A stretch of 64,000 nucleotides of DNA, taken from contig NZ_JBGKAC010000001.1 in NCBI RefSeq assembly GCF_041361465.1, positions 1,426,001 to 1,490,000 on the forward strand, written 5' to 3'. The notes beneath the pieces are model-generated. The model was not told where the DNA came from. It saw only the letters and a program-made list of their open reading frames with translations, and ran no database searches. The stretch is from Halobaculum sp. MBLA0143. Lineage in GTDB: Archaea > Halobacteriota > Halobacteria > Halobacteriales > Haloferacaceae. Shown in pieces: positions 1-64,000 of the stretch (positions are counted from its first letter, which is position 1; every line of letters begins with the position of its first letter). Both the position numbers and the translations under genes were made by a program.

Positions 1-631
1 CGGACTGTTCTGCGGCCGCCAACACGTCCGTGGCCGTCTGCCACGTCTCTCGGGCGGCCGGCGGGAGCGTTCCCTCGCGGTCGACGTAGCCGGCCAGGAA
101 CGATCGTGTCGTCTGGTCGCTCGGGTAGCCGCTGCCGACCGAGCGGTCGTGGCGCTCGTCGATCGCGGCCATCCGGCGGTCGCGTTCCACCTTCGCGGCC
201 ACGCTCGCGGCGGCGACGATCGGGTGAGTCTGGTCGGCGCCGTGTGCCGCCCGGACGGTCACGTCCGACAGGCCGTCTGCGACCCGACGGCCGAACCGTT
301 CCTCGGAGGTGTCGCCGGCGTCTACGACGGCCGTGTCCCCCGGCTGGGCCAACTTCGACAGCGCCCGGACCTGTGCCGCCACGGTGAGTTCGTTCATGTC
401 CGTCGCGGGGTCGTCGATCTCGTCGACGCTCACGGCCGCGACGGCGACTGTGATTCGGTCGTCGTCGGCCATCGTCGCCGCCAGCGTCTCCCGACGGTCG
501 GCCGACAGCCGCTTGGAGTCGTCCACGTCGGCCGGAATCGCCGCCGGCGGCGCTCGGACCGCCCCCGCGATCATCGGCCCCAGAACGGGTCCTTTGCCGG
601 CCTCGTCCGCGCCGAGTCGTGTCTCCGTCAC
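1..631 (-). CDS. rnhB: Ribonuclease HII (3' end cut by window edge)
   Basis: Endonuclease that nicks the RNA strand of RNA-DNA hybrids, removing primers and misincorporated ribonucleotides in the cytoplasm. About 210 residues are visible. The GTG start gives the family N-terminus with DEAGKGP at residues 9-14. DSKRLS at 38-43, VDAGD at 103-107, the ASVAAKVERD block at 142-151 and GSGYPSD at 166-172 are the other family motifs; the acidic residues D9, E10 and D104 fit the metal site. The archaeal family is about 205-220 residues, so only a few C-terminal residues are missing. It is divergent from the methyltransferase gene that starts 97 bases away. Confidence 0.95.
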   Translation of the reverse strand, partial: MTETRLGADEAGKGPVLGPMIAGAVRAPPAAIPADVDDSKRLSADRRETLAATMADDDRITVAVAAVSVDEIDDPATDMNELTVAAQVRALSKLAQPGDTAVVDAGDTSEERFGRRVADGLSDVTVRAAHGADQTHPIVAAASVAAKVERDRRMAAIDERHDRSVGSGYPSDQTTRSFLAGYVDREGTLPPAARETWQTATDVLAAAEQS

Positions 632-697
632 GGCCGTGGAGAGACGGGGGAGTGTAGTGTGGGTTGCGGTCGGGGGGCGGACACCGAACCCGTGGGA

Positions 698-1873
698 TTA
701 TGTCCGCGCGTCCACTACACGACGGCGATGGGAGTCCTCGAAGACAAGGCGCGAGCGCGCCTGTTCTACAAGTACCTCTCGAAGGTGTACGACACGATCA
801 ACCCACTCGTGTGGAACACGGAGATGCGGGCGGAGGCGTTGGAGTGGTTCGACCCCCAGCCGGACGACCGGATTCTGGACGTGGGCGCCGGCACGGGGTT
901 CGCCACGGAGGGGCTTCTGGAGCACGTCGACGAGATTCACGCGCTGGACCAGTCCGTCCACCAGATGGAGCGGGCGTTCGCCAAGTTCGGCCGGCGCGGC
1001 CCGGTGAAGTACGTCCGTGGCGACGCCGAGCGGCTCCCGTTCGCCGACGACGCCTTCGACAAGACCTGGTCGTCCGGCTCCATCGAGTACTGGCCCAACC
1101 CGGTCACGGCGCTGCGGGAGATCCGGCGGGTCACCAAGCCCGGCGGGACCGTCCTCGTCGTCGGGCCGGACTACCCCCACAACGACCTGTTCCAACGGCT
1201 CGCGGACGCAATCATGCTGTTCTACGACACCGAGGAGGCCGACGAGATGTTCGCGGCGGCGGGGTTCGTCGACGTGGAACACCACGTCCAACAGGCCAAG
1301 CCCGGCAGCCCACGGGCGATCACCACCGTCGCGCGGGTGCCGCCCGCCGACGACGGCGCCGCCACGACGGCCGCCGACTCGGAGCCGGTCGACACCGCCG
1401 CCGACTGACTGGTTCCCCCGAACCACAGTCGACGCGCGGGCCACGCGGTGGGACTCTCTGAACACTGTCACGCGGAGCCGGTCGCCCGGCGACGGCGTCG
1501 GACGGTTACTGGCGGCCACCCGCAGACTCGCCGTCTCGCCGACCCGCCACGTCGGGTCGGCGGCGGTGTTGAACGGCCCGGTCGGCCCGCCGCGGAAGCC
1601 GTCGGCGGCGAAGAAGGGGACGGGCGGCTGGTGGGCGAGTCGACGGCCGTCGACGGTGATGACGACGCGGAGCGTCCGTACGTCCAGTGGGTCGCCGCCG
1701 GCGTGTGTCAGTTCGACTGTCGTTCCCACTGCACGGAGCTCCAGCCGTGTCCGTGTCGGGTCCGACGGCAGTGTGGTCGTCGTCAACAGTCCGCCGACGG
1801 CGACCGCCAAGAGGACCGCGACGGCGACGAGCAGGACGACCCCGACCGGGGCGGCGGCGGCACGGTCACACAC
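698..1873 (-). CDS. Type IV pilin-like protein; true 3' end uncertain
   Basis: The GTG start gives CDRAAAAPVGVVLLVAVAVL, which fits the haloarchaeal pilin N-terminal domain: a short charged leader, then a hydrophobic helix. A beta-rich globular part follows to about residue 155, ending near VTVFRESHRVARASTVV. Pilins of this class usually stop here, but none of the three frames has a stop nearby. This frame stays open for another 700 bases and runs antisense through the whole methyltransferase gene to a stop at 698. The first 155 residues look like real protein; the rest looks like antisense translation. A lost stop or a frameshift near 1410-1430 would explain it. Confidence 0.5.
   Translation of the reverse strand: MCDRAAAAPVGVVLLVAVAVLLAVAVGGLLTTTTLPSDPTRTRLELRAVGTTVELTHAGGDPLDVRTLRVVITVDGRRLAHQPPVPFFAADGFRGGPTGPFNTAADPTWRVGETASLRVAASNRPTPSPGDRLRVTVFRESHRVARASTVVRGNQSVGGGVDRLRVGGRRGGAVVGGRHPRDGGDRPWAAGLGLLDVVFHVDEPRRREHLVGLLGVVEQHDCVREPLEQVVVGVVRPDDEDGPAGLGDPPDLPQRRDRVGPVLDGAGRPGLVEGVVGEREPLGVATDVLHRAAPAELGERPLHLVDGLVQRVNLVDVLQKPLRGEPRAGAHVQNPVVRLGVEPLQRLRPHLRVPHEWVDRVVHLREVLVEQARSRLVFEDSHRRRVVDART
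728..1408 (+). CDS. SAM-dependent methyltransferase, quinone-type
   Basis: A 226-residue class I methyltransferase. The SAM-binding motif I (DVGAGTGFAT) lies at residues 51-60, with a family-typical N-terminus RLFYKYLSKVYDTINP and the GDAERLPF block. The N-terminal segment resembles the archaeal and plant family that methylates prenylated benzoquinols (plant VTE3), so menaquinone or another isoprenoid quinone is the likely substrate; this is inference. The last 20 residues are a low-complexity acidic tail. I chose the ATG because upstream codons in the same frame lie antisense to RNase HII. The whole gene is overlapped on the other strand by the pilin-like ORF, which has no earlier stop. Confidence 0.85.
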   Translation: MGVLEDKARARLFYKYLSKVYDTINPLVWNTEMRAEALEWFDPQPDDRILDVGAGTGFATEGLLEHVDEIHALDQSVHQMERAFAKFGRRGPVKYVRGDAERLPFADDAFDKTWSSGSIEYWPNPVTALREIRRVTKPGGTVLVVGPDYPHNDLFQRLADAIMLFYDTEEADEMFAAAGFVDVEHHVQQAKPGSPRAITTVARVPPADDGAATTAADSEPVDTAAD

Positions 1874-1948
1874 GAGGGGTGTGGTCCCGGCACCGGATTT
1901 GAGGCTTGGGTCGGTGAGGGTTTGGGCGTCCGCCGTCTACGGGCGGAC

Positions 1949-2608
1949 GTGACGCACGGAGACGGTGCCGACGGCGCCGACGGCGCGAACGGCGCAGACG
2001 ACGCGGACGACGTCGAGGCCGCGCTGCGGGCCGGGTTGGCGTTGTACGCCGACGGGGCGTTCCACGCCGCCCACGAGCCGTGGGAGGCGGTCTGGCTCGA
2101 CAGCGACGGTGACACGGAGCGGCTGCTCCACGGGCTGATCCAACTGACGGCGGCACTGTACCACACGACGGAGGGCAACTGGGCGGGTGCCCGGGGGCTC
2201 GCCGAGAGCGCGCCGACGTACCTGGCCGGGCTGGAACACCCGTACGGTGTCGACCTCGGGGCGGCACGGTCGTTCTGTCGGCGGCTCGCGAGCGATCCGG
2301 TCGTGGTCGAACGGACCGGCCCGCCGCCGCTCCCACGGGACGGCGCGCCCGTGGCGTACGCCGACCTCTCGCCGGCGGCGTTGGACCGAGCCGTCGCCGC
2401 GGTCGCGGCCGACACGGAGTGGGACACGGAGACGCTCCGCGACGCCGCGACGTTCGCGGACGCCGACGGGACGACGCTCCGCCCGTTGCTCGTCGACTTC
2501 CTCGCCCGCCCGGACGACCGTGCGATCGTCTTCCAACGACTGTCGGAACACGTCGGCCGACGGCGAACGGAGGTCGCCGACGTGCGAGGGCTGTTCGACG
2601 AGGAGTGA
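1949..2608 (+). CDS. DUF309 family protein (first of two)
   Basis: A 219-residue protein of unknown biochemical function. The DUF309 core spans roughly residues 30-110 with FHAAHEPWEAVW, LLHGLIQLTAALYH and a helical segment ending in YLAGLEHP. The N-terminus carries a short repeat (GADGADGANGADDADD), probably disordered. The GTG start was chosen because upstream codons are antisense to the pilin-like ORF. A second, more distant DUF309 protein lies at 57110-57607. Family members are small helical proteins; no catalytic role is established that I can cite. Confidence 0.8.
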   Translation: MTHGDGADGADGANGADDADDVEAALRAGLALYADGAFHAAHEPWEAVWLDSDGDTERLLHGLIQLTAALYHTTEGNWAGARGLAESAPTYLAGLEHPYGVDLGAARSFCRRLASDPVVVERTGPPPLPRDGAPVAYADLSPAALDRAVAAVAADTEWDTETLRDAATFADADGTTLRPLLVDFLARPDDRAIVFQRLSEHVGRRRTEVADVRGLFDEE

Positions 2609-2812
2609 CCACGAGGTGCGGGGACGAGAGCGACCGACACCGGCCTCGTCGTCGACGGGCGAGACCCCCGCCGTCTGTCGAATCTCTCGGACGTGGACGG
2701 TGAACTCGTCGGGCGACTGTCGTTCGCTGGGTGCCAGAAGTGATGTCGGTTTCGGAGCGATTGTATGAATTACTCTTTTGTTCTTCAATTCTCGGCTCGT
2801 AAGTCGTCAACA

Positions 2813-2817
2813 TTAAA
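2813..2817 (+). promoter_or_regulatory. TATA-like box of the TbsP-like gene
   Basis: A ttaaa core lies 32 bases before the ATG at 2845 in a locally AT-rich stretch (2761-2817). This spacing implies a leaderless transcript, the common haloarchaeal arrangement. Confidence 0.6.
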
Positions 2818-2844
2818 CCGCTTCCCCGGTTTTCCTCGGATCAC

Positions 2845-3651
2845 ATGTCAAGCCAGTACCACGTTGACGACCGGCAGTCGTTGGTCGCCGAGGTTCTCGG
2901 CGACTTCGACGGACCGGTTCTCCTCGTCGACCCGGACGTACAGCTGATCGAGGCAGTTGCAGAACACGGCGCGTCGGGGGCGATGCCGACGCTGCGAGTG
3001 CTCGCTCGCGAGAACGTGCTGAAGGCGGTTCGGGATGACTTCCTGACTGCGACGCTACTGGGCGACCTGGTGGAGGCGGAGACGGTCGAGCTCCGGGTGC
3101 TCCCCTCGGGCACGCCGAACACCTTGTTCCTCACGGAGACGACGCTGTCGGCGGTCGTCTCGACGGTCGGCGGCGCCAGCGCGCTCGGCTCCGACGACAG
3201 CGCCTTCGTGGCGGACGCTCACGAGACGTACTCCGAACAGTTCGAGTCGGCCGAGACGTTCGACCTCCGGACCCCCGGCCGGGAGCGGATCCTCGACACG
3301 CTGGCCGATCGACTCGGCGAGCCGACGGCAGACACCGTCGGCGAGGCGCTCGAGGTGCTGTCGACCCGCGAGGACGGCGGCGAGGTGGACGGTGTCGCGT
3401 TGTCGCTCCTGGTGGTCGCCTACCACGAAGGCCAGCTGTACGAGGTGAGCCGGTGGGGCGAGGACATCGGGATGGCCAGTAAGGCGACGTTCTCCCGGAC
3501 GAAGACGGACCTCGAGGACCAGGGGTACGTCACCACGGAGAAGGTGCCCGTGGACGTGGGTCGCCCACGCCAACGGCTGTTGCTCACGGACGGCACTGTC
3601 GCAGACGACGCGGTGGCGACGCTCGCCGACCTGGCGGTCGAACTGGAGTAA
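2845..3651 (+). CDS. TbsP-like transcriptional regulator (DUF5821)
   Basis: A 268-residue protein. The N-terminal half (about 1-130) is an alpha/beta domain starting YHVDDRQSLVAEVLGDFDGP. The C-terminal part (about 145-268) reads as a winged helix: EVLSTREDGGEVDGVALSLL, then SKATFSRTKTDLEDQGYV as the recognition region. Length and domain order match the haloarchaeal DUF5821 family, whose Haloferax member TbsP works with GlpR in glucose-responsive control of gluconeogenic genes; the family link is from memory and the function here is inferred. Sugar genes (glucose-6-phosphate isomerase, galactokinase, ABC importer) lie elsewhere in the window but not beside it. Transcription is monocistronic and likely leaderless. 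Confidence 0.7.
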   Translation: MSSQYHVDDRQSLVAEVLGDFDGPVLLVDPDVQLIEAVAEHGASGAMPTLRVLARENVLKAVRDDFLTATLLGDLVEAETVELRVLPSGTPNTLFLTETTLSAVVSTVGGASALGSDDSAFVADAHETYSEQFESAETFDLRTPGRERILDTLADRLGEPTADTVGEALEVLSTREDGGEVDGVALSLLVVAYHEGQLYEVSRWGEDIGMASKATFSRTKTDLEDQGYVTTEKVPVDVGRPRQRLLLTDGTVADDAVATLADLAVELE

Positions 3652-3691
3652 CGGCCGACGACTTATCTCCCCGCCGGTCGGAGTGGCGGCC

Positions 3692-4348
3692 GTGCCTTCC
3701 ACTGTCGTCCACGTCGCACTGGCCGGTCTGATCGTCGCCGCACTACTGCCGGAGCGGTACTTCGACCGCCGTGCGGTCGCGGTCGCGCTGGCGATGGCGG
3801 TGGTACCCGACCTGGACGTGTTCTTGACCCCCGTGATCGTCGGTGCCCACCGCTCGGTGGGCCACACGCTGTTGTTCCCGGCGTCGTTGGCCGTCGCCGC
3901 CTGGCTGGATCGCCGCCGCGAGCGACCACTCGTCGGCAGGCTGTTGGGTCCCGGCGGCGGGGCCGTCGTCGGCGCCGGGCTCGTCGGGATGACCCTGGCG
4001 GCGATCGGACTGGACTACGCCGCCAACGGGGTGAACCTACTGTGGCCCGTCCACGACCAGTTCTACGCCGCCAACGGGAAGCTCGTCGTCTCGAACCGAC
4101 GGGGGCTCGTCCAGACGTTCGTCGACCTCTCGCCGGAGCCACCCGGCGACGGGGGTGGGGGTGGCGGCGGCCAGAAGCGAACCACACAGAACACACACTA
4201 CAGCACCGGGGTCGACCCGTCGAGAGGCGACGAGCCGGAGAACGTCGAACGGTTGTTCCCGGTGGTTCGCAGCGGCTGGCAGCTCCTGGTCGTCGCAACT
4301 GGGACGCTGGTCGTCGGTGCTCGGCTGCGGCTGTCCCGTAGCGTCTGA
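3692..4348 (+). CDS. Membrane-bound metal-dependent hydrolase (YdjM-like)
   Basis: A 218-residue membrane protein. The N-terminus VPSTVVHVALAG leads into PDLDVFL and then AHRSVGHTLLFP, the metal-ligand pattern (His, Asp, His, His) of the YdjM/LexA-associated membrane hydrolase family. Four or so hydrophobic segments are visible, the last near residues 190-215. I chose the second of two in-frame GTG codons because it gives the family N-terminus and lies about 30 bases after the TATA-like acttatct. A Gly-rich linker (GDGGGGGGGQK) near residue 150 is probably disordered. The substrate is unknown. Confidence 0.75.
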   Translation: MPSTVVHVALAGLIVAALLPERYFDRRAVAVALAMAVVPDLDVFLTPVIVGAHRSVGHTLLFPASLAVAAWLDRRRERPLVGRLLGPGGGAVVGAGLVGMTLAAIGLDYAANGVNLLWPVHDQFYAANGKLVVSNRRGLVQTFVDLSPEPPGDGGGGGGGQKRTTQNTHYSTGVDPSRGDEPENVERLFPVVRSGWQLLVVATGTLVVGARLRLSRSV

Positions 4349-4391
4349 CGGACCACGAGAATTTACACCGACGCCGGTGGACGCCTCGGGC

Positions 4392-5753
4392 GTGCGACGA
4401 CGTGCCCTCCTCTGTGGCCTGGCGGCGCTGAGTGGCTGTGCGGGCGTCCTCAACGGCGACACCGACCGGGGACGGGAGACGGTCAACCCGGAGCTGGCCG
4501 GGACGCCGGAGCCGCCGCCGGGTGTCGCCTGGACCGCCGCCGTCGACGCCGACCGACTGTACCCCGCCGGCGACGCCGTCGTCGCCGTCCGGGAGCGCGA
4601 CGACCGCGAGCGCCACGTCGCGCTGTCGACGGTCGACGGGACGCGACGGTGGCGGGTCGACTTCGAGGGCCCCCACTCCGTCCGTCCCGGTGACGCGCTC
4701 GTCGCGTGGTCGATCCGCGACGAGGGCGCCCCGATCGTCGGGCTCGACCCGGCGACCGGCGAGCGGCGGTGGTCGGTCGCCGTCTCCAGGGCTCCCAGCG
4801 AGGTCACCGACGACACGGTCGTCGTCCGGCGGGGTGACCCGACCCGGACGGTCGCGTACGACCGCGTGGACGGGAGCGTCCGGTGGGAGTCCCGGGTCGG
4901 CGAGGTGTACCTCGGGCGGACGACCGACCCCGTGCTCACGCTGGAGCGGACGGACCCGGGCGACACCGTCCGACTCCGCGGTCGGACGACGGCCGACGGC
5001 ACGGTCGTGTGGGCGGTGTCGGCACCCGAACGAGTGCGGTCGACGGACCCCGTCGCCGAGGCCGGCGACCGGGTGTTGCTCGTCGGCGACCGGCGGTTCT
5101 ACGTCGTCGACACCGCGGCCGAGACGCTCGCCGGCCGGGGGACGGTGTCGCCGCGAGTGGCGACCGACTTCGGGGTCCGGCTGGGCGACGCGGTCGTCTT
5201 CGGCGACGGTCTCCCGGGGGCGTCGTCCCAGCCGCCGGCGCTCCTCGCGCGGGTCGACCTCGGGTACCTCGGGGCGACGACCGTCGAGACGGCCGGCGAG
5301 TCACTCGTCCCACGGGCGAGGCTCGGGGACCGGGTCGCCGCGGCGGTCCAGACGGGCGACGGCACCCGGACCGTCGGCGTCGACCCGGCGGCGCCGTCGG
5401 TCGAGTGGGACGCTCCGGGGGTCCCGCTGGGGGGCGTCTCGGAGTCGGTCGCCGTCGCGACGCGAGAGACCGTACGGGCACACGCCCCGGACGGGTCCGT
5501 CCGGTGGCGGGCCGACCGACCCACGGGCGGCCGGGTCGGCGCACTCGGGGCGTTCGACGACGCGAACGCCGACGGGTTCGTCTACGGGCAGCGGGTGCTC
5601 GTCGTGGGCGAGAGTGGGGTAGTGTCGTGGGACGCGACGGACGGCGAGGTGCGGACGGCGACGACGGCCGTCGGCGCGAGCGAGACCTGGACGCTCGCGG
5701 ACGACACCGTGGTCGTCGCGGCAGACGACCGGCTCTCGGCGGTCCGAGTGTGA
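4392..5753 (+). CDS. Beta-propeller (PQQ-repeat-like) lipoprotein
   Basis: A 453-residue exported protein. The N-terminus VRRRALLCGLAALSGCAG contains twin arginines, a short hydrophobic stretch and a lipobox (LSGC), fitting Tat export and lipid anchoring. The mature part has repeated blade-like motifs such as LDPATGERRWSV, YDRVDGSVRWES and VDPAAPSVEWD, the pattern of PQQ-type propeller repeats. No cofactor ligands can be assigned, so it may be a binding or scaffold protein rather than a dehydrogenase. A TATA-like tttaca lies about 30 bases upstream. A related protein is at 20289-21659. Confidence 0.75.
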   Translation: MRRRALLCGLAALSGCAGVLNGDTDRGRETVNPELAGTPEPPPGVAWTAAVDADRLYPAGDAVVAVRERDDRERHVALSTVDGTRRWRVDFEGPHSVRPGDALVAWSIRDEGAPIVGLDPATGERRWSVAVSRAPSEVTDDTVVVRRGDPTRTVAYDRVDGSVRWESRVGEVYLGRTTDPVLTLERTDPGDTVRLRGRTTADGTVVWAVSAPERVRSTDPVAEAGDRVLLVGDRRFYVVDTAAETLAGRGTVSPRVATDFGVRLGDAVVFGDGLPGASSQPPALLARVDLGYLGATTVETAGESLVPRARLGDRVAAAVQTGDGTRTVGVDPAAPSVEWDAPGVPLGGVSESVAVATRETVRAHAPDGSVRWRADRPTGGRVGALGAFDDANADGFVYGQRVLVVGESGVVSWDATDGEVRTATTAVGASETWTLADDTVVVAADDRLSAVRV

Positions 5754-5823
5754 CGCGGGAGTCGGAGCCGGTGCCGGCTTCGGTGCCGGTGGAGTCAACT
5801 GTCCGGCGGTCGCAGGCGGGGGC

Positions 5824-6477
5824 GTGAACGTCAGGAGCTACCAGACGGCGGACGCCGAGGTGCTGTGGGAGATGAAGCAGGCGTTCGAGACGGGGCTCGG
5901 CGAGGCCGGCGGCGAGGCGAAGGCGGCCGCGTACGACGAGAAGCTGACCGACAGCTACCGAACGCGGTGGCTGGGCTGGGTGGACGAGTGTGTCGCGGAG
6001 AACCCGCGAACGGTGTTGTTGGGCGAGCTGGAGGCGGACGGAGAGCCCGTCGTGGGTGGGTACGTGTTCCTGTTGCCGGAGTCGTTGGCGTTCGTCTGGG
6101 ACGCCGCGGTGTTGAACGAGATCTACGTGCGGCCGCGGTTCCGCGGCTGCGGGCTCGCGGACGAGCTCGTCGCGGCGGCAACGGCGGTCGCCCGCGAGCA
6201 GAGTCTCCCGATCGACCGGCTGGTGTTGGACGTCGACCGCGAGAACGACCGGGCGCGGGCGTTCTACGACAGACACGGGTTCGACCACTGGGGGGAGATG
6301 GTCGCGCGACCGTTGGGTGACGACGGAACAGACACGGACGGCGGGGCGAACGCAGACGGTGAGACGAACGTGGACGACGAGGCGAACGCAGACGGTGAGA
6401 CGAACGTGGACGACGAGGCGAACACAGACGGTGAGACGAGCGTGGACGACGAGGTGAGTGGAGACGGCGCGGCGTGA
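5824..6477 (+). CDS. GNAT N-acetyltransferase with acidic repeat tail
   Basis: A 217-residue protein. The GNAT domain covers about residues 1-165: NEIYVRPRFRGCGLADELV is the acetyl-CoA pyrophosphate-binding motif A (R-x-x-G-x-G/A variant), and NDRARAFYDRHGF is motif B. The acyl acceptor is unknown. The last 45 or so residues are a 12-residue acidic repeat (unit like DGETNVDDEANA), encoded by a 36-base tandem repeat and probably disordered. It starts with GTG 71 bases after the lipoprotein gene and may be cotranscribed with it. Confidence 0.8.
   Translation: MNVRSYQTADAEVLWEMKQAFETGLGEAGGEAKAAAYDEKLTDSYRTRWLGWVDECVAENPRTVLLGELEADGEPVVGGYVFLLPESLAFVWDAAVLNEIYVRPRFRGCGLADELVAAATAVAREQSLPIDRLVLDVDRENDRARAFYDRHGFDHWGEMVARPLGDDGTDTDGGANADGETNVDDEANADGETNVDDEANTDGETSVDDEVSGDGAA
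6355..6462 (+). repeat. 36-base tandem repeat, 3 copies, in frame
   Basis: Copies at 6355-6390, 6391-6426 and 6427-6462 start with gacggtgagacga. They differ at only a few positions. The period equals 12 codons, so copy number can change without breaking the frame of the GNAT gene it extends. Confidence 0.9.
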
Positions 6478-6532
6478 CTCGGGCGAGCCCACTGCCCGTC
6501 TGCGTCTCCCTGGGCGAGACAGTGGTGGGTAG

Positions 6533-6540
6533 TTTATACA
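6533..6540 (+). promoter_or_regulatory. TATA box of the SPFH gene
   Basis: The sequence tttataca lies 30 bases before the ATG at 6563 and supports that start over the GTG at 6557. Confidence 0.65.
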
Positions 6541-6562
6541 CGGCCGAGCGTATCCAGTGTGC

Positions 6563-7504
6563 ATGTCAGGCAACGACCTGCCCGAGACCAGCCTTCCGGT
6601 TGGACGCGTGGTAGGTGTCGCGGTGTTGATGATCGTCGGCGTCGTCGTCGCCGGCGGAGCGGTGTACACGGTCGACCAGGGGGAACGCGGGGTCGTCACC
6701 CGCAACGGCGCGGTGATCGGGAGCGTGGACGAGGGACTCCACTTCAAGGCGCCGGTGATCGACGCGATCCACCGGTACGACGTGCGATCGAACGCGTACA
6801 CGATGTCGAGTAAGTCCGGCGAGGGGTCGGGCGCCTCCGGCGAACGGGTGTCGCGCGACGACTCCATCGACGCGCTCTCCTCGGAGGGGATGGAGTTGAA
6901 CATCGACGCGACGGTGCGGTACCACATCGGGTCGGACCAGGTGCGGAGTCTGTACACGAACGTCGCAGTCGACGAGGCGGGGGTCGTCGAGAAGATCGTG
7001 CGACCGACGTCGCGGGCGGCGATCCGGGACTGTGCGTCGAACTACAAGGGGCTGGCAGTGTACTCCAGCGAGCGGGAGTCGTTCCAGTCGTGTGTCGACG
7101 ACAAGATCTCCTCGGAGTTCGCGGAGAACGGCGTGATCCTGGAGACGGTCCAGGTCAGGTCGATCAACCTCCCGCAGTCGGTGATCGACGCGATCAACGA
7201 GAAGCAGGCGGCCGAGAAGCGTGTCGAGAAGAAGGAGGCGGAGATCGAGATCGCCCGCAAGGAGAAACAGAAGGCAGAGATCGAGGCGGAGGCGGAAGCC
7301 GAGCGGATTCGGATCAAGGGTCGAGCCCTCCAACGCAACCCGCAGGTGTTGCAGCTGCGGTACATCGAGGCGCTCCAGACCGGCAACACCATCTACGTGC
7401 CGGCAGACAGCAGTAGCTTCACGCTGACGCGGGAGGTGGCACGCGGCAACACGACGACCGCGAACACGACGACGACGAACACGACCACGAACACGACGGG
7501 CTGA
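6563..7504 (+). CDS. SPFH (prohibitin/stomatin-like) membrane protein
   Basis: A 313-residue protein with one N-terminal membrane helix (about residues 14-36), then the SPFH domain: YTVDQGERGVVTRNGAV, LHFKAPVIDAIHRYDVR, and an AAEKRVEKKEAEIEIARKEK coiled coil at about 215-265. Prohibitin-type proteins form large membrane-bound rings that organise proteins and lipids. The C-terminus ends in a Thr/Asn-rich tail with four Asn-Thr-Thr sequons, which in haloarchaea are glycosylated outside the cell; with a single N-terminal helix this suggests the main domain faces outward. The target partner is not shown by its neighbours. Confidence 0.85.
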   Translation: MSGNDLPETSLPVGRVVGVAVLMIVGVVVAGGAVYTVDQGERGVVTRNGAVIGSVDEGLHFKAPVIDAIHRYDVRSNAYTMSSKSGEGSGASGERVSRDDSIDALSSEGMELNIDATVRYHIGSDQVRSLYTNVAVDEAGVVEKIVRPTSRAAIRDCASNYKGLAVYSSERESFQSCVDDKISSEFAENGVILETVQVRSINLPQSVIDAINEKQAAEKRVEKKEAEIEIARKEKQKAEIEAEAEAERIRIKGRALQRNPQVLQLRYIEALQTGNTIYVPADSSSFTLTREVARGNTTTANTTTTNTTTNTTG

Positions 7505-7627
7505 CACCGAGCGGACGGCGCGACGGGAGCGACAGAGTCTCGTCGTGCGGTCGCGGTGCGGTTGCGGTCTGTACTACGGCAGAGGAGGCGAGCGAGGGCC
7601 GACAGTCCGAACGAGCGCTCGCTCGTC

Positions 7628-7650
7628 ACCGGATCGCGGAGCGATCCGGT
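7628..7650. terminator. Perfect 10-bp hairpin after the SPFH gene
   Basis: Arms accggatcgc and gcgatccggt flank a 3-base loop (gga). It lies in the 278-base gap between the SPFH gene and tyrA, about 125 bases after the SPFH stop. No T-run follows, so a terminator role is only one option; it could also be a protein-binding palindrome. The rest of the gap shows no gene. Confidence 0.4.
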
Positions 7651-7782
7651 TAGTGCCTAGATCCCTCCGAGATCCGACGGGGCCGACGTCTCTCGTCGGC
7701 TGATCGACCGAGTGGGAGCCACCCGAGGAGTCGAGACAGTCGTTCGTCAGCTACTTTCGGGTCCGGACCCGAGTATCGGGTG

Positions 7783-8649
7783 ATGGAGTTGCTGGTCGTC
7801 GGAGCCGGCGAGATGGGGCGTTGGCTCGCGGACACGCTCGCGCCGCGGTTGGACAGTGTGGCGTTCGCCGACCGGACGGCGGGGGCGGCGGAGGCGGCCG
7901 CCCGCGAGCAGACGGCCGTCGACAGCCGTGCAGTCGCGTTAGAGACGGGTGACGCGTTCGACGTGGTGGCGTTGGCGGTGCCGATCCCGGCCGTCGGCGG
8001 GGCGGTGCGGAGCCACGCGCCGAACGCGACGGGGGCACTCGTGGACGTGACGGGAGCGATGGCGCCGGCGCTGACGGCGATGGAGCGGCACGCCGTCTCC
8101 GAGTACGCCAGCTTCCACCCGTTGTTCGCGCCGCCGCGGGCACCGGGGCGGGTGGCGTACGTCCCGGGCGAGGCCGGCGAGACGGTGGGGCGCGTGCGGT
8201 CGGGGCTGGGGGCCGCCGGCAACGAGGTGTTCGAGACGACGGCCGCCGACCACGACGAGGCGATGGAGACGGTGCAGGCGAAGGCGCACGCGGCGGTGTT
8301 GGCGTACGCCCTCGCGGGGGAGTCGGTCGACGAACGGTTCCACACCCCGGTGTCGTCGTCGCTGTCGGAGTTGGTCGAGACGGTGACCGAGGGTGACGCG
8401 CGGGTGTACGAGGACGTACAGGAGACGTTCGGCGGGGCCGACGAGGTGGCGCAGGCGGCGGCGACCGTCGCCGAGACCGTCGGCGACGGGGAGTCGTTCG
8501 CGTCGGTGTTCGAGCGGGCGCGCGACCACGTCGGCGGGGTGACCCCGCGGGACGCGACGCTCGACGGTGGGACGGTCGACGGCGACGAGGGGGCGCCCGA
8601 CGAGACGGTGCCCGACGAGACGGACGGGAACGGGGGTGAGGGGTCGTGA
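7783..8649 (+). CDS. tyrA: Prephenate dehydrogenase
   Basis: NAD(P)-dependent oxidative decarboxylation of prephenate to 4-hydroxyphenylpyruvate, in tyrosine synthesis. A 288-residue protein: the dinucleotide-binding GxGxxG (GAGEMG) is at residues 7-12, and the SFHPLFAP block holds the catalytic-type histidine H112. A helical dimerisation domain follows from about residue 150. The last 30 residues are an acidic low-complexity tail. The ATG is preferred over a GTG one codon upstream. Its TGA overlaps the GTG of the next gene by 4 bases, so the two are translationally coupled. Confidence 0.9.
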   Translation: MELLVVGAGEMGRWLADTLAPRLDSVAFADRTAGAAEAAAREQTAVDSRAVALETGDAFDVVALAVPIPAVGGAVRSHAPNATGALVDVTGAMAPALTAMERHAVSEYASFHPLFAPPRAPGRVAYVPGEAGETVGRVRSGLGAAGNEVFETTAADHDEAMETVQAKAHAAVLAYALAGESVDERFHTPVSSSLSELVETVTEGDARVYEDVQETFGGADEVAQAAATVAETVGDGESFASVFERARDHVGGVTPRDATLDGGTVDGDEGAPDETVPDETDGNGGEGS

Positions 8650-10076
8650 GCGTCGACCGAGAGTCGCTGCGCGACAACGCGCGGTACCTGCGGAACGTGC
8701 GGCCGGTGGACCCGGAGGAGGTGTACGAGTACCTCCCGGACCAGCCACACCCGGCGGTCGTCCGGCGGGCGCTGCGGGAGGAGGCGTTCGACCTCGGGCT
8801 GCGGGAACGAGACGACGGGACGTTCGTCCCGGTCACGGAGGAGCCGGTGCCGGCGCCAGGGTGGGAGCCGACGGCGTTCCCGGAACAGTACGACCGGGCG
8901 GTCGAGTCGGCGCTGATCGAGGCGTTCGGCCGGGAGTGGTACGACGGCGACAGCGGCCACCAGCTGCGGGAACGGATCCGAGAGCTGAAGGAGAACTACT
9001 ACCGCGGGCAGGCGGTGTCGTACGACGAGGAGGCGGCGCTGGCGTACGCCGTCTACCACGGCGCGGACTTCTACGCGGCGACGGGCTACTGTCTGGACCC
9101 GTTGGCGCGGCGAGGGCTGTTGGACCGTCGCCTCCGGGTGTTGGACGTGGGCGCGGGAACCGGCGGGCCGGCGCTGGCGATCCACGACTACCTCCCGGAC
9201 GACGCCGTCGTGGACTACCACGCCGTCGAGCCGTCGGCGAACGCGGACGTGTTCGAGACGGTCGTCGCCGAGACGGGTCGGAACTTCCGGACGACCGTCC
9301 ACCGGACGACGGCGGAGGCGCTTGACCCCGCCGAGGTCGGCGGGGTAGACCTGCTCGTGTTCGGGAACGTGTTGTCGGAGTTGGACGCCCCGGCGGCGAC
9401 GGTACAGCGGTACTGCGAGACACTGACCGACGACGGGACGTGTCTCCTGTTGGCGCCGGCAGACCTGGAGACGGCGACGAACCTCCGGTCGGTGGAGCGG
9501 TCGGTCGTCGACGGCAGCGAGTTCGACGTGTACGCGCCCACACTCCGGCTGTGGCCGGACGCGTCGCCGTCGGACGACGGCTGGTCGTTCGACGAACGGA
9601 CCTCGGTGACGCCGCCGGCGACGCAGGAACAGCTCGCCGGGGCGGCACGGCCGGACGAGTTCCCCGACCGCGAGGACTTCGACGCCGAGCAGTTCCGCAA
9701 CGGGAGCGTGCGGTTCGCGTACGCGTTGCTGCGTCGGGACGGGGAGCGACGGCTGCCGGTGCGGGCGAGTCCGGACCGCCACGCCCGGCTGGCGGAGGCG
9801 GAGACACACGTCACGAACCGGGTGAACTGTCTCGTGGTGAAGCTGTCGCGGAACCTCGCGGACGGCGGCAACCCGGTGTACCGCGTCGGCGACGGGTCAC
9901 AGACGGTAGACCACTACGCCGTGTCGACGCGGGAGTCGGTGTTGAACGAGGAGCTACGGACGGCACCGTACGGCACGGTGTTGTCCGTCGAGAACGTGCT
10001 CGTCCTGTGGAACGACGACGAGGAGGCGTACAACCTGGTGTGTGACGCGGAGACGGTCGTCGACAGCCTGGGGTGA
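8646..10076 (+). CDS. Rsm22-family methyltransferase-like protein
   Basis: A 476-residue protein of the small-ribosomal-subunit Rsm22 family. The SAM-binding motif RVLDVGAGTGG sits at residues 164-174, followed by FGNVLSEL, which is characteristic of the family. The N-terminal 150 residues are helical (WYDGDSGHQLRERIRELKENYY). The mitochondrial relatives are needed for small-subunit assembly; a ribosomal role here is by homology. Second gene in a three-gene chain with 4-base overlaps on both sides (tyrA, this gene, HNH protein). Confidence 0.8.
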   Translation: MSVDRESLRDNARYLRNVRPVDPEEVYEYLPDQPHPAVVRRALREEAFDLGLRERDDGTFVPVTEEPVPAPGWEPTAFPEQYDRAVESALIEAFGREWYDGDSGHQLRERIRELKENYYRGQAVSYDEEAALAYAVYHGADFYAATGYCLDPLARRGLLDRRLRVLDVGAGTGGPALAIHDYLPDDAVVDYHAVEPSANADVFETVVAETGRNFRTTVHRTTAEALDPAEVGGVDLLVFGNVLSELDAPAATVQRYCETLTDDGTCLLLAPADLETATNLRSVERSVVDGSEFDVYAPTLRLWPDASPSDDGWSFDERTSVTPPATQEQLAGAARPDEFPDREDFDAEQFRNGSVRFAYALLRRDGERRLPVRASPDRHARLAEAETHVTNRVNCLVVKLSRNLADGGNPVYRVGDGSQTVDHYAVSTRESVLNEELRTAPYGTVLSVENVLVLWNDDEEAYNLVCDAETVVDSLG

Positions 10077-10606
10077 TCGGAGTGGAGGAGACGCCGGACG
10101 GCACCCCGGTCGGAGTGGACGACCCGTACGATCACGCCGGACGGTGTGACCACCTGACGAACGACGGTCGGTGTCGGTACGCCCTCGACCACGCCGGCGA
10201 AGACCGGGCGTTCGCGGCCGAGCGCCGCCGCGAGGAGTACGCCTGTGTCGCCGCGGACGACGGGGCCGACTGGCAGGACTGTCCACACTACCGGTCGACC
10301 ACGGACGGCCGGGAGTGTCGTCGCTGTGGGCTCTCGGAGGTACGGATGGCACACGACGACAGCCGGCCGTTGGTAGAGGAACACCATCTCTCGTACGGCG
10401 GCGGCGACGGGGAGACGGCCCACGAGATCACGGTGGCGCTGTGTCGGTGGTGTCACGCCAAGGTCCACGACGGCTGGGCGCGGGTGGACGACGACGTGGA
10501 GCCGGCGGCGGAGGCGGTCGCGGCCCGCGAAGCCCGTCGGAGCGAGGAGTTGGACGAGGCGGGGTTCTCGACGGCGGCAGAGCGGTTCGACACGGACGGA
10601 GGGTGA
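10073..10606 (+). CDS. HNH-type zinc protein
   Basis: A 177-residue protein. A CRRC knuckle is at 82-85, then EEHHLSYGG with H104/H105, then ALCRWCHAKVHDG with C124, C127, H128 and H132. This is the HNH (His-Asn/His-His, beta-beta-alpha metal) layout with a structural zinc. A second Cys/His cluster lies at residues 25-70. HNH proteins are usually nucleases, but in this operon with an Rsm22-like gene a ribosome or RNA role is as likely. The start GTG overlaps the upstream stop by 4 bases. Confidence 0.7.
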   Translation: MIGVEETPDGTPVGVDDPYDHAGRCDHLTNDGRCRYALDHAGEDRAFAAERRREEYACVAADDGADWQDCPHYRSTTDGRECRRCGLSEVRMAHDDSRPLVEEHHLSYGGGDGETAHEITVALCRWCHAKVHDGWARVDDDVEPAAEAVAAREARRSEELDEAGFSTAAERFDTDGG

Positions 10607-10972
10607 CCGGCGGTCCGTGTGGGAGTGTTCTCGCGGCGTGACAAAGCGTGACGACCGTGGGGAATCGTTAAGTGATCGGCACCCTCGTCTCAGTGTACGA
10701 CGAGAGTCGGACGATCACCCGTGATTCCCACTGATCCCCTCGGCCGGAAGGACGCCACCAGTGGCGTGTATCCGACGGGGGCTGGGTGGGGGATCCGGTT
10801 CGGTCGTCTCGACGAACCGTCCGCCTCCGACGCCGCGTGAAGACGGCACGACCGGGCCTCGGCCCGGACGGAGGCGGACACCTTCTCCGAATCCGTTCGG
10901 CCACCGGCCCGGTCGTCACACCACTCCCAGGGGTGACGGCCCACAGGTGCGTTCGACTCGCGCCGGGAGCGT
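10607..10972. other. 366-base gap with no recognised gene
   Basis: No reading frame here looks like a protein. I searched for SRP RNA (TGTAAC Alu motif) and RNase P RNA signatures and found neither. Two short hairpins are visible: cgccac/gtggcg near 10754-10767 and ccgggcc/ggcccgg near 10853-10870. The last 30 bases presumably carry the promoter of the next gene, but no clear TATA box is seen. Confidence 0.5.
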
Positions 10973-11308
10973 ATGTCGGTCCACAGACTGACCCTGGCCG
11001 ACGCCAGCCTGACAGTCGCAGTGTCGCGTGACGGCAGCCAGAGTCTCGCGGACGGCGTGGAGTCACGGCTCCGCCGGATCGAGGCGGTGGAGTCGGTGGA
11101 GTCGCTGTCGCTGGACGGCGTCCAGCCGGGGCTGAACGACCTGACGGCAGAGGTGACCGCGACGCTGTGTGTCGACCCCGAGTGTGCGCCGAACGCGAAG
11201 GCGCTCGCGGGCCACCTGACGGAGCCGTTCGCCGTCTCGGCGGCGACGGTGACGGCGTTGCGCGACCCGGACTGCGACCCGCCCGACGGGGTGGTCGACG
11301 CGGCCTGA
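10973..11308 (+). CDS. Hypothetical protein upstream of pus10
   Basis: A 111-residue acidic protein I do not recognise. It starts MSVHRLTLADASLTVAVSRD and contains two cysteines in VDPECAPNAK and DPDCDPPD. Alternating hydrophobic residues suggest a small alpha/beta fold. It lies 41 bases before pus10 on the same strand, so it may be cotranscribed. Amino-acid composition and frame use look genuine (acidic, with no strong reading frame on the opposite strand). Confidence 0.6.
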   Translation: MSVHRLTLADASLTVAVSRDGSQSLADGVESRLRRIEAVESVESLSLDGVQPGLNDLTAEVTATLCVDPECAPNAKALAGHLTEPFAVSAATVTALRDPDCDPPDGVVDAA

Positions 11309-11349
11309 CGAACGAAAGACCGTTCACCCCGCCCGGCGGAGTGGGTGGC

Positions 11350-12738
11350 GTGACGGACGACACCGACGCGGACGGCGAGGAGCCTCTGGCCCGGACACGG
11401 GCGTTGCTGTCCGGCGGGCCGATCTGTGACCACTGTCTCGGGCGGCCCTTCGCCGACCGCTCGTTCGGACTCGGCAACGACGAGCGTGGCCGCGGGCTCC
11501 GCACCGCGGTCGCGCTCGCGGACGACACGGACTACGACCCGCCGGACCCGGGCGACTGCTGGGTGTGTGAGGGGGTGTTCACTCGACTCCCGGAGTTCAC
11601 CGAGCGCGCCGCGGCGGCGGTCGCGGACTTCGAGTTCGACACCTACCAGGTCGGCACGCGTGTGCCCGGTCTCCTCGCCGAGAACGACCGACTGCTCCGG
11701 GAAGACGCCGGGATGGACCCGGAGGCGGGCGAACCGCTCCGGAAGGAGCTGAATCGTGAACTCGGCAAACGGGTCGGCGCCGAGACGGAGACGGAGGTGG
11801 ACTTCGAACGGCCGGACGTGCAGTTCCTGTTGGATCTAGAGGCCGACGACCTCGGGGCGACGGTCAACTCGGCGTTCGTCTACGGCCGCTACCGGAAGCT
11901 GGAACGGGACGTGCCACAGACGGAGTGGCCGTGTTCCGACTGTGCCGGCAGCGGCCGCGACGGCCGAGAGCCGTGTCCAGTCTGTGACGGGACGGGCTAC
12001 CGCTACCCGGAGAGTGTCGAACAGCTCACGGCGCCGGTCGTCGAGGAGGTGATGGACGGGGTCGACGCGGCGTTCCACGGCGCCGGCCGCGAGGACGTGG
12101 ACGCCCGGATGCTCGGCACCGGCCGGCCGTTCGTGATCGAGGTGGAAGAGCCCCGCCGCCGGACGGTCGACGCCGCGCGACTCGGCGAAGACATCGACGC
12201 CTTCGCCGACGGGACAGTCGAGGTGGACGGCCTGCGGCTGTGTCGCTACGAGATGGTCGAACGGGTCAAGGAGTTGGACGCCAGCAAGCGCTACCGTGCC
12301 GAGGTGACGTTCGGCGAACCCGTCACGGCGGCCGCGTTGTCCGAGGCCGCCGAGACGCTCTCGGAGACGACCGTCGAGCAGTACACCCCCAACCGGGTGG
12401 ACCACCGCCGGGCGTCGCGCACCCGCGAACGGACGGCCTACGACGTGACGACGAGCCTGGACGACGCGGACCCGACGCGGGGCACCGTCGAAATCCACGG
12501 CGAGGGCGGGCTGTACGTGAAAGAGCTCGTCTCCGGCGACGACGGCCGGACGGAGCCGAGTCTGGCCGGCGAGCTCGGGGTCGACGCCGAGGTGACCGCC
12601 CTGGACGTGGTGGCAGTCGAAGGGGAGTCGGAGCCGTTCGAGCGCGAGGAGCTGTTCCGTGACGACCGCGACGTGACACCGCCGAGCGTCGAGGAGACGA
12701 CCGGGGGCGACGAGGGCCTCCGAGCGGAAGACTCTTGA
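11350..12738 (+). CDS. pus10: tRNA pseudouridine(54/55) synthase Pus10
   Basis: Converts U54 and U55 of archaeal tRNA T-loops to pseudouridine. A 462-residue protein. The N-terminal THUMP-like part has zinc-type pairs CDHC and CWVC (about 20-65). A second pair of CxxC motifs, CSDCAGSGRDGREPCPVC, lies near residue 200-215. The catalytic region has GREDVDARMLGTGRPFVIE, holding the conserved Asp of pseudouridine synthases, and the C-terminus has RTYDVT-like and LYVKELVSGDDGRTEPSL, typical of Pus10. An in-frame GTG nine bases upstream is possible. Confidence 0.93.
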   Translation: MTDDTDADGEEPLARTRALLSGGPICDHCLGRPFADRSFGLGNDERGRGLRTAVALADDTDYDPPDPGDCWVCEGVFTRLPEFTERAAAAVADFEFDTYQVGTRVPGLLAENDRLLREDAGMDPEAGEPLRKELNRELGKRVGAETETEVDFERPDVQFLLDLEADDLGATVNSAFVYGRYRKLERDVPQTEWPCSDCAGSGRDGREPCPVCDGTGYRYPESVEQLTAPVVEEVMDGVDAAFHGAGREDVDARMLGTGRPFVIEVEEPRRRTVDAARLGEDIDAFADGTVEVDGLRLCRYEMVERVKELDASKRYRAEVTFGEPVTAAALSEAAETLSETTVEQYTPNRVDHRRASRTRERTAYDVTTSLDDADPTRGTVEIHGEGGLYVKELVSGDDGRTEPSLAGELGVDAEVTALDVVAVEGESEPFEREELFRDDRDVTPPSVEETTGGDEGLRAEDS

Positions 12739-12872
12739 CTGGAGAGCGATCACGTTAACACGGCACAAGAGCGTGCCGCCACACCCGAGAGTCGCACGAC
12801 CCGAGGCGGGCACAGACGAGTGGTGCCGTCTGCGTCGGCCGTCGGAGGGCGTGCGCGGGCCGGGTTGTTGGG

Positions 12873-12896
12873 GTCCGTGGCGGATTCGCCACGGAC
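12873..12896. terminator. Perfect 10-bp hairpin between convergent genes
   Basis: Arms gtccgtggcg and cgccacggac with loop gatt. It lies between the ends of pus10 (plus) and the CPBP protease (minus), 13 bases past the latter's stop. The position fits a shared terminator or transcript-end structure, though no T-run follows. Confidence 0.5.
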
Positions 12897-12908
12897 TGGG
12901 TCCGAACC

Positions 12909-13682
12909 CTACAGCGGCAGGACGACACTCGTCTCGGCGACCTGACCGCCCAACAGGATCAGCGAGAACAGCATCGCGTTCCAGGTGCCGTGGATCAGCG
13001 TGGGGACGACGAGGTTGTCGGTGAGCTCGTAGGTGATCCCGAACACGAAGCTCGGGACGAGCAGAACGCCGATCGTCACCGCCCGAGCGCCGGCCCCGCC
13101 GGTGAGCGCGGTGACGTGGACCGCCGCGAACAGGACCGCCGTCAGCGTGATCGCCGTCGGCGCCGAGAACTCCTCCCGGAGGCGGTTCTGGACGGTGCCC
13201 CGGAACAGGGTCTCCTCGCAGGGGCCGATCACGACGAGCGAGGCGACGACCAACAACAACGCCAGCGAGTCCGACTGCTGGGCCACCTGGCTGGCGTTGT
13301 TCTCTGCCGGGGTGACTCCCACCAGTTGGACGACGATACTCATCCCGAGGACGAGCGCGAACACTGAGAACAGCCCCCCGACGACGAACCCGAGCTCCTT
13401 CAGACTCGGGACGCGGACGCCGAGGTACGACCGGACGTCCGACCAGGAGAACCCACGGTACACGGAGAGGTAGGCCAGCGGGAACCCCATGAACGGGACG
13501 TACTGCCCGAAGACGAGCAACACGACGATCCGGGCCTCCGTCGACACCTGCGCGCCGACCGCCCCGAGCGCGAACATGGCGAGCGCCGCGATCAGTCCGA
13601 GAACGAGCGCGAGAAGCGCTCCCCCGATCCCGAGCCCGTACCCGGAGAGAAACGCACGCGATCGAGCCGACAGCGTGACCAT
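12909..13682 (-). CDS. CPBP-family intramembrane metalloprotease
   Basis: A 257-residue membrane protein with about seven hydrophobic segments. Motif 1 EETLFRG (EExxxR), motif 2 FAAVHV and motif 3 HGTWNA are the glutamate/histidine active-site motifs of the CAAX-protease and bacteriocin-processing (Abi) family. The substrate is unknown. The ATG (MVTLSARSR) is preferred over an upstream in-frame TTG. It is divergent from the UPF0173 gene, sharing a 116-base intergenic region. Confidence 0.88.
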
Positions 13683-13766
13683 ACTACGAGTCAGTGTCGC
13701 GCCGAACAAGACGCTTGCCCTCGGTCACTGCAGGTGACGACCGGCGGCGTGACGAGGTCGACCGGA

Positions 13767-13772
13767 TTTATG
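13767..13772 (+). promoter_or_regulatory. TATA-like box of the UPF0173 gene
   Basis: tttatg lies 32 bases before the ATG at 13799, implying a leaderless transcript. Confidence 0.55.
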
Positions 13773-13798
13773 AGCGGCGGGGTCGAACCGTCGAACGC

Positions 13799-14518
13799 AT
13801 GGAACTCACTTGGCACGGCCACTCGACCTGGCACGTCACGCTCGACGACACGACGCTGCTGATCGACCCGTTCTTCGACAACCCGCACACGGATCTGGAG
13901 CCGGAGGACGTAGAGACGCCGGAGTTCGTCCTCCTGACACACGGCCACGCCGATCACATCGCACACGCCGGGGAGTTCGCCGACGCCACGCTGGTGGCCA
14001 CGCCGGAGATCGCCGGCTACGCCGAGGCGGAACTCGGGTTCGAAGACACCGTCGGGATGAATCTCGGCGGCACGGTAGCGTGTGGCAACGCCTTCGTCAC
14101 GATGCACCGCGCCGACCACACGAACGGGCTGAACACCGGGTACGAACACGAGGTCGGGATGCCCGCCGGCTTCGTGATCTCCGAACACCGGCCGACGCTG
14201 TCGTCGGACGACGACGCCGGGACGACGTTCTACCACGCCGGCGACACCGGGCTGATGACGGAGATGCGCGACGTGATCGGCGAGTACCTGGAGCCGGACG
14301 CCGCCGCCGTCCCGGCCGGCGACCACTTCACCATGGGGCCGACACAGGCCGCCATCGCGGTCGACTGGCTGGACGTCGACCACGCGTTCCCGATGCACTA
14401 CGACACGTTCCCGCCGGTCGAGATCGACACCGACCGGTTCGTCGACGAGGTCGCCGCGACCGGCAGCGACGCGAACGTCGAGGTGCTGGACGGCGACGAG
14501 ACGTTCACGCTGGAGTAG
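13799..14518 (+). CDS. UPF0173 metal-dependent hydrolase
   Basis: A 239-residue metallo-beta-lactamase-fold protein. It starts [11 protein letters not shown]; the zinc motif HGHADH is at 48-53, followed by the RADHTNG block, the YHAGDTGL strand with its bridging Asp, and FPMHYDTFP near the end carrying the last His. This is the UPF0173/UlaG-like layout. The substrate is not known; relatives include lactonases and phosphodiesterases. It is monocistronic with its own promoter. Confidence 0.88.
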
Positions 14519-14694
14519 CGTCGGCTCGCCGCGACCGCCGACGTACTCTCGCTGGCTGGCCGTCGGGCCTCGAGTGTGCCCGCGGTCGACCCCGACGACC
14601 CGCACGAGCGACTACGACACACTGGAGTACAGTCTCGGGCTGAAGCGACTCTGAGGCGGTCACTACCACCCGGACGACGCGGCTGGAGCGTCTA

Positions 14695-14975
14695 TCAGTC
14701 GTTGTCGGCGGTGTAGGCCCCACCGCGACGCTCGATCCGGGCGACCACCGTCCGCCGTTCGCCCTGTCGGAACGTCACGGACAGCCAGAACTCGCCGACG
14801 CGGACCTCCCTGTGTGGACTGTTCTGCAGTGGTTCACCGTAGTCCGGCGGGTCACGCCACGGCGAACTGACGGTCTCGTCCAGTCTGTCCAGTGTTCGCT
14901 CTCGCTCGTGAGCGTCGAGTGCAGCGAGGTCGTCTTCGGCGTTCGACGCCAACTCCCACGTCCAGTCGCCGTCAC
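14695..14975 (-). pseudogene. RelE-like toxin, N-terminus out of frame
   Basis: The intact part begins at a TTG (14952) with ASNAEDDLAALDAHERERTL and runs 85 residues to RRGGAYTADND, the RelE/ParE-type toxin fold with the VRVGEFWLSVTFRQ core. The expected start of the family (a GTG followed by a DWTWEL motif) is present in the DNA, but the GTG at 14973-14975 is one base out of frame with DWTWEL. Adding one base after the third codon would restore a full toxin. The GTG also overlaps the antitoxin stop, as in a working operon. A functional short form from the TTG cannot be excluded. Confidence 0.6.
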
Positions 14976-15239
14976 TCGTCGTCGTCCGCGCCGAACCGCT
15001 CGCGGGCCTCGACGGGGCTCGTGGTGCGCCCCCCGCGCATCTCTCCTTTCGGCTCGGAGCAACGCCACGAGTTCGTCGCGGTCGAACGCCGGAAACTCCG
15101 TCGCGTCCCGGGATGTGTGCCTGATGAACTCGCTGCGACTGTCGAACTCACGCCCCTGCCAGGCGTCGTCTATCTCGTCGGGAGACGACTGCGTGAGCTC
15201 GAAACTCACCGTGACGATCTCGTCGTCGTCGCCGGTCAC
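14972..15239 (-). pseudogene. RHH-type antitoxin with frameshift
   Basis: The first 65 residues are normal: VTVSFELTQSSPDEIDDAW then SRSEFIRHTSRDATEFPAFD, a ribbon-helix-helix antitoxin with the usual DRDELVALLRAERR linker. After this the frame runs into Arg-rich translation (ARGAHHEPRRGP). Removing one base in the six-base G run (six C on the plus strand, 15029-15034) gives DARGRTTSPVEARERFGADD followed by a stop at 14972, the expected C-terminus. The lesion would uncouple toxin binding from DNA binding. It could be natural decay or an error in the homopolymer. Confidence 0.65.
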
Positions 15240-15362
15240 TCCGGACAGACAGGCGTACTACTACGTCTCACTCGGTCTGTTTCGCCGAGTCGTGGCGACC
15301 GCTCGTGTGCGGAGAGGCCGTCGGCTCCGGCCCTCGATAAACCTCGATCCGTCGTCGCCGAA

Positions 15363-15695
15363 CTACCGCTGCTCCCGTTGTTCCACCTTGTTCAGTTCGA
15401 TCAGGAGTCTGAAGATCGCCTTCACCAGGTTCGAGTCCACCTCGAACTGCTGGGCGTTGTCGCCCGCGCGGTCCATCACGGCCTGTTCCTGTGCCTCGTC
15501 CGTCGTCGGGAGGTCGTGGGCGGCCTTCACGTCGGCGATGGTGTCGGCGACGTACGTCCGGCGCGCGATCAGCTCCACGAGTTCCCGGTCGATCGACCGA
15601 ATCTCCTCTCGGAGTTCGTCGAGTGTCATCTCCTCGGGGTCCGACCCGCCGGCCCCGGCCTGTCCGCCCCAGTCGTCCGTCGTGTCGTCTGTCAT
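15363..15695 (-). CDS. Chorismate mutase (AroQ type)
   Basis: Converts chorismate to prephenate. A 110-residue helical protein: TLDELREEIRSIDRELVELI is the first helix with the conserved Arg, followed by RRTYVADTIADVKAAHDLP with the active-site Arg/Lys pattern, and VKAIFRLLIELNKVEQREQR as helix 3. The N-terminal 22 residues are an acidic tail. Its ATG overlaps the shikimate kinase stop by 4 bases, so the two genes form a coupled operon feeding the same pathway as tyrA at 7783. Confidence 0.9.
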   Translation of the reverse strand: MTDDTTDDWGGQAGAGGSDPEEMTLDELREEIRSIDRELVELIARRTYVADTIADVKAAHDLPTTDEAQEQAVMDRAGDNAQQFEVDSNLVKAIFRLLIELNKVEQREQR

Positions 15696-16741
15696 CGGTG
15701 TCGGTCTCTTCCGCGTTCGCGTGTCTCCGTGTCCGTCTCCCCGTCCGTCGTCGTCACCGCACTCGTGTCCGTCCTTCCGTCCGTCTTCGCGTCGGTGTCC
15801 GTCGCGTCGAGTCCCCAGTCCGTCGGCGGGGCCCCGTCGCCGTGCGCGACGACCTCGGCGCCCGTCTCGCGGGTCGTCGTCTCCAGCACCTCGCCGTCGC
15901 GGTCGCGCCAGGCGTCCGCGACGGGGTCGAGCCCCTCGCCGACGGCGACGACGCTCGGTCCGGTTCCGGACAGCGACACGCCGGCGCAGTGTGGCATCGC
16001 CTCCACCGCCGGCGCCGTCGGGTACGACAGCGCCGCCGAGAACGCCAGCCCGTTGACCGTCATCGCCGTCTCGTACTCGCCCGCCAGCGCCAACTCGACG
16101 GCGTGGGACGCGACGGACGCCACCCGCTCGCAGGCGGCGGTGTCCGTCTCGGCGCTGTAGGCGCGTTCCGGCGGCGTCCAGACGACGACGTCGTGGTCGA
16201 ACGCCGTCCGCGACAGGAGTTCGTCCGCCCGGTTGTCCGTGACGGTGACGCCGCCCAGCATACTCGCGGAGGCGTCGTCGAACGCGCCGGTGACGGTGAC
16301 GCCCGCGTCGCGGGCCGCCGCGACACCCAGCCGACAGGCGTCCGCGAGCGAGACTGGGGTGTCGCCGTCTCTCTCGTCGCCGCTCTCCCCGTTCCGCTCG
16401 GCGACGATCGGCACGTCCAGCGCCGCGAGCGTCGCCAGCACGGTCGCGTTCGCGGCCGCAGACGACGACTTCAGCCCCGCCGCCGTCGGCACCTCGCTGG
16501 TCGTCCGAACCGTCCCCCCCTCGCCGTCGCCGTACCGTCCCGTCACGGCGGCGACACACCGCTCGATCAGCGTCGTGTCCCCGTCGGGTGCGCCGGCGAT
16601 CTCGCCGGTCACCGTCTCTGTCTCCGGCGACAGCCGGACGGACGCAGTCGTCTCGGCGTCGATGGCGAACGCCGACCCGCGGCCCGTCGCCAGTGCGTTC
16701 ACTACGGTGCCCGCGCCGGGCGCGACTGCACGACCGTACAC
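15692..16741 (-). CDS. Shikimate kinase, archaeal GHMP type
   Basis: ATP-dependent phosphorylation of shikimate, step five of chorismate synthesis; archaea use a GHMP-family enzyme unrelated to bacterial AroK. A 349-residue protein: the N-terminus VYGRAVAPGAGTVVNALATG is the family signature, SEVPTAAGLKSSSAAANA is the ATP-binding GHMP loop, and SLSGTGPSVVAVGEG the C-terminal Gly-rich motif. I chose the internal GTG because the ten codons before it have no family counterpart. The last 45 residues are a Thr/Asp-rich tail without family counterpart. Coupled to chorismate mutase downstream. Confidence 0.9.
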   Translation of the reverse strand: MYGRAVAPGAGTVVNALATGRGSAFAIDAETTASVRLSPETETVTGEIAGAPDGDTTLIERCVAAVTGRYGDGEGGTVRTTSEVPTAAGLKSSSAAANATVLATLAALDVPIVAERNGESGDERDGDTPVSLADACRLGVAAARDAGVTVTGAFDDASASMLGGVTVTDNRADELLSRTAFDHDVVVWTPPERAYSAETDTAACERVASVASHAVELALAGEYETAMTVNGLAFSAALSYPTAPAVEAMPHCAGVSLSGTGPSVVAVGEGLDPVADAWRDRDGEVLETTTRETGAEVVAHGDGAPPTDWGLDATDTDAKTDGRTDTSAVTTTDGETDTETRERGRDRHR

Positions 16742-16788
16742 GTCTCCGTAGGCGGCCCGTGAGCGAATCAAACTGGCGGTCCCGGCGG

Positions 16789-17436
16789 TCAGAGTTCCCG
16801 GTACTCCACGCCGCGGTACTGGAGCGCCAACTCGAACCGGTCGTCCGACTCCCGTCCACTGATCCGAGAGTCCGTCAGCTCGAACGTCTCCACCAGCCGC
16901 TCGCTGTCGCCAGGGCCGAACCCGTAGAACCGTCGTCTGACGTAGCCCACGCCCGCGAGGAACTGGTCGCCACCGATCGGGTCGTACCGAACCTCGACGC
17001 GGAGGTCGACAGTCCTGAACACCACGTCACCGCGGTTCTGGAGGTCGATGGTCACGTCACACAACGGTCCGCTGGGAGAGAACCGAACGTCGTACTCCCG
17101 CAGCTCGACGGCCAACGACCCCGGCGGCGGCGCCTGTGCCCCCTTCGGGGTCGGGCTCTCTGTCGCCGTCGGGGTTGGGCTCTCTGTCGCCGTCGGGGTT
17201 GGGCTCTCCGTCGCCGCCGGGGTTGGACTCTCCGTCGCCGCCGGGGTTGGACTCTCCGTCGCCATCGGGGTTGGACTCTCCGTCGGCGTCGGCATCGGGC
17301 TCTCCGTCGCCGTCGGGGTCTGCGGCGCAGTCGTGTCGACCGGCACCGGCGTCACCTCGTTGTCGCTGCCGAAGCCGAGACAGCCGCTCCCGACGCCCAA
17401 CAGCGCGACGAGCAGTCCGCGTCGTGTCCGGTCCAC
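16789..17436 (-). CDS. Lipoprotein with Pro/Thr/Ser repeat stalk
   Basis: A 215-residue exported protein. VDRTRRGLLVALLGVGSGC gives twin Arg, a hydrophobic stretch and a lipobox (GSGC). A stalk of about seven ESPTPTAT-like octapeptides (about residues 40-95) follows, then a C-terminal beta domain beginning LAVELREYDVRFSPSG with features of a DUF11/FxLYD-like fold. It probably sits on the cell surface with the domain held off the membrane. Function is unknown. Confidence 0.65.
   Translation of the reverse strand: MDRTRRGLLVALLGVGSGCLGFGSDNEVTPVPVDTTAPQTPTATESPMPTPTESPTPMATESPTPAATESPTPAATESPTPTATESPTPTATESPTPKGAQAPPPGSLAVELREYDVRFSPSGPLCDVTIDLQNRGDVVFRTVDLRVEVRYDPIGGDQFLAGVGYVRRRFYGFGPGDSERLVETFELTDSRISGRESDDRFELALQYRGVEYREL
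17153..17320 (-). repeat. 24-base tandem repeat, 7 copies, in frame
   Basis: Seven contiguous 24-base units (17153-17176 through 17297-17320) encode octapeptide units of the lipoprotein stalk. Adjacent copies are nearly identical, so the array probably expands and contracts without breaking the frame. Confidence 0.9.
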
Positions 17437-17486
17437 ACACGGCCGTTGCCGGGCAGACCGAATAAACCTGGCTCGACGCGCTCGGC

Positions 17487-18692
17487 TCACTCCCCCGCCA
17501 GCCAGGTTCGGTCGTGCGTCTCCCCCCAGCCGACGCGTTCCTCCCACGCGACCTCTGTCGCTCCCGTGACGAGCAGGTGTCGACCGGCCCGCGTGAAGTA
17601 GGCGTACGTCACGTCTCCGTCGAACGTGTAGTACACCCTGTTCCAGACGGTGTTGCCGACGAGCGTCGGACTCTCCCCGAACTCGTCGGTTCCGACGCGA
17701 GCGCCCGCCAGCGCCGCCCCCCGTCGTGCCGCGGCGACCGAGTCGTACGTCTGGACGTACGCTGTCCGGTCCGTGCCGACCGCCGGACTCTGGGTCCCGA
17801 ACACCAGGGGCTCGCTCGCCACCTCTCCCGGGCCGCTCGTCTCCCCCTCGGTGAACGCGACGATCGTCTCGCGGCTCCGCCCTCGTCGCACCCGCAGCGG
17901 CGCGAACAACCGCAACAGCCCGCGCGTCTCCGCGTCCGACACGGCCGGTCGACCGAGATCGTACGGCGTCGGCGCCTCCGGCCGCGTCTCGTAGGCGTAC
18001 GCGTCGAACCCCGTGTTCACGTCCCTGACCTGGAACAGCAACGGCGCCGTCGGGACGAACTCGCCACGCCTGGCGTACCGCACGGCCACGTTGTTGATCG
18101 GCTGTCTCGGCAGCGACTCCTCGTAGAACCGGTCGCTCGCCACTCCCTCCAGGTACTGAATCAGCCGATCGAGTTCCTCTCGAACCCGGTCGTCGTCACC
18201 CCGGCGTGCGAACCGCTCGATCGTCCCGCCGAACCCCTCCATCCGCCGGCGCAACAGGTTGTGGAGTCCGAAGTGGGGGGCGAACGCCGACTCCACTACC
18301 GCCACCTGTTCGCGGAGCGTCCGTCGGAGCCGGCGCGTCTCGGCCAGCGAGACCTCCGCTTCCGTTCGCAGCGCGACCCCCGCGTCCCTGGCCTCCCGCA
18401 GCGCCGCCTGCGCCCTGTCGACTGCCGCCGGGTACTCCGTGGCCAGCCACGTCACCTCGCCGACGAGCCGCCCGGTGCGGTCGGCGAGCTCCGGGTTCGG
18501 CGCCGGCGCCGGGGTCGCCGTCGGTGTCTCCGTCGGCGTCGTCGTCTCCTCTGGACCCACCTCCGTCCGTGCGCCGACGTCCCCGTCCGGCGCCGGCTCC
18601 GGCCGTCGGCCGGTGTCTCGGGCCACACAGCCGCCGGTCAGCGCCGTCGCCGCCACCCCCAGACGCAACGCCTCACGGCGATCCAGTCGCAT
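17487..18692 (-). CDS. Tat lipoprotein of unknown function
   Basis: A 401-residue exported protein. MRLDRREALRLGVAATALTG followed by GC gives a twin-arginine signal and lipobox. A Pro/Thr-rich linker covers about 45-85. The mature domain begins with a long helical region (LADRTGRLVGEVTWLATEYP to about residue 200, coiled-coil-like) and ends in a beta-rich part (TLVGNTVWNRVYYTFDGDV). I do not recognise the family. It lies 50 bases upstream of the shorter lipoprotein on the same strand, so the two may be an operon. Confidence 0.7.
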   Translation of the reverse strand: MRLDRREALRLGVAATALTGGCVARDTGRRPEPAPDGDVGARTEVGPEETTTPTETPTATPAPAPNPELADRTGRLVGEVTWLATEYPAAVDRAQAALREARDAGVALRTEAEVSLAETRRLRRTLREQVAVVESAFAPHFGLHNLLRRRMEGFGGTIERFARRGDDDRVREELDRLIQYLEGVASDRFYEESLPRQPINNVAVRYARRGEFVPTAPLLFQVRDVNTGFDAYAYETRPEAPTPYDLGRPAVSDAETRGLLRLFAPLRVRRGRSRETIVAFTEGETSGPGEVASEPLVFGTQSPAVGTDRTAYVQTYDSVAAARRGAALAGARVGTDEFGESPTLVGNTVWNRVYYTFDGDVTYAYFTRAGRHLLVTGATEVAWEERVGWGETHDRTWLAGE

Positions 18693-18846
18693 ACCGCTCC
18701 CTCTCGCGGGCGGGAGACGTAAACCCCGCGTTCGGGGGCTCTCCACGCGACCGGTTCTCTGGCCTCTCGGTCGCCGCTCGTCGCCCCCGACGGCTCCCGC
18801 GACGCGTCGGTGGGATTCAAACCCGTCGACCACTACGACCCGGACG

Positions 18847-20001
18847 ATGCGTGCCGACCACGGCGTCACGGAGACGTTTGAGCAGAGGTTCGAGTCGTCG
18901 CCGACCGTGCTGTCGCGGGCCCCCGGGCGGGTGAACCTCGTCGGCGGCCACGTCGACTACAACGCCGGGATCGTCCTGCCGGCAGCCATCGACCGCGCCA
19001 CCGTCGTCGCCGCCGCCCCGCGATCGGACGACACCGTCCGAGTGCACTCGGCACGAATGGACGACACCGTCACCGCGTCGCTGGGCGACGACCGCGACGA
19101 CTGGGCCGCCTACGTCGTCGGCACCGCGACCGTCCTGGCGGACGACACCGATGTCTCGGCCGGGGTCGACCTGGTCGTCGGCGGCGACGTGATCGTCGGC
19201 GCCGGGGTCTCCTCGTCGGCGTCGCTAGAGGTCGCCGTCGCCGGCGCCGTCGACGCCGTCCACGACCTGGATCGGTCGCCCGAGGCGCTCGCGGACGCCT
19301 GCTGGCGCGCGGAAAACGAGGAGGTCGGGATGGCCTGCGGGATCATGGACCAGTTCGCCAGCGCGCTCGGCCAGGCGGACCACGCCCTCCGGATCGACTG
19401 CCGTTCGCGCGACGTGCGTCCCATCCCGCTCGACACCGACGCGGCCGAGCTGCTCGTCGTCGACACTACCGTCTCGCACGAACTCACCGACTCCGGGTTC
19501 AACGAGCGCGTCCGAGAGTGTCACGAGGCCACCGCCCGGCTGGACGAACTGCTGGGCAAGCGCGTCCGCTCGCTGCGCGACGTGACCCCGGACGAGGTGG
19601 CCGAACACGCCGAGACGCTCCCGGAGCCGCTCGCGGCTCGCGCCCGCCACGTCACCACGGAGATCCGACGGGTCCGCGCGGCCGCCGACGCCCTCGCAGA
19701 CGGCGACTTGGCCCGCGTCGGCGACCTCCTCCGCGAGTCACACCGCAGCCTCCGGGACGACTACGAGGTGTCGTGTGCGGAACTCGACGCGGCCGTCGAC
19801 GCCTTAGACACCGCCGCCGGCACCTTCGGCGCCCGCATGGTCGGCGGCGGCTGGGGTGGCAGCGCAATCGGTCTCGTCGAGCCCGACGCCCGAGAGAGCG
19901 TCGTCGACTCCGTGCGTGACGACTACCGCGACGCGACCGGGATCGACTGCGAGATCCACGCCGTGGACTTCGGTGACGGGCTGTCCGTTCGGCGGGTGTG
20001 A
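18847..20001 (+). CDS. galK: Galactokinase
   Basis: ATP-dependent phosphorylation of galactose at C1. A 384-residue GHMP kinase: RAPGRVNLVGGHVDYNAGIV carries the galactokinase signature (residues 24-43), GAGVSSSASLEVAVAGA is the ATP loop, CGIMDQFASALGQADHAL is the substrate and catalytic Asp region, and RMVGGGWGGSAIGLV is the C-terminal motif. The ATG is the first after the intergenic region, with a TATA-like ttcaaa about 30 bases upstream. The substrate may be another sugar, as GHMP sugar kinases vary. Confidence 0.88.
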   Translation: MRADHGVTETFEQRFESSPTVLSRAPGRVNLVGGHVDYNAGIVLPAAIDRATVVAAAPRSDDTVRVHSARMDDTVTASLGDDRDDWAAYVVGTATVLADDTDVSAGVDLVVGGDVIVGAGVSSSASLEVAVAGAVDAVHDLDRSPEALADACWRAENEEVGMACGIMDQFASALGQADHALRIDCRSRDVRPIPLDTDAAELLVVDTTVSHELTDSGFNERVRECHEATARLDELLGKRVRSLRDVTPDEVAEHAETLPEPLAARARHVTTEIRRVRAAADALADGDLARVGDLLRESHRSLRDDYEVSCAELDAAVDALDTAAGTFGARMVGGGWGGSAIGLVEPDARESVVDSVRDDYRDATGIDCEIHAVDFGDGLSVRRV

Positions 20002-20288
20002 GTGTCCGTGAGAGGACATCTCTGGTCGCCTCGGCTGTCGGTCACTGCGTGACCGACCCCAGGTTCTATGGCGCGTCGAGTCTCCTCCAGAAGCGCCCCC
20101 TCACCCCCCCGCTAGCCTCTCGCCTCTCCTCTGACGGACGAACAGCCACCAATGTGAACGTGCGGAGAGACGACGGGTGCTGGACGATGACGCGATCGTG
20201 GTTCAGGCACTGATGGAGATGGAACCGCGTGCTACTGACCAGCGTCCGAGAGAGCTAAGATAGTTCACTCCACAGCTCATCTCTAGAC

Positions 20289-21659
20289 GTGAGTCTAACA
20301 ACCAAGCGGCGGGCGTTCCTCGCAACCGTGACCACGGGTTTCGCCAGTTCGTTGGCCGGGTGCGGTACACGGACAGCAAGTGATCCGATTGCGACCGCCC
20401 CGTCGGGTCACTGGCCCACTCGTGATCACGACTCACACAACACCGGCTACAGCCCGCGAGCAACGCCACCAGAAGAGAAGCCGACGGTCGTCTGGCGGAC
20501 AACGGAACTTACGCGGTACAGCGACGCCGCCGTGACTGCCGGCCGGTTTTCACGCCCGACGCCGATCGTCATGGACGGCCGTCTGTTCGTCGGCGGTGAG
20601 GCGATCACCTGTTACGACGCCACGACGGGCGAGCGACAGTGGCGCTGTAATCGTGACAATCGGTTCGTCGTCGGCTGCGTCCACACGGATAGAGGCCTGT
20701 GTGTCGTCGAGCGAGCGAAGACGACACTGTCCGGAAGCTACTGGCCCCGAGGCTCGTTCGGTCTCGTCGACCCGGCGACGGGTACAGTCGAACACACCGT
20801 CAGCTGCGGTCTCGGCCCGTCTGCGCCCGTTACCGACGGCCGTCTCGTCGTCGTCCCAACGCAGCACGGACACGTCGGGTTCGCCGCGGACGGCACCCGC
20901 CGATGGCGTGTCGTCAACGAGAACGCCACAGAGCCGCCGGCACCGGCGGCAGTCACCGACGACTCCCTGTCGCTCCCGATGCCGACTACCGTCGGATACT
21001 ACGACCGAACGGACGGCTGGCTGGCACACCTCCTCCCCGAGCCGACACGCCAGTGGAAACGCAGACCGGGACCGAGACGACGGTGGCGCTCACCCGTCGT
21101 GACCGGTGACGGAGTCGTCGTTCCGACGGTGCGTCTCGTCAATACGTTCGAACCGGAGAGTTCTGCCATCGCTCCCGGTCTCCACTGTTTCGGTGTCGAC
21201 GGGGAGCGACGGTGGCACCGCCCGGTGCCGACAAAATGGATGACTGACGGTGGTCCACTGGGGTCGTTCGAGCAGTCGGTGTCGTCACCGGCGGTCGCGG
21301 ACGGCGTCGGCTACGTCGTCTCTGCGCGTATTCCTCCACGCGACGACGGGTTCCCAGAGCGGACGAACACAACACTCCAAGCGTTCGAGACCGCGACTGG
21401 GGCGGAACGCTGGCGCAGGACATTCCCGGGTGAGGGGACTCGCGCGGTCGCGCCACTTGTCGCTGACGACCGAGTGTACGTTGCCCTCCCGCTGGACCGT
21501 GAGGGAGGCGGTACCGGACGCGTCGTCGCCTTCGACACACCCGGCGACCGACTGTGGTCGGTCGACGTTCCCGGTGTGCCCGTCCACCTCGCTGCCGTCG
21601 GCGATTTGTTGTACGTCACGCTCGCGCGCGGCAGGGTGATTGCGTACGGAGCCGCGTGA
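20289..21659 (+). CDS. Beta-propeller (PQQ-repeat) Tat lipoprotein
   Basis: A 456-residue exported protein with signal TTKRRAFLATVTTGFASSLA ending in a GC lipobox. The mature part is full of PQQ-repeat blades: YDATTGERQWRC, VDPATGTVEHTV, FAADGTRRWRV, FETATGAERWRR and FDTPGDRLWSV. It starts at GTG in an AT-richer stretch. The N-terminal HWPTRDHDSHNTGYSP is typical of this group, which probably acts in assembly or binding outside the cell. No operon partner; the 287-base gap upstream shows no gene. It is a distant relative of the protein at 4392-5753. Confidence 0.8.
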   Translation: MSLTTKRRAFLATVTTGFASSLAGCGTRTASDPIATAPSGHWPTRDHDSHNTGYSPRATPPEEKPTVVWRTTELTRYSDAAVTAGRFSRPTPIVMDGRLFVGGEAITCYDATTGERQWRCNRDNRFVVGCVHTDRGLCVVERAKTTLSGSYWPRGSFGLVDPATGTVEHTVSCGLGPSAPVTDGRLVVVPTQHGHVGFAADGTRRWRVVNENATEPPAPAAVTDDSLSLPMPTTVGYYDRTDGWLAHLLPEPTRQWKRRPGPRRRWRSPVVTGDGVVVPTVRLVNTFEPESSAIAPGLHCFGVDGERRWHRPVPTKWMTDGGPLGSFEQSVSSPAVADGVGYVVSARIPPRDDGFPERTNTTLQAFETATGAERWRRTFPGEGTRAVAPLVADDRVYVALPLDREGGGTGRVVAFDTPGDRLWSVDVPGVPVHLAAVGDLLYVTLARGRVIAYGAA

Positions 21660-21813
21660 CCGCCCCGCGGGTGGCATCTCCAACAGTCAGAGTCACACCA
21701 CAGCCACTGTTCGCGCCTCCTGGCCCGCAACTGTCCCGTTCTCGCGGCTGCGTCCCCCGAACCGGCAGCGTTCTTGATTTCGGCTCGTTCGTCGTCCACT
21801 TCGCCCACAACAG

Positions 21814-21842
21814 AGCCTGGAGGCGACGAAGGGATTCGAACC
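21814..21842 (-). other. tRNA 3'-end-like fragment
   Basis: The stretch agcctgg-ag-gcg then gggattcgaacc resembles the 3' half of the neighbouring tRNA-Thr (21954-22026), which has agcctgg and gggattcgaacc with an 8-base shorter spacing. The rest of a tRNA is missing and the T-stem does not pair, so this is at most a remnant. Confidence 0.3.
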
Positions 21843-21953
21843 ACGGTCGCTCACTCCGTTCGCTCCCCGCTTCGAACCCCGCCTCTACGACTGTTCGCGG
21901 TCGCTCCGCTCGCGGTTCACTCCGTTCACCGCTCACGTCGCTCCCGCAGAACA

Positions 21954-22026
21954 GCCTGGGGCGGGATTCGAACCCGCGAAGTCTCGATTACAAGTCGAGT
22001 GCATGCACCGCCCATGCTCCCCAGGC
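21954..22026 (-). tRNA. tRNA-Thr (TGT anticodon)
   Basis: 73 bases that fold as a cloverleaf: acceptor GCCTGGG with CCCAGGC, D-arm GCAT/ATGC, anticodon stem CTCGA/TCGAG with loop CTTGTAA (anticodon TGT), and T-arm with loop TTCGAAT. It reads ACA codons. No intron and no encoded CCA. No integrase or other sign of an integrated element is seen beside it. Confidence 0.95.
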
Positions 22027-22076
22027 GCACTCTGCCGTACCGCACCCGGATACGTGAGCGTGTCGCTTTCAGTCGA

Positions 22077-22577
22077 TCAGTCTCGGATCTCCTTCTCCAT
22101 CTCCACCCGGAACACCTCGTACCCGTTGCGCTCGTAGAACCGCCGTGCGTCCGTGTTTCCGGCCATCGCCTCCAACGAGACGTGCGTCACGTCGTCGGCT
22201 GCCAGCCGGTCTTCTGCGGCCGCGAGCAGGCGCCCGCCGACCCCGCGGCCACGGTACTGTTCGTCGACGAACAGGTCGTGGACGAGCCCCCGCCGGCTGT
22301 CCACGTCGTAGTCACCCTGTTCTTTGGAGAAGGTGACGAACCCGACCACCTCGTCGTCGTCGCGTGCGACGAGCAGTCCGCCGGTCACGGCGTGTTGGGC
22401 TGCGGCGTCCCGGGCGAGCTGCCGGTTCGGCTCCGCCAGGAGGTGTGAGCCGTACGCTCGTTGGTCGGTCGCGAGTCTGACCCACAGCTCCGCGACCGCG
22501 TCCACCGCCGAGATGTCGCCCGGCCGCACCCGCACGGGGTCACCGCCGTCCGTCGCCGAGCGCTCGTGTCCGGCCAC
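22077..22577 (-). CDS. GNAT N-acetyltransferase
   Basis: A 166-residue acetyltransferase. HDLFVDEQYRGRGVGGRLL carries motif A (R-G-x-G-x-G) and NTDARRFYERNGYEVF the motif B region. The acceptor is unknown; the layout resembles general small-molecule or protein N-acetyltransferases. It starts with GTG 43 bases after the sugar ABC ATPase gene on the same strand and may be the last gene of that operon. Confidence 0.82.
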   Translation of the reverse strand: MAGHERSATDGGDPVRVRPGDISAVDAVAELWVRLATDQRAYGSHLLAEPNRQLARDAAAQHAVTGGLLVARDDDEVVGFVTFSKEQGDYDVDSRRGLVHDLFVDEQYRGRGVGGRLLAAAEDRLAADDVTHVSLEAMAGNTDARRFYERNGYEVFRVEMEKEIRD

Positions 22578-22619
22578 GCCGCCGTAGACGGCTGCCGCCG
22601 GCTTGTGTCTTCCGGGCGG

Positions 22620-23786
22620 CTACAGCTCCGGCTCCGTCGTCTCCGTCTCCTCCAGGGACCGACTCTGGAGCGTCTCGCCGCTGTCGGCGTCGAACAGGTG
22701 GATCGCCGACTCCGGGATGCGCGCGACCGCCGGCTGCCCCTCGTCGACGCGACGCATCCCACCGACCGTGGCGACGAACGTCCGCTCGGAGTCCGCCGAG
22801 AACGCCAGGTAGACGTTGTTCTCGTCGCCCATCGGCTCCACCACGTCCACCGTCGTCTCGAAGTCGCGGTTGTGTTCCACCGCGCCGACGACCTCCACCG
22901 ACTCCGGCCTGATCCCCAGCGTGACGTGGGTCGTGTCGCCCAGCGACTCCCGCGTGTCCGCCGAGACGGGGTAGGTGAACTCCCCCGCGGCCGTGTCGCC
23001 GCCGGGCGCGTGGACGAGTTCGTCGCCGCGGGCCTCCATCTCGAAGAAGTTCATCGACGGCTCGCCGATGAACCCCGCGACGAACCGGTTTGCGGGCTGG
23101 TGGTACGCCTCCAACGGCGTCGCCACCTGCTGGAGTTCGCCGTCGTTCAGGATGGCGATCCGGTCGCCCATCGTCATCGCCTCCGTCTGGTCGTGGGTGA
23201 CGTACACCGTCGTCGTGTCCAGGTCCTCCTGGAGCCGTTGGAGCTCCGTCCGCATCTCCGACCGGAGCTTGGCGTCCAGGTTCGACAACGGCTCGTCCAT
23301 CAGGAACACCTCCGGCTCCCGGACGATCGCCCGCCCGAGCGCCACCCGTTGACGCTGGCCGCCCGACAGCTCCGCCGGCTTCCGCTCCAACAGCTCCGCG
23401 ATCTCGAGCAGTTCCGCCGTGTCGTCCACGAGCGTCCGGATCTCGTCGTCCGACATCTCCGTCGACTCCTCGAGTCCGAACGACATGTTTCCCCGGACCG
23501 TCATGTGGGGGTACAGCGCGTACGACTGGAACACCATGGCGATGTCCCGATCCTGCGGCTTCCGGTTGTCGATCACGCGGTCGCCCAGCCGGATGTGGCC
23601 GTCCGTCACCGTCTCCAAGCCGGCGATCATCCGGAGCGTCGTCGACTTCCCGCAGCCCGACGGGCCGACGAGCACCAGGAACTCCCCGTCCGGCACGTCG
23701 ATCGATACGTCCTCGACGGCGACCACCTGGCCGCCGTCGTCGTCAGTGAACACCTTCGTCAGGTCGTCCAGTTGGAGTCGTGACAT
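22620..23786 (-). CDS. Sugar ABC transporter ATP-binding protein (MalK/UgpC type)
   Basis: The ATPase of an importer. A 388-residue protein: Walker A GPSGCGKSTT, Q-loop MVFQSYALYP, signature LSGGQRQRVALGRAI, Walker B VFLMDEPLSNLD and switch His VTHDQTEAM. The C-terminal 140 residues are the MalK-type regulatory TOBE domain (LGIRPESVEVVG). It follows permease 2 by 2 bases, the third of the three transport-machinery genes after the binding protein. Confidence 0.93.
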   Translation of the reverse strand: MSRLQLDDLTKVFTDDDGGQVVAVEDVSIDVPDGEFLVLVGPSGCGKSTTLRMIAGLETVTDGHIRLGDRVIDNRKPQDRDIAMVFQSYALYPHMTVRGNMSFGLEESTEMSDDEIRTLVDDTAELLEIAELLERKPAELSGGQRQRVALGRAIVREPEVFLMDEPLSNLDAKLRSEMRTELQRLQEDLDTTTVYVTHDQTEAMTMGDRIAILNDGELQQVATPLEAYHQPANRFVAGFIGEPSMNFFEMEARGDELVHAPGGDTAAGEFTYPVSADTRESLGDTTHVTLGIRPESVEVVGAVEHNRDFETTVDVVEPMGDENNVYLAFSADSERTFVATVGGMRRVDEGQPAVARIPESAIHLFDADSGETLQSRSLEETETTEPEL

Positions 23787-23788
23787 GG

Positions 23789-24679
23789 TTACGTGGCCAC
23801 CCCCTTGGCGAACTCCTCGCCGAACAGCACGTACACCGCCAGCGTCGGTAGGGCCGCGACGAACGCCCCGGCCATCCGTAGTCCGAAGATCGTCCCGCTC
23901 TGTGACGCCCCCAGCCCGGCGAGGATCAGCGTAACCGGGGCCGCCGCCGACGACTCCGCCTGCACCAACACGAGCGCGAACAACAGGTCGTTCCAGATCT
24001 GGGTGAACTGGTAGATCAACACGACCGCGAACATCGGCGTCGACAACGGGAACACGATCCGCCGGTACGCCCGCCTGACGGTCGCCCCCTCGAGTCGTGC
24101 CGACTCCAGCATCTCCTCGCTCATCCCCTTGTAGTACGACCGGAACAGGATCGTACAGATCGGGATGCCGTACGCAGTGTGTGTGATGATGAGTTCTACG
24201 ATCCCGGCGTAGGCGCTCTCGATCCCGAGCAGCCCCCAGATCCCCAGCTGTGACAGACCGAGGATCGAGAAGAACCGCGTCAGCGGCACCAGGACCGCCT
24301 GGTACGGGATGAAGATCCCGGCGACGAACAGGAGCAACACGCCGACCTGGCCCCGCCAGTCCGTCAGAGTGAGCCCGTAGGCGGCGAAGCTGCCGAACAA
24401 CGCCGACAGGATCGTCGCCGGCACGGCGTACAGCAGACTGTTCACCATCCCCGGGAGCAGCTCGGACACCGCCGTCGCGTAGTTACCGAGGGTGAACCCC
24501 TCCAACGACGGCACGATCGGCGAGGTCGTGCTCACCGCGCTCGGCGTCTTCAGCGAGGTGACGATCCCCGTCTCGATCGGCGTCAGGAAGAACGTCAAGA
24601 GGACTCCCAGAGAGAGGTACAGCCCGATGCGGTACGGGTTCAGGTCGAACCCCTCCTCGTTCGCGTCGAGTGTGCTCAC
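23789..24679 (-). CDS. Sugar ABC transporter permease (MalG type)
   Basis: A 296-residue inner permease with about six membrane segments. The cytoplasmic EAA loop ESARLEGATVRRAYRRIVFP docks the ATPase. The N-terminal sequence PYRIGLYLSLGVLLTFFLTP matches the MalG half. GTG start; 60 bases after permease 1 and 2 bases before the ATPase gene, so one operon. Confidence 0.92.
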   Translation of the reverse strand: MSTLDANEEGFDLNPYRIGLYLSLGVLLTFFLTPIETGIVTSLKTPSAVSTTSPIVPSLEGFTLGNYATAVSELLPGMVNSLLYAVPATILSALFGSFAAYGLTLTDWRGQVGVLLLFVAGIFIPYQAVLVPLTRFFSILGLSQLGIWGLLGIESAYAGIVELIITHTAYGIPICTILFRSYYKGMSEEMLESARLEGATVRRAYRRIVFPLSTPMFAVVLIYQFTQIWNDLLFALVLVQAESSAAAPVTLILAGLGASQSGTIFGLRMAGAFVAALPTLAVYVLFGEEFAKGVAT

Positions 24680-24739
24680 GCGACCACCTCCGAGCGGTGC
24701 GTCCGTCCGTGTTCGTGTGTGCGTGTCATCGTGTCGGTG

Positions 24740-25735
24740 TCAGAGGTTGTCGTTCGTGTACTCGTAGTAGAGGTACGGGCCGATCACGCCCAGCGCCATC
24801 AGGAACAACAGGATGGCGATGGCGGAGCCGTACGCCCAGTTCTGGTTCTGGAACGCCTCCCGCACCATCTTCGTCGCCAGGATGTCCGCCCCGTTGGGCG
24901 GGCGGTACCCCCCGACGAGCGCGAACAGGAAGTCGAACGCCTTCAGCGCGAACACCATCAGGACGACCGACGCCGAGACGGTCGCGCTCTTCAGCTGTGG
25001 GACGATCACGCGCCAGTACATCTTCAGGACGGAGGCACCGTCCACCCGAGCAGCCTCGAAGTGTTCCGTCGGAATCGCCCGCAGCGCGGCGAGGTACACC
25101 ACCATCGTGTAGCCGGAGAACTGCCACACGAGCGCGAGCACCACCGCCGCCAACACGAGCGTCTGGTTGCCGATGAAGGCGAACGGCCCGACGCCGATCA
25201 CGCCGAAGAGGTTGTTCAACACCCCGTCGTAGTCGTATATCCACAGCCAGAACTGTGCCGTGACTACGAACGACAGACTCATCGGCAGGAGGTAGATCGT
25301 CCGGAACGTGTTCTCGAACCTGATGTTACGATCGACGAGGATCGCAATCACGAGCCCGAACGCCAACGACACTACGGTGAACCCGACCAGCAACACGAGC
25401 GTGTTCACGCCCGCCGTCACCACCTGCGTGGACGAGAACGCCTGGGCGTACATGTCGAAGTCCAGGTCGGTGTAGTCCGGGTTGGCGAACCCCTCGTAGT
25501 CCGTCAGGCTGATGACGACGTTCCAGACGACGGCGCCGTAGACGAACAGCCCGACGAGCGCCGCCGGCGGCAGCCAGAACGGCGCCGACTCCAGGAAGTC
25601 CTCCCCCACCCGGTCGGCGAGACGTTCGCGGACGCCACTGTCTGCCGGGACCCCGCCGTCCGTGACCGTCTCCTCCTCGTCGTCGGTACCCACCACACGC
25701 TCCAGCACTTGTCGCACGTACGAAAAAGTGGTCAT
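24740..25735 (-). CDS. Sugar ABC transporter permease (MalF type)
   Basis: A 331-residue permease with an acidic cytoplasmic N-terminus (about 60 residues) followed by six membrane segments. The EAA loop is FEAARVDGASVLKMYWRVIV. It pairs with the MalG-type permease downstream. It begins 12 bases after the stop of the binding-protein gene. Confidence 0.92.
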   Translation of the reverse strand: MTTFSYVRQVLERVVGTDDEEETVTDGGVPADSGVRERLADRVGEDFLESAPFWLPPAALVGLFVYGAVVWNVVISLTDYEGFANPDYTDLDFDMYAQAFSSTQVVTAGVNTLVLLVGFTVVSLAFGLVIAILVDRNIRFENTFRTIYLLPMSLSFVVTAQFWLWIYDYDGVLNNLFGVIGVGPFAFIGNQTLVLAAVVLALVWQFSGYTMVVYLAALRAIPTEHFEAARVDGASVLKMYWRVIVPQLKSATVSASVVLMVFALKAFDFLFALVGGYRPPNGADILATKMVREAFQNQNWAYGSAIAILLFLMALGVIGPYLYYEYTNDNL

Positions 25736-25747
25736 CGTTGGGCTACG

Positions 25748-27025
25748 TTACGACTGGAGCGTCGAGACGAACGACTCGGTCGCCGAATCGACGTTGTACG
25801 GCCCGGTGAAGTCGCTCGTCAGTGCGCTCTTCAGCGAGCTGACCTGCTCCGGCTGGGCCGCCAGCCCGTGTGCCAGCGTCGGCGGCTTCTCGTTCGCCTC
25901 GGCGAAGTCCTGGATCGTCTCCTGGAGGTACGGGCCGAACTCGCTCTCGTCGACGTCCGTCCGAGTCGGGATGGACCCCTTGAACTTGTTGAACGCCACC
26001 TGGGCGTCCTTGGAGCCGACGAACCGCATCCACGTCTCCGACGCCTCCGGAGACGGATTGTTCGACGGGTAGAGGAACGCGTCCGTGTGGAAGGTGTACA
26101 TCCCCTCCGTCCCGGGGAACGTCTTGAAGCCCCAGTCTTCGTCGTACGCGAAGTCCTCTCTGTTCCGGAAGGCACCGGCCGCCCAGTTACCCTGGTGGAT
26201 GAACGCGGCGTCGCCGTCCATGATCATCTGGTTGGCGCCCGTGAAGCCGGTGGAGGCGGCACCGTTCTCGATGTACTCGTCCAGCATGGTCTTCGTGACC
26301 GAGAAGGCCTCCCGGACGGCTCCCTTCGAGCCACCGTTGTTGACGAAGTCCATGTAGGAGTCGACGCCGCCGGTCGACAGCATCACCGCCGCCCACAGCT
26401 GGAGTGTCGTCCACGGCGCCTTCATGCCGTGTGCCAGCGGCACCGCGTCCGTCTCCGAGGCGACGGTGTCCATCGCGTCCATCAGCTTCGACGCCGAGTC
26501 CAGCGAGTCGGGATCGACGCCGGCGTCCTCCAGGACGCTCACGTTGTAGAACAGGCAGTTGAGCCGGTGAGAGCCGATGGGCACCGCGTGGTAGGTGCCG
26601 TCCTGTCGGCACAGCTCGGCCGCCTCTTCGACGTGTGCCTCCGCGAGGCCGTCGTCACCCTCCCAGACGCTGGAGATGTCCCCGAGGACACCCTCGTACC
26701 GTGCGAAGTTCTTGCCCGGCCAGTCCTGGAAGGCGCTCGGTGGGTCGTCGTTCGAGAACCGCGTGTTGAGCACGCTCTTGAGGTTCTGGTTGGCCCCTCC
26801 ACCGATGGCCTTGAAGTTCGACGCCACGTCGGAGTGTTGCTCGTTCCAGACGGAGATCAGGTTCTCGACCGCCTTCTTCCCGTCACCCCCCGTCCAGGCG
26901 TGCAACACCTCTAGTTCGTTCGATGCACCGTCACCGCCGCCGCTCGCACAGCCGGCGGCTGCCAGTGTCGCTCCGACGCCTGCGGCACCTTTCAGGTACC
27001 GTCTCCGTGTGATTTCGTCTGTCAT
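25748..27025 (-). CDS. Sugar ABC transporter substrate-binding lipoprotein
   Basis: Captures the sugar outside the cell and delivers it to the permeases. A 425-residue protein. The signal DEITRRRYLKGAAGVGATLA with lipobox AAGC is a Tat lipoprotein signal. The mature part is a family 1 extracellular binding protein: LEVLHAWTGGDGKKAVENLI, NVSVLEDAGVDPDSLDS and FIHQGNWAAGAFRNRE. The ligand cannot be told; galactose or glucose-type sugars are reasonable. The ATG was chosen over an upstream in-frame codon because it gives the signal peptide; a GAGG Shine-Dalgarno-like site lies 8 bases before it, unusual among the leaderless genes here. Confidence 0.92.
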   Translation of the reverse strand: MTDEITRRRYLKGAAGVGATLAAAGCASGGGDGASNELEVLHAWTGGDGKKAVENLISVWNEQHSDVASNFKAIGGGANQNLKSVLNTRFSNDDPPSAFQDWPGKNFARYEGVLGDISSVWEGDDGLAEAHVEEAAELCRQDGTYHAVPIGSHRLNCLFYNVSVLEDAGVDPDSLDSASKLMDAMDTVASETDAVPLAHGMKAPWTTLQLWAAVMLSTGGVDSYMDFVNNGGSKGAVREAFSVTKTMLDEYIENGAASTGFTGANQMIMDGDAAFIHQGNWAAGAFRNREDFAYDEDWGFKTFPGTEGMYTFHTDAFLYPSNNPSPEASETWMRFVGSKDAQVAFNKFKGSIPTRTDVDESEFGPYLQETIQDFAEANEKPPTLAHGLAAQPEQVSSLKSALTSDFTGPYNVDSATESFVSTLQS

Positions 27026-27059
27026 AGTGAGTCCTCGGTGGCACGGCGCTCCACGCGGA

Positions 27060-27078
27060 CACAGTGCACACCACTGTG
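27060..27078. promoter_or_regulatory. Inverted repeat in the sugar-operon leader
   Basis: Arms cacagtg and cactgtg with spacer cacac lie 35-53 bases before the binding-protein ATG, inside the roughly 80-base leader predicted from the TATA box at 27133. A 19-base operator-like site; the bound regulator is unknown. Confidence 0.4.
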
Positions 27079-27132
27079 AGCCGTCCCCGTGAAACGTAGC
27101 CACACTGTCCACCTGGTGGGTAACACTTACTA

Positions 27133-27140
27133 CATAAATT
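27133..27140 (-). promoter_or_regulatory. TATA-like box of the sugar ABC operon
   Basis: aatttatg (minus strand) in an AT-rich segment. It predicts a start about 80 bases before the binding-protein ATG, so this transcript would have a leader with its Shine-Dalgarno-like site. Confidence 0.5.
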
Positions 27141-27165
27141 GTTTACGTTCGAAAATTCTCGGTCA

Positions 27166-27183
27166 CCACAACAGCTGTTGTGG
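27166..27183. promoter_or_regulatory. Perfect 18-bp palindrome upstream of the sugar operon
   Basis: ccacaacagctgttgtgg is fully self-complementary. It lies about 26 bases upstream of the sugar-operon TATA box and 37 bases past the stop of the tetR gene. It could be a TetR operator, the end of the tetR transcript, or both. Confidence 0.5.
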
Positions 27184-27219
27184 CAACTGCAGCACAGGCC
27201 GTGACGCCGTTCACGTCGC

Positions 27220-27816
27220 TCACGTCTCCCGGACACAGTCGTCGAGGTACCGGCGGATCGCCCGGCGCGTGCGGGCCACCGTCTCCGGGTCGTCGAGTGT
27301 CACCGCGCGTTCCAGTCCGCCGTAGGCGGTCGCGTAGAGGAACTCCGCCGTCTCCTCCGGGTCGACCGGCCGGAACACCCCCGTCTCCGTGCCCGCCCGG
27401 AGTGCGTCCGCCAGCAGTCCCAGGATCACCTCGTCGGATCGGCTGAACCGCTCGTGGAACGTCTCCGAGTGGGGCGCGTTCGCCCGAATCTCCAACAACG
27501 CCCGCCGGAAGCGCATCCCTTCTTCGTCCAACTCCGGCGGCAACAGCCTGTCGAGCACCGCCCACAGTCGTTCCTCGGGGTCGCCGTCCGCGGTCGCCGT
27601 CAGGTCCGACTCCAGTCTGTCCAGCATGAATCGGAGGAAGTCCTCCAGAAGCGCCTCCTTGTCGTCGTAGTGGTAGTACAGCAGCGACTTGCTCTTCTCG
27701 AACTCCGCCGCGATGGCGGAGATGGTCGTGTCGGCGTAGCCGTTCGCACACAGCGCCCGGTAGGCTGCCTCGACGATCGCCGCCTCCGTGTCGTCGGACA
27801 CCTCCGACTCTGTCAT
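27220..27816 (-). CDS. TetR/AcrR family transcriptional regulator
   Basis: A 198-residue regulator. The N-terminal helix-turn-helix is at about 10-60, with CANGYADTTISAIAAEFEKS as its core and KSLLYYHYDDKEALL following, typical of TetR. The C-terminal ligand-binding part is helical. It is transcribed in the same direction as the sugar operon and ends 195 bases before the binding-protein gene. It could control that operon, or itself; the effector is unknown. Confidence 0.85.
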   Translation of the reverse strand: MTESEVSDDTEAAIVEAAYRALCANGYADTTISAIAAEFEKSKSLLYYHYDDKEALLEDFLRFMLDRLESDLTATADGDPEERLWAVLDRLLPPELDEEGMRFRRALLEIRANAPHSETFHERFSRSDEVILGLLADALRAGTETGVFRPVDPEETAEFLYATAYGGLERAVTLDDPETVARTRRAIRRYLDDCVRET

Positions 27817-28085
27817 TGTCGGACGTTACGAGAGCCCGGACATAACCCCGGCGCTCACCGTTCGAGCCCACCGTCGACCGACCACTCCGACGCCGGCCCC
27901 GCGAGCCACCCCAGCCGAGTCGCTCGCTCGCGCTCGCGGTTTTCCCGCGCGTTCGCAGTCGACGGGCAGCCGCGGCGTGCGCCGCCAGTCTGGCGTCCGG
28001 GGTGCCGACGCCCGTCACACTCCTGCGGGACGCCGCCGCAGTCTGTCGTACGAGCGACACAGACAGAGTCGTCGCAACGACGGTG

Positions 28086-28661
28086 CTACGGGAGGTACCG
28101 CACGGAGACGACCCCCTCCTCCGATCGCACCTCGACGTGCGACGCCCCGGCGCGGGCGGCCTGGAGCAGCCGCGTCTCCCGGTCGTTCACCACGTCGTCG
28201 ACGGCGACCTCCGTCCGGTCGTCCGGCACCGTCAGGACGTGCAACTCCCCGTCGCCGGCGCGCTCCTGCCGTGTCACCTCGCCGACGGACTGCTCGGCGG
28301 CGATCTCGCGGGCCTGCGTCGTCGGCGTCTCCCCGCTCGCGCGCACGGCCACCTCGCGGCGCTCGGCCACCTCCCGGACGTCGTACGTCACCCCCATCGG
28401 CGGCTCCGGCGTCACCGTCGCCTCGATCACCGTCTCCGCGTCCAGACCCGGGTTCTCCGACAGCGTGTGGACCTGCCCGGTGTCGGCGTCCCGCAACACT
28501 GCCGACTCTTCGTCTGCGTGGGTCACGAGGAACGTCCCCGTGACGGCCTCGTCGTCCGTGTCCGCCTGCTCGTCTGACGCGTCCGACTCGTCGATCTCGG
28601 CGGCCAACTCCGCCGCGAGTTCGGCGGGGTCGACCGCCTCGCCCGGCGTGTCGTCTGTCAC
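28086..28661 (-). CDS. Haloarchaeal DUF5812-like protein
   Basis: A 191-residue very acidic protein. An acidic low-complexity N-terminus (residues 1-40) leads into TGTFLVTHADEESAVLRDAD and PPMGVTYDVREVAERREVAV, the pattern I associate with the haloarchaeal DUF5812 family; the assignment is from memory. The C-terminal part ends in RTEVAVDDVVNDRETRLLQA and a beta strand. No known function; no operon partner. GTG start. Confidence 0.6.
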   Translation of the reverse strand: MTDDTPGEAVDPAELAAELAAEIDESDASDEQADTDDEAVTGTFLVTHADEESAVLRDADTGQVHTLSENPGLDAETVIEATVTPEPPMGVTYDVREVAERREVAVRASGETPTTQAREIAAEQSVGEVTRQERAGDGELHVLTVPDDRTEVAVDDVVNDRETRLLQAARAGASHVEVRSEEGVVSVRYLP

Positions 28662-28713
28662 GGGTCGCAGTAGACGCTGCGTGGGTTTCGGGGTTTCGTC
28701 ACGCGGGCGTCGA

Positions 28714-29505
28714 TCAGCAGTTCGTGTACTCGTCGTCTCGTTCCGAGTAGTTGATCTGGGTGAATCCCATTTCGTCCTTGTGGCCCTGGTTGCAGTAAGA
28801 GAGGGTCATCTCTCCCTCGAAGCCCGTAGAGAAGCCGCAGACTTCCAGAGTCTCGTACGTGTGGACGTACTTACCGCCGAAAGTGGTCGACCCACTCCAC
28901 CCGCTCTCCTTGGTGACAGAGCAGCCACCGTAGCCGGCAGCCGACCCACCCGATCCCAGGTTCGCGTAGTCGTCGAACTTGAAGCTCACTCCGTTCAGGG
29001 CGTTGTCGCGGCTGTAGAACGAGACGTTTCCGGACGTCTCTGCGGAGTCCTCGGCGTACTGGAAGGCGTCGGCCGGCCACGCGAACGAGAAGAGGTCCTC
29101 TTCCGGTTCGCCGGCCCCACTGCTCGCGTCCCAGTCGAAGTAGTACTCCACGTAGATGTCGTACGGATCTGGATTACAGTTGATGTGGTAAGCGATGATG
29201 TTCAGGCTGACACTCAGCTCACTGTCGCTCAACTGCTGTGTCGATGCTCCGTCGGTCGAGTTGGACTGGTGGTACAGTGTGTCCGTCGTCCCCTTCGACG
29301 TGGTGGCGTAGCCCCGTCGTTCGAGATACTGGAGGAACTTGTCGTTGTCTCCCGTGGCCTCACGAACCTCGCGCGCTTGCTCGATTACGTCGTCGAGTGT
29401 CTGATCTGCAGTGGCCGGACTGGACGCCAGCGAGAGCGAGACGCCAGCACCGAGTGTCTTGAGCACTGTTCTTCGACGTGGGCTCGTGGTATTCTCGTTC
29501 GCCAC
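28714..29505 (-). CDS. Tat-exported secreted protein, unknown
   Basis: A 263-residue protein. GTG start gives VANENTTSPRRRTVLKTLGA, a twin-arginine signal with the cleavage region near ASSPATA. The mature part starts with a helix (LDDVIEQAREVREATGDNDK) and is otherwise beta-rich, with five cysteines (NCNP, GGCS, EVCG, SYCNQ and the C-terminal NC). I do not recognise a family. The start at 29505 rather than an in-frame TTG at 29517 is supported by an AT-rich element about 28 bases upstream. AT-richer than the chromosome around it. Confidence 0.6.
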   Translation of the reverse strand: MANENTTSPRRRTVLKTLGAGVSLSLASSPATADQTLDDVIEQAREVREATGDNDKFLQYLERRGYATTSKGTTDTLYHQSNSTDGASTQQLSDSELSVSLNIIAYHINCNPDPYDIYVEYYFDWDASSGAGEPEEDLFSFAWPADAFQYAEDSAETSGNVSFYSRDNALNGVSFKFDDYANLGSGGSAAGYGGCSVTKESGWSGSTTFGGKYVHTYETLEVCGFSTGFEGEMTLSYCNQGHKDEMGFTQINYSERDDEYTNC

Positions 29506-29603
29506 ACCAAGAGACAATCTGAATCTAACTTAGTTGTTTCTAGCTCACTTTGCGACTTTCTCACTCTAGTGGTTTTTTATTCCTGGAAAGAACAGAATCC
29601 GGC

Positions 29604-30032
29604 GTGGACAGACGTACTTACGCTTCGACCCTGATTGCAGCTACTGCCGGGCTAGCCGGCTGTGCCACACTAGAGACGGAGTCTCGGTCCTCCACTGTCG
29701 CAGCCGACGACAGAGTAACACTCCGAGCTGTCAGGGTAAAAAACCATTCTGATCGTGAGTCGAAAGTCAACGTAACTGTCGTCCGAAACGGGTCGAACCA
29801 GTTCTGGTCGCAGTTGGACGTGCCAGCGGACGGCCAGAGGACACCTAACACGAACTGGCCGACATCGGGTGAGTCGTTCGTTGTCGTGTGCCAGTGTTCG
29901 ACGTACACCAGCACGGAGATCGCGTCGATGGAGCACGAGAACAACGACAGGGGGGTCCCGTACGAGATGCTGTTCGTGATCGAGGAGGCGGGAGACATCG
30001 AACAGAGGTTGCTCACAGTCGAGGGGATCTGA
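29604..30032 (+). CDS. Small lipoprotein, unknown
   Basis: A 142-residue lipoprotein: VDRRTYASTLIAATAGLAGC contains twin Arg and a lipobox (LAGC). The mature domain (VTLRAVRVKNHSDRESKVNV) is a small beta sandwich like other haloarchaeal surface lipoproteins. A TATA-like ttttttat lies about 30 bases before the GTG. It is divergent from the secreted protein at 28714 and is also AT-rich; it ends 3 bases before the next gene's stop on the other strand. Confidence 0.65.
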   Translation: MDRRTYASTLIAATAGLAGCATLETESRSSTVAADDRVTLRAVRVKNHSDRESKVNVTVVRNGSNQFWSQLDVPADGQRTPNTNWPTSGESFVVVCQCSTYTSTEIASMEHENNDRGVPYEMLFVIEEAGDIEQRLLTVEGI

Positions 30033-30035
30033 ACC

Positions 30036-30563
30036 TCACCGCCGGAGGTAGTGGACGACGGCGATCACGGCCGCGCCGGCGGCGGGAATCGCCAGCGCGT
30101 ACACGGACGGCAGGTCGTAGAGGAACGACACGAGCGGCGCGAGCGGGCCGCTGGGGGTCTGTTGGAACTGTGCCGGCGCGCTGGCGACGACGAGTCCGTA
30201 CAGCGAGACGACGAAGGTGTAGCCCGCCAGCGCCAGCCCGGCCTCGTAGCCGCGGCGGCGGTCGGCGCCACGCCGGCGGCTCCGCGCCACCAACAACACG
30301 GGCGTGACGGTCGGGGCGACCGCCGCCAGCCCGACCAGGATCACGAACGCCCGGGCGATAGAGAAGCGGGCCCCGGCGGTCGCGCCCAGCTGTTGGACCA
30401 GCGCCAGCGTGAACACGACGGCGAGGAACACCGCGACGAGCGCGCTGACGACGGCGTACGACCGGAACAGCCACGACTCCGACCGCCGGGCGGCGTACGG
30501 GAACGCGCCGAGGAGTCCACCGTACGCGCGTTCCCGGTCGTCGCCCGTCTCCGTCTCTGTCAT
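30036..30563 (-). CDS. Haloarchaeal membrane protein, unknown
   Basis: A 175-residue protein with four likely membrane helices (about 38-60, 70-95, 110-132 and 148-168), preceded by a short charged N-terminus MTETETGDDRERAYGG. A basic loop SRRRGADRRRGYE sits between helices 2 and 3, fitting the cytoplasmic side. The family is not recognised with confidence. Convergent with the lipoprotein gene with only 3 bases between stops. Confidence 0.65.
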   Translation of the reverse strand: MTETETGDDRERAYGGLLGAFPYAARRSESWLFRSYAVVSALVAVFLAVVFTLALVQQLGATAGARFSIARAFVILVGLAAVAPTVTPVLLVARSRRRGADRRRGYEAGLALAGYTFVVSLYGLVVASAPAQFQQTPSGPLAPLVSFLYDLPSVYALAIPAAGAAVIAVVHYLRR

Positions 30564-30629
30564 CGACCGAGCTACGACGGCGGCCCGGAAAAGCGCCGCG
30601 TCTCGGACGGGCGGGCTCCCGGGCGCCCG

Positions 30630-30674
30630 CGACGAACGACCGAGTCCGACGAACGACCGAGTCCGACGAACCGA
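30630..30674. repeat. 17-base tandem repeat upstream of pgi
   Basis: cgacgaacgaccgagtc occurs at 30630-30646 and 30647-30663, with a partial third copy after it. It lies in the 182-base gap between the membrane protein and pgi, upstream of the pgi promoter, where it may bind a regulator or reflect slippage. Confidence 0.75.
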
Positions 30675-30745
30675 TTACGACGACCGGTACGCGACGACGG
30701 GCTGCGGTAGCCACGGTTTTTGTCCCTCCCCGTCCCGGCTCCGGT

Positions 30746-32053
30746 ATGGAAGTCGACATCGGGAACGCTCTCGACGGCGCGCTGGGGCTGACGGAGACCG
30801 ACCTGGAGACGCTAGACGAGTCGGTGGCGACGGCACACGAACGGATCGAGCGGGGCCGCCGCGACCGAGACCACGGCTACGCCGCGCTCGCGCTGCCGGA
30901 GACGGTCGACACGACGGCGATCCGCGAGACGGCGCGGGCCGCCCGCGAGCGTGCAGTGGGCGACGGCGAACTGGACGCCGTCGTGACGGTCGGAATCGGG
31001 GGGAGCGCACTCGGCGCGGTGACGCTCACGGACGCGCTCGCGGCGGGGGACACGGCCGCGTTCGCGCTCGACAACGTAGATCCGGCGTGGGTCGACCGTC
31101 GGCTGGCCGAGGTCGACCTCTCGCGGACGGTCGTGAACGTCGTCTCCCGCTCGGGCACGACCGCGGAGACGCTGGCGAACTTCCTCGTCGTCCGGGAGGC
31201 GATGGCCGACGCCGGCGTCGACTGGACGGACCACACCGTCGTGACGACCGGCGACTCCGGCAACCTCGCCGCGGCGGCCGAGACGCACGACCTCCCGCGG
31301 CTGGCCGTCCCGGAGGGTGTCCCCGGGCGCTTCTCGGCGCTGTCGGCGGTCGGGCTGCTCGTCCCGGCGCTCGTCGGCGTGGACGTCGACGCCGTCGTCG
31401 CCGGCGGCGCTCGGGCTGCCGACTCGCTCGCGCCGTCGTTGTTCGACTGCCCGGCGTACGCCTACGGGGCGACGGCGTACGCGCTGGCCGAACGCGGCGC
31501 GGCGGTGAACGCCGTGCTGCCGTACGCGGAGTCGTTGGAGCGGTACGCGGAGTGGTTCGCACAGCTGTGGGCGGAGTCGCTCGGCAAGGACGGTCGCGGC
31601 CAGACCCCAGCCCGAGCGTTGGGTGTCACCGACCAGCACTCACAGCTCCAACTGTACCGCGCCGGCCCGGCCGACAAGCTCGTCACGCTCGTCCGGGTCG
31701 CAGACGGCCCGGACCGACCGATTCCGGCGACGGACCTGGACGGGCTGTCGTACCTCGCGGACGGTAGCCTCCGGGAGCTCCTGGACGCCGAACTGCGGGC
31801 GACGGAGGCCAGTCTGGCGGCCGCCGGTCGGGAGAACGTCCGGATCCAACTGGAGCGGGCCGACGCCGCGGCCGTCGGCGAACTGCTGTACGCCAGCGAG
31901 GCGGCGTGTGTCCTGTTCGGCGAACTCGCGGACGTGGCGACGTTCACGCAGCCGGCCGTCGAGTGGGGGAAAGCCGCCGCTCGCGGACTCCTCGGCGAGC
32001 CGACCGACGAGTCCGAGCAGGTGCGGGAGAAGCGCGAACTGATCGTCGACTGA
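30746..32053 (+). CDS. pgi: Glucose-6-phosphate isomerase
   Basis: Interconverts glucose 6-phosphate and fructose 6-phosphate. A 435-residue protein: VTVGIGGSALGAVTLTDAL and NVVSRSGTTAETLANF are the two sugar-phosphate binding (SIS) motifs, followed by GVTDQHSQLQLYRAGPADKL and the C-terminal ATFTQPAVEWGKAAARGLLG with the catalytic-type Glu/Lys region. Length fits the archaeal members. A TATA-like ggtttttg lies about 30 bases upstream of the ATG. Monocistronic. Confidence 0.93.
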   Translation: MEVDIGNALDGALGLTETDLETLDESVATAHERIERGRRDRDHGYAALALPETVDTTAIRETARAARERAVGDGELDAVVTVGIGGSALGAVTLTDALAAGDTAAFALDNVDPAWVDRRLAEVDLSRTVVNVVSRSGTTAETLANFLVVREAMADAGVDWTDHTVVTTGDSGNLAAAAETHDLPRLAVPEGVPGRFSALSAVGLLVPALVGVDVDAVVAGGARAADSLAPSLFDCPAYAYGATAYALAERGAAVNAVLPYAESLERYAEWFAQLWAESLGKDGRGQTPARALGVTDQHSQLQLYRAGPADKLVTLVRVADGPDRPIPATDLDGLSYLADGSLRELLDAELRATEASLAAAGRENVRIQLERADAAAVGELLYASEAACVLFGELADVATFTQPAVEWGKAAARGLLGEPTDESEQVREKRELIVD

Positions 32054-32115
32054 TCGGTCGCCCTCCCGCCGGCGGCTCCGACACGCTTTGGTGTGGCCCG
32101 CCCCACGCTCCGGAC

Positions 32116-32733
32116 GTGACAGCAGACACGGACGAGAGCGTCGACGCCGACGTGACCGACCTCTGGGAGTCGCACGGGGACGAACGGCTGCCGCCCGGCC
32201 AGCGCCAGACGGACCGGTTCCCGGTGCTCTCGAAGTCCGGTACGCCGGACCAGAACCGCGAGGACTGGACGTTCGAGGTGTGGGGTGCGGTCTCCGAGCC
32301 GCTCGAACTCGACTGGGAGGCGTTCCAAGACCTACCGGCCGTCACCCAGCGCCAGGACTTCCACTGTGTGACCGGCTGGTCGAAGTTCGACTGTGCGTTC
32401 ACGGGCGTGCCGTTCGGGGAGATCGCCGAGCGGGCGGGGGTCCACCACGACGCCGTCCACGTCATGTTCCACGCCGCCGACGGCTACACGACGGATCTCC
32501 CGTTGGCGGAGTGTGACCGCGAGGAGGTGTTGTTCGTCTACGGCTACGACGACGACAGCCTCCCGCGGGACCACGGCGGCCCGCTCCGGGTCGTCACGCC
32601 CCACAAGTACGCCTACAAGGGCGCGAAGTGGGTGACGGGCGTCGAGTTCCTCACGGAGCCCGAACGGGGGTACTGGGAGAAACGAGGCTACTCCGACACG
32701 GCCGACCCCTGGGCGGAGGACCGTTACAGCTGA
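32116..32733 (+). CDS. Molybdopterin oxidoreductase (sulfite-oxidase fold, stand-alone)
   Basis: A 205-residue soluble protein consisting of the Oxidored_molyb domain only. The metal-ligand cysteine sits in DFHCVTGWSKFDC (about residue 80), followed by VHVMFHAADGYTTDLPL and HKYAYKGAKWVTGVEFL, the cofactor-binding strands, and ends YWEKRGYSDTADPW. No dimerisation or haem domain is present, so the electron acceptor must be separate. It starts 62 bases after pgi on the same strand but is probably a separate unit. A related domain is fused to membrane helices at 60960-62543. Confidence 0.85.
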   Translation: MTADTDESVDADVTDLWESHGDERLPPGQRQTDRFPVLSKSGTPDQNREDWTFEVWGAVSEPLELDWEAFQDLPAVTQRQDFHCVTGWSKFDCAFTGVPFGEIAERAGVHHDAVHVMFHAADGYTTDLPLAECDREEVLFVYGYDDDSLPRDHGGPLRVVTPHKYAYKGAKWVTGVEFLTEPERGYWEKRGYSDTADPWAEDRYS

Positions 32734-32784
32734 TCGAGCGTCGGAACCGGGTGACTTTACGTCGTGGGTCGACTCCACCCGGTC

Positions 32785-33615
32785 ATGTTCGGTCTACGCC
32801 CGTCGGTCGTGCCGGCACAGCTCCTGCCCGAGGGGTTCGCGCTGCCGCCGACGCCGTACGTCGTCGGCTCGTTGCTCGCGGTCGCCGGGGTCGCCTGGGG
32901 GCTCTCCCGGCGTGACCTCGCCTTCGGTGAGGAACACGTTCTCGCAGCCGTGCCGTGGATGGTCGTCGGCGCCGCCGGCCACGTCCTGTTCGTCGTGGAG
33001 GCCGTCCCCGCGGTCGCGGCGCCGTTGTTCGGCACGCCGGCGGTGTACGTCACCGCCGCAGTCGTCGGCGGAGCCGTCTGGCTCGCCGCCGACGTCGTCG
33101 GTGTCTCGGTCGTACGGACGCTGGCGGTCGTCGGGAGCGTCACCGCCGTCGCTGCCGTGGGTGCCGTCCTCGTCACGGCCGAGACGGTCGCGGCGACGCT
33201 GCCGGCCGGCGGGCTCCTCTCCGGCGTCGGACTCGGCTGGCTCGCCGCGCGACTGCTCGCCCGGCTCCGGCCGGAGACTCGGGTCGCCGGCGCCGCCGGC
33301 ACGCTCGCGGTCGTCGCCCACGGCGTCGACGGCGTCACGACCGCCGTCGGCGTCGACCTCCTGGGGTTCGGCGAGCGGACGCCGTTGTCGGCGTTGATCC
33401 TGGAGGCTTCGGCGGCGCTGCCGACTGCGGCGACGCTCGGCACCGGCTGGCTGTTCGTCCTCGTCAAGCTACTGGTCGCGGCCGTCGCGGTCGCGCTCGT
33501 CGCGCCGACCGTCGCCGAGACGGACCGCGAGGGGTACGCCCTGTTGGCCGTCGTCGCCGCCGTCGGTCTCGGGCCAGGCGTCCACAACGCGCTCCTGTTC
33601 ACCGTCGCCGCCTGA
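32785..33615 (+). CDS. DUF63 membrane protein
   Basis: A 276-residue protein with about eight hydrophobic segments, starting MFGLRPSVVPAQLLPEGFAL. HGVDGVTTAVGVDLLGFGER and LPPTPYVVGSLLAVAGVAWG are typical of archaeal DUF63. Function is unknown. The ATG was chosen over an upstream GTG because the TATA-like actttacg is 30 bases before it. Confidence 0.8.
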   Translation: MFGLRPSVVPAQLLPEGFALPPTPYVVGSLLAVAGVAWGLSRRDLAFGEEHVLAAVPWMVVGAAGHVLFVVEAVPAVAAPLFGTPAVYVTAAVVGGAVWLAADVVGVSVVRTLAVVGSVTAVAAVGAVLVTAETVAATLPAGGLLSGVGLGWLAARLLARLRPETRVAGAAGTLAVVAHGVDGVTTAVGVDLLGFGERTPLSALILEASAALPTAATLGTGWLFVLVKLLVAAVAVALVAPTVAETDREGYALLAVVAAVGLGPGVHNALLFTVAA

Positions 33616-33663
33616 CCCGCCGGCGTGTGGAAAGCCTGATTGCCGTTCGGACCAAGGAGACAT

Positions 33664-34332
33664 GTGACCGAACGACGACGCTTTCTCGGAGTCACCGGTG
33701 TGACAGTTGCGGCGCTCCTGACCGGCTGTGCCGGCCGTAGCACGGGCGGTGCAGAGGGGACAGAGACGGACACGGCGACCGTCACGGACAGCCCGACTGC
33801 GACCGCCTCGCCGACCGCGACCGACAGCCCGACCGCGACGGAGTCGGGTGACGGCTACGGCGACGGCTACGGCTCCGGCGGCGACGACTACGACACCGCG
33901 ACCCCGACGGAGGAACCGACACCGACGGCGACGGCCGAGCCAACCGCGACTGCGACCGACGAGCCGACTGCGACCGCGACACCCCGCAGCGTGAACGTGG
34001 TCCTGAACAACGTCGGCGCGCGAGCCTGGCGGTTCGGCGACAGCGGCGTCGCCGGCGACGGGGAGAATCCGACACTCACCCTGGAGCCCGGGACGCGCTA
34101 CGTCGTCGAGAATCGTGGCTACGGCGTCCACCCGTTCGCACTGTTGGACGGCAGCGGCAGCCCGTTGCTGTCACAGGACGCGACCGGCGGGTTCGAGGAC
34201 GACCCCGCCGTCGCCTGGCGCGACGACGGCTCGGAGTTCGCGTTCACCGTCACCTCGGAGCTGGCCGCGGCCGCCGAGTCGTACGTCTGCACCGTCCACG
34301 GTGCGATGCGCGGGACAGTCGAGACGGCCTGA
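33664..34332 (+). CDS. Cupredoxin-like (halocyanin-type) lipoprotein
   Basis: A 222-residue exported protein. VTERRRFLGVTGVTVAALLT plus GC gives a Tat lipoprotein signal. A Thr/Pro/Asp-rich linker (about 25-110, with DGYGDGYGSGGDDYD) leads to a C-terminal cupredoxin domain. The type 1 copper ligands are visible: His in GYGVHPFALL, then Cys, His and Met in YVCTVHGAMRG (C-x-x-H-x-x-M). It is probably an electron carrier outside the membrane. A redox partner is not evident nearby; the molybdopterin protein at 32116 is two genes away. Confidence 0.8.
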   Translation: MTERRRFLGVTGVTVAALLTGCAGRSTGGAEGTETDTATVTDSPTATASPTATDSPTATESGDGYGDGYGSGGDDYDTATPTEEPTPTATAEPTATATDEPTATATPRSVNVVLNNVGARAWRFGDSGVAGDGENPTLTLEPGTRYVVENRGYGVHPFALLDGSGSPLLSQDATGGFEDDPAVAWRDDGSEFAFTVTSELAAAAESYVCTVHGAMRGTVETA

Positions 34333-34415
34333 CGCCGCGATCTGCTCGTCGCGCGCGGGAGTGGAGTCGCCGAGCGAGCGCGAGAGTGAAGTAGCCGGCG
34401 GGCGAGTCGGCGGAC

Positions 34416-34589
34416 GTGAACACGGACCGTCTCCTGCCCGTGGCTACGCTGGCCGGCTACGCCGCCGCGACCGCACTCCTCTTGACCGGGCGTCGGACCC
34501 TGTCGCTCGTCGCGCTCGGCGCCGCGACTCTCCTCGGCGCGGCCGTCGCCTACCGCACGCTGGAGGAGCGTGACGGCCGACTCCCCTGA
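34416..34589 (+). CDS. Small two-helix membrane protein
   Basis: A 57-residue protein: VNTDRLLPVATLAGYAAATA is the first hydrophobic helix, and LSLVALGAATLLGAAVAY the second, ending with a charged ERDGRLP tail. GTG start, TGA stop at 34587. It reads as a genuine small haloarchaeal membrane protein; the family is not recognised. 83 bases after the cupredoxin gene. Confidence 0.6.
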   Translation: MNTDRLLPVATLAGYAAATALLLTGRRTLSLVALGAATLLGAAVAYRTLEERDGRLP

Positions 34590-34623
34590 GGGTCGGTGGA
34601 GAAGTGGAATTACCACCCTGCCG

Positions 34624-34933
34624 CTACCCCGTCCACACGGCCGTCTCGGAGACGTTCACCCACAACGTCCCCTCGGCCATCTCCTCGTAGTCGAACGACA
34701 CGCCGACGACGGCGTCGACTCCCGACTCCTCGGCGTCCGTCTGGGGGTCCTTCGGCGCCTCCTCGCGGGCGATTGCGACCATCTCCTCGTAGGGGCCGGA
34801 GCGTCCACGATCACGCCGCGGATGCCCGCCGCGGGGCCGCTCGGGACGTTCGCGTCGATCACGGCTTCGCCGGAGATCACACCGAGGTGCTCCGTCACCG
34901 TCTCGCCGTCGATACCGTCCGTCGTCGTTACGC
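34624..34933 (-). pseudogene. YbjQ-like (heavy-metal-binding domain) gene, frameshifted
   Basis: Two pieces of one family protein lie in different frames. The first half (about 34801-34933) reads VTTTDGIDGETVTEHLGVIS then EAVIDANVPSGPAAGIRGVI. The second (34624-34805) reads SGPYEEMVAIAREEAPKDPQ and GVDAVVGVSFDYEEMAEGTL, ending at a TAG. The usual IVGGRSGPYE join is broken near 34802-34806, where a few bases appear lost. The expected start just before VTTTDG is a GTA, not a start codon. Two lesions point to a real pseudogene rather than a read error. Confidence 0.7.
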
Positions 34934-35052
34934 AGAGACCCGAGATCCACTCGTCGATACGCCGCCTCGGAAGACGAGTGTACACGCCGACTCTCGGGGG
35001 CTGGCGACGGCGAGTGAGAACGCTCTTGTCGGTCCGTCGACAGTGAATCGGC

Positions 35053-36291
35053 GTGAGAGACAGTCGCCGTCGCGTCGCACTGGTCGCCGTCGCCGCCCTG
35101 GCGATCGGCGCCGCGGGCACCTACCAGTTCGTCTGGTCGTCGATCCGGCTCCCGCTCGGGAGCGCGCTCGGGACGGGGGAGACGCAGTTGGGCACCGTCT
35201 ACACCGTCTTCCTGGTGTTCCAAGCCGGCTCGCAGTTCCCCGTCGGCTGGGTGCGGGACCGCTACGGTCCGCGGGTGCCCCTGCTCGTCGGCGCACCGTT
35301 GCTCGCGGCCGGCTACGCCGGCACCGCCGTCGCCGACGGGCTGTTCGCCGTCTACGCCGCCTACGCGCTCGGGGGCGTCGGCTGTGGCGCCGTCTACACG
35401 GTCGCCGTCAACACGCCCGTCAAGTGGTTCACGGAGCGACGAGGGCTGGCGACCGGGGTCGTCACGATGTCGTACAGTGGCGTGAGCTTCCTCCTGATCC
35501 CGGTGGTCCGCCGAGGGGTCGCCGCGGATCTGGCCGCCACGTTGCTCGCGCTGGGCGGCGGCGTCGGCGTCGTCGGACTCGCGGCCGCGGCCGTCCTCCG
35601 CGACCCGCCGGAGGGGGTCGCCGAGGGTGACGGGGACGGGCAGGGTGAGACTGACGGAGACGGCGAGCGAGCGGAGCCGGACGGCGGTCTCCCGGCCGGC
35701 ACCTACGAGTGGCGCGACACCGTCCGGACGTGGCAGTTCTGGCTGCTGTACGCGGTGATGATCGTCGTCAACGGCGTCGGGCTGATGCTGATCGGGAAGG
35801 TGGTGACGTACGCCGACGCCGTCGGGCTGCCGGCGGCGGTCGCCACCGCCGGTGCCTCCGTCGTCGCGTTCGCGGACGCCGCCGGGATCGTCACCGTCGG
35901 CGGGCTCTCGGACCGGTTCGGCCGCGTCCGGACCGTCGCCGCGTCGCTCGTCTGTGCCGGACTCGCCTTACTGGGCGCGACCGTCGCGGGCGCCGCCGGC
36001 GCCGCCTGGCCGTTCGCCGCGCTCGTCGGGCTGGCGGCACTGTTCCGCTCGCCCGCCTTCTCCGTGTTCCCCAGTCTCGTCGGGGAGTACTACGGCGCCG
36101 CCAGGTCGTCGGAGAACTACGCGCTGCTGTACACCGGGAAGGTGTGGGGTTCGGTGTTCGGCGGCACCGTCGCCAGCCTGCTGGTCGTCTCCGTCGGCTG
36201 GACAACGTCTTTCCGCGCGGCTGCGGTCGTGTTGTGCGTCGCCGGGGCCGCGACGGCGCTGTTGCGACCGCCGGCGGAGAACGTGTCGTGA
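35053..36291 (+). CDS. MFS transporter, OxlT-like
   Basis: A 412-residue 12-helix transporter. The MFS loop motif GWVRDRYGPRVPLLVGAPLL is after helix 2, and a matching GGLSDRFGRVRTVAAS follows helix 8. A charged central loop (GDGDGQGETDGDGERAEPDG, about residues 197-216) separates the two halves. NTPVKWFTERRGLATGV is typical of the oxalate:formate antiporter group, but substrates in that group vary. GTG start. Confidence 0.85.
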   Translation: MRDSRRRVALVAVAALAIGAAGTYQFVWSSIRLPLGSALGTGETQLGTVYTVFLVFQAGSQFPVGWVRDRYGPRVPLLVGAPLLAAGYAGTAVADGLFAVYAAYALGGVGCGAVYTVAVNTPVKWFTERRGLATGVVTMSYSGVSFLLIPVVRRGVAADLAATLLALGGGVGVVGLAAAAVLRDPPEGVAEGDGDGQGETDGDGERAEPDGGLPAGTYEWRDTVRTWQFWLLYAVMIVVNGVGLMLIGKVVTYADAVGLPAAVATAGASVVAFADAAGIVTVGGLSDRFGRVRTVAASLVCAGLALLGATVAGAAGAAWPFAALVGLAALFRSPAFSVFPSLVGEYYGAARSSENYALLYTGKVWGSVFGGTVASLLVVSVGWTTSFRAAAVVLCVAGAATALLRPPAENVS

Positions 36292-36334
36292 GACGCGACA
36301 GAGTACATAAGTCGGTCTGGCGAGACGAGCGAGC

Positions 36335-36535
36335 GTGAGCGAACGAGAACGGATCGAGTCGGTGGTCTTCCACCCGATCACGCTGATCCTCGTCGTCACG
36401 GCCGTCCTTCTGAAGCCAGCGGCCGTGTTCGTCACCCGGATGGGGTGGTCGATGCGCCCCGGGAACTTCGTCCTGCTCGTCTTACTCGTCGTCTCGTTGC
36501 CGTACATCCTCTGGGCGCACTCCAGAGCGGGGTGA
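36335..36535 (+). CDS. Small membrane protein
   Basis: A 66-residue protein with two hydrophobic segments: ITLILVVTAVLLKPAAVF and FVLLVLLVVSLPYILWA. It starts at GTG with a TATA-like acataag 30 bases upstream, so it is likely expressed from its own leaderless promoter. Unknown function. Confidence 0.65.
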   Translation: MSERERIESVVFHPITLILVVTAVLLKPAAVFVTRMGWSMRPGNFVLLVLLVVSLPYILWAHSRAG

Positions 36536-36577
36536 GTCCGGTCGCCCGCCCGCGTTACGCCCGGGCGACGCAGTCGG

Positions 36578-37882
36578 TCAGTTCCCGACCTCGGCCGCTC
36601 GCTCGACCACGTCCTCGCCGTACGTGTCGGCCAACTCCGCGTGCTGGTCCTGCCGGTGCTCGTACACGTCCTGGAACAGCAGGATCGGCGTCTGGGCGGC
36701 CTGGTAGGTGGCCTCGTCCCACATCCGATCCGTGCTGATCTCGACGGTGACGCCGTCGATCTCCAGCGTCGCGGCGCGGGTCATGGCGATGGCACCCTTC
36801 CCGGCCTCCTTGGCGGCCTCGAACTCCTCCATCGAGTCGACCACGTCGTCGAGACTCGGGACGTACTCCGTCATGCCGACGAGCCGCTCGCGGAGTTCGT
36901 CGGCGTCCAGCGTCTCCGTCCGCCCGTCGACCGTCAGCTCGAAGCCGTCGGCCGTCTCTGTCAGGCCGACGGCGTCCCCGTGGTACACCTCGCGGCCGTC
37001 GACGCGGTCCAGTTCGACCGACTCGCCGCCGGCCTCCAACAGCCACGACCCCTCCTCCGGCGGGAGCGGGGCGGTGTTGGCGGTCGCCACCTGGCCGGGC
37101 GTGAGCGACCAGATCCCGGTCATCCCCATCGCACGATTCTCCCGCATCCGTTCGCGGTAGCCCGCCACGTCGCGGATGTCGTCGTACGGGCCGTCGACGG
37201 CGACCAGACCCGCAGCGCTGGCCCCGCGGGAGGTGTTGTGACGCAGCGTCTGCCACTCCGGCAGCCCGCCGGTGGGCGTCATCGCTCGCATGTCCTTCGT
37301 GTAGTCCACCTCGCCGTCCACGAGGAGGAACAGCCGTTCGAGGTTGTTGGAGGGCTTGCCCACCTCCTCTCGCAGGCGGTTGAGACCGATCTCGGCGGCC
37401 GCGCTCTCCACGATCACGGACATCGAGAGGCTCCCCTCCGGGAGGCCGTGTTCCGTCTCGACGATGGTGAGGAACTCGTCGGCCTTCTTCCAGTCGTCGA
37501 GGTCGCCCACCTCCGGGACGACGAACCCGTCGATCTGCTCGCCGGCGCCGTCTTCGGGGTCGGCGATGGCCATCATGTGCTCGAACCCGGTGTGTCGGGT
37601 CGTCGGGTCGTCGCGGTGCCAGACGATCCGCGGGTGTATCTCGCCGGGGAACTCGTCGCCGTGTTCGCCGACGACACTGATGATGTTCTCGACACCCTCC
37701 TCGCGCATCGAGGGGGCGGTTGCGTCCTCGTTGTCCGGCACCCACACGTCCGGTGCCTGCATCCCCCGCAGCCCCGCCGCACTCTCCAGCATCTTCGCGG
37801 AGTCGTCTTCACCCTCGACTGCCGTCGGCGACGTGAAGAACGTCCGCACGAACTCCCGGTCGTAGTTGCGCTCGACTGTCAT
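36578..37882 (-). CDS. aceB: Malate synthase, haloarchaeal type
   Basis: Condenses acetyl-CoA with glyoxylate to malate in glyoxylate-type cycles. A 434-residue protein matching the short haloarchaeal class: starts TVERNYDREFVRTFFTSPTA, with EDATAPSMREEGVENIISVV, HPRIVWHRDDPTTRHTGFEH, GMTGIWSLTPGQVATANTAP and WDEATYQAAQTPILLFQDVY. Isocitrate lyase is not next to it. It has its own leaderless promoter (37913-37921) and an inverted repeat upstream (37944-37962), so it is probably regulated separately by carbon source. Confidence 0.9.
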   Translation of the reverse strand: MTVERNYDREFVRTFFTSPTAVEGEDDSAKMLESAAGLRGMQAPDVWVPDNEDATAPSMREEGVENIISVVGEHGDEFPGEIHPRIVWHRDDPTTRHTGFEHMMAIADPEDGAGEQIDGFVVPEVGDLDDWKKADEFLTIVETEHGLPEGSLSMSVIVESAAAEIGLNRLREEVGKPSNNLERLFLLVDGEVDYTKDMRAMTPTGGLPEWQTLRHNTSRGASAAGLVAVDGPYDDIRDVAGYRERMRENRAMGMTGIWSLTPGQVATANTAPLPPEEGSWLLEAGGESVELDRVDGREVYHGDAVGLTETADGFELTVDGRTETLDADELRERLVGMTEYVPSLDDVVDSMEEFEAAKEAGKGAIAMTRAATLEIDGVTVEISTDRMWDEATYQAAQTPILLFQDVYEHRQDQHAELADTYGEDVVERAAEVGN

Positions 37883-37912
37883 CGTGTCGTGTCGATCCAC
37901 CGCTCGTACCTT

Positions 37913-37921
37913 CATAAATAT
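37913..37921 (-). promoter_or_regulatory. TATA box of malate synthase
   Basis: atatttatg (minus strand) lies about 31 bases before the ATG at 37882, giving a leaderless transcript. Confidence 0.65.
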
Positions 37922-37943
37922 TTGTGATGGAACAGCAGTGTGG

Positions 37944-37962
37944 CGTGTGGTCACACCACACG
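37944..37962. promoter_or_regulatory. Inverted repeat upstream of malate synthase promoter
   Basis: Arms cgtgtggt and accacacg with a 3-base loop lie about 23 bases upstream of the malate synthase TATA box. It could be a regulator site; it is also only 12 bases past the stop of the phosphatase gene, so transcript-end structure is possible. Confidence 0.45.
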
Positions 37963-37974
37963 ACGGCGCGGGGG

Positions 37975-38418
37975 TCAGGCCGGCTCGATCTCGTCGAACA
38001 ACGCGGCGACGCGGTCGGCGACCGTCTCGCGGATCGCCCGGACCGTCTCCGGGTCGGCGCCGTCCGGGTCCGGGAGGTCCCAATCCCGGATATCGACCGC
38101 GTCGTCGACGGTGCCCACGTCGAGCGTGGAACAACCCATCGTCGCCACCACGTCACAGTCGTTCAGTTCCGCGACGGTCACCTCGCGTGGTGTGCGGTCG
38201 GCGAGGTCGATTCCGGTCTCTCGCATCGTCTCGATCACGCTCTCGTGGACGGCGTCGGCCGGGTGGGTGCCGCCGGTGACGATCTCGACGCCGTCCAGTC
38301 CGCGGCGGTCTCGTTCTCGCTCGGCGAAGCCGGTCGCCATCTGCGAGCGGCCGGCGTTCTGCACGCAGACGAACCCGATTCTGTCGACCGTCGTCTCCTC
38401 GGTAGTGTCTCCTGGCAT
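37975..38418 (-). CDS. Low-molecular-weight phosphatase / arsenate reductase family
   Basis: A 147-residue protein with the P-loop CVQNAGRSQ (C-x5-R) near residue 18, then FAERERDRRGLDGVEIVTGG, and the catalytic Asp region DWDLPDPDG. This fold is shared by LMW tyrosine phosphatases and thioredoxin-type arsenate reductases. The additional Cys in DCDVVATMGC could act as a resolving Cys in arsenate reduction, so arsenate reductase is slightly favoured. The ATG at 38418 is preferred over a GTG 12 bases upstream. Confidence 0.8.
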   Translation of the reverse strand: MPGDTTEETTVDRIGFVCVQNAGRSQMATGFAERERDRRGLDGVEIVTGGTHPADAVHESVIETMRETGIDLADRTPREVTVAELNDCDVVATMGCSTLDVGTVDDAVDIRDWDLPDPDGADPETVRAIRETVADRVAALFDEIEPA

Positions 38419-38520
38419 GGCTGTCGGCACCCGTGGCTCGTCCGTCCGTTCGGTGGACCGAGTGATAAGTGACGCCGTCGCGGCCGTCGTGTCACCGTCG
38501 GTGGAGTGTCGTGGAGCCGA

Positions 38521-39078
38521 CTACTCCGTCACCGCCCCGCAGAGCGTCTCGGTGGCGGCGTCGCCGTCCTCGTTGTCGACGCGGACGACCGGCACCTCGG
38601 CGGTCGTCGCGTACTCGAAGGCGGCGGTGCGGTGGAGGTCCCGTTCGAAGTCGATCGCCCGCAGCGAGCCGTCGGGGTACGACCGGTCGGCGTCGGTGCG
38701 GCGCTCGCGGATCGTCTCCGGTGTCGCCTCGACGACGACGATCTGCTCGGGGTCGACGTCGGCCAACACCCCGTCCGGGAGCCCGGGGAGGAACCCGGCG
38801 TCCGTCTCCACGACGAGGTGTGTCGTGAGTAACACTTCGGCGGAGTCGCCGCGGTCGGCGACGAACTCTCCGGCACGACGCTGGAGTCGTCGGGTCTCTC
38901 GCTGTGAGAGGTCGCTCAGGTCCGACCGCGTCCGCGCGAGGTCGCGGACGGCCGCCCGTTCCAACATCACGTCGCCGAAGTTGATCACCTCGAACCCTTC
39001 GCCGAGTTCCGGCCGGACACGCTCTACGAGCGTCGACAGCCCGACGCCCGGGACGCCGGCGACGACGGTGACGCTCAA
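38521..39078 (-). CDS. adkA: Archaeal adenylate kinase AdkA
   Basis: Interconverts ATP, ADP and AMP. A 185-residue protein of the archaeal family: VTVVAGVPGVGLSTLVERV (P-loop), VINFGDVMLERA (nucleotide-base region), LLTTHLVVETDAGFLPGLPD and IVVVEATPETIRERR. The P-loop lacks the usual Lys (GVGLST instead of GVGKST); some methanogen AdkA proteins also lack it, so this is a family trait. The start is a TTG, overlapping the stop of the DUF5789-like gene by 3 bases; no ATG or GTG is in frame nearby. Confidence 0.83.
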   Translation of the reverse strand: MSVTVVAGVPGVGLSTLVERVRPELGEGFEVINFGDVMLERAAVRDLARTRSDLSDLSQRETRRLQRRAGEFVADRGDSAEVLLTTHLVVETDAGFLPGLPDGVLADVDPEQIVVVEATPETIRERRTDADRSYPDGSLRAIDFERDLHRTAAFEYATTAEVPVVRVDNEDGDAATETLCGAVTE

Positions 39079-39359
39079 AACGACACCCCCTCCGTCTCCT
39101 CGCCGGGCTGTGCGCCCCGGTCGTCGTAGAACTTCCGCCCGATGTAGGCGTCGCCGACGAACGTGAGCAGGGCGTCGTACAGTTCGTCGGCGGACCGGAA
39201 CTCCTCTTCCTGGCACCGACCCAACACGGTCCCGATCGTCTCCGACCCCCCGTTGGGGGCGTCTAACTCCTCGTCGCCGATCCGGTCGACGACCGTCTCA
39301 CACGCCACCGGGAAGGTGAACTCCCGGGCGAACAGGTCGCGGGTCTCTGGCAGACGCAT
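39075..39359 (-). CDS. DUF5789-like small protein
   Basis: A 94-residue acidic protein starting MRLPETRDLFAREFTFPVAC, with ELDAPNGGSETIGTVLGRCQ and DAYIGRKFYDDRG. It matches my recollection of the haloarchaeal DUF5789 family; unverified. Its stop overlaps the adkA TTG start, so expression is coupled. Confidence 0.55.
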   Translation of the reverse strand: MRLPETRDLFAREFTFPVACETVVDRIGDEELDAPNGGSETIGTVLGRCQEEEFRSADELYDALLTFVGDAYIGRKFYDDRGAQPGEETEGVSF

Positions 39360-39596
39360 ACGGCACGATAGACCGTGATGGACTGTATGTCTGCCGGTCC
39401 GCGCGACCCTCGCCGGCACGGGGGGACAGACGACGCCACCAGACTGAATACACTGCCGTCACACGGCCGAATCGATGTTGCTCGTCCGTCAGTGATCGGT
39501 GTCGGCCGGCCGGCGCGTCTCCCGCGCCCACCAGCCACGCGTCTCGCTCGGTCCACGCGCACCGTACGCTCACCACTCCGACGACAGACACAGACG

Positions 39597-40844
39597 ATGA
39601 CGGACACGGCAGACACCGACGGACTCGCACCGTACACGACCGACGCCGCGCCGACCCCGGACGCCGACGGCGGTCTCCCGGCGTTCGACGACGCGGCCGC
39701 CGACGCGGCGGTCGTCGGCCTCGGCGAGGCCAGCCACGGCGCCCGGACCTGTTTCCGGGCCAAACACCGACTGCTCCGGCGGCTCGTGACCGACCACGGC
39801 TGTCGCGTGTTCGCGCTCGAAGCGTCCGGCCCGGCGGTCCGGGCGCTGGACGCCGCCGCGAGCGGCGAGCGCGACCCCGCAGACGCCCTCGCCGAGCTCC
39901 AAATCTGGCCCTGGAAGACGGCGGCCGTCCGCGATCTCCTGGCGTGGCTCCGGTCGTACAACCGCGAACACCCCGAGGACCGCGTCCGCGTTCGCGGGGT
40001 CGACTGCCAGTACACGACCGGCGCGGTCGCGTCGATTCGACGATTTTGCGAGACACACCTCGGTGGCGTCCCGACGGGGTTGGCCGACGACCTCGCAGTC
40101 GGCGACGACGGCGGCAGTCCGCCGTCGCGCGACGACGACCCCGGAGCCACGGCGGCGGCCGCAGCCCGCGTCGCCGAGACCGTCCGCGGACTGCTGGCCG
40201 ACACGGAGGCGCCGTCGACGGCCGTCGACCGCGTCCGCGCGGACTGTCGGACGCTCGAACGGGCCGCGGCGTTCCGCCGACCGTTCGCCCGAGCGGACGA
40301 CGGCCTTCCGGACGGCGTCAGCGAGGTGCGCGACCGCGGGATGGCAGCCGAGGTGAGCCGGCTCGCCGGCGACGCCGACGGCCCGGTCGCGTTCTGGGCT
40401 CACGACAGCCACCTCGACCGACGACACAGACGCCCGACGACCGACGACACCGACCGGTCGCCGTCGGCCGGCTCCGTTCTCGTCGAGGAGTTCGGTGACG
40501 ACTACGTCGTCGTCCGGTTCTCGCTGGGCGGGGGGGCCGTCACCGCCGTCACGGGCGACGGCGACGACCGCCGGCTGGACGCCGTCGACCTGGACGGACC
40601 CGTCCCCGGTACCGCGGAGGCGGCGCTGGCGCGTGCGGTCGACGGCCCTGCACTCGTGGACCTCCGGGCCGCGGCGGCCGCCGGTGTCGGCTGGGCGACG
40701 ACGGAGCGCGACCACTTCGCCGTCGGCGCGACGTTCGACGGCGACCCGACGGAGCGGCTGACCCGTCTCGTCCCCGCTCGGGCGGCCGATCTGTGGTGGC
40801 ACCTCCCGGAGACGGCCGCGACGGAGCGACTGGACGCGGAGTAG
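39597..40844 (+). CDS. Erythromycin-esterase family protein
   Basis: A 415-residue protein. GLGEASHGARTCFRAKHRLL holds the Glu and His of the EreA-type active site; FALEASGPAVRALDAAASGE, LAELQIWPWKTAAVRDLLAW and FWAHDSHLDRRHRR follow the family order. Members hydrolyse macrolide lactones or related bonds, but the archaeal substrate is unknown. The ATG is the first after a 237-base gap and gives the normal N-terminus. Monocistronic. Confidence 0.75.
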   Translation: MTDTADTDGLAPYTTDAAPTPDADGGLPAFDDAAADAAVVGLGEASHGARTCFRAKHRLLRRLVTDHGCRVFALEASGPAVRALDAAASGERDPADALAELQIWPWKTAAVRDLLAWLRSYNREHPEDRVRVRGVDCQYTTGAVASIRRFCETHLGGVPTGLADDLAVGDDGGSPPSRDDDPGATAAAAARVAETVRGLLADTEAPSTAVDRVRADCRTLERAAAFRRPFARADDGLPDGVSEVRDRGMAAEVSRLAGDADGPVAFWAHDSHLDRRHRRPTTDDTDRSPSAGSVLVEEFGDDYVVVRFSLGGGAVTAVTGDGDDRRLDAVDLDGPVPGTAEAALARAVDGPALVDLRAAAAAGVGWATTERDHFAVGATFDGDPTERLTRLVPARAADLWWHLPETAATERLDAE

Positions 40845-40914
40845 AGAGGGCGCGGCGCCACCCCGGTGTCTCACTTCCGGCGTCAGAGGCGTCGCGTTCG
40901 ACGGCTCCACCGCC

Positions 40915-41166
40915 TCACTCTCGACGGCGAAGCCGCCGCACCCGTCTCCAGTACGCCACCCGCCGTCTGAAGTAACGTGCCGTCGCCGCGACCGCCGGCG
41001 TGGTCGTCACCAGGACGGCCGCGAGCCGCGGCACCGGCGTCACCCGGCCGACGAACGACCCGAGGTAGACTGCGACGACGACGAGCGCCGCCAGCCCGGC
41101 GACCACCAGGACGTCACCGGCCGCCTGGAGAACGCCACCGGGCCGCGGCTCGGGATCCGTCGTCAC
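40915..41166 (-). CDS. Small membrane protein downstream of the PotABCD operon
   Basis: An 83-residue protein with two hydrophobic helices: GDVLVVAGLAALVVVAVYLG and LAAVLVTTTPAVAATARYF, then a basic tail (RRRVAYWRRVRRLRRRE). GTG start chosen because it is the first in-frame start before the hydrophobic region. It lies 44 bases after the permease gene on the same strand and may be the last gene of that operon. Unknown. Confidence 0.55.
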   Translation of the reverse strand: MTTDPEPRPGGVLQAAGDVLVVAGLAALVVVAVYLGSFVGRVTPVPRLAAVLVTTTPAVAATARYFRRRVAYWRRVRRLRRRE

Positions 41167-41210
41167 GCTCGTTCTCTCGACAGCGGCCGGCAAGAGGCTG
41201 TCGACGGTGG

Positions 41211-42065
41211 CTACCCGCTGTCGCGAGCGAACCGCTCTAACCCGACGGTAACTGCCGCCACCACGAGCAAGACGAGCACCGCGACGACCAACAACGTCGA
41301 GGTGACGCTCACGAGCGGGTCCAAGGAGTTCCGCAGCGAGTTCCACGCCTTCACGGGCACCGTCCGAGTGCCCTGGCCGGAGAGGAACAACGTCATCACG
41401 AACTCCTGGAGGCTGACGACGAACGCGACGATGCTGGCCGCCAACAGCCCGGCCCGCACGTTCGGGACGACCACCTCGAAGAACGCCCGCGGACGGCTCG
41501 CCCCCAGGTCCAGGGCGGCGTCCCGGACGGACCAGTCGTACCGCGAGAACGTCGCCCGCATGATCGAGAACGTCAGCGGCGTCGCCCACAGCGAGTGTGC
41601 CAGGACGATCGTCGACAGTCGCTGCTGGAGCCCGAACTGACTGAAGAAGACGAGCAGCGTCACCCCCAAGACGACCCCCGGGACGAGCAACGGCACCACC
41701 GCGAGCCCGGTGACGGCCGCCGCGACTCCGCCCTCCAGTCTGTCGACCCCCAGCGCCCCGAGGACGCCCAGCGTCGTCGCGAACAACGTCGTTCCGCCGG
41801 CGACGAGCAGACTGTTGCCGACGGCCTGGGTCCACTCCGGCGACGCGACCAACGCTCCGTACCACCGGAGCGACAGCCCCGGCGGCGGGAACGCGACCGC
41901 ACTCGTCGACGACAGCGACGTGCCGACGACCACGACGACCGGCCCCAGGAGGAACAGGAAGACGGCGGCGTACGCCGCCCGGAACGCCCAGTCGCCGGCG
42001 GCGCCGACGAGCCGCGACCGGGCCGACCGGGAGCTGGATCGAGAGTCGGGAGTGGAGTTAGACAC
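41211..42065 (-). CDS. ABC transporter permease (PotC type)
   Basis: A 284-residue permease with six membrane helices; ALDLGASRPRAFFEVVVPNV is the EAA loop. The GTG start overlaps the end of the PotB-type gene by 8 bases. It forms the transmembrane half with PotB for the importer in this operon. Confidence 0.9.
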   Translation of the reverse strand: MSNSTPDSRSSSRSARSRLVGAAGDWAFRAAYAAVFLFLLGPVVVVVGTSLSSTSAVAFPPPGLSLRWYGALVASPEWTQAVGNSLLVAGGTTLFATTLGVLGALGVDRLEGGVAAAVTGLAVVPLLVPGVVLGVTLLVFFSQFGLQQRLSTIVLAHSLWATPLTFSIMRATFSRYDWSVRDAALDLGASRPRAFFEVVVPNVRAGLLAASIVAFVVSLQEFVMTLFLSGQGTRTVPVKAWNSLRNSLDPLVSVTSTLLVVAVLVLLVVAAVTVGLERFARDSG

Positions 42066-42957
42066 CGGCGTCCACCTCCAGTCTGGTGAGGACGACCCGC
42101 GTGACCACCAGCACCAGGAACACCGTCAGAGTGACGAGCACCGCCAGCGCCGCGGCCGCCGACCAGTCGAACCGGTTCAACAACAGGTCCGACACCGCCA
42201 TCCCGGCCGTCCGCTCGGAGCTGGAGCCGACGAGCAACGGCGCGGCGTACGCCCCGACGCTCCAAGTGAAGCTGATGACGCCCGCAACGAGCATCCCCGG
42301 CACGGTGTGGGGCAACACGACCGCTCGGAACGTCCGGAGCCGACCGGCGCCCAGGTCCCGGGCCGCCTCCAGCAGCGACTCGTCTACCGTCGCCAGCACG
42401 GAGTACACCGCCAACACGGAGTACGGGACCACGACGTACAACTGCCCCAAGAGCGCGCCGATCACGTTGTTGACGAGCAACGGCGGCTTCGCGAACAGGC
42501 CCGTCGCCGTCAGGACACCCGCGAGCACGCCGTTCGGGGCGAACACGAGGATCGCCGCGAACAGCTTCACGACGATCGCGGTGAACATCGACACGAGCAC
42601 GCCAGCCGTCAAGACGAGCCGGCGTACCCCCTCTGCCCGCCACATAGCGTAGGCGTACAACACGGCGATTCCGACGGAGACGACCGTGGCGACGGCCGCG
42701 AACCCCAGCGTGAACAGGTACGTCTCCCGGAGCGTCGCCGTCTCCAAGACGTACTGGAACCCATCCAGCGACCACGTCCCCTCCCCGTAGGCGGTCGCGG
42801 TGGTCCGTTCCGTCAGGCTGATCCGGAGGAGGTAGCCGAACGGCACCACGAACACCAACAGGTCGAACAACAGCAACGGCACGACCAACAGGGAACTGCT
42901 GCGGCCACCCAGCGCCCGGGCGAGCCCGGCCGGTCGCACCTGGTCTGCCAGACTCAC
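42058..42957 (-). CDS. ABC transporter permease (PotB type)
   Basis: A 299-residue permease with six helices; AARDLGAGRLRTFRAVVLPH is the EAA loop. The N-terminal VVPLLLFDLLVFVVPFGYLL is the usual first helix. Its GTG overlaps the stop of the ATPase gene by 4 bases. Confidence 0.9.
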   Translation of the reverse strand: MSLADQVRPAGLARALGGRSSSLLVVPLLLFDLLVFVVPFGYLLRISLTERTTATAYGEGTWSLDGFQYVLETATLRETYLFTLGFAAVATVVSVGIAVLYAYAMWRAEGVRRLVLTAGVLVSMFTAIVVKLFAAILVFAPNGVLAGVLTATGLFAKPPLLVNNVIGALLGQLYVVVPYSVLAVYSVLATVDESLLEAARDLGAGRLRTFRAVVLPHTVPGMLVAGVISFTWSVGAYAAPLLVGSSSERTAGMAVSDLLLNRFDWSAAAALAVLVTLTVFLVLVVTRVVLTRLEVDAGV

Positions 42958-44078
42958 CGCAGCCGCACCCCCTCGGCGTCGAAGTAGGTGATCGCGTCTG
43001 CCGCACAGCCGACGCCGACCGTGTCACCCTCGCTGACACCGACGCTGTCGTCCAGTCGGCGCTCCGTGACGAGCGTCGCCTCGCCGACGGTCAGCTCGTA
43101 CCGGATGCGCGAGCCGCGGTGGAGCCGGCTCTCCACGACGCCGGTCGCCGACAGCCCGGTCTCGGCGGCCGACTGACCGGCGCCGTCCGCGACGGCCTCC
43201 TCCGTCGACAGCGACAGCCGCTCCGGACGAATCGACGCCGTGACCCGCTCGTCCGTCGACGGCCGACGACCCTCCGTCGGTGCGAACAACGGCTCGCCCA
43301 ACGGCGTCGACAGCCGGGTGTAGCCCCCCGGCGCCGCCCCGTCGGCAACCGTACACTCCAGGAAGTTGGTCGTGCCGAGGAACGACTCCACGAACCGCTC
43401 GTTGGGGTCCGTGTACACCTCCGAGGGCGCCCCGACCTGGACGAGCTGCCCTCCGTCGACGATGCCGATTCGGTCGGCGAGCGTGAACGCCTCGTCCTGG
43501 TCGTGGGTGACGTACAGCATCGTCGTCCCCAGTTCGCGTTGGATCTCCTTGATCTCCAGCTGCATCGCCTCCCGCAGCTTCCGGTCCAGGTTCGACAACG
43601 GCTCGTCCAGCAACAACAGGTCCGGGTCCAGGGCCAACGACCGCGCCAGCGCTACGCGCTGTTGTTGGCCGCCGGACAGTTGATCCGGCCGGGCGTCCGC
43701 CTGACTCGTCATCTCGACCAGTTCCAGCATCTCGGTGGCCCGATCACGCCGAGTCTCGCGGTCGACGCCATCCACCTTCGGCCCGAATGCGACGTTCTCC
43801 AGGACGGTCTTGTTCGGGAACAACGCCCAGTCTTGGAACACCATCGAACAGTTCCGTTCGTTGGGCGGCACGTCTGTCACGTCCCGACCTCGGATCCGGA
43901 TCGTCCCGGTGTCGGGCGTCTCGAACCCCGCGACCGTCCGTAGCGTCGTCGACTTCCCGCAGCCGGACGGACCGAGCAGACAGACGAGTTCCCCCTCCTC
44001 GACGCTCAGGGAGACGTCGTCGACGGCTGTCAGCCCGCCGAACGTCTTCTCGACACTGTCGAGCTCCAAGACGCTCAC
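42954..44078 (-). CDS. ABC transporter ATP-binding protein (PotA type)
   Basis: A 374-residue ATPase: Walker A GPSGCGKSTT, MVFQDWALFPNKTVLENVAF, signature LSGGQQQRVALARSLAL, Walker B LLLDEPLSNLD and the VTHDQDEAF switch. The last 130 residues are the TOBE domain (SIRPERLSLSTEEAV). It starts at GTG 31 bases after the binding-protein gene. Confidence 0.92.
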   Translation of the reverse strand: MSVLELDSVEKTFGGLTAVDDVSLSVEEGELVCLLGPSGCGKSTTLRTVAGFETPDTGTIRIRGRDVTDVPPNERNCSMVFQDWALFPNKTVLENVAFGPKVDGVDRETRRDRATEMLELVEMTSQADARPDQLSGGQQQRVALARSLALDPDLLLLDEPLSNLDRKLREAMQLEIKEIQRELGTTMLYVTHDQDEAFTLADRIGIVDGGQLVQVGAPSEVYTDPNERFVESFLGTTNFLECTVADGAAPGGYTRLSTPLGEPLFAPTEGRRPSTDERVTASIRPERLSLSTEEAVADGAGQSAAETGLSATGVVESRLHRGSRIRYELTVGEATLVTERRLDDSVGVSEGDTVGVGCAADAITYFDAEGVRLR

Positions 44079-44109
44079 GGCGCCACCCCCGCCGCAGCCG
44101 GACGCACGC

Positions 44110-45237
44110 TCATACGTTGCTCTTCAGCTCGTTGAACCGCTCCGACAGCGTCTCGGAGTACTGTGCCACGTCGGCCCACTCCAGGAACGAGATGCTCTGG
44201 AGCGCTTCGTTGTCCAACGGGACGTTCTCCAGGGTGGCGTCCGGGTAGTCCGCCTCCGGGTTCGCCATCCCCATATTGAAGTTCTGGGCGTAGGTCGTCT
44301 GCATCTCCGGCGTCAGCATGAAGTCCAGGAAGTCGTGCGCCATGTCGCGCCGGTCGGTGCCGCGGACGAGGTGGTAGTCGTCGATGTACCCCGTCGTCTC
44401 GTCCGGGACGTGGAGTCCGATGTCCATCGACTCCGTGTTCTGTGACTTCTTCAGCGAGTAGGCGAAGAAGTACTGCCCGAGGTTGGCGATCCCCTGGTCG
44501 ATCGACGTCCACATGTCCTGGGCACCGGTGTAGAACGTCGATGTGTCGATCTCCTTCAGCGTCTGGAAGATCGCGTCGTGCCCGTCCGGGCTGTACAGCT
44601 CCTGGTCGAACTCCATCTCCTGGGAGACGATCGAGGCCATCTGGAGCGAGTTCGTGAAGAACGAGCCCGGTAGCGCCGCGTCTTCGGCCTTCGAGGTGAG
44701 ATCCGACCACGGCCCGGGGTCGAAGCCGATCGTCTCCTCGTCGTAGGCGTAACACATCACGCCGTACGCCAACGGAACGGACACCGGATCTTCCCGCAGG
44801 AGGTTGTCCTTGATCGCGCCGGCGTTGTCGAGTTGGTCGAAGTCGATCTGGGCCCAGAGATCCGACTGGAGCCCGACGTAGTGTTGTCGGTCACCCGTCA
44901 CCGTGAGGTCGTACGGCGGACTGTCGGCCGGCGCCGACCGGATCTTCGCCAGGATCTCCGACCAGCCCGGGACGATCTCCAGAGTGCCGCCGGTCTTCTC
45001 CTCGTACTTCGGCTTGATCTCCTCGCGGAACACCGTCGCGTTGGTGCCGCTCCACGTGGAGAACCGCAGTGTCTTGTTCCTGAACGGCGCCGACGACTCC
45101 ACGGTGCCGGTGGTGGTGCCCTCACTGCCGCTCGTCCCCCCACCGCCGAGACAGCCGCTCAGTCCCGCGACCGTGCCCGCGCCCGTCGCGAGCAGCGCCC
45201 GCCGTGTCGCCTGACGACCGTTGTCGGTGTCTGACAT
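44110..45237 (-). CDS. Extracellular solute-binding lipoprotein (PotD/spermidine-like)
   Basis: A 375-residue binding protein. DNGRQATRRALLATGAGTVA with lipobox LSGC is a Tat lipoprotein signal. The mature part, TLRFSTWSGTNATVFREEIK, GDRQHYVGLQSDLWAQID and DIGLHVPDETTGYIDDYHLV, fits the PotD/PotF family (polyamines) but that family also binds other small cations and anions, so the ligand is open. First gene of the operon, with a leaderless promoter at 45263-45270. Confidence 0.88.
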   Translation of the reverse strand: MSDTDNGRQATRRALLATGAGTVAGLSGCLGGGGTSGSEGTTTGTVESSAPFRNKTLRFSTWSGTNATVFREEIKPKYEEKTGGTLEIVPGWSEILAKIRSAPADSPPYDLTVTGDRQHYVGLQSDLWAQIDFDQLDNAGAIKDNLLREDPVSVPLAYGVMCYAYDEETIGFDPGPWSDLTSKAEDAALPGSFFTNSLQMASIVSQEMEFDQELYSPDGHDAIFQTLKEIDTSTFYTGAQDMWTSIDQGIANLGQYFFAYSLKKSQNTESMDIGLHVPDETTGYIDDYHLVRGTDRRDMAHDFLDFMLTPEMQTTYAQNFNMGMANPEADYPDATLENVPLDNEALQSISFLEWADVAQYSETLSERFNELKSNV

Positions 45238-45262
45238 CAGAGTGATTCAAGGGCGGGAACGG

Positions 45263-45270
45263 TTAGTATC
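45263..45270 (-). promoter_or_regulatory. TATA-like box of the PotD operon
   Basis: gatactaa (minus strand) is about 30 bases before the ATG at 45237, giving a leaderless transcript. Confidence 0.5.
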
Positions 45271-45634
45271 TGGCGGTGGCTCGATCGCCGATTTTTCCGG
45301 TCTCGAGCCGTTCTTCGCTTGGTTCCGTGTGAACGATGGACACCCCGAGAGCGACGGTGTCGTCGGGCTCGCTCGACGACTCGAATCCGGACCGCGGCGG
45401 CGTTCGTACTTTCGTTTTTCTCGTCAAAATGCTCTGCCTCCGAGGTCGATTTCGAAACTACGCACAGGGAGGAACTACGTGAGCGTGTACAGCTACTCAC
45501 CGGCGGGGCGAGCGGTCGGCTCTCCAGGGGCGTGCGTGCGACTGTCGCCGGTCTGTCGGGAGTTGTCGTCGTTCGAGCCAGAGTAGTCGTCGCGTACACC
45601 CCTCCCGTGTGCCGCTCTTAGAGAACGTGACAGT
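45271..45634. other. 364-base gap with no recognised gene
   Basis: The DNA between the PotD promoter and the small gene at 45635 has no convincing ORF. A basic reading frame of 121 codons on the plus strand does not look like a haloarchaeal protein. The stretch 45400-45470 is AT-richer (tttcgtttttctcgtcaaa) than its flanks. No hairpin or tRNA was found. Confidence 0.45.
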
Positions 45635-45787
45635 CTACACGTCCTCCGGCGCCGGTTCGCGCTCGTAGCCGGAGTTCGTCCCAATCCACGCCTTCGTGTC
45701 CCGACGCGGGTCGTCCTCGTCGCCACCCATCTGGCGTCTACTTCGCCGACCGGCAGCGTCGATGGCTTCCCGCGCCTGTTCACTCAC
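45635..45787 (-). CDS. Small acidic protein overlapping the OGG gene end
   Basis: A 50-residue protein: VSEQAREAIDAAGRRSRRQM then GGDEDDPRRDTKAWIGTNSG and YEREPAPEDV. Its GTG lies 5 bases inside the end of the DNA glycosylase gene (8-base overlap), so it is likely translated from the same transcript. Codon use and composition fit the organism. Unknown. Confidence 0.5.
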   Translation of the reverse strand: MSEQAREAIDAAGRRSRRQMGGDEDDPRRDTKAWIGTNSGYEREPAPEDV

Positions 45788-46736
45788 CCTGCGTCCGCAG
45801 GTAGTAGAACACGTACGTCTGTGCGTACCCCGCGAACTCGCCGCCGAACTGCTCGCGGATGGCCCGCGACGTGTCGGCGTAGTTCCCGCGGTCACAGTCC
45901 GGGAAGTAATCGCCGATGGCGGTCTGGATCCAGGTGTCCAACGGCACGGCTTCCAGGAACGACAACGAGAACAACAGGACACAGTCGGCCACCTTGTCGC
46001 CGACGCCGACGAACTGGGTGAGGTACTCGCGGGCGGCCTCGTACTCCAGGTCCGCGGCGGCGGCGGGGGTGGCCTCCCCGTCGGCGACGAGTTCGGCCGT
46101 GCGCTGGACGTACGGGGCCCGGTAGCCCAACGAGAGGTCCCGCAGTTCCGCCTCCGTCCGAGCGGCCAACTGCTCGGGCGTCGGGAAGGCGTGGTACGTC
46201 TCCCCGTCGAACTCGACGGGGTCGCCGAACGCCTCGGCCATCCGGATCTGCATCCCGTGGATCCGGGACACCCGCATCTGGGCAGAGCAGATGAACGAGA
46301 TCAGACAGGCGAAGGGGGGGTCGCGGACCAGCCGCATCCCACGGAAGGCGTCGTAGGCGTCGGCCAGCAGGTCGACGTCCGGGGTCGCCCCCAAAATCTC
46401 GTCTAGATCGTCGTCCAGCCGGAGGAGGTGTGTCAGCAGTCGCTCGGCGTCGACGTTCGACTCCCACTCCAGTCTGGCGTCCGGGTCGTCGGCGTCGCCG
46501 ACCTGGCGGACGCGGACGACCGCCGGCTCGGGGACGAGCGGGTCGGCGTCCGGGTCGCCGGGCGGTCGGAACGGTCGAACGACCGTCTCGTACCAGTGGT
46601 CGCCGCCGTGGGCGACCGGTGTCTCGTACATCCCGTCGTCGGCACGGTCCCACAGGTACGTCTGCCCGCTCTCGACGGTCGCCTGGAGGTCGAACGGCCC
46701 GTCGACCGTCGAGAGCGGGACGACTCCGGTCTCCAT
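45780..46736 (-). CDS. 8-oxoguanine DNA glycosylase / AP lyase (OGG1-like)
   Basis: Removes oxidised purines from DNA and cuts the abasic site. A 318-residue protein: FDLQATVESGQTYLWDRADD is the N-terminal OGG domain; the helix-hairpin-helix with the catalytic Lys and Asp is in FVGVGDKVADCVLLFSLSFL and EAVPLDTWIQ. The ATG gives the family start METGVVPLSTV. Divergent from the aldo/keto reductase gene. Confidence 0.88.
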   Translation of the reverse strand: METGVVPLSTVDGPFDLQATVESGQTYLWDRADDGMYETPVAHGGDHWYETVVRPFRPPGDPDADPLVPEPAVVRVRQVGDADDPDARLEWESNVDAERLLTHLLRLDDDLDEILGATPDVDLLADAYDAFRGMRLVRDPPFACLISFICSAQMRVSRIHGMQIRMAEAFGDPVEFDGETYHAFPTPEQLAARTEAELRDLSLGYRAPYVQRTAELVADGEATPAAAADLEYEAAREYLTQFVGVGDKVADCVLLFSLSFLEAVPLDTWIQTAIGDYFPDCDRGNYADTSRAIREQFGGEFAGYAQTYVFYYLRTQGE

Positions 46737-46863
46737 CGTCCGTCCTGTGGGCGGCGGTCGGTTGTCGGTTTCGGTCCGGTGTGGGCCACGGTGACGACCC
46801 GGAAACGGAAGCACGGGTGGGGAACTGAACGCTTTTCGGCCGGTCGGTCGTAGCGAGAGACGC

Positions 46864-47874
46864 ATGACGGATGTCTCTGAGATCGAACTCGAGTCTGTCC
46901 CGCTGGGGGACACGGGGATTCGGACGAGCGAACTCCAGTTCGGCACCTGGCGGTTCGGCCGCGAGACCGCCGAGGGGAACCTGGAGATCGGCGAGGACCG
47001 CGCACACGAACTGCTGGACGCGTACGCCGAGGCCGGGGGCCGGTACATCGACACGGCGGACATCTACGGCGGCGGCGACAGCGAGCGGTGGATCGGCGAC
47101 TGGCTGTCCGACCGCAACCGCGACCGGTTCACGATCGCCTCGAAGATCTTCTGGCAGATTCGGGAGGGCGACGCCAACAGCCGCGGGACGAACCGGAAGA
47201 CCGTCCGCGAACGGATCGACGCCCTGTTGGAGCGGCTGGGGACCGACCACGTGGACGTGTTGTACATCCACCGCTGGGACGACGAGACCCCGACGTACGA
47301 GCTGATGAAGACTCTGAACGGGCTCGTCGACGACGGCAAGGTCCACTACCTCGGCACGTCCACGCTCCGGCCGAACGCCTGGAAGGTTGCGAAGGCGAAC
47401 GAGCTCGCGCGCCGACACGGCTGGGAGCCGTTCACCGTCTCACAGCCGCGGTACAACCTCGTCGACCGGGAGATCGAGGGGGACTACCTGGAGATGTGCA
47501 ACGAGTACGGGGTCGCCGTCTGCCCGTGGAGCCCGCTGGGACAGGGCTTCCTCACCGGAAAGTACGACCGCGAGGACGGCCTCACCGGGGAGTCGCTGGC
47601 CTCCGAGTCGCCACACTTCGCCGACAACTACCTCACCGAGTCGGCGTTCGACACCCACGACGTGCTGGACGCCGTCGCCGACGAGGTCGACGCGACGCCC
47701 GCACAGGTCGCGCTCGCCTGGCAGGTCCACCACGACGACGTCGCGGCGCCGATTGTCGGCGCTCGCACGGTAGAGCAGTTGGAGGAGAATCTCGGTGCCG
47801 CGACGGTCGATCTGACCGACGACCAGGTCGAACGGCTCACGGAGGCCCACGACGGGCCGTACGCCGAGCTGTAG
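46864..47874 (+). CDS. Aldo/keto reductase
   Basis: NADPH-dependent reduction of aldehydes or ketones. A 336-residue TIM-barrel protein with the catalytic tetrad visible: Asp and Tyr in YIDTADIYGGGDS, Lys in FTIASKIFW and His in VLYIHRWDD. The cofactor loop PIVGARTVEQLEENLGA is near the C-terminus. The substrate is unknown. ATG start; ends 15 bases before the convergent isopentenyl phosphate kinase gene. Confidence 0.9.
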   Translation: MTDVSEIELESVPLGDTGIRTSELQFGTWRFGRETAEGNLEIGEDRAHELLDAYAEAGGRYIDTADIYGGGDSERWIGDWLSDRNRDRFTIASKIFWQIREGDANSRGTNRKTVRERIDALLERLGTDHVDVLYIHRWDDETPTYELMKTLNGLVDDGKVHYLGTSTLRPNAWKVAKANELARRHGWEPFTVSQPRYNLVDREIEGDYLEMCNEYGVAVCPWSPLGQGFLTGKYDREDGLTGESLASESPHFADNYLTESAFDTHDVLDAVADEVDATPAQVALAWQVHHDDVAAPIVGARTVEQLEENLGAATVDLTDDQVERLTEAHDGPYAEL

Positions 47875-47889
47875 CCCGGGTCCGGCGCG

Positions 47890-48636
47890 TCACCGGATCA
47901 CCGTTCCGACGCGCTCGCCCGCGAGGAAGCCGGCGAGCGCGTCCGGGCCGAAGATCGACGCCGGCGCGTCGAGCGCCAGCAGTTCCCGCACCTTCGCCGC
48001 CATCCCGCCGCTCACGTCGGTCGCGTCGCTCTCGCCCAACACCGGCGCGACCGTCTCGAACGACGACACCTCCGGGATCACCTCGTCGTCGTCGTCCAGG
48101 ACGCCCGGGACGGTCGAACAGAGCCCGACCCGATCCGTCTCGACCTGGCGGGCCAGCGTCGTGACGATCTCGTCGCCCGACAACACCGTCACCCCCTCGC
48201 CGGCGTGGGCGACCCCGTCGCCGTGGAGCACGGGGACGAACCCCTCCGCCAGCAGCGTGGTGACCTGCTCCGTCGGGAGGGTGAGTTCTCCGTCGGCGTC
48301 GCGGCTGGCCGCCGAGAGAGGGTGAACCGGCACCGCCGGCACGTCTCGCTCGTGGAGTCGCGCCCGGACGAACCGTTCGAGCGTCGCCATCGCGCCGTGA
48401 ACGTCCGTGACGGCGGCGTGGTCGTGTGTCCCGTCGGTCGTCGACACGCCGTGTTCGGCGGCGTGGTGGTGGCCGAAGGAACCGCCGCCGTGGACGACGA
48501 CCAGTTCCGTCACGTCGTCGGCCGCGAGCGCGTCTGCGACTGCGTCGGCCGCGGCGTCCAGCGTTGGGCCGTCCAGTGTCTCCGCCCGATCCTTCTCCGT
48601 GATTACCGAGCCGCCGAGTTTGAGTACAGTCGTCAT
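47890..48636 (-). CDS. ipk: Isopentenyl phosphate kinase
   Basis: Phosphorylates isopentenyl phosphate to isopentenyl diphosphate in the archaeal mevalonate route. A 248-residue amino-acid-kinase-fold protein: LKLGGSVITEKDR at the N-terminus, VVVHGGGSFGHHHAAEHGVS with the key His, and DVSGGMAAKVRELL near the C-terminus. The ATG was chosen because it gives the normal start TTVLKLGG. Mevalonate kinase of the same pathway lies 1.8 kb downstream on the same strand but is separated by the accessory cassette. Confidence 0.93.
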   Translation of the reverse strand: MTTVLKLGGSVITEKDRAETLDGPTLDAAADAVADALAADDVTELVVVHGGGSFGHHHAAEHGVSTTDGTHDHAAVTDVHGAMATLERFVRARLHERDVPAVPVHPLSAASRDADGELTLPTEQVTTLLAEGFVPVLHGDGVAHAGEGVTVLSGDEIVTTLARQVETDRVGLCSTVPGVLDDDDEVIPEVSSFETVAPVLGESDATDVSGGMAAKVRELLALDAPASIFGPDALAGFLAGERVGTVIR

Positions 48637-48810
48637 CTGTGGTGTTCTCCTGTCTGCGTGTCCACACCGGTCGAACGCTGCCGTCGTCGGCACAGACGCG
48701 ACCGTTCGGGTTGAGAGTGGCGCTTTCGCCGGCTCCGTCCAAGACCGTCTCACAGGTAACGTCGTCTCCATGCGCGTTCTGTTTGACACTATTCGAGATG
48801 CGGCCAGAAG

Positions 48811-48817
48811 ATATAAT
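48811..48817 (+). promoter_or_regulatory. TATA box of the DUF488 cassette
   Basis: atataat lies 33 bases before the GTG at 48844. The surrounding region is AT-richer than the chromosome, suggesting it came with the cassette. Confidence 0.6.
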
Positions 48818-48843
48818 CCACATCACCCAGATACTTATCGGCC

Positions 48844-49299
48844 GTGGCAAGAGAGACCGAGATCTACACGATTGGGTTCACAAAGAAAGGTGCAGCGGAG
48901 TTCTTTGGACTCCTCGAACGAGCGAGCGTCGAACGCCTGATCGACGTTCGAGTCAGGAACCGGTCACAGCTGTCGGGGTTTGCAAAACGAGACGACCTGA
49001 AATTCTTCCTCGAGGAGCTGCTGGGAGCAGCCTACGAGCACCGGACGGAGCTGGCACCCACAGAGGAACTGCTCGACGCCTGGCGGGACGACGAGATCTC
49101 GTGGGCCGAGTACGAGCGACGGTTCTACGAACTGCTGGCGGACCGAGCCGTTGAGGACGAACTGAACCGGTCGAGGTTCGAAGCCCCGACGGTCCTGTTG
49201 TGTAGCGAACACGAACCAGACCACTGCCACCGTCGTATCGTCGTCGAGTACCTGGACGACCACTGGGGGGCGACGCAGGCGAGACACCTCGTTGAGTGA
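48844..49299 (+). CDS. DUF488 family protein
   Basis: A 151-residue protein. IYTIGFTKKGAAEFFGLLER begins the domain, followed by RLIDVRVRNRSQLSGFAKR, and near the end LLCSEHEPDHCHRRIVVEYL, the DUF488 signature with its CxxEx5CHR. The fold is thought to bind nucleotide-like ligands but no reaction is established. It starts at GTG and ends 1 base before the next gene, so the two form an operon. Confidence 0.82.
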   Translation: MARETEIYTIGFTKKGAAEFFGLLERASVERLIDVRVRNRSQLSGFAKRDDLKFFLEELLGAAYEHRTELAPTEELLDAWRDDEISWAEYERRFYELLADRAVEDELNRSRFEAPTVLLCSEHEPDHCHRRIVVEYLDDHWGATQARHLVE

Positions 49300-49300
49300 C

Positions 49301-50002
49301 ATGACCCGGGAGATGGAACTCCTCGTCTTGGCGAGTTCACACAAGTACGAGGGCGTGTGTGTCGCCGGCGTCTGGCCAGACGAGTCACGGTGGGTACGAC
49401 CCGTCTCCAACCAAGAGAAAGGGCAGATTCCCGAACACAAGTGTCTCACCAGTCGTGGGAAGGACCCAGAACCGCTCGACAGAGTGCGTGTCTTCCTAGA
49501 GTCGCGCTCTGCCGAACCGCACCAGCCGGAGAACTGGACTGTGGCCGACCGCACCTGGGAGATGGTCGAGAAAGGATGGACAGACACCGCTGTCGACTGT
49601 CTCGGCAACGTACTCCAGAACGGTCCCGAACTGTTCGGTAGCACTCATCGGAGCGTATCCAGTCAGCGAGCCCGAGAGGAGGTCGACAGTTCGCTCGCGC
49701 TCGTGATGCCGAGTGAGATTGTGTTCGTGGACGGTGAGAGGAACAGTCCCCGGGTGGGATTCACCCTTGATGGTGCCGACTACGAGCTCCCTGTCACGGA
49801 TCGTCGGTGGAGCAGTCGTATCAACAACCACGAACTAGACCACCTCCCGCCGTCGGCAGTCGTCGGAGAAGAGACGGAACTGCTGTTCACGATCAGTTTG
49901 GCGATGGAGAAGAACGGGAGTCACCACAAGCTCGTCGCAGGAGTGATCGAACTGTCGCCAGGGCAGTTCCGGCGTGTTCGAGAGAGCCAATCGGACCGCT
50001 AA
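49301..50002 (+). CDS. Dual-OB-fold-like protein
   Basis: A 233-residue protein partnered with DUF488. It starts TREMELLVLASSHKYEGVCV, then WPDESRWVRPVSNQEKGQIP and DRVRVFLESRSAEPHQPENW, the pattern of the Dual OB-containing domain that often lies beside DUF488 genes. A second beta-rich half follows (PSEIVFVDGERNSPRVGFTL). OB folds bind nucleic acids or nucleotides, so a nucleic-acid role is likely but unproven. ATG chosen over a TTG upstream. Confidence 0.6.
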   Translation: MTREMELLVLASSHKYEGVCVAGVWPDESRWVRPVSNQEKGQIPEHKCLTSRGKDPEPLDRVRVFLESRSAEPHQPENWTVADRTWEMVEKGWTDTAVDCLGNVLQNGPELFGSTHRSVSSQRAREEVDSSLALVMPSEIVFVDGERNSPRVGFTLDGADYELPVTDRRWSSRINNHELDHLPPSAVVGEETELLFTISLAMEKNGSHHKLVAGVIELSPGQFRRVRESQSDR

Positions 50003-50335
50003 TCACTCGTCGTCGACATCGAGTTCCCCACGCAGGTACGCGAGAATCACATCACCGTGACACGCCTTCGGCTTACACCAACACCCGAGCGTCTCGCCGC
50101 GAAGTTCCTCGACCGCCTCCCTGAACGCCGGGTCGTCATCCACCTGCCCCAGGAACCACTCTCGGTACGCCTCGACGCTGCCTTCGCGGGTGTAGTCGCC
50201 GCCGTCCTTCTCCAGTCTGAACGGGTTTCCGAACTGTGTGCTCCGGTCGATCATCCGAACCCCGTCACGGCCGTGGCGACTGACGTTGACCAGTTTCGTC
50301 TGCTCGTGGCCGGTGAGTGTCGACTGATACGCCAC
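50003..50335 (-). CDS. DUF4326 domain protein
   Basis: A 110-residue protein with the domain signature VRMIDRSTQFGNPFRLEKDG, YREWFLGQVDDD and ETLGCWCKPKACHGDVIL. It is convergent with the OB protein with no base between the two stop codons. GTG start. The family is common in phages and accessory regions; no reaction is established that I can cite. AT-richer than the chromosome. Confidence 0.82.
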   Translation of the reverse strand: MAYQSTLTGHEQTKLVNVSRHGRDGVRMIDRSTQFGNPFRLEKDGGDYTREGSVEAYREWFLGQVDDDPAFREAVEELRGETLGCWCKPKACHGDVILAYLRGELDVDDE

Positions 50336-50463
50336 AACTCACTGTACGCCTACCACCACTTATCTGCGTCGGTCAAGGCGGCAATCGAACGCCCGAGCAG
50401 CTCGACCCGTCGACTTCTCTAGTCGGCCGGATTGCGGTTGTGCCGTCGTCAGCTACCACACAC

Positions 50464-51477
50464 TCACTCGGACTCGATCCGCACGCCCTCCGTCGCCAAC
50501 TCCGCCCGGAAGGCGTGTTCACACGCCGGTGCGAGCGACAGCGCGGTCTCCGTCGCGTCCGTCGGGTCCAAGGCGACGACACAGCCGCCGCCGCCGGCGC
50601 CGGTCAGCTTCGCCCCGGTCGCGCCCGCCTCCCGAGCGGTCCACACCATCTCGTCCAACGAGCGGGCGGAGACGCCGAGCGCCGACAGGAGTCCGTGGTC
50701 GACGTCCATCAGCTCCCCCAGCGCGTCCAGGTGGTCGTCGTCCAGTCCCTCCGCGTCCGCCTCCGCCAGCAGTGACTCCCCCGTCCGGGTGAGGTCGCCG
50801 ATGGCGGCGACGGTGTCGGCGGCGAACCCGTGACGCTCCCGAAGGTCGCGGACGCCGGCGACGAGCTCACCGGTGTCGCCGGCGCCGCCGTCGTAGCCGA
50901 TCACGAACGGGAGGCTCGGCGCCGACAGCCGTCGGGTGTCGTCACCTTCCACCCGGACGGCGCCGCCGACGGCCGAACAGAACGTGTCCGCTCGCGACGC
51001 CTGGCCGTCCTGGGCCTCGTACTCCGCCCGGAAGGCGCGGTCCGCGACCGCCTCCGGCGGTAAGTCGACGCCGACGGCGCTCGTGGCGGCCTTGATCGCC
51101 GCGACGACGACTGCGGCCGACGACCCCAGTCCGGCGCCCAACGGGATGTCCGACTCCACCGTGATGTCGAACCCTTGGTCGGGGTCGCCGACGGCGTCGC
51201 GGGTCTGTGCGACCGCCTCGTCGACGTACCGCATCGCCGCCTCGACGAGTCCCGGAGGGGCGTCCACGTCCGGCCGGTCGTCGACGGAGCCGCCCCAGGT
51301 GACGGTGAACCCGTCCAACGAGAGGTCACGCGCGTCCACCTGGACGCGGTCGTCCGACCGAGGCTCGGCGGTGACTCGTGCGCGACGCTCGACGGCACAC
51401 GGCACCGCCGGCTCCCCGTAGACGACGGCGTGTTCGCCGAAGAGGTACACCTTCCCCGGGGCGCTACAGGTCGTCAT
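50464..51477 (-). CDS. mvk: Mevalonate kinase
   Basis: Phosphorylates mevalonate in isoprenoid lipid synthesis. A 337-residue GHMP kinase: TTCSAPGKVYLFGEHAVVYG at the N-terminus, DIPLGAGLGSSAAVVVAAIK for ATP, and TGAKLTGAGGGGCVVAL as the third motif. ATG start. The other gene of this pathway in the window is ipk at 47890. Confidence 0.95.
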   Translation of the reverse strand: MTTCSAPGKVYLFGEHAVVYGEPAVPCAVERRARVTAEPRSDDRVQVDARDLSLDGFTVTWGGSVDDRPDVDAPPGLVEAAMRYVDEAVAQTRDAVGDPDQGFDITVESDIPLGAGLGSSAAVVVAAIKAATSAVGVDLPPEAVADRAFRAEYEAQDGQASRADTFCSAVGGAVRVEGDDTRRLSAPSLPFVIGYDGGAGDTGELVAGVRDLRERHGFAADTVAAIGDLTRTGESLLAEADAEGLDDDHLDALGELMDVDHGLLSALGVSARSLDEMVWTAREAGATGAKLTGAGGGGCVVALDPTDATETALSLAPACEHAFRAELATEGVRIESE

Positions 51478-51614
51478 ACTCGGAGGAATCGGACGGAGGC
51501 TAACAGGCTTTCCGATGCGACGACGGACGGGCGGGGGACGGCGCCGTCACCGCCGCCGCGCGTCACCCCCCGGTTTCGTAGGCTTCTAAACCGCCGGCGC
51601 AAAAGTTGCGAGCG

Positions 51615-52604
51615 ATGGAGACACTCCTGCTCGACAGCGACGACGTACACGAGAACGCCGACATGTCGGAGCTCGTGCCGGCGATCGAAGACGCCTTCGC
51701 CGCCTACGAGCATGGCGACGCACAGATGCCGGCCAAGTCCTACGTCGACCTCCCGCAGTACAACGGCGACTTCCGTTCGATGCCCGCCTACCTCGACGCC
51801 GGCGACTGGGACGCCGCCGGCGTGAAGTGGGTGAACGTCCACCCGGACAACGAGGACCGGTTCGACCTCCCGACGGTCATGGGGACGATGATCTACTCCG
51901 ACCCGGAGACGGCGTTCCCGCTCGCGATCCTGGACGGGACGGAGCTGACGATGAAACGCACCGGCGCGGCCGCGGCCGTCGCCACCGACCACCTCGCGGT
52001 CCCGGACGCCCGGTCGCTGGGGATCGTCGGCGCGGGCGTCCAGTCGTACACGCAGTTGGAGGCCATCGCCGCGATCCGCCCGATCGAGGAGGTCGTCGTC
52101 AGCGACGTGGACGAGGAGGCCGTCGCGGCGTTCGTCGACGCCTACGACGACCAGTTCGACGTGCGGCCCGGCTCCGTCGCCGAGGCGGCCGGCTGTGACG
52201 TACTGTCGACGGTGACGCCCGTCCGGGATCCGATCGTCCCGCGGGACGCCGTCGCCGACCACACTCACGTCAACGCGATGGGTGCCGACGCCGAGGGGAA
52301 ACACGAACTGGCAGACGGTGTCCTGACGGACGCCAAGCTCGTCATCGACGACTACGACCAGACCACCCACTCCGGGGAGATCAACGTCCCGTTCACCGAG
52401 GGGACGCTCACCGACGAAGACATCCACGCCAGCGTCGGCGAGATCGTCGTCGGCGACTCCGAGGGCCGCACGGAGGGAGACGGACTCACCGTGTTCGACT
52501 CCACCGGGCTGGCGATCCAGGACGTGGCGGCCGCACACGTCGTCTTCGAACACGCCGACGAACGCGACAACGGGACGAGATTCGACCTCCTGGGCGTTGC
52601 CTGA
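51615..52604 (+). CDS. Ornithine cyclodeaminase / alanine dehydrogenase family
   Basis: A 329-residue NAD-dependent enzyme of the mu-crystallin family. AKSYVDLPQYNGDFRSMPAY is the substrate half, GIVGAGVQSYTQLEAIAAI the Rossmann motif. Members act as ornithine cyclodeaminase, alanine dehydrogenase or imine reductase; archaeal proteins of this length are often alanine dehydrogenases. The TATA-like ttctaaa lies about 30 bases before the ATG. Confidence 0.85.
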   Translation: METLLLDSDDVHENADMSELVPAIEDAFAAYEHGDAQMPAKSYVDLPQYNGDFRSMPAYLDAGDWDAAGVKWVNVHPDNEDRFDLPTVMGTMIYSDPETAFPLAILDGTELTMKRTGAAAAVATDHLAVPDARSLGIVGAGVQSYTQLEAIAAIRPIEEVVVSDVDEEAVAAFVDAYDDQFDVRPGSVAEAAGCDVLSTVTPVRDPIVPRDAVADHTHVNAMGADAEGKHELADGVLTDAKLVIDDYDQTTHSGEINVPFTEGTLTDEDIHASVGEIVVGDSEGRTEGDGLTVFDSTGLAIQDVAAAHVVFEHADERDNGTRFDLLGVA

Positions 52605-52628
52605 CGCCTCGGAGCGCCTCGTCTCGGA

Positions 52629-52859
52629 TCACTCCCCGCCGCGCGGGCCCGACGCCGAGAGGACTCGGCGCGTCGGCCACACCAGCGCCAGGAGCGGCAG
52701 GAACGGCACGGAGACGATCACCATCCCGAGCACGTACGTCGGCCCGACGGCGTCCGTCTCCGCGTTCGGCCGGCCGACGTACGGTGGCGTCACCGTGTCG
52801 AGCACCGTCTCCGCCGACGGCAGCGTGCCGTCTGTCCGACTCGTACCCGGGGCAGACAC
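52629..52859 (-). CDS. Small membrane protein (tentative)
   Basis: A 76-residue protein: PYVGRPNAETDAVGPTYVLG then MVIVSVPFLPLLALVWP as one membrane helix, ending RRVLSASGPRGGE. It reads sensibly and is otherwise in a 428-base gap. GTG start; unknown. Confidence 0.45.
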   Translation of the reverse strand: MSAPGTSRTDGTLPSAETVLDTVTPPYVGRPNAETDAVGPTYVLGMVIVSVPFLPLLALVWPTRRVLSASGPRGGE

Positions 52860-53000
52860 GGGCCGCAGTGGAGGTTCTTCTCCGGTGTCCCCCCTCGCCC
52901 CGGCGAGCGCCGTCGGCCCGGTCGTCGGTCGAGAGACACCACCACCGATACCAGAGTGAAATTCTATCCTGAGAGAGGTAATTCAGCTATTACTCCCAAA

Positions 53001-53007
53001 ATATAAG
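53001..53007 (+). promoter_or_regulatory. TATA box of the Cys-rich secreted protein
   Basis: atataag in an AT-rich stretch lies 32 bases before the ATG at 53033; likely leaderless and strong. Confidence 0.65.
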
Positions 53008-53032
53008 TTGGTGTAGTAGAAACGGTCTGTCG

Positions 53033-53845
53033 ATGTCACGAGATGGTGACAAGCCAGACGTCGACTTGGACGTAGAGATCGACCGTCGGAAGGTGCTGTC
53101 GGCGGCGACGACGGCGGCCGGCGGGGCGGCGGGCCTCTCCTCGGTCGTCGCGGCACAGGAGGACGGCGACGGAGAGATCACCGAGGCGGAAGTCGAGCGG
53201 GCGCTGGCGCAGTCGGAGATCCTGGCCGGCGACGTGTCGAAGGTGGACGCCGAAGAGAACGCCGACGAGGTCGACCTGACCGCCGACGACATCCCGGACG
53301 ACTCGGACGTGTACGTCGGGAAGTACAGCAACGCAGAGGTCCCCGGTGAGCAGGCCTACAAGGTCCAGAGCTTCGACGAGTGGCGGCGCCAGGACGCTCC
53401 GACCGGGTTCGAGGTGCCGCAGACGCAGCTGCTCGACCAGCTCTACTTCCAGGAGAGTCTCGGCACGATCTCCGTGGCGGGTTACTCAATCACCGTCGGC
53501 GTCGGCGCGGGACTCAACATCAGCACGGCCAGCGACTCGTTCCTGAGCGCGACGCTCTCCCTGGAGCTGTTCGTCAACGGTGTGTCGTTCACCCTCATCG
53601 AGTACGGGGTCGGCTACGGTGACGACGGCCTCTGTGTCGACGTCCCGATCAAGTACGGCCCGATCCCCGGGCTGACGGTCGAGGGCTGCATCGCCTTCAG
53701 CCTCTACGAGCAGTTCGGCGACATCTGTCTCGACGCGAGCGTCGACCTCTCGCTGTGTGCGGACCCGTGCCCGCTCATCAGCTGTGAGGCCTGCGCCGGA
53801 GCGAGTTCACCGTCCGTCGGGGGTTGTGCGGACGTGCCGTTCTGA
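53033..53845 (+). CDS. Tat-exported Cys-rich protein, unknown
   Basis: A 270-residue protein. DRRKVLSAATTAAGGAAGLS followed by SVVAAQ is a twin-arginine-type signal with cleavage near Ala-Gln. The mature N-terminus is acidic (EITEAEVERALAQSEILAGD). The middle is beta-rich (SITVGVGAGLNISTASDSFL). The last 80 residues contain eight cysteines (from DGLCVDVP to GGCADVPF), likely disulfide-bonded. The layout (Tat signal, acidic pro-part, Cys-rich C-terminus) recalls haloarchaeal secreted peptides such as halocins, but no sequence match is claimed. Strong leaderless promoter. Confidence 0.6.
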   Translation: MSRDGDKPDVDLDVEIDRRKVLSAATTAAGGAAGLSSVVAAQEDGDGEITEAEVERALAQSEILAGDVSKVDAEENADEVDLTADDIPDDSDVYVGKYSNAEVPGEQAYKVQSFDEWRRQDAPTGFEVPQTQLLDQLYFQESLGTISVAGYSITVGVGAGLNISTASDSFLSATLSLELFVNGVSFTLIEYGVGYGDDGLCVDVPIKYGPIPGLTVEGCIAFSLYEQFGDICLDASVDLSLCADPCPLISCEACAGASSPSVGGCADVPF

Positions 53846-53951
53846 CGCGCCCGCGTCAGATCGGCACGGACAGCTCCGGCACGCACCGACACCCGACCGC
53901 ACTGATTCCTCCCGAGAGGGAGTCTCCTTCCGACGTAGCGTCCCGCTCGAC

Positions 53952-56900
53952 TCACTCGATGTGGATCGCCGGCCGGAACGGCACCGCCTGCCCGGCCTCG
54001 TCCGCGGGGTCGACCGTCTCGGGGTCGTCTTCCACGTACACCTCGACGGTCGCGTCGAACTCTCGGGCCAGGAACTCGGCCGCGTCCTCGTAGGCGGCCT
54101 GCTCGTCTAACGCCGCCAGCCCGGCCAGCCGGTCGTCGTCGGCGCCGCGGACGAACTCGACGAGCTCCCCGACCAGGTCGTTGACCGCGTCGCCGCGCTC
54201 CCGCAGGTCCGGATCCGACATCGCCTCCGACATCGCCGCGCCCACGTCTGCGCCGGCCTCGCGGACGGCGTCGAACACGTCTCGCTTCCAGTCGGCGGCG
54301 ACGTACACTCGGACGACCTCCGGGTCGATCTCCGTCACGTCGATCACGTCGTGGACGTCCTCCGTCAGCGCCTCGACGCGTTCCTCGCGTAGCTCTGCCC
54401 CCGGCGCGTCCAACTCGGCGACCGGCTCTGGCCACCCGGCCTCCTCGGCCGGGACACCCGTCAGCTCCTCGTGGAGTTCGTTCGTCAGGAACGGGACGAA
54501 CGGCGCCAGGACCCGCAGGCGCGTCTCCAACACGGCCAACAGCGTACGGACGGCCCCCTCGCGGTCCGTGTCTGCCCGCCGGCGGTACCACCGCAGCTCC
54601 GTCTCGAAGTCGTAGAAGGCGGCCTGCGAGGCCGTCCGGGTCTCCGCTCGGTCCAGCGCGCTCGTCACCGTCTCGACGGTGTCGTTGAGCCGGGACAACA
54701 GCCACTCGTCGACCGGCTCGAGGTCGGCGTCCGTCAGCCGCGCCGTCGGGCTGTCCGGGAGCGGCCCACCGTCGGTGGCGTGGTCCGCGACCCCCGCCTC
54801 GCGGGCGGTCTGGATCGTCTCCCGGGCGCGGTCGTAGAACCGCGTCAGCTGGTCGTTGACCGAGGAGACGGCGTCGTCACGCCAGTCGTAGTCTTCCCAC
54901 GGCTCCGCGGCGTTCAGCAGGAAAAATCGCACCGTATCGGCGCCGTACTCCGAGACGGCCTCGTCCGGTAGGACGACGTGGCCCTTCGAGGAGGACATCT
55001 TCTTCCCCTCCAACAGCCCCATGCCCATGATGACGACTCCCTGTGGCCACTCGGCCTCGTCGAACAGCTCGGCGTGGTGGTACTGGAAGAACGTGAGGTG
55101 GTTCTCGATCAGGTCGTTGCCGGAGAACCGGTAGTCGACGGGGTACCAGTACTGCCACTCCTGGCGCAGCGCCAGCGCCGTCTCCAGTTTCGCTGCGCGG
55201 TCGACCGTCTCGTCGCCGTCGGCCTCGTTGCTGGCCCGGCTCGCTGCGACCGCCGTGTCCGCGTCGGCGGCACCGTCCGTCGCCGCGCCCGCCAGGACCG
55301 CGCTCGGATCGTCCGTGTCGACCCCCTCCGGCAGTTCCGCGACCGCGTCCGTGCCGTAGAACAGGGCGTCGAAGAACTCACGATCCAGGCCGCCGACGGG
55401 AATCTCCCGAATCCGGTGGGCGACCGTGTAGTAGGCCATGTAGATCGTGGAGTCCGACAACGGCTCGATCACGAACTCCGGGTCCCAGGGCAGTCGCGTC
55501 CCCAGCCCGTAGTTGCGGATACACGGCCACTCGTTCAGCCAGTCGACCGTGTCCGTGTACTGCCCGCGGGTGTTCTCCGGGATGGCGTCGAGTCCTTCGA
55601 TCACCCGCTTCGTCTCTGCCTTCCAGTCGTCGTCGTTGTACCGCAGGAACCAGGTGTCCTGTTTGGCCACCTCCACGTCGCCGCCACACCGGCAGACGAC
55701 CTCCTCGGAGAACTCCTGCATCGTCCCGAACTGGCCGGCGGCGACCCCCTCGGCCTTGAAGTCGTCGCGGACGGCCTCGACCAGGCCGTTCGCGTACTGA
55801 CCGTACGAGTCGTGGAGTCGCCCCTGGTGGAACTCCGCGTTGTACAGGTCTGCCGTCACCGACTCCAGTTCCGGGTCGTCGCTCGACTCGATGCCGGCCT
55901 CTTCGACGGCGCTGCGGGCCGGCACCTCGCCGTACCCCTCGATCGAGAGGATCGGCTCCGGTTCGACCGCCAGAACCGCCTCCGGGTCCAGCCCGTAGTC
56001 GGCGAACCGCTCTGGGTTCTCCCGCGCGTCCGCCTTCGCCTCCTGGAGCGCGACGTAGTCGTCCGGCGAGTGGGCGGGGACCGACATCACGACGCCGGTC
56101 GCGTTGTCGGCGTCGACGAATCCCGCGGGCAGGATCGGTACCTCGTCGCCCGTGACGGGGTTGGTGACGTTCGTCCCGACCAGCGTCTCGCCGGACAACG
56201 TCGACTCGACGGTCACGTCGCGTTCCTGCAGCCGGAACTTCTCTGCGGCCGCCTCCGAGACGACCCACTGCTCGCCGTCGACCGTCGCCGACACGTACGT
56301 CGCCTGCGGGTCGACGTAGGCGTTCGTCACCCCGCGGACCGTCTCCGGCCGCAGCGTCGCCATCGGCGCGATCACGTCCGTGCCGTCGACGGTCGCCTCA
56401 AACCGGACGAGCGTGTACTCCTGGAACTCCGCCTCCTCACCCTCCAACAGGTCGTGGGTGGTGACGGGCTGTTCCTCGTTCGTACAGTACTTCACGGGGT
56501 GGAGCCCGCGCTCCAACAGTCCGCGTTCCTTCAGCGTCTCGTACTGCCAGGTGACGAACTTGGAGTACCGGGCGTCCTCCGTGGTGAACTCCCGGCGCCA
56601 GTCGACGGACAGTCCCAGCTGCTGCATCCCGGACTTGTAGTGTTCCTCGATGAAGTGGCCCGCGAACCCCATCGGCGTCTCCATCTCCGGCAGCGTCTCC
56701 TCCGGAACCCCGTAGGTGTCACGCAGGACGGACAGTTGGTCCTCTTCCCTCTTCTCCAGGCGCTCTACGGCGCCGATGATCGGCGTCCCGGTGACGTGCC
56801 ACGCCATCGGGTACAACACGTTGTCGCCCTGCTGGCGTCGGTACCGGGCGTACACGTCCGGCACGGTGTAGGTGCGACTGTGACCGATGTGCATCCCGCC

Positions 56901-57047
56901 GCTGGGGTACGGGTACGGAACGGTGACGAACGTGGCGTCCTGGTCGCCGTCCGCGTCCGGCTCCGGGTCGGGACGGTAGGCGCCCTCCTCGGCCCACCGC
57001 TCCCGCCAGCGCGACTCGATCGCCTGGGGATCGTACTCCGCTGTCAT
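53952..57047 (-). CDS. leuS: Leucyl-tRNA synthetase
   Basis: Charges tRNA-Leu with leucine. A 1031-residue class I enzyme: MHIGHSRTYTVPDVYARYRR (HIGH motif) in the catalytic core, the CP1 editing insert with TLRPETVRGVTNAYVDP, and KKMSSSKGHVVLPDEA (KMSKS motif). The C-terminal anticodon-binding and archaeal extra domains follow. A low-complexity insert (SAVLAGAATDGAADADTAVA and flanking residues) of about 40 residues sits near 575-615 and partly explains the long size. ATG start. Confidence 0.95.
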   Translation of the reverse strand: MTAEYDPQAIESRWRERWAEEGAYRPDPEPDADGDQDATFVTVPYPYPSGGMHIGHSRTYTVPDVYARYRRQQGDNVLYPMAWHVTGTPIIGAVERLEKREEDQLSVLRDTYGVPEETLPEMETPMGFAGHFIEEHYKSGMQQLGLSVDWRREFTTEDARYSKFVTWQYETLKERGLLERGLHPVKYCTNEEQPVTTHDLLEGEEAEFQEYTLVRFEATVDGTDVIAPMATLRPETVRGVTNAYVDPQATYVSATVDGEQWVVSEAAAEKFRLQERDVTVESTLSGETLVGTNVTNPVTGDEVPILPAGFVDADNATGVVMSVPAHSPDDYVALQEAKADARENPERFADYGLDPEAVLAVEPEPILSIEGYGEVPARSAVEEAGIESSDDPELESVTADLYNAEFHQGRLHDSYGQYANGLVEAVRDDFKAEGVAAGQFGTMQEFSEEVVCRCGGDVEVAKQDTWFLRYNDDDWKAETKRVIEGLDAIPENTRGQYTDTVDWLNEWPCIRNYGLGTRLPWDPEFVIEPLSDSTIYMAYYTVAHRIREIPVGGLDREFFDALFYGTDAVAELPEGVDTDDPSAVLAGAATDGAADADTAVAASRASNEADGDETVDRAAKLETALALRQEWQYWYPVDYRFSGNDLIENHLTFFQYHHAELFDEAEWPQGVVIMGMGLLEGKKMSSSKGHVVLPDEAVSEYGADTVRFFLLNAAEPWEDYDWRDDAVSSVNDQLTRFYDRARETIQTAREAGVADHATDGGPLPDSPTARLTDADLEPVDEWLLSRLNDTVETVTSALDRAETRTASQAAFYDFETELRWYRRRADTDREGAVRTLLAVLETRLRVLAPFVPFLTNELHEELTGVPAEEAGWPEPVAELDAPGAELREERVEALTEDVHDVIDVTEIDPEVVRVYVAADWKRDVFDAVREAGADVGAAMSEAMSDPDLRERGDAVNDLVGELVEFVRGADDDRLAGLAALDEQAAYEDAAEFLAREFDATVEVYVEDDPETVDPADEAGQAVPFRPAIHIE

Positions 57048-57109
57048 GGACGGACCGTCGGCCCCCGTCTAAAAAGGCGTGTTCATCCCCCCGCGGTCCC
57101 GCCGGCGTG

Positions 57110-57607
57110 TCAGTGCTCCAACGAGTCGGCGTACTCGTGGTCGACCGCGGTCGCGGTCTCGACGGCGCCGTCCAGCTCGATCTGCCACCCCTCCAGTACG
57201 GTCGGGTCCGACAGCGCCGCCTCCGTCGTCTGGCGCACGTCGGCCACGTCGACGCCGTAGAAGTCCCCAGGGAGCCCCGTCAGGTAGCCCAGCGCCGTGT
57301 CGAACAACGACCGCATCCCGGCGTCGTCCTCGAAGTCGAAGTGTTTGTACGCACCCGCGGCCACCTGGACCATCCCGTGGAGGAACGCGCTCTCCTGTGA
57401 GCCGCGCCCGTAGTTGTACCACTCGTCTTCGAAACAGTCGTGTGACTCGTGGAACTCCTCGCTGTTGTACAGCCGGACGCCGTGGACCGTCGCCCGCCGG
57501 AGCGTGCCGTGTTCCCAGCCGTTCGAGGTCGGTCGATTCGCCCGCCAGCCCGTCGGGTCCCCGCTGTGCGGCGGCGCGACGGCGCCCGTCCGGGTGTGTT
57601 CGTCCAC
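57110..57607 (-). CDS. DUF309 family protein (second of two)
   Basis: A 165-residue protein with the DUF309 core [40 protein letters not shown] and [20 protein letters not shown]. The N-terminal 40 residues vary. It starts at GTG and ends 62 bases before leuS on the same strand; the pair may be cotranscribed. Distant from the DUF309 gene at 1949 (few identical residues outside the HE/H pattern). Confidence 0.78.
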
Positions 57608-57719
57608 GGGTGCGTATTCGTGTGGGGTGTGGTAACTCCGTCGCTATCGGGCACCACCGCGAGATGATGTTAGAATTTTATCAGAAACACATAACTAACT
57701 TGCAGAGTAGTCTGATCCC

Positions 57720-58772
57720 ATGGGATCTAGTTGGGTGGCTTCCGACGCAACGAGTCACACGCTCGACGACAAACCGTTCAGTCCGACCAGTATCGTCTCG
57801 GTCGCGGTCGCGGTTGAAGACAGAGAGGAGTTCGGGTCTGAGTACAGGGAGATCGTCTCGTCGGTGTGTGACGAATACGACATACCCTACGAGAGGCCGG
57901 TAATAAAGAACGGTGAGATAAACACCCACATCGGAGAGTGGAGTCGACGAGCCGTTCGAAAAGAACTCGTTGAGGATCTACTGGGAATAGGGGTTCTCAA
58001 GAACGTTCATGTCACTGAAACAACACTCGGCCAGCCTGGCGATCAAGTAGTGCCGATATTCCAGACAGATGATAGCTCACGTCGTCTCGCGTCTCCGCAG
58101 GAAGTCAGAGACAAGATACAGCCGTACTACAACCTCGTCTCTATTTGGGACTACTTCGAGGAAATTGACAAAAGGTTCCAACACCGAAACGTACTCGTAG
58201 ATGACTTCAGCGGGAACGACTCCCTGGTGTGGCGAAAGGTCGGTGAAGAATCAGATCAACTCAATGTCGTGCCGAAGGGGGACCGCGTTTACCCTCTCCT
58301 CTCGCTCGCCGACCTCACGATGGAGTACGTGAAACAGCAGGTCGACGACTGGTCTGACGATGAGATTCTGAATCTACTGGTAGAGGTCACTCCAGATGAC
58401 TCAGCTTTCGTTCAGGCCAACTCACTCGACACTGTCGAGGATCTCAGGAAGATGGTTCCGCTGTCAGAGAAACCGGCAGACACGGAGGCGCACTATCCAC
58501 ATCCAATCGTGTTCATCCACGCTGGGGGGTGGCACAGACGCGAAGTGGAGTCACTCGACTTCTACGATCTCGCCTGTGAGTGGGCCTGCGAGCAAGATGG
58601 CTGCGTGAAGTTTCTGAACAAGGAGAACGACCGAGAGTACATGAAGGGAGGAGACTTGATCGTAGATGTCGACAAGACGGGAGACATCAACCACTACTCC
58701 GAATTCAATCACGAGCGGCAGGTGGAGATCCTCAAATTAGAGGAAGCTATGGAACGATTCACCGGGGACTGA
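57720..58772 (+). CDS. AT-rich orphan gene, possible RNase H-like protein
   Basis: A 350-residue protein I do not recognise. Codon use is AT-richer than the rest of the window. SPTSIVSVAVAVEDREEFGS begins it; near the middle NVLVDDFSGNDSLVWRKVGE leads to VVPKGDRVYPLLSLADLTME, a pattern like the DUF3800/RNase H fold in which Asp residues bind metal (iDd...ADL). The C-terminal third has HPIVFIHAGGWHRREVESLD and KFLNKENDREYMKGGDLIVD. A TATA-like acataac lies 30 bases upstream, and a hairpin closes it at 58790. RNase H-like identity is a guess; other folds are possible. Confidence 0.45.
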   Translation: MGSSWVASDATSHTLDDKPFSPTSIVSVAVAVEDREEFGSEYREIVSSVCDEYDIPYERPVIKNGEINTHIGEWSRRAVRKELVEDLLGIGVLKNVHVTETTLGQPGDQVVPIFQTDDSSRRLASPQEVRDKIQPYYNLVSIWDYFEEIDKRFQHRNVLVDDFSGNDSLVWRKVGEESDQLNVVPKGDRVYPLLSLADLTMEYVKQQVDDWSDDEILNLLVEVTPDDSAFVQANSLDTVEDLRKMVPLSEKPADTEAHYPHPIVFIHAGGWHRREVESLDFYDLACEWACEQDGCVKFLNKENDREYMKGGDLIVDVDKTGDINHYSEFNHERQVEILKLEEAMERFTGD

Positions 58773-58789
58773 TTGGTGAATTGGAGTTA

Positions 58790-58810
58790 CTGGTCCCGCT
58801 TAGGGACCAG
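58790..58810 (+). terminator. Hairpin terminator after the orphan gene
   Basis: ctggtccc and gggaccag (8-bp stem) with loop gctta, 18 bases past the stop. Followed by aaagtgg rather than a T-run, but the position and perfect stem support termination. Confidence 0.5.
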
Positions 58811-58899
58811 AAAGTGGCGCGACTCCTCCTAGGGGCCACGCCTTCAGCTGATAGTTCGTCACGATCCTTATTATACTTTGTGTATCATAGGAGCTACAC

Positions 58900-59076
58900 C
58901 TACCGCACATGCTGCCACGCCTCCAAGGCCACAATCCCACCGAGAACGCCGACCCCAGTAGCGAACCCGAAGACGACACCGGCGGCGACGGACGACTCCC
59001 GGAGGCCGCCGACGACCGCGCCCAGGGCCGCGGCGGCGAGCGCGTACGCCAGGGCCCGCAGGACAGTTCGTCTCAC
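58900..59076 (-). CDS. Small two-helix membrane protein coupled to NUDIX
   Basis: A 58-residue protein. VRRTVLRALAYALAAAALGA is the first helix region, then VVFGFATGVGVLGGIVALEA the second, ending WQHVR. GTG start overlaps the NUDIX TGA by 4 bases (GTGA), the same coupling seen in other operons of this genome, which argues it is real. Unknown. Confidence 0.65.
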   Translation of the reverse strand: MRRTVLRALAYALAAAALGAVVGGLRESSVAAGVVFGFATGVGVLGGIVALEAWQHVR

Positions 59077-59642
59077 GAGAGCGGCCTCCAGGCCGTCGGC
59101 TCGGCCACGACCGCGCGGGTGTCCGGCGGCGGCGTCTCGAACCAGTCGGCCGCGAGCACGCGCTCGTCGTCGTCCAGCCGCTCCGGTGAGACCCCGGCTT
59201 GGCCGCCGACCCGGCGGCCCTCGAACACGACCGACAGGAGGTACCCACGGCGTTCGGGGGTCTCGCGGTCGACGTACCGCCGGCGCGCGGCCGCCCAGAC
59301 GCCGGTGAGCTCCGTCTCGACACCGGCCTCCTCGAACGCCTCGCGGCGGGCCGTCTCCGCCAGCGTCTCGGCGGGCTCGTTGCCGCCGCCAGGGAGGCCC
59401 CAGCCGTCGCGGCCCCCCTCACGGATCAGGAGGACGCGCCCGTCGTCGTCTTCGACGCGGACCCGCGCAGCGCCGCGGAATCCGGCGCGGAACTGCTCTA
59501 CCCCGCGGCGGAATCGCTCGGGGTCGTCGCGGAACGTGACCTGGATCGTCGGGAAGGCGCCGTACCGCGCCCGGAGCGTGTTCACTCGCTCGTCTGCGGC
59601 GCGGCGGCTCTCGACCGCGATTGGCTCCGTCACGCTCGGCAC
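59073..59642 (-). CDS. NUDIX hydrolase
   Basis: A 189-residue protein with a complete Nudix box: G then NEPAETLAETARREAFEEAG (GX5EX7REUXEEXGU). The N-terminal 60 residues are helical (RRGVEQFRAGFRGAARVRV). Substrate unknown; members hydrolyse nucleoside diphosphate derivatives. It ends inside the start of the small membrane protein gene. ATG-equivalent start MPSVTEP. Confidence 0.9.
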   Translation of the reverse strand: MPSVTEPIAVESRRAADERVNTLRARYGAFPTIQVTFRDDPERFRRGVEQFRAGFRGAARVRVEDDDGRVLLIREGGRDGWGLPGGGNEPAETLAETARREAFEEAGVETELTGVWAAARRRYVDRETPERRGYLLSVVFEGRRVGGQAGVSPERLDDDERVLAADWFETPPPDTRAVVAEPTAWRPLS

Positions 59643-59757
59643 GGCGAGCGCGACGGAGGAGAATCCTGGGGTCGTGTCACGCGGGTGGAGACGGGGACGA
59701 GCGAGCGCCGTGGAATCACAGGATATTCAAGTGGCTCACGCGAACCGATAGACGCGT

Positions 59758-59841
59758 GCGAGGGTAGCCAAGCTAGGAAACGGCGGCGGACTCAAGATCC
59801 GCTCCTGTAGAGGTCCGTGGGTTCAAATCCCTCCCCTCGCA
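59758..59841 (+). tRNA. tRNA-Leu (CAA anticodon)
   Basis: 84 bases with the long variable arm of tRNA-Leu: acceptor GCGAGGG/CCCTCGC, anticodon stem GCGGA/TCCGC with loop CTCAAGA (anticodon CAA), T-arm with loop TTCAAAT, discriminator A. No encoded CCA. A TATA-like gatattcaag lies about 30-40 bases upstream. It is 2.7 kb from leuS, whose product charges it. Confidence 0.95.
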
Positions 59842-59897
59842 CTGCACGCAGGGCCGCCACACCCTGCCCGTGGGGTCGCCACGCCCCACACAGTGCG

Positions 59898-59981
59898 GAA
59901 GACCGCCTCTCGGGGCGATCTTCCCTCGCAAAATCCTGTCGACGCGAGAGAGTGAGCGACGGCGCCGCCGAACGGCGGCGC
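59898..59981. terminator. Hairpins after tRNA-Leu
   Basis: A 10-bp stem gaagaccgcc/ggcgatcttc (one C-A mismatch, loop tctcgg) at 59898-59923 and a perfect 9-bp stem gcgccgccg/cggcggcgc with a 2-base loop at 59962-59981. Together they may stop the tRNA transcript or the convergent gene at 60020, or form a small RNA. Confidence 0.45.
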
Positions 59982-60019
59982 TACGAGACACTACCGCGAC
60001 TCCAGAAGGCGAGACACCG

Positions 60020-60277
60020 TCAGTCGTCGACACGACCGCCGTCGGCGGCGACGCCGACGACCCGGTCGGCGACGCGTTCTGCCGTGGCGGGGTTCGGCCG
60101 GGAGCCGGCGCGAATCTCCGCGCCCAGCTCCGTCGCCAACTCCGTCACGTCCGCCTCCGGGTGGTCGGCGACGCGGTCGAAGACGGGCCGGTAGCCGGCC
60201 GCACAGCGGCGACCGCCGTCGTCGGTCTCGGCGTCCACGACGTGTGCAATCTGTCGAACTGCCTCCTCCGGGTCCAT
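60020..60277 (-). CDS. Small acidic helical protein, unknown
   Basis: An 85-residue protein: MDPEEAVRQIAHVVDAETDD, ATELGAEIRAGSRPNPATAE and RVADRVVGVAADGGRVDD. Helical and acidic; family not recognised. An AT-rich tagtttcaag element about 30 bases before the ATG supports the start. Confidence 0.55.
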   Translation of the reverse strand: MDPEEAVRQIAHVVDAETDDGGRRCAAGYRPVFDRVADHPEADVTELATELGAEIRAGSRPNPATAERVADRVVGVAADGGRVDD

Positions 60278-60329
60278 ACACGCACCCTACCGTCCCGACC
60301 ACTTGAAACTACTCTGAGTCGAAACCGAG

Positions 60330-60872
60330 TTACATATCCTCGCGGTCGTCGTTCGAGCCGTCCCCGTCGGGGTCGTCCGCGTCCGCGTCGTCGCGAGACG
60401 CTTCGCCGTCGTCCCCGTCCCGCGCGGGGCTGTCGACGGTCGGGTCACCGTCCGTCGCGGCCGCGAGCCGCCGGTCGGCCGCGCGGACGTACTCGGCCGC
60501 GACGGCCGGCTCCTCCTCGACGGTCGCCAGTGCGCGGTCGTAGCCGTGGACGAGTCGGTCGCGCAGCGGCCCCGTCGGGAGCTTGTTGCGTGCGACCGTC
60601 TCGGCGGTCTCGATCGCCGCCGTGAACTCCGTCGCTGGGGTGGTGTCGCCGTCACTCGCCGGGGTGCCGGCCGCCTCGTCGCCGCCGGGCAGCTCGCCGG
60701 GTGACACTGTGTCGTCGGGCGACGCCGGGTCGTCGGCGTCGTCCCGCCGGTCGCTCTCCGGGGCGGGGTCGTGGCGCGCCGGCGCGTCCGACTGCGTCCC
60801 CACTGCGCCGACGGCGGCGGCGTGCAGTTGGGCGAGCACGTCCTGAACGTCCGCGGGAACCTCGCCGCTCAC
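60330..60872 (-). CDS. Acidic helical protein, unknown
   Basis: A 180-residue protein. The GTG start gives VSGEVPADVQDVLAQLHAAA. A very acidic middle (SDRRDDADDPASPDDTVSPG) separates it from a helical part TAETVARNKLPTGPLRDRLV and a second acidic tail. Family not recognised; probably a haloarchaeal protein. Confidence 0.5.
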   Translation of the reverse strand: MSGEVPADVQDVLAQLHAAAVGAVGTQSDAPARHDPAPESDRRDDADDPASPDDTVSPGELPGGDEAAGTPASDGDTTPATEFTAAIETAETVARNKLPTGPLRDRLVHGYDRALATVEEEPAVAAEYVRAADRRLAAATDGDPTVDSPARDGDDGEASRDDADADDPDGDGSNDDREDM

Positions 60873-60959
60873 GGTCGAGTGACGGCCGGACGGTTGAAGT
60901 GTGTTCTCCACGAGCACGGCGACGAGTGGCCACGACGGCGGCCCCGTCGCGTCAGGTCT

Positions 60960-62543
60960 ATGTCGCCGGAGTGTCACAGGCTGACAGTGACACTCGGAGA
61001 TGTCGTGTCGGGGTGGCAGCGAGAGCGCACGGTCGTCGCCTGTGCGGCTGGCGTCGCGTCGTTGATCGCGGCCGGCACGGTCGTCGGGTTCGGTCGCCCG
61101 TGGGCCGTGTTCGCCGCGACGCGGGCCGCGTTCGCGGTCACGCCGGACGCGCTCGTCAGGGTCGGCATCACGGAGGTCGGCGGCGCCGCACAGCCGGTGT
61201 TCGCCGCTGCCGTCGCCGCCGGGCTCGTCGCCGGGCTCGCCGGGGCCGTCCCCCTCGGGCGCCGACTCGCCGACCGCGTCGGTGACCGACTGGCCCCCGC
61301 CGCCGTCGGACTGACACAGGCGACGCTCCTGTTGGCGGTCTCCGGCCGGCTCGTCTCGGCGGCCGTCGGCGGTGTCGCCGGCGGCGCGGTGGTGTTCGCG
61401 GCTGCGCCGACCGCCGACGCCGACGACGCCGGACGGCGTGGACTGCTCCGGAGCGTCGGCACCGCAGCGGCCGCGGTGGGGCTGGGCGTCCCCTTGGGAC
61501 TCCGGGGGAGCGGCGGCGGGACGGACGGCCGAGCGAGCGAGGGGAGCACGGCAGACGGCAGCGACACCGACGGCCGGTCCGTCCGCGGCCAGCTGTTCCA
61601 GGCGGCAGAACGGCGCTCACTCGCGGTGCCGGGCGTGGACGGGCTCGTGTCGCGCGACTTCTACGAGGTGGACATCAACGCGGCGAACCCCCGCGAGCGG
61701 CGCTCGGAGTGGGAACTGAGGGTGACCGGCGCCGTCGAGACGGAACAGACGCTCGACTTCGAGGCGCTGTCGTCGCTACGGACGGAACACCGATTCGTCA
61801 CGCTGCGGTGTGTCGGCGACCCTCTGAACGGGGAGAAGCTGGACACGGCGCTGTGGACTGGGGTGCCGGCCTCGGCAGTGTTGTCGGACGTGACGCTGGA
61901 GTCGGAGGCGACCCGAGTGATGGTCCGCGCGGACGACGGCTACTACATGGAGTTTCCAATCGAGGCGCTGGAGGACGCCTTCCTCGCGTTCGGGATGAAC
62001 GGCGGGCCACTTCCGCGAGCCCACGGCGCTCCCGTCAGGCTGCTCGTCCCCGGCCACTGGGGGGAGATCAACGTGAAGTGGCTCGCCGAGTTCGAGTTCA
62101 CGACGGAGGACAGACAGGGCTACTGGGAGAAACGCGGCTGGCACGGCACCGGGCCGGTCCACACCGTCGCCAAGCTCCACGGCGTGGAGACGACGGACGG
62201 GCGGGTCGTCGTCGGCGGCCACGCCTACGCCGGCACCCGAGGGCTGTCGGCCGTCGAGGTGTCGACGGACGGCGGCGAGACGTGGACGGAGGCGACGCTG
62301 TCGGAGCCGTTGCCCGGCCGGGTGCCCGCCGACGGCGACCCCCCAGAGGAGGTCGTCGCCGGGACGGCGACGGACGCCGCTCGACTCTGGCGTCACGAGT
62401 ACGAGGCGACGGCAGACCACGAGGTAGTCGTCCGGGCGGTAGAGGCGGACGGCACCGTCCAGCCACGACGACAGGGTGACGGGGAACCGTTCCCCTCCGG
62501 CGCGACCGGCTGGGTGTCCGAGACCGTCGACCCGACCGGCTGA
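60960..62543 (+). CDS. Membrane-anchored molybdopterin (sulfite-oxidase-fold) enzyme
   Basis: A 527-residue protein. About five membrane helices occupy the first 200 residues (TVVACAAGVASLIAAGTVVG onward). A linker leads to the molybdopterin domain: HRFVTLRCVGDPLNGEKLDT carries the ligand Cys, and HWGEINVKWLAEFEFTTEDR follows, then a Mo-dimerisation-like beta domain (VEVSTDGGETWTEATLSEPL). The active site is probably outside the cell. The stand-alone domain at 32116 is a relative (shared YWEKRG). The ATG is one of two possible starts; a GTG 27 bases later is an alternative. Confidence 0.8.
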   Translation: MSPECHRLTVTLGDVVSGWQRERTVVACAAGVASLIAAGTVVGFGRPWAVFAATRAAFAVTPDALVRVGITEVGGAAQPVFAAAVAAGLVAGLAGAVPLGRRLADRVGDRLAPAAVGLTQATLLLAVSGRLVSAAVGGVAGGAVVFAAAPTADADDAGRRGLLRSVGTAAAAVGLGVPLGLRGSGGGTDGRASEGSTADGSDTDGRSVRGQLFQAAERRSLAVPGVDGLVSRDFYEVDINAANPRERRSEWELRVTGAVETEQTLDFEALSSLRTEHRFVTLRCVGDPLNGEKLDTALWTGVPASAVLSDVTLESEATRVMVRADDGYYMEFPIEALEDAFLAFGMNGGPLPRAHGAPVRLLVPGHWGEINVKWLAEFEFTTEDRQGYWEKRGWHGTGPVHTVAKLHGVETTDGRVVVGGHAYAGTRGLSAVEVSTDGGETWTEATLSEPLPGRVPADGDPPEEVVAGTATDAARLWRHEYEATADHEVVVRAVEADGTVQPRRQGDGEPFPSGATGWVSETVDPTG

Positions 62544-62650
62544 GCGTCCACGGCGGTGTCGTCGACTGCGTCACTGTCTGCGAGGGTACCACCGCCTGCG
62601 TCACCGTCCACGACGGTGTTACTAACGGCTGGGCCCGTCGTTCGGTAGCC

Positions 62651-62656
62651 TTATTA
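62651..62656 (+). promoter_or_regulatory. TATA box of the ZIP-like gene
   Basis: ttatta lies 29 bases before the GTG at 62680; leaderless transcript expected. Confidence 0.55.
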
Positions 62657-62679
62657 ACGCCAGTCGTTCAGATAACAAC

Positions 62680-63573
62680 GTGAGCACACAGACGGCGGAG
62701 ACGGCGCGGGACGGAGACACGGCGGGTGCCGTCGGCGGCGTCGTCGCGACGGTGGCGTTGGTGGGCGTGTCGGCGGTCGCGGTGTACCTGGAGGCGGGCG
62801 ACGGCCTGGCGCCGTTCGCGGGCGACACGCCGGTGAAGCTGCTGTGGATCGGGTGGATCGCGTTCGTCTCGATGGGGCTGTCCGCCTGGATCGGGGGTCG
62901 GGTGTCGCGGGAACGGGCCCGGACGCTCGTGTGGGGGTACGGGCTCGCCAGCGGTGCGATGGTGACGAGCGCGTCCGTGTTCCTGCTGCCACAGGCGATC
63001 GCACAGTCGAAGTCGTTCGGCGGCTTCGGCATCGCGCTGGGGCTGCTCGTTGGCTACTCCGCACACGCGCTGGGGCACCGGCTGAGCCACGCCGACCTCC
63101 CGGGCGACCGGGCGATCCTGGAGCTGAGCGCCCACGCGACCACCGCGGGGCTCATCGTCGGCGTGATCTACGGCAACGTCCCGGACCTGGGGCTGTTGCT
63201 CGGCGTCTCGATCGTCTCGCACAAGGGACCGGCGGGGTACGCCGCCGCCAACCGCTACGTCGCCCGCGGCGGCGACTGGCGCGCGGTGTTGATCCCCGCC
63301 GCCGGCGTCGGCGTCGCCAGCCTGGCGGCGTCGTACCTGGCGCTCCCGACGGACGCGGCCGTCCGCGGGATCGTCTTCGGGTTCGCGGCCGGCGTGTTCG
63401 TCCACGTCGCCACGGACTTCCTCCCACGGTGCGAGTTGGGTTCGGAGATCCACGAGGCGTTGTCCGTCGAGGGTGACGCCCACGAACTGCTCGACCGCCT
63501 CCGCGTCCACGCCGTCGCGTCGACGAGCCTCGGCGCCTTCGCCGTCTTCCTCGCCTGGCTCGTCGTCGCCTGA
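62680..63573 (+). CDS. ZIP-like metal transporter family protein
   Basis: A 297-residue protein with about eight hydrophobic segments. GYSAHALGHRLSHADLPGDR and GLLLGVSIVSHKGPAGYAAA fit the ZIP pattern in which His and Gly/Pro residues of helices 4 and 5 form the metal path. Zinc, iron or manganese are possible. The N-terminus is a short acidic tail. The GTG start is supported by the TATA box at 62651. Confidence 0.65.
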   Translation: MSTQTAETARDGDTAGAVGGVVATVALVGVSAVAVYLEAGDGLAPFAGDTPVKLLWIGWIAFVSMGLSAWIGGRVSRERARTLVWGYGLASGAMVTSASVFLLPQAIAQSKSFGGFGIALGLLVGYSAHALGHRLSHADLPGDRAILELSAHATTAGLIVGVIYGNVPDLGLLLGVSIVSHKGPAGYAAANRYVARGGDWRAVLIPAAGVGVASLAASYLALPTDAAVRGIVFGFAAGVFVHVATDFLPRCELGSEIHEALSVEGDAHELLDRLRVHAVASTSLGAFAVFLAWLVVA

Positions 63574-63579
63574 GCCGTC

Positions 63580-63696
63580 GCGTTCGTCGCCTTCGTTCGC
63601 GAGTTGTCCGTCGCGTTCGTCGCCTTCGTTCGCGAGTTGTCCGTCGCGTTCGTCGCCTTCGTTCGCGAGTTGTCCGTCGCGTTCGTCGCCTTCGTC
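63580..63696. repeat. 33-base tandem repeat, about 3.5 copies
   Basis: Units start gcgttcgtcgcc at 63580, 63613 and 63646, with a partial fourth at 63679-63696. Copies are identical over the full 33 bases. It lies between the ZIP-like gene and the partial gene at 63712. On the minus strand it would read, in frame after that gene's stop, DGQLANEGDER repeats. Confidence 0.85.
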
Positions 63697-63711
63697 GTCC
63701 AGCCCTCTCTG

Positions 63712-64000
63712 CTACGGTCCGGGGTACTCCCGTTCGAGGTCGAGGTCGTCCGTCGACAGTTCGTCGTCCGTCTCGCCGGACTGCTCGTCGCCCGGTTCGC
63801 CGTCCCCGTCGTCCTCGTCGGTCCGAGTGCCGACCTTCCTGACGCCGTCCCCTTCGAACTCCGGGCGGATGTCCGACAGCAGTTCCTCCTCGCGTTCGTA
63901 CACCTCCTCCGGCTCCGGCGGCTCCGGCAGCGCTCCGGGCGCCTCGGCGACGTGTTCGATCCCCTCGTAGCCGTCGGGCGCCCGGCCGCCGTCGTCGAAC
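63712..64000 (-). CDS. Acidic protein, 5' end beyond the window
   Basis: About 95 residues are visible, ending GEPGDEQSGETDDELSTDDL and DLEREYPGP. EAPGALPEPPEPEEVYEREE and ELLSDIRPEFEGDGVRKVG make up the visible part. Unknown family. It may have lost a repeat-encoded C-terminal tail (see the 33-base repeat after its TAG). Confidence 0.5.
   Translation of the reverse strand, partial: FDDGGRAPDGYEGIEHVAEAPGALPEPPEPEEVYEREEELLSDIRPEFEGDGVRKVGTRTDEDDGDGEPGDEQSGETDDELSTDDLDLEREYPGP

Follow-up and report, generated by a model that had tools for sequence, protein, structure and literature searches.

Three genes lying between ipk and mvk in the window (the whole stretch of 64,000 nucleotides of haloarchaeal chromosome from Halobaculum sp. 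MBLA0143 that was analyzed) constitute an inserted, horizontally acquired unit. We consider it rather likely that this cassette is a mobile module directed against the DNA of viruses or plasmids and a variant of the candidate defense system PDC-M45, which is listed in PADLOC-DB 2.0 as a phage defense candidate composed of a dual OB-fold protein (DuOB), a long DUF488 protein, and a DUF488 protein. Our main new result is an either/or relationship in which DuOB–DUF488 pairs are accompanied by the long DUF488 or by DUF4326, and in none of the loci compared by both.

The inserted unit between ipk and mvk

The three genes and their layout (Table 1) were as the sequence-only reading had described them: the Pfam families had been named correctly, and both spacings were exact, with one base between the DUF488 stop (49299) and the DuOB ATG (49301) and zero bases between the DuOB stop, which ends at 50002, and the convergent DUF4326 stop, which begins at 50003. 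The span that it gave, 48811 to 50335, was right at its end but not at its start, since coding begins at a GTG at 48844 and the foreign block runs from ∼48730 to 50462. Its description of the DNA as AT-richer also held: the cassette genes have 60 to 63% GC (DUF488 60.5%, DuOB 60.0%, DUF4326 63.1%; GC3 0.74, 0.71, and 0.78, respectively) versus 72 to 73% in the flanking genes (ipk 71.6%, mvk 73.4%; GC3 0.90 and 0.91). An Rfam scan of the cassette region gave no match.

Table 1. Features of the ipk–mvk region in window coordinates
Feature	Position	Strand	Description
ipk (isopentenyl phosphate kinase)	47890..48636	-	left neighbor, housekeeping, outside cassette; PF00696 4e-34
Inserted block, ipk–mvk gap	48730..50462 (limits approximate)	.	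homology break versus same-genus G159
DUF488 gene	48844..49299	+	151 aa; core enzyme; PF04343 1.6e-23, DUF488-N3a 1.8e-13
DuOB gene	49301..50002	+	233 aa; tandem OB-fold protein; PF22557 "Dual OB-containing domain" 4.6e-37
DUF4326 gene	50003..50335	-	110 aa; convergent, third component; PF14216 5.4e-23
mvk (mevalonate kinase)	50464..51477	-	right neighbor, housekeeping, outside cassette; GHMP kinase domains

In all 29 relatives whose ipk locus was compared, three of them congeneric, mvk lies directly beside ipk in the same orientation without the cassette, and the gap between them, a few to ∼580 bases, contains no DUF488, DuOB, or DUF4326. The alignment to the nearest relative (G159, locus L061; ipk 83% identical) stops at 48729 and resumes at 50463, placing all three genes inside one foreign block. 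Housekeeping synteny conserved in all relatives, the outcome that would have counted against the sequence-only reading, was thus not what we saw, and we rejected a housekeeping accessory of isoprenoid synthesis because the site is empty in 29/29 relatives. No convincing terminal repeats of the block were found; a near-match of 13 bases (48679 and 50441) is located close to its ends, but this GC-rich DNA contains many similar repeats. In G159, some 480 bases of different, unrelated sequence occupy the ipk–mvk gap (L061:2239-2817), so this gap may tolerate insertions. Elsewhere in the window, a 350-codon frame of unknown family (57720-58772, + strand) lies in the lowest-GC stretch (54%, 58001-59000), about 1 kb before a tRNA-Leu at 59758, and is possibly another recent insertion. 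A further low-GC stretch (57.5%; 28714-29517, - strand, and 29550-30032, + strand) carries a frame whose start resembles that of a Tat-type secreted protein and a small lipoprotein-like frame.

The same layout recurs in G675, a haloarchaeon of another family, where DUF488 and DuOB are again followed by a convergent DUF4326, with stops overlapping by four bases, at a site different from that in the window. Identity to the window proteins is 67% for DUF488, 36% for DuOB, and 73% for DUF4326. Because G675 has this arrangement, we assign the convergent DUF4326 to the cassette, and we rejected a chance neighborhood. The claim that the three genes are one unit was strengthened in a larger sample as well. 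We searched a DUF488 alignment against 84,980 species genomes and IMG/VR, keeping the best 80 of 577 bacterial loci and 36 viral-collection loci; DuOB adjoins DUF488 in 73/80 of these best bacterial loci and 35/36 of the viral-collection loci (together 108/116), which, with the second haloarchaeal family, is the recurrent co-occurrence for which the sequence-only reading had proposed to look.

The distribution is patchy. DuOB occurs in 1/170 genomes of the family, 2/392 of the order, and 12/393 of the phylum (eight above the curated cut-off), and in 1/125 genomes of the family of G675; within the window's family, DUF4326 was found in 5/167 genomes and DUF488 of any kind in 30/167. A protein search of genome contigs with a single DuOB sequence as query gave no match. 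Neither DuOB nor related DUF488 was found in 50,697 phage records, so neither is a gene of these deposited phages. The order DuOB–DUF488–DUF4326 is present on plasmids of Acinetobacter, Citrobacter, Klebsiella, Leclercia, and Moraxella (checked by HMM), and the order DuOB–long DUF488–DUF488 on plasmids of Rhodovastum, Allochromatium, and Agrobacterium; the smallest cassette-bearing plasmid is 4.2 kb. Among 5,426 E. coli genomes, one (SC487, L238:11375-13058) has a close DuOB–DUF488–DUF4326 cassette; it occupies the icd/e14 attachment site and is flanked by an integrase remnant on one side and an integrase on the other. The empty site in 29/29 relatives, together with these plasmid and integrase-linked copies, bears out the view of a mobile, laterally acquired cassette, whose mobility and patchiness are like those of defense or other conflict genes.

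The third place: long DUF488 or DUF4326

The window DUF488 matches the PADLOC model PDC-M45C (2.3e-61), and DuOB matches PDC-M45A (6.1e-29); the long DUF488 of other loci corresponds to PDC-M45B, and no PADLOC model matched DUF4326. Compared with PDC-M45, the window has M45A and M45C adjacent and one base apart, whereas M45B is missing from the genome and a convergent DUF4326 stands in its place. Because M45B is missing, we file the cassette as a relative of PDC-M45 rather than as a full member. The proposal of an undescribed system was therefore too strong: DUF488 with DuOB is already a candidate in PADLOC-DB, and DuOB is named in Pfam and RefSeq. What is new relative to the PADLOC catalogue is the DUF4326-containing variant, its convergent haloarchaeal form, and a RecQ fusion as a part of the system. 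Our literature search found no mention of PDC-M45 and no report of defense activity for the candidate system, nor is it discussed in the main text of a survey from 2026 in which PADLOC candidates were used to study archaeal immunity.

We pooled 126 DuOB–DUF488 pair loci from plasmid, archaeal, genomic, and viral-collection sets; as only the best 80 bacterial loci were retained, sequences close to the query are over-represented. A third gene lies beside the pair in 124 of them: the long DUF488 in 88, DUF4326 in 36, and both in 0/126. For the two pairs with neither, a contig end lies no more than about 260 bases away. The window genome has a single DUF488 (M45C), hence no M45B, and its single DUF4326 lies beside the DUF488–DuOB pair. 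In this arrangement, DUF4326 fills the place held in most relatives by a second, longer DUF488.

Cassettes of the same three families on plasmids and prophages of Proteobacteria differ from that in the window in having all three genes codirectional, and their DUF4326 carries an extra N-terminal region of roughly 50 to 100 aa and belongs to a separate clade. In trees built on short proteins (about 145-180 columns), the 36 bacterial DuOB-linked DUF4326 proteins form one clade (97/95; 95/93 in a smaller tree), and both cassette proteins from haloarchaea group with stand-alone proteins of haloarchaeal plasmids and viruses (99/95, 99/99), being each other's closest kin in 51% of bootstraps. The two haloarchaeal DUF488 proteins are sisters (100/98) and lie within the long DUF488–DUF488–DuOB systems of Acidimicrobiia and Chloroflexi (95/89), away from the DuOB–DUF488–DUF4326 group. 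The trees indicate that the haloarchaeal DUF4326 was drawn from a local pool of plasmids and viruses, independently of the bacterial clade linked to DuOB. In the simplest history, a DUF488–DuOB pair would have passed from bacteria into a haloarchaeal lineage, in which the long DUF488 was then lost and replaced by a local DUF4326. The strict either/or, combined with this separate archaeal recruitment, predicts that both families perform one function on a shared substrate.

Predicted fold and conserved motifs

The OB-like architecture suggested for the second gene was confirmed by its PF22557 match (128.6 bits against a Pfam cut-off of 27) and by a confident, beta-rich model (pLDDT 95.4) with dual-OB neighbors. 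The best PDB folds are the HIN-200 domains of p202, p204, and IFI16 (E 1.5e-4), followed by RPA, Cdc13, Teb1, and POT1, every one of them a DNA-binding protein with an OB-fold build; RecO is also among the fold neighbors. TM-scores of the HIN domains against the model are 0.33 to 0.39 at about 10% identity, and these low values possibly reflect different domain packing. Tandem OB folds are common to both, whereas DuOB is without a pyrin or signaling part, and we treat the likeness as a shared build and an analogy only. C20 and R33 are invariant across 95 DuOB proteins.

In six archaeal genomes (L091-L096), two DUF488 domains lie next to a frame that encodes DuOB, and in both of the two proteins scanned, DuOB is fused to a RecQ-type helicase, which points to DNA as the target. 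These DuOB–RecQ genes (L092:10689-13397 and L091:1-2175), from the same phylum, lie directly after two DUF488 genes, and that of L092 has RQC and HRDC domains.

Both cysteine motifs are intact in the window: C-x-E...C-H-R of DUF488 at residues 120-130 (C120/E122/C128-H-R) and C-x-C-x-P-x-x-C-H-G of DUF4326 (C85/C87/C92-H-G). The motif is kept in 132/133 DUF488, 91/91 long DUF488, and 36/36 DUF4326 proteins. A PDB structure search with the DUF4326 model gave no significant match, PDB sequence searches with all three cassette proteins gave chance matches only, and a profile comparison of DUF488 with DUF4326 aligned 18 columns at a probability of 40%. A 2023 survey of the rhodanese-phosphatases, reportedly by the same authors as the predictions cited next, is said to define a RapZ-C/DUF488/DUF4326 clade, thereby grouping the families to which the window DUF488 and DUF4326 belong, and to predict DNA-end processing in conflict systems. 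DUF4326 has been assigned by prediction to the rhodanese-phosphatase superfamily, with a predicted role in removing the terminal phosphate from ADP-ribose derivatives or, alternatively, as a bridge between NAD signaling and DNA modification (PMC9503650; PMC7824862).

Defense, repair, or nucleotide processing

For an antiviral or antiplasmid module, we envisage that DuOB, through its two tandem OB folds, would bind nucleic acid as a sensor or docking subunit, and that DUF488 and DUF4326 would act on DNA or a nucleotide derivative that it presents. As to the chemistry, which is the least certain part, we favor the trimming or modification of invading DNA at its phosphate-bearing ends; such end processing would block viral or plasmid DNA. 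A more specific version, which we put forward tentatively and by analogy, is that a HIN-like, DNA-sensing dual-OB protein steers two cysteine-motif enzymes to invading DNA, with a chemically interchangeable third place into which DUF4326 was recruited independently in haloarchaea and Proteobacteria. Cassettes lie beside CRISPR/Csm6 in Allochromatium, CBASS in Agrobacterium, and a NotI-type R-M system in Klebsiella. The 118 flanking ORFs of 80 bacterial loci gave scattered defense and integrase matches, which, with no matched control, are examples and not enrichment. Neighboring genes of the G675 cassette encode an EVE-domain AAA protein, an HNH nuclease, a protein with a cold-shock domain, and XPG-like, CARF, and CARF-PIN proteins; the window cassette lies between housekeeping genes, outside any defense island. 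The nucleic-acid-linked defense module proposed by the sequence-only reading stands as the leading interpretation, given the mobility, the DNA-type fold, and the defense-gene neighbors of some copies, with the defense role itself a matter of inference.

We were concerned that the same features could describe a mobile module for DNA repair or genome maintenance, in which DuOB would recognize damaged or broken DNA and the enzymes would remove blocks from its ends ahead of RecQ- or Uvr-type machinery, without acting specifically against viruses. The archaeal DuOB–RecQ fusions with RQC and HRDC domains and the presence of RPA and RecO among the fold neighbors fit such a role, as do closely related DUF488 genes, without DuOB, that lie on plasmids beside uvrA/uvrB and formaldehyde-response genes (frmR and others), possibly a DNA-adduct repair context. 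Because of these DuOB-free relatives, we do not give full weight to the defense reading. Plasmids of this kind come from Comamonas, E. coli (IncX5), and Acinetobacter (L109, L110, L112). However, RecQ-like helicases occur in defense systems too, and DpdF models match the fusion; the extreme patchiness, with DuOB in one genome of the family alone, and the carriage as small plasmid or integrase-linked cargo also argue against repair, which we regard as rather unlikely.

A module that processes NAD, ADP-ribose, or other nucleotides, countering or making diffusible signals with only an indirect link to DNA, would fit the activity proposed for DUF4326 on ADP-ribose phosphates, its viral fusions to Macro, NADAR, and SLOG domains (PMC9503650; PMC7824862), and the CARF genes near the G675 cassette. 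We judge it improbable, since the annotated cassettes include no Macro, NADAR, SLOG, or TIR gene and the DuOB fold and RecQ fusion point to DNA. The haloarchaeal DUF4326 could also be an unrelated neighbor from local mobile DNA, leaving DUF488–DuOB as the functional unit: it is encoded on the opposite strand, the proteins closest to it occur on their own on haloarchaeal plasmids, and it falls outside the bacterial DuOB-linked clade. Yet the convergent layout reappears in a second family at another site with both enzymes 67 to 73% identical, and the third place would otherwise be empty, which is seen in no pair with adequate flanks, making this the least probable of the explanations considered.

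A detection rule requiring M45B would miss the DUF4326 variant or call it incompletely. The prediction that the long DUF488 and DUF4326 do the same job is open to test by exchanging the two. These data make out of an uncharacterized database entry a defined system of three parts that can be tested, with a predicted DNA-binding subunit, a constant enzyme, and a swappable enzyme.
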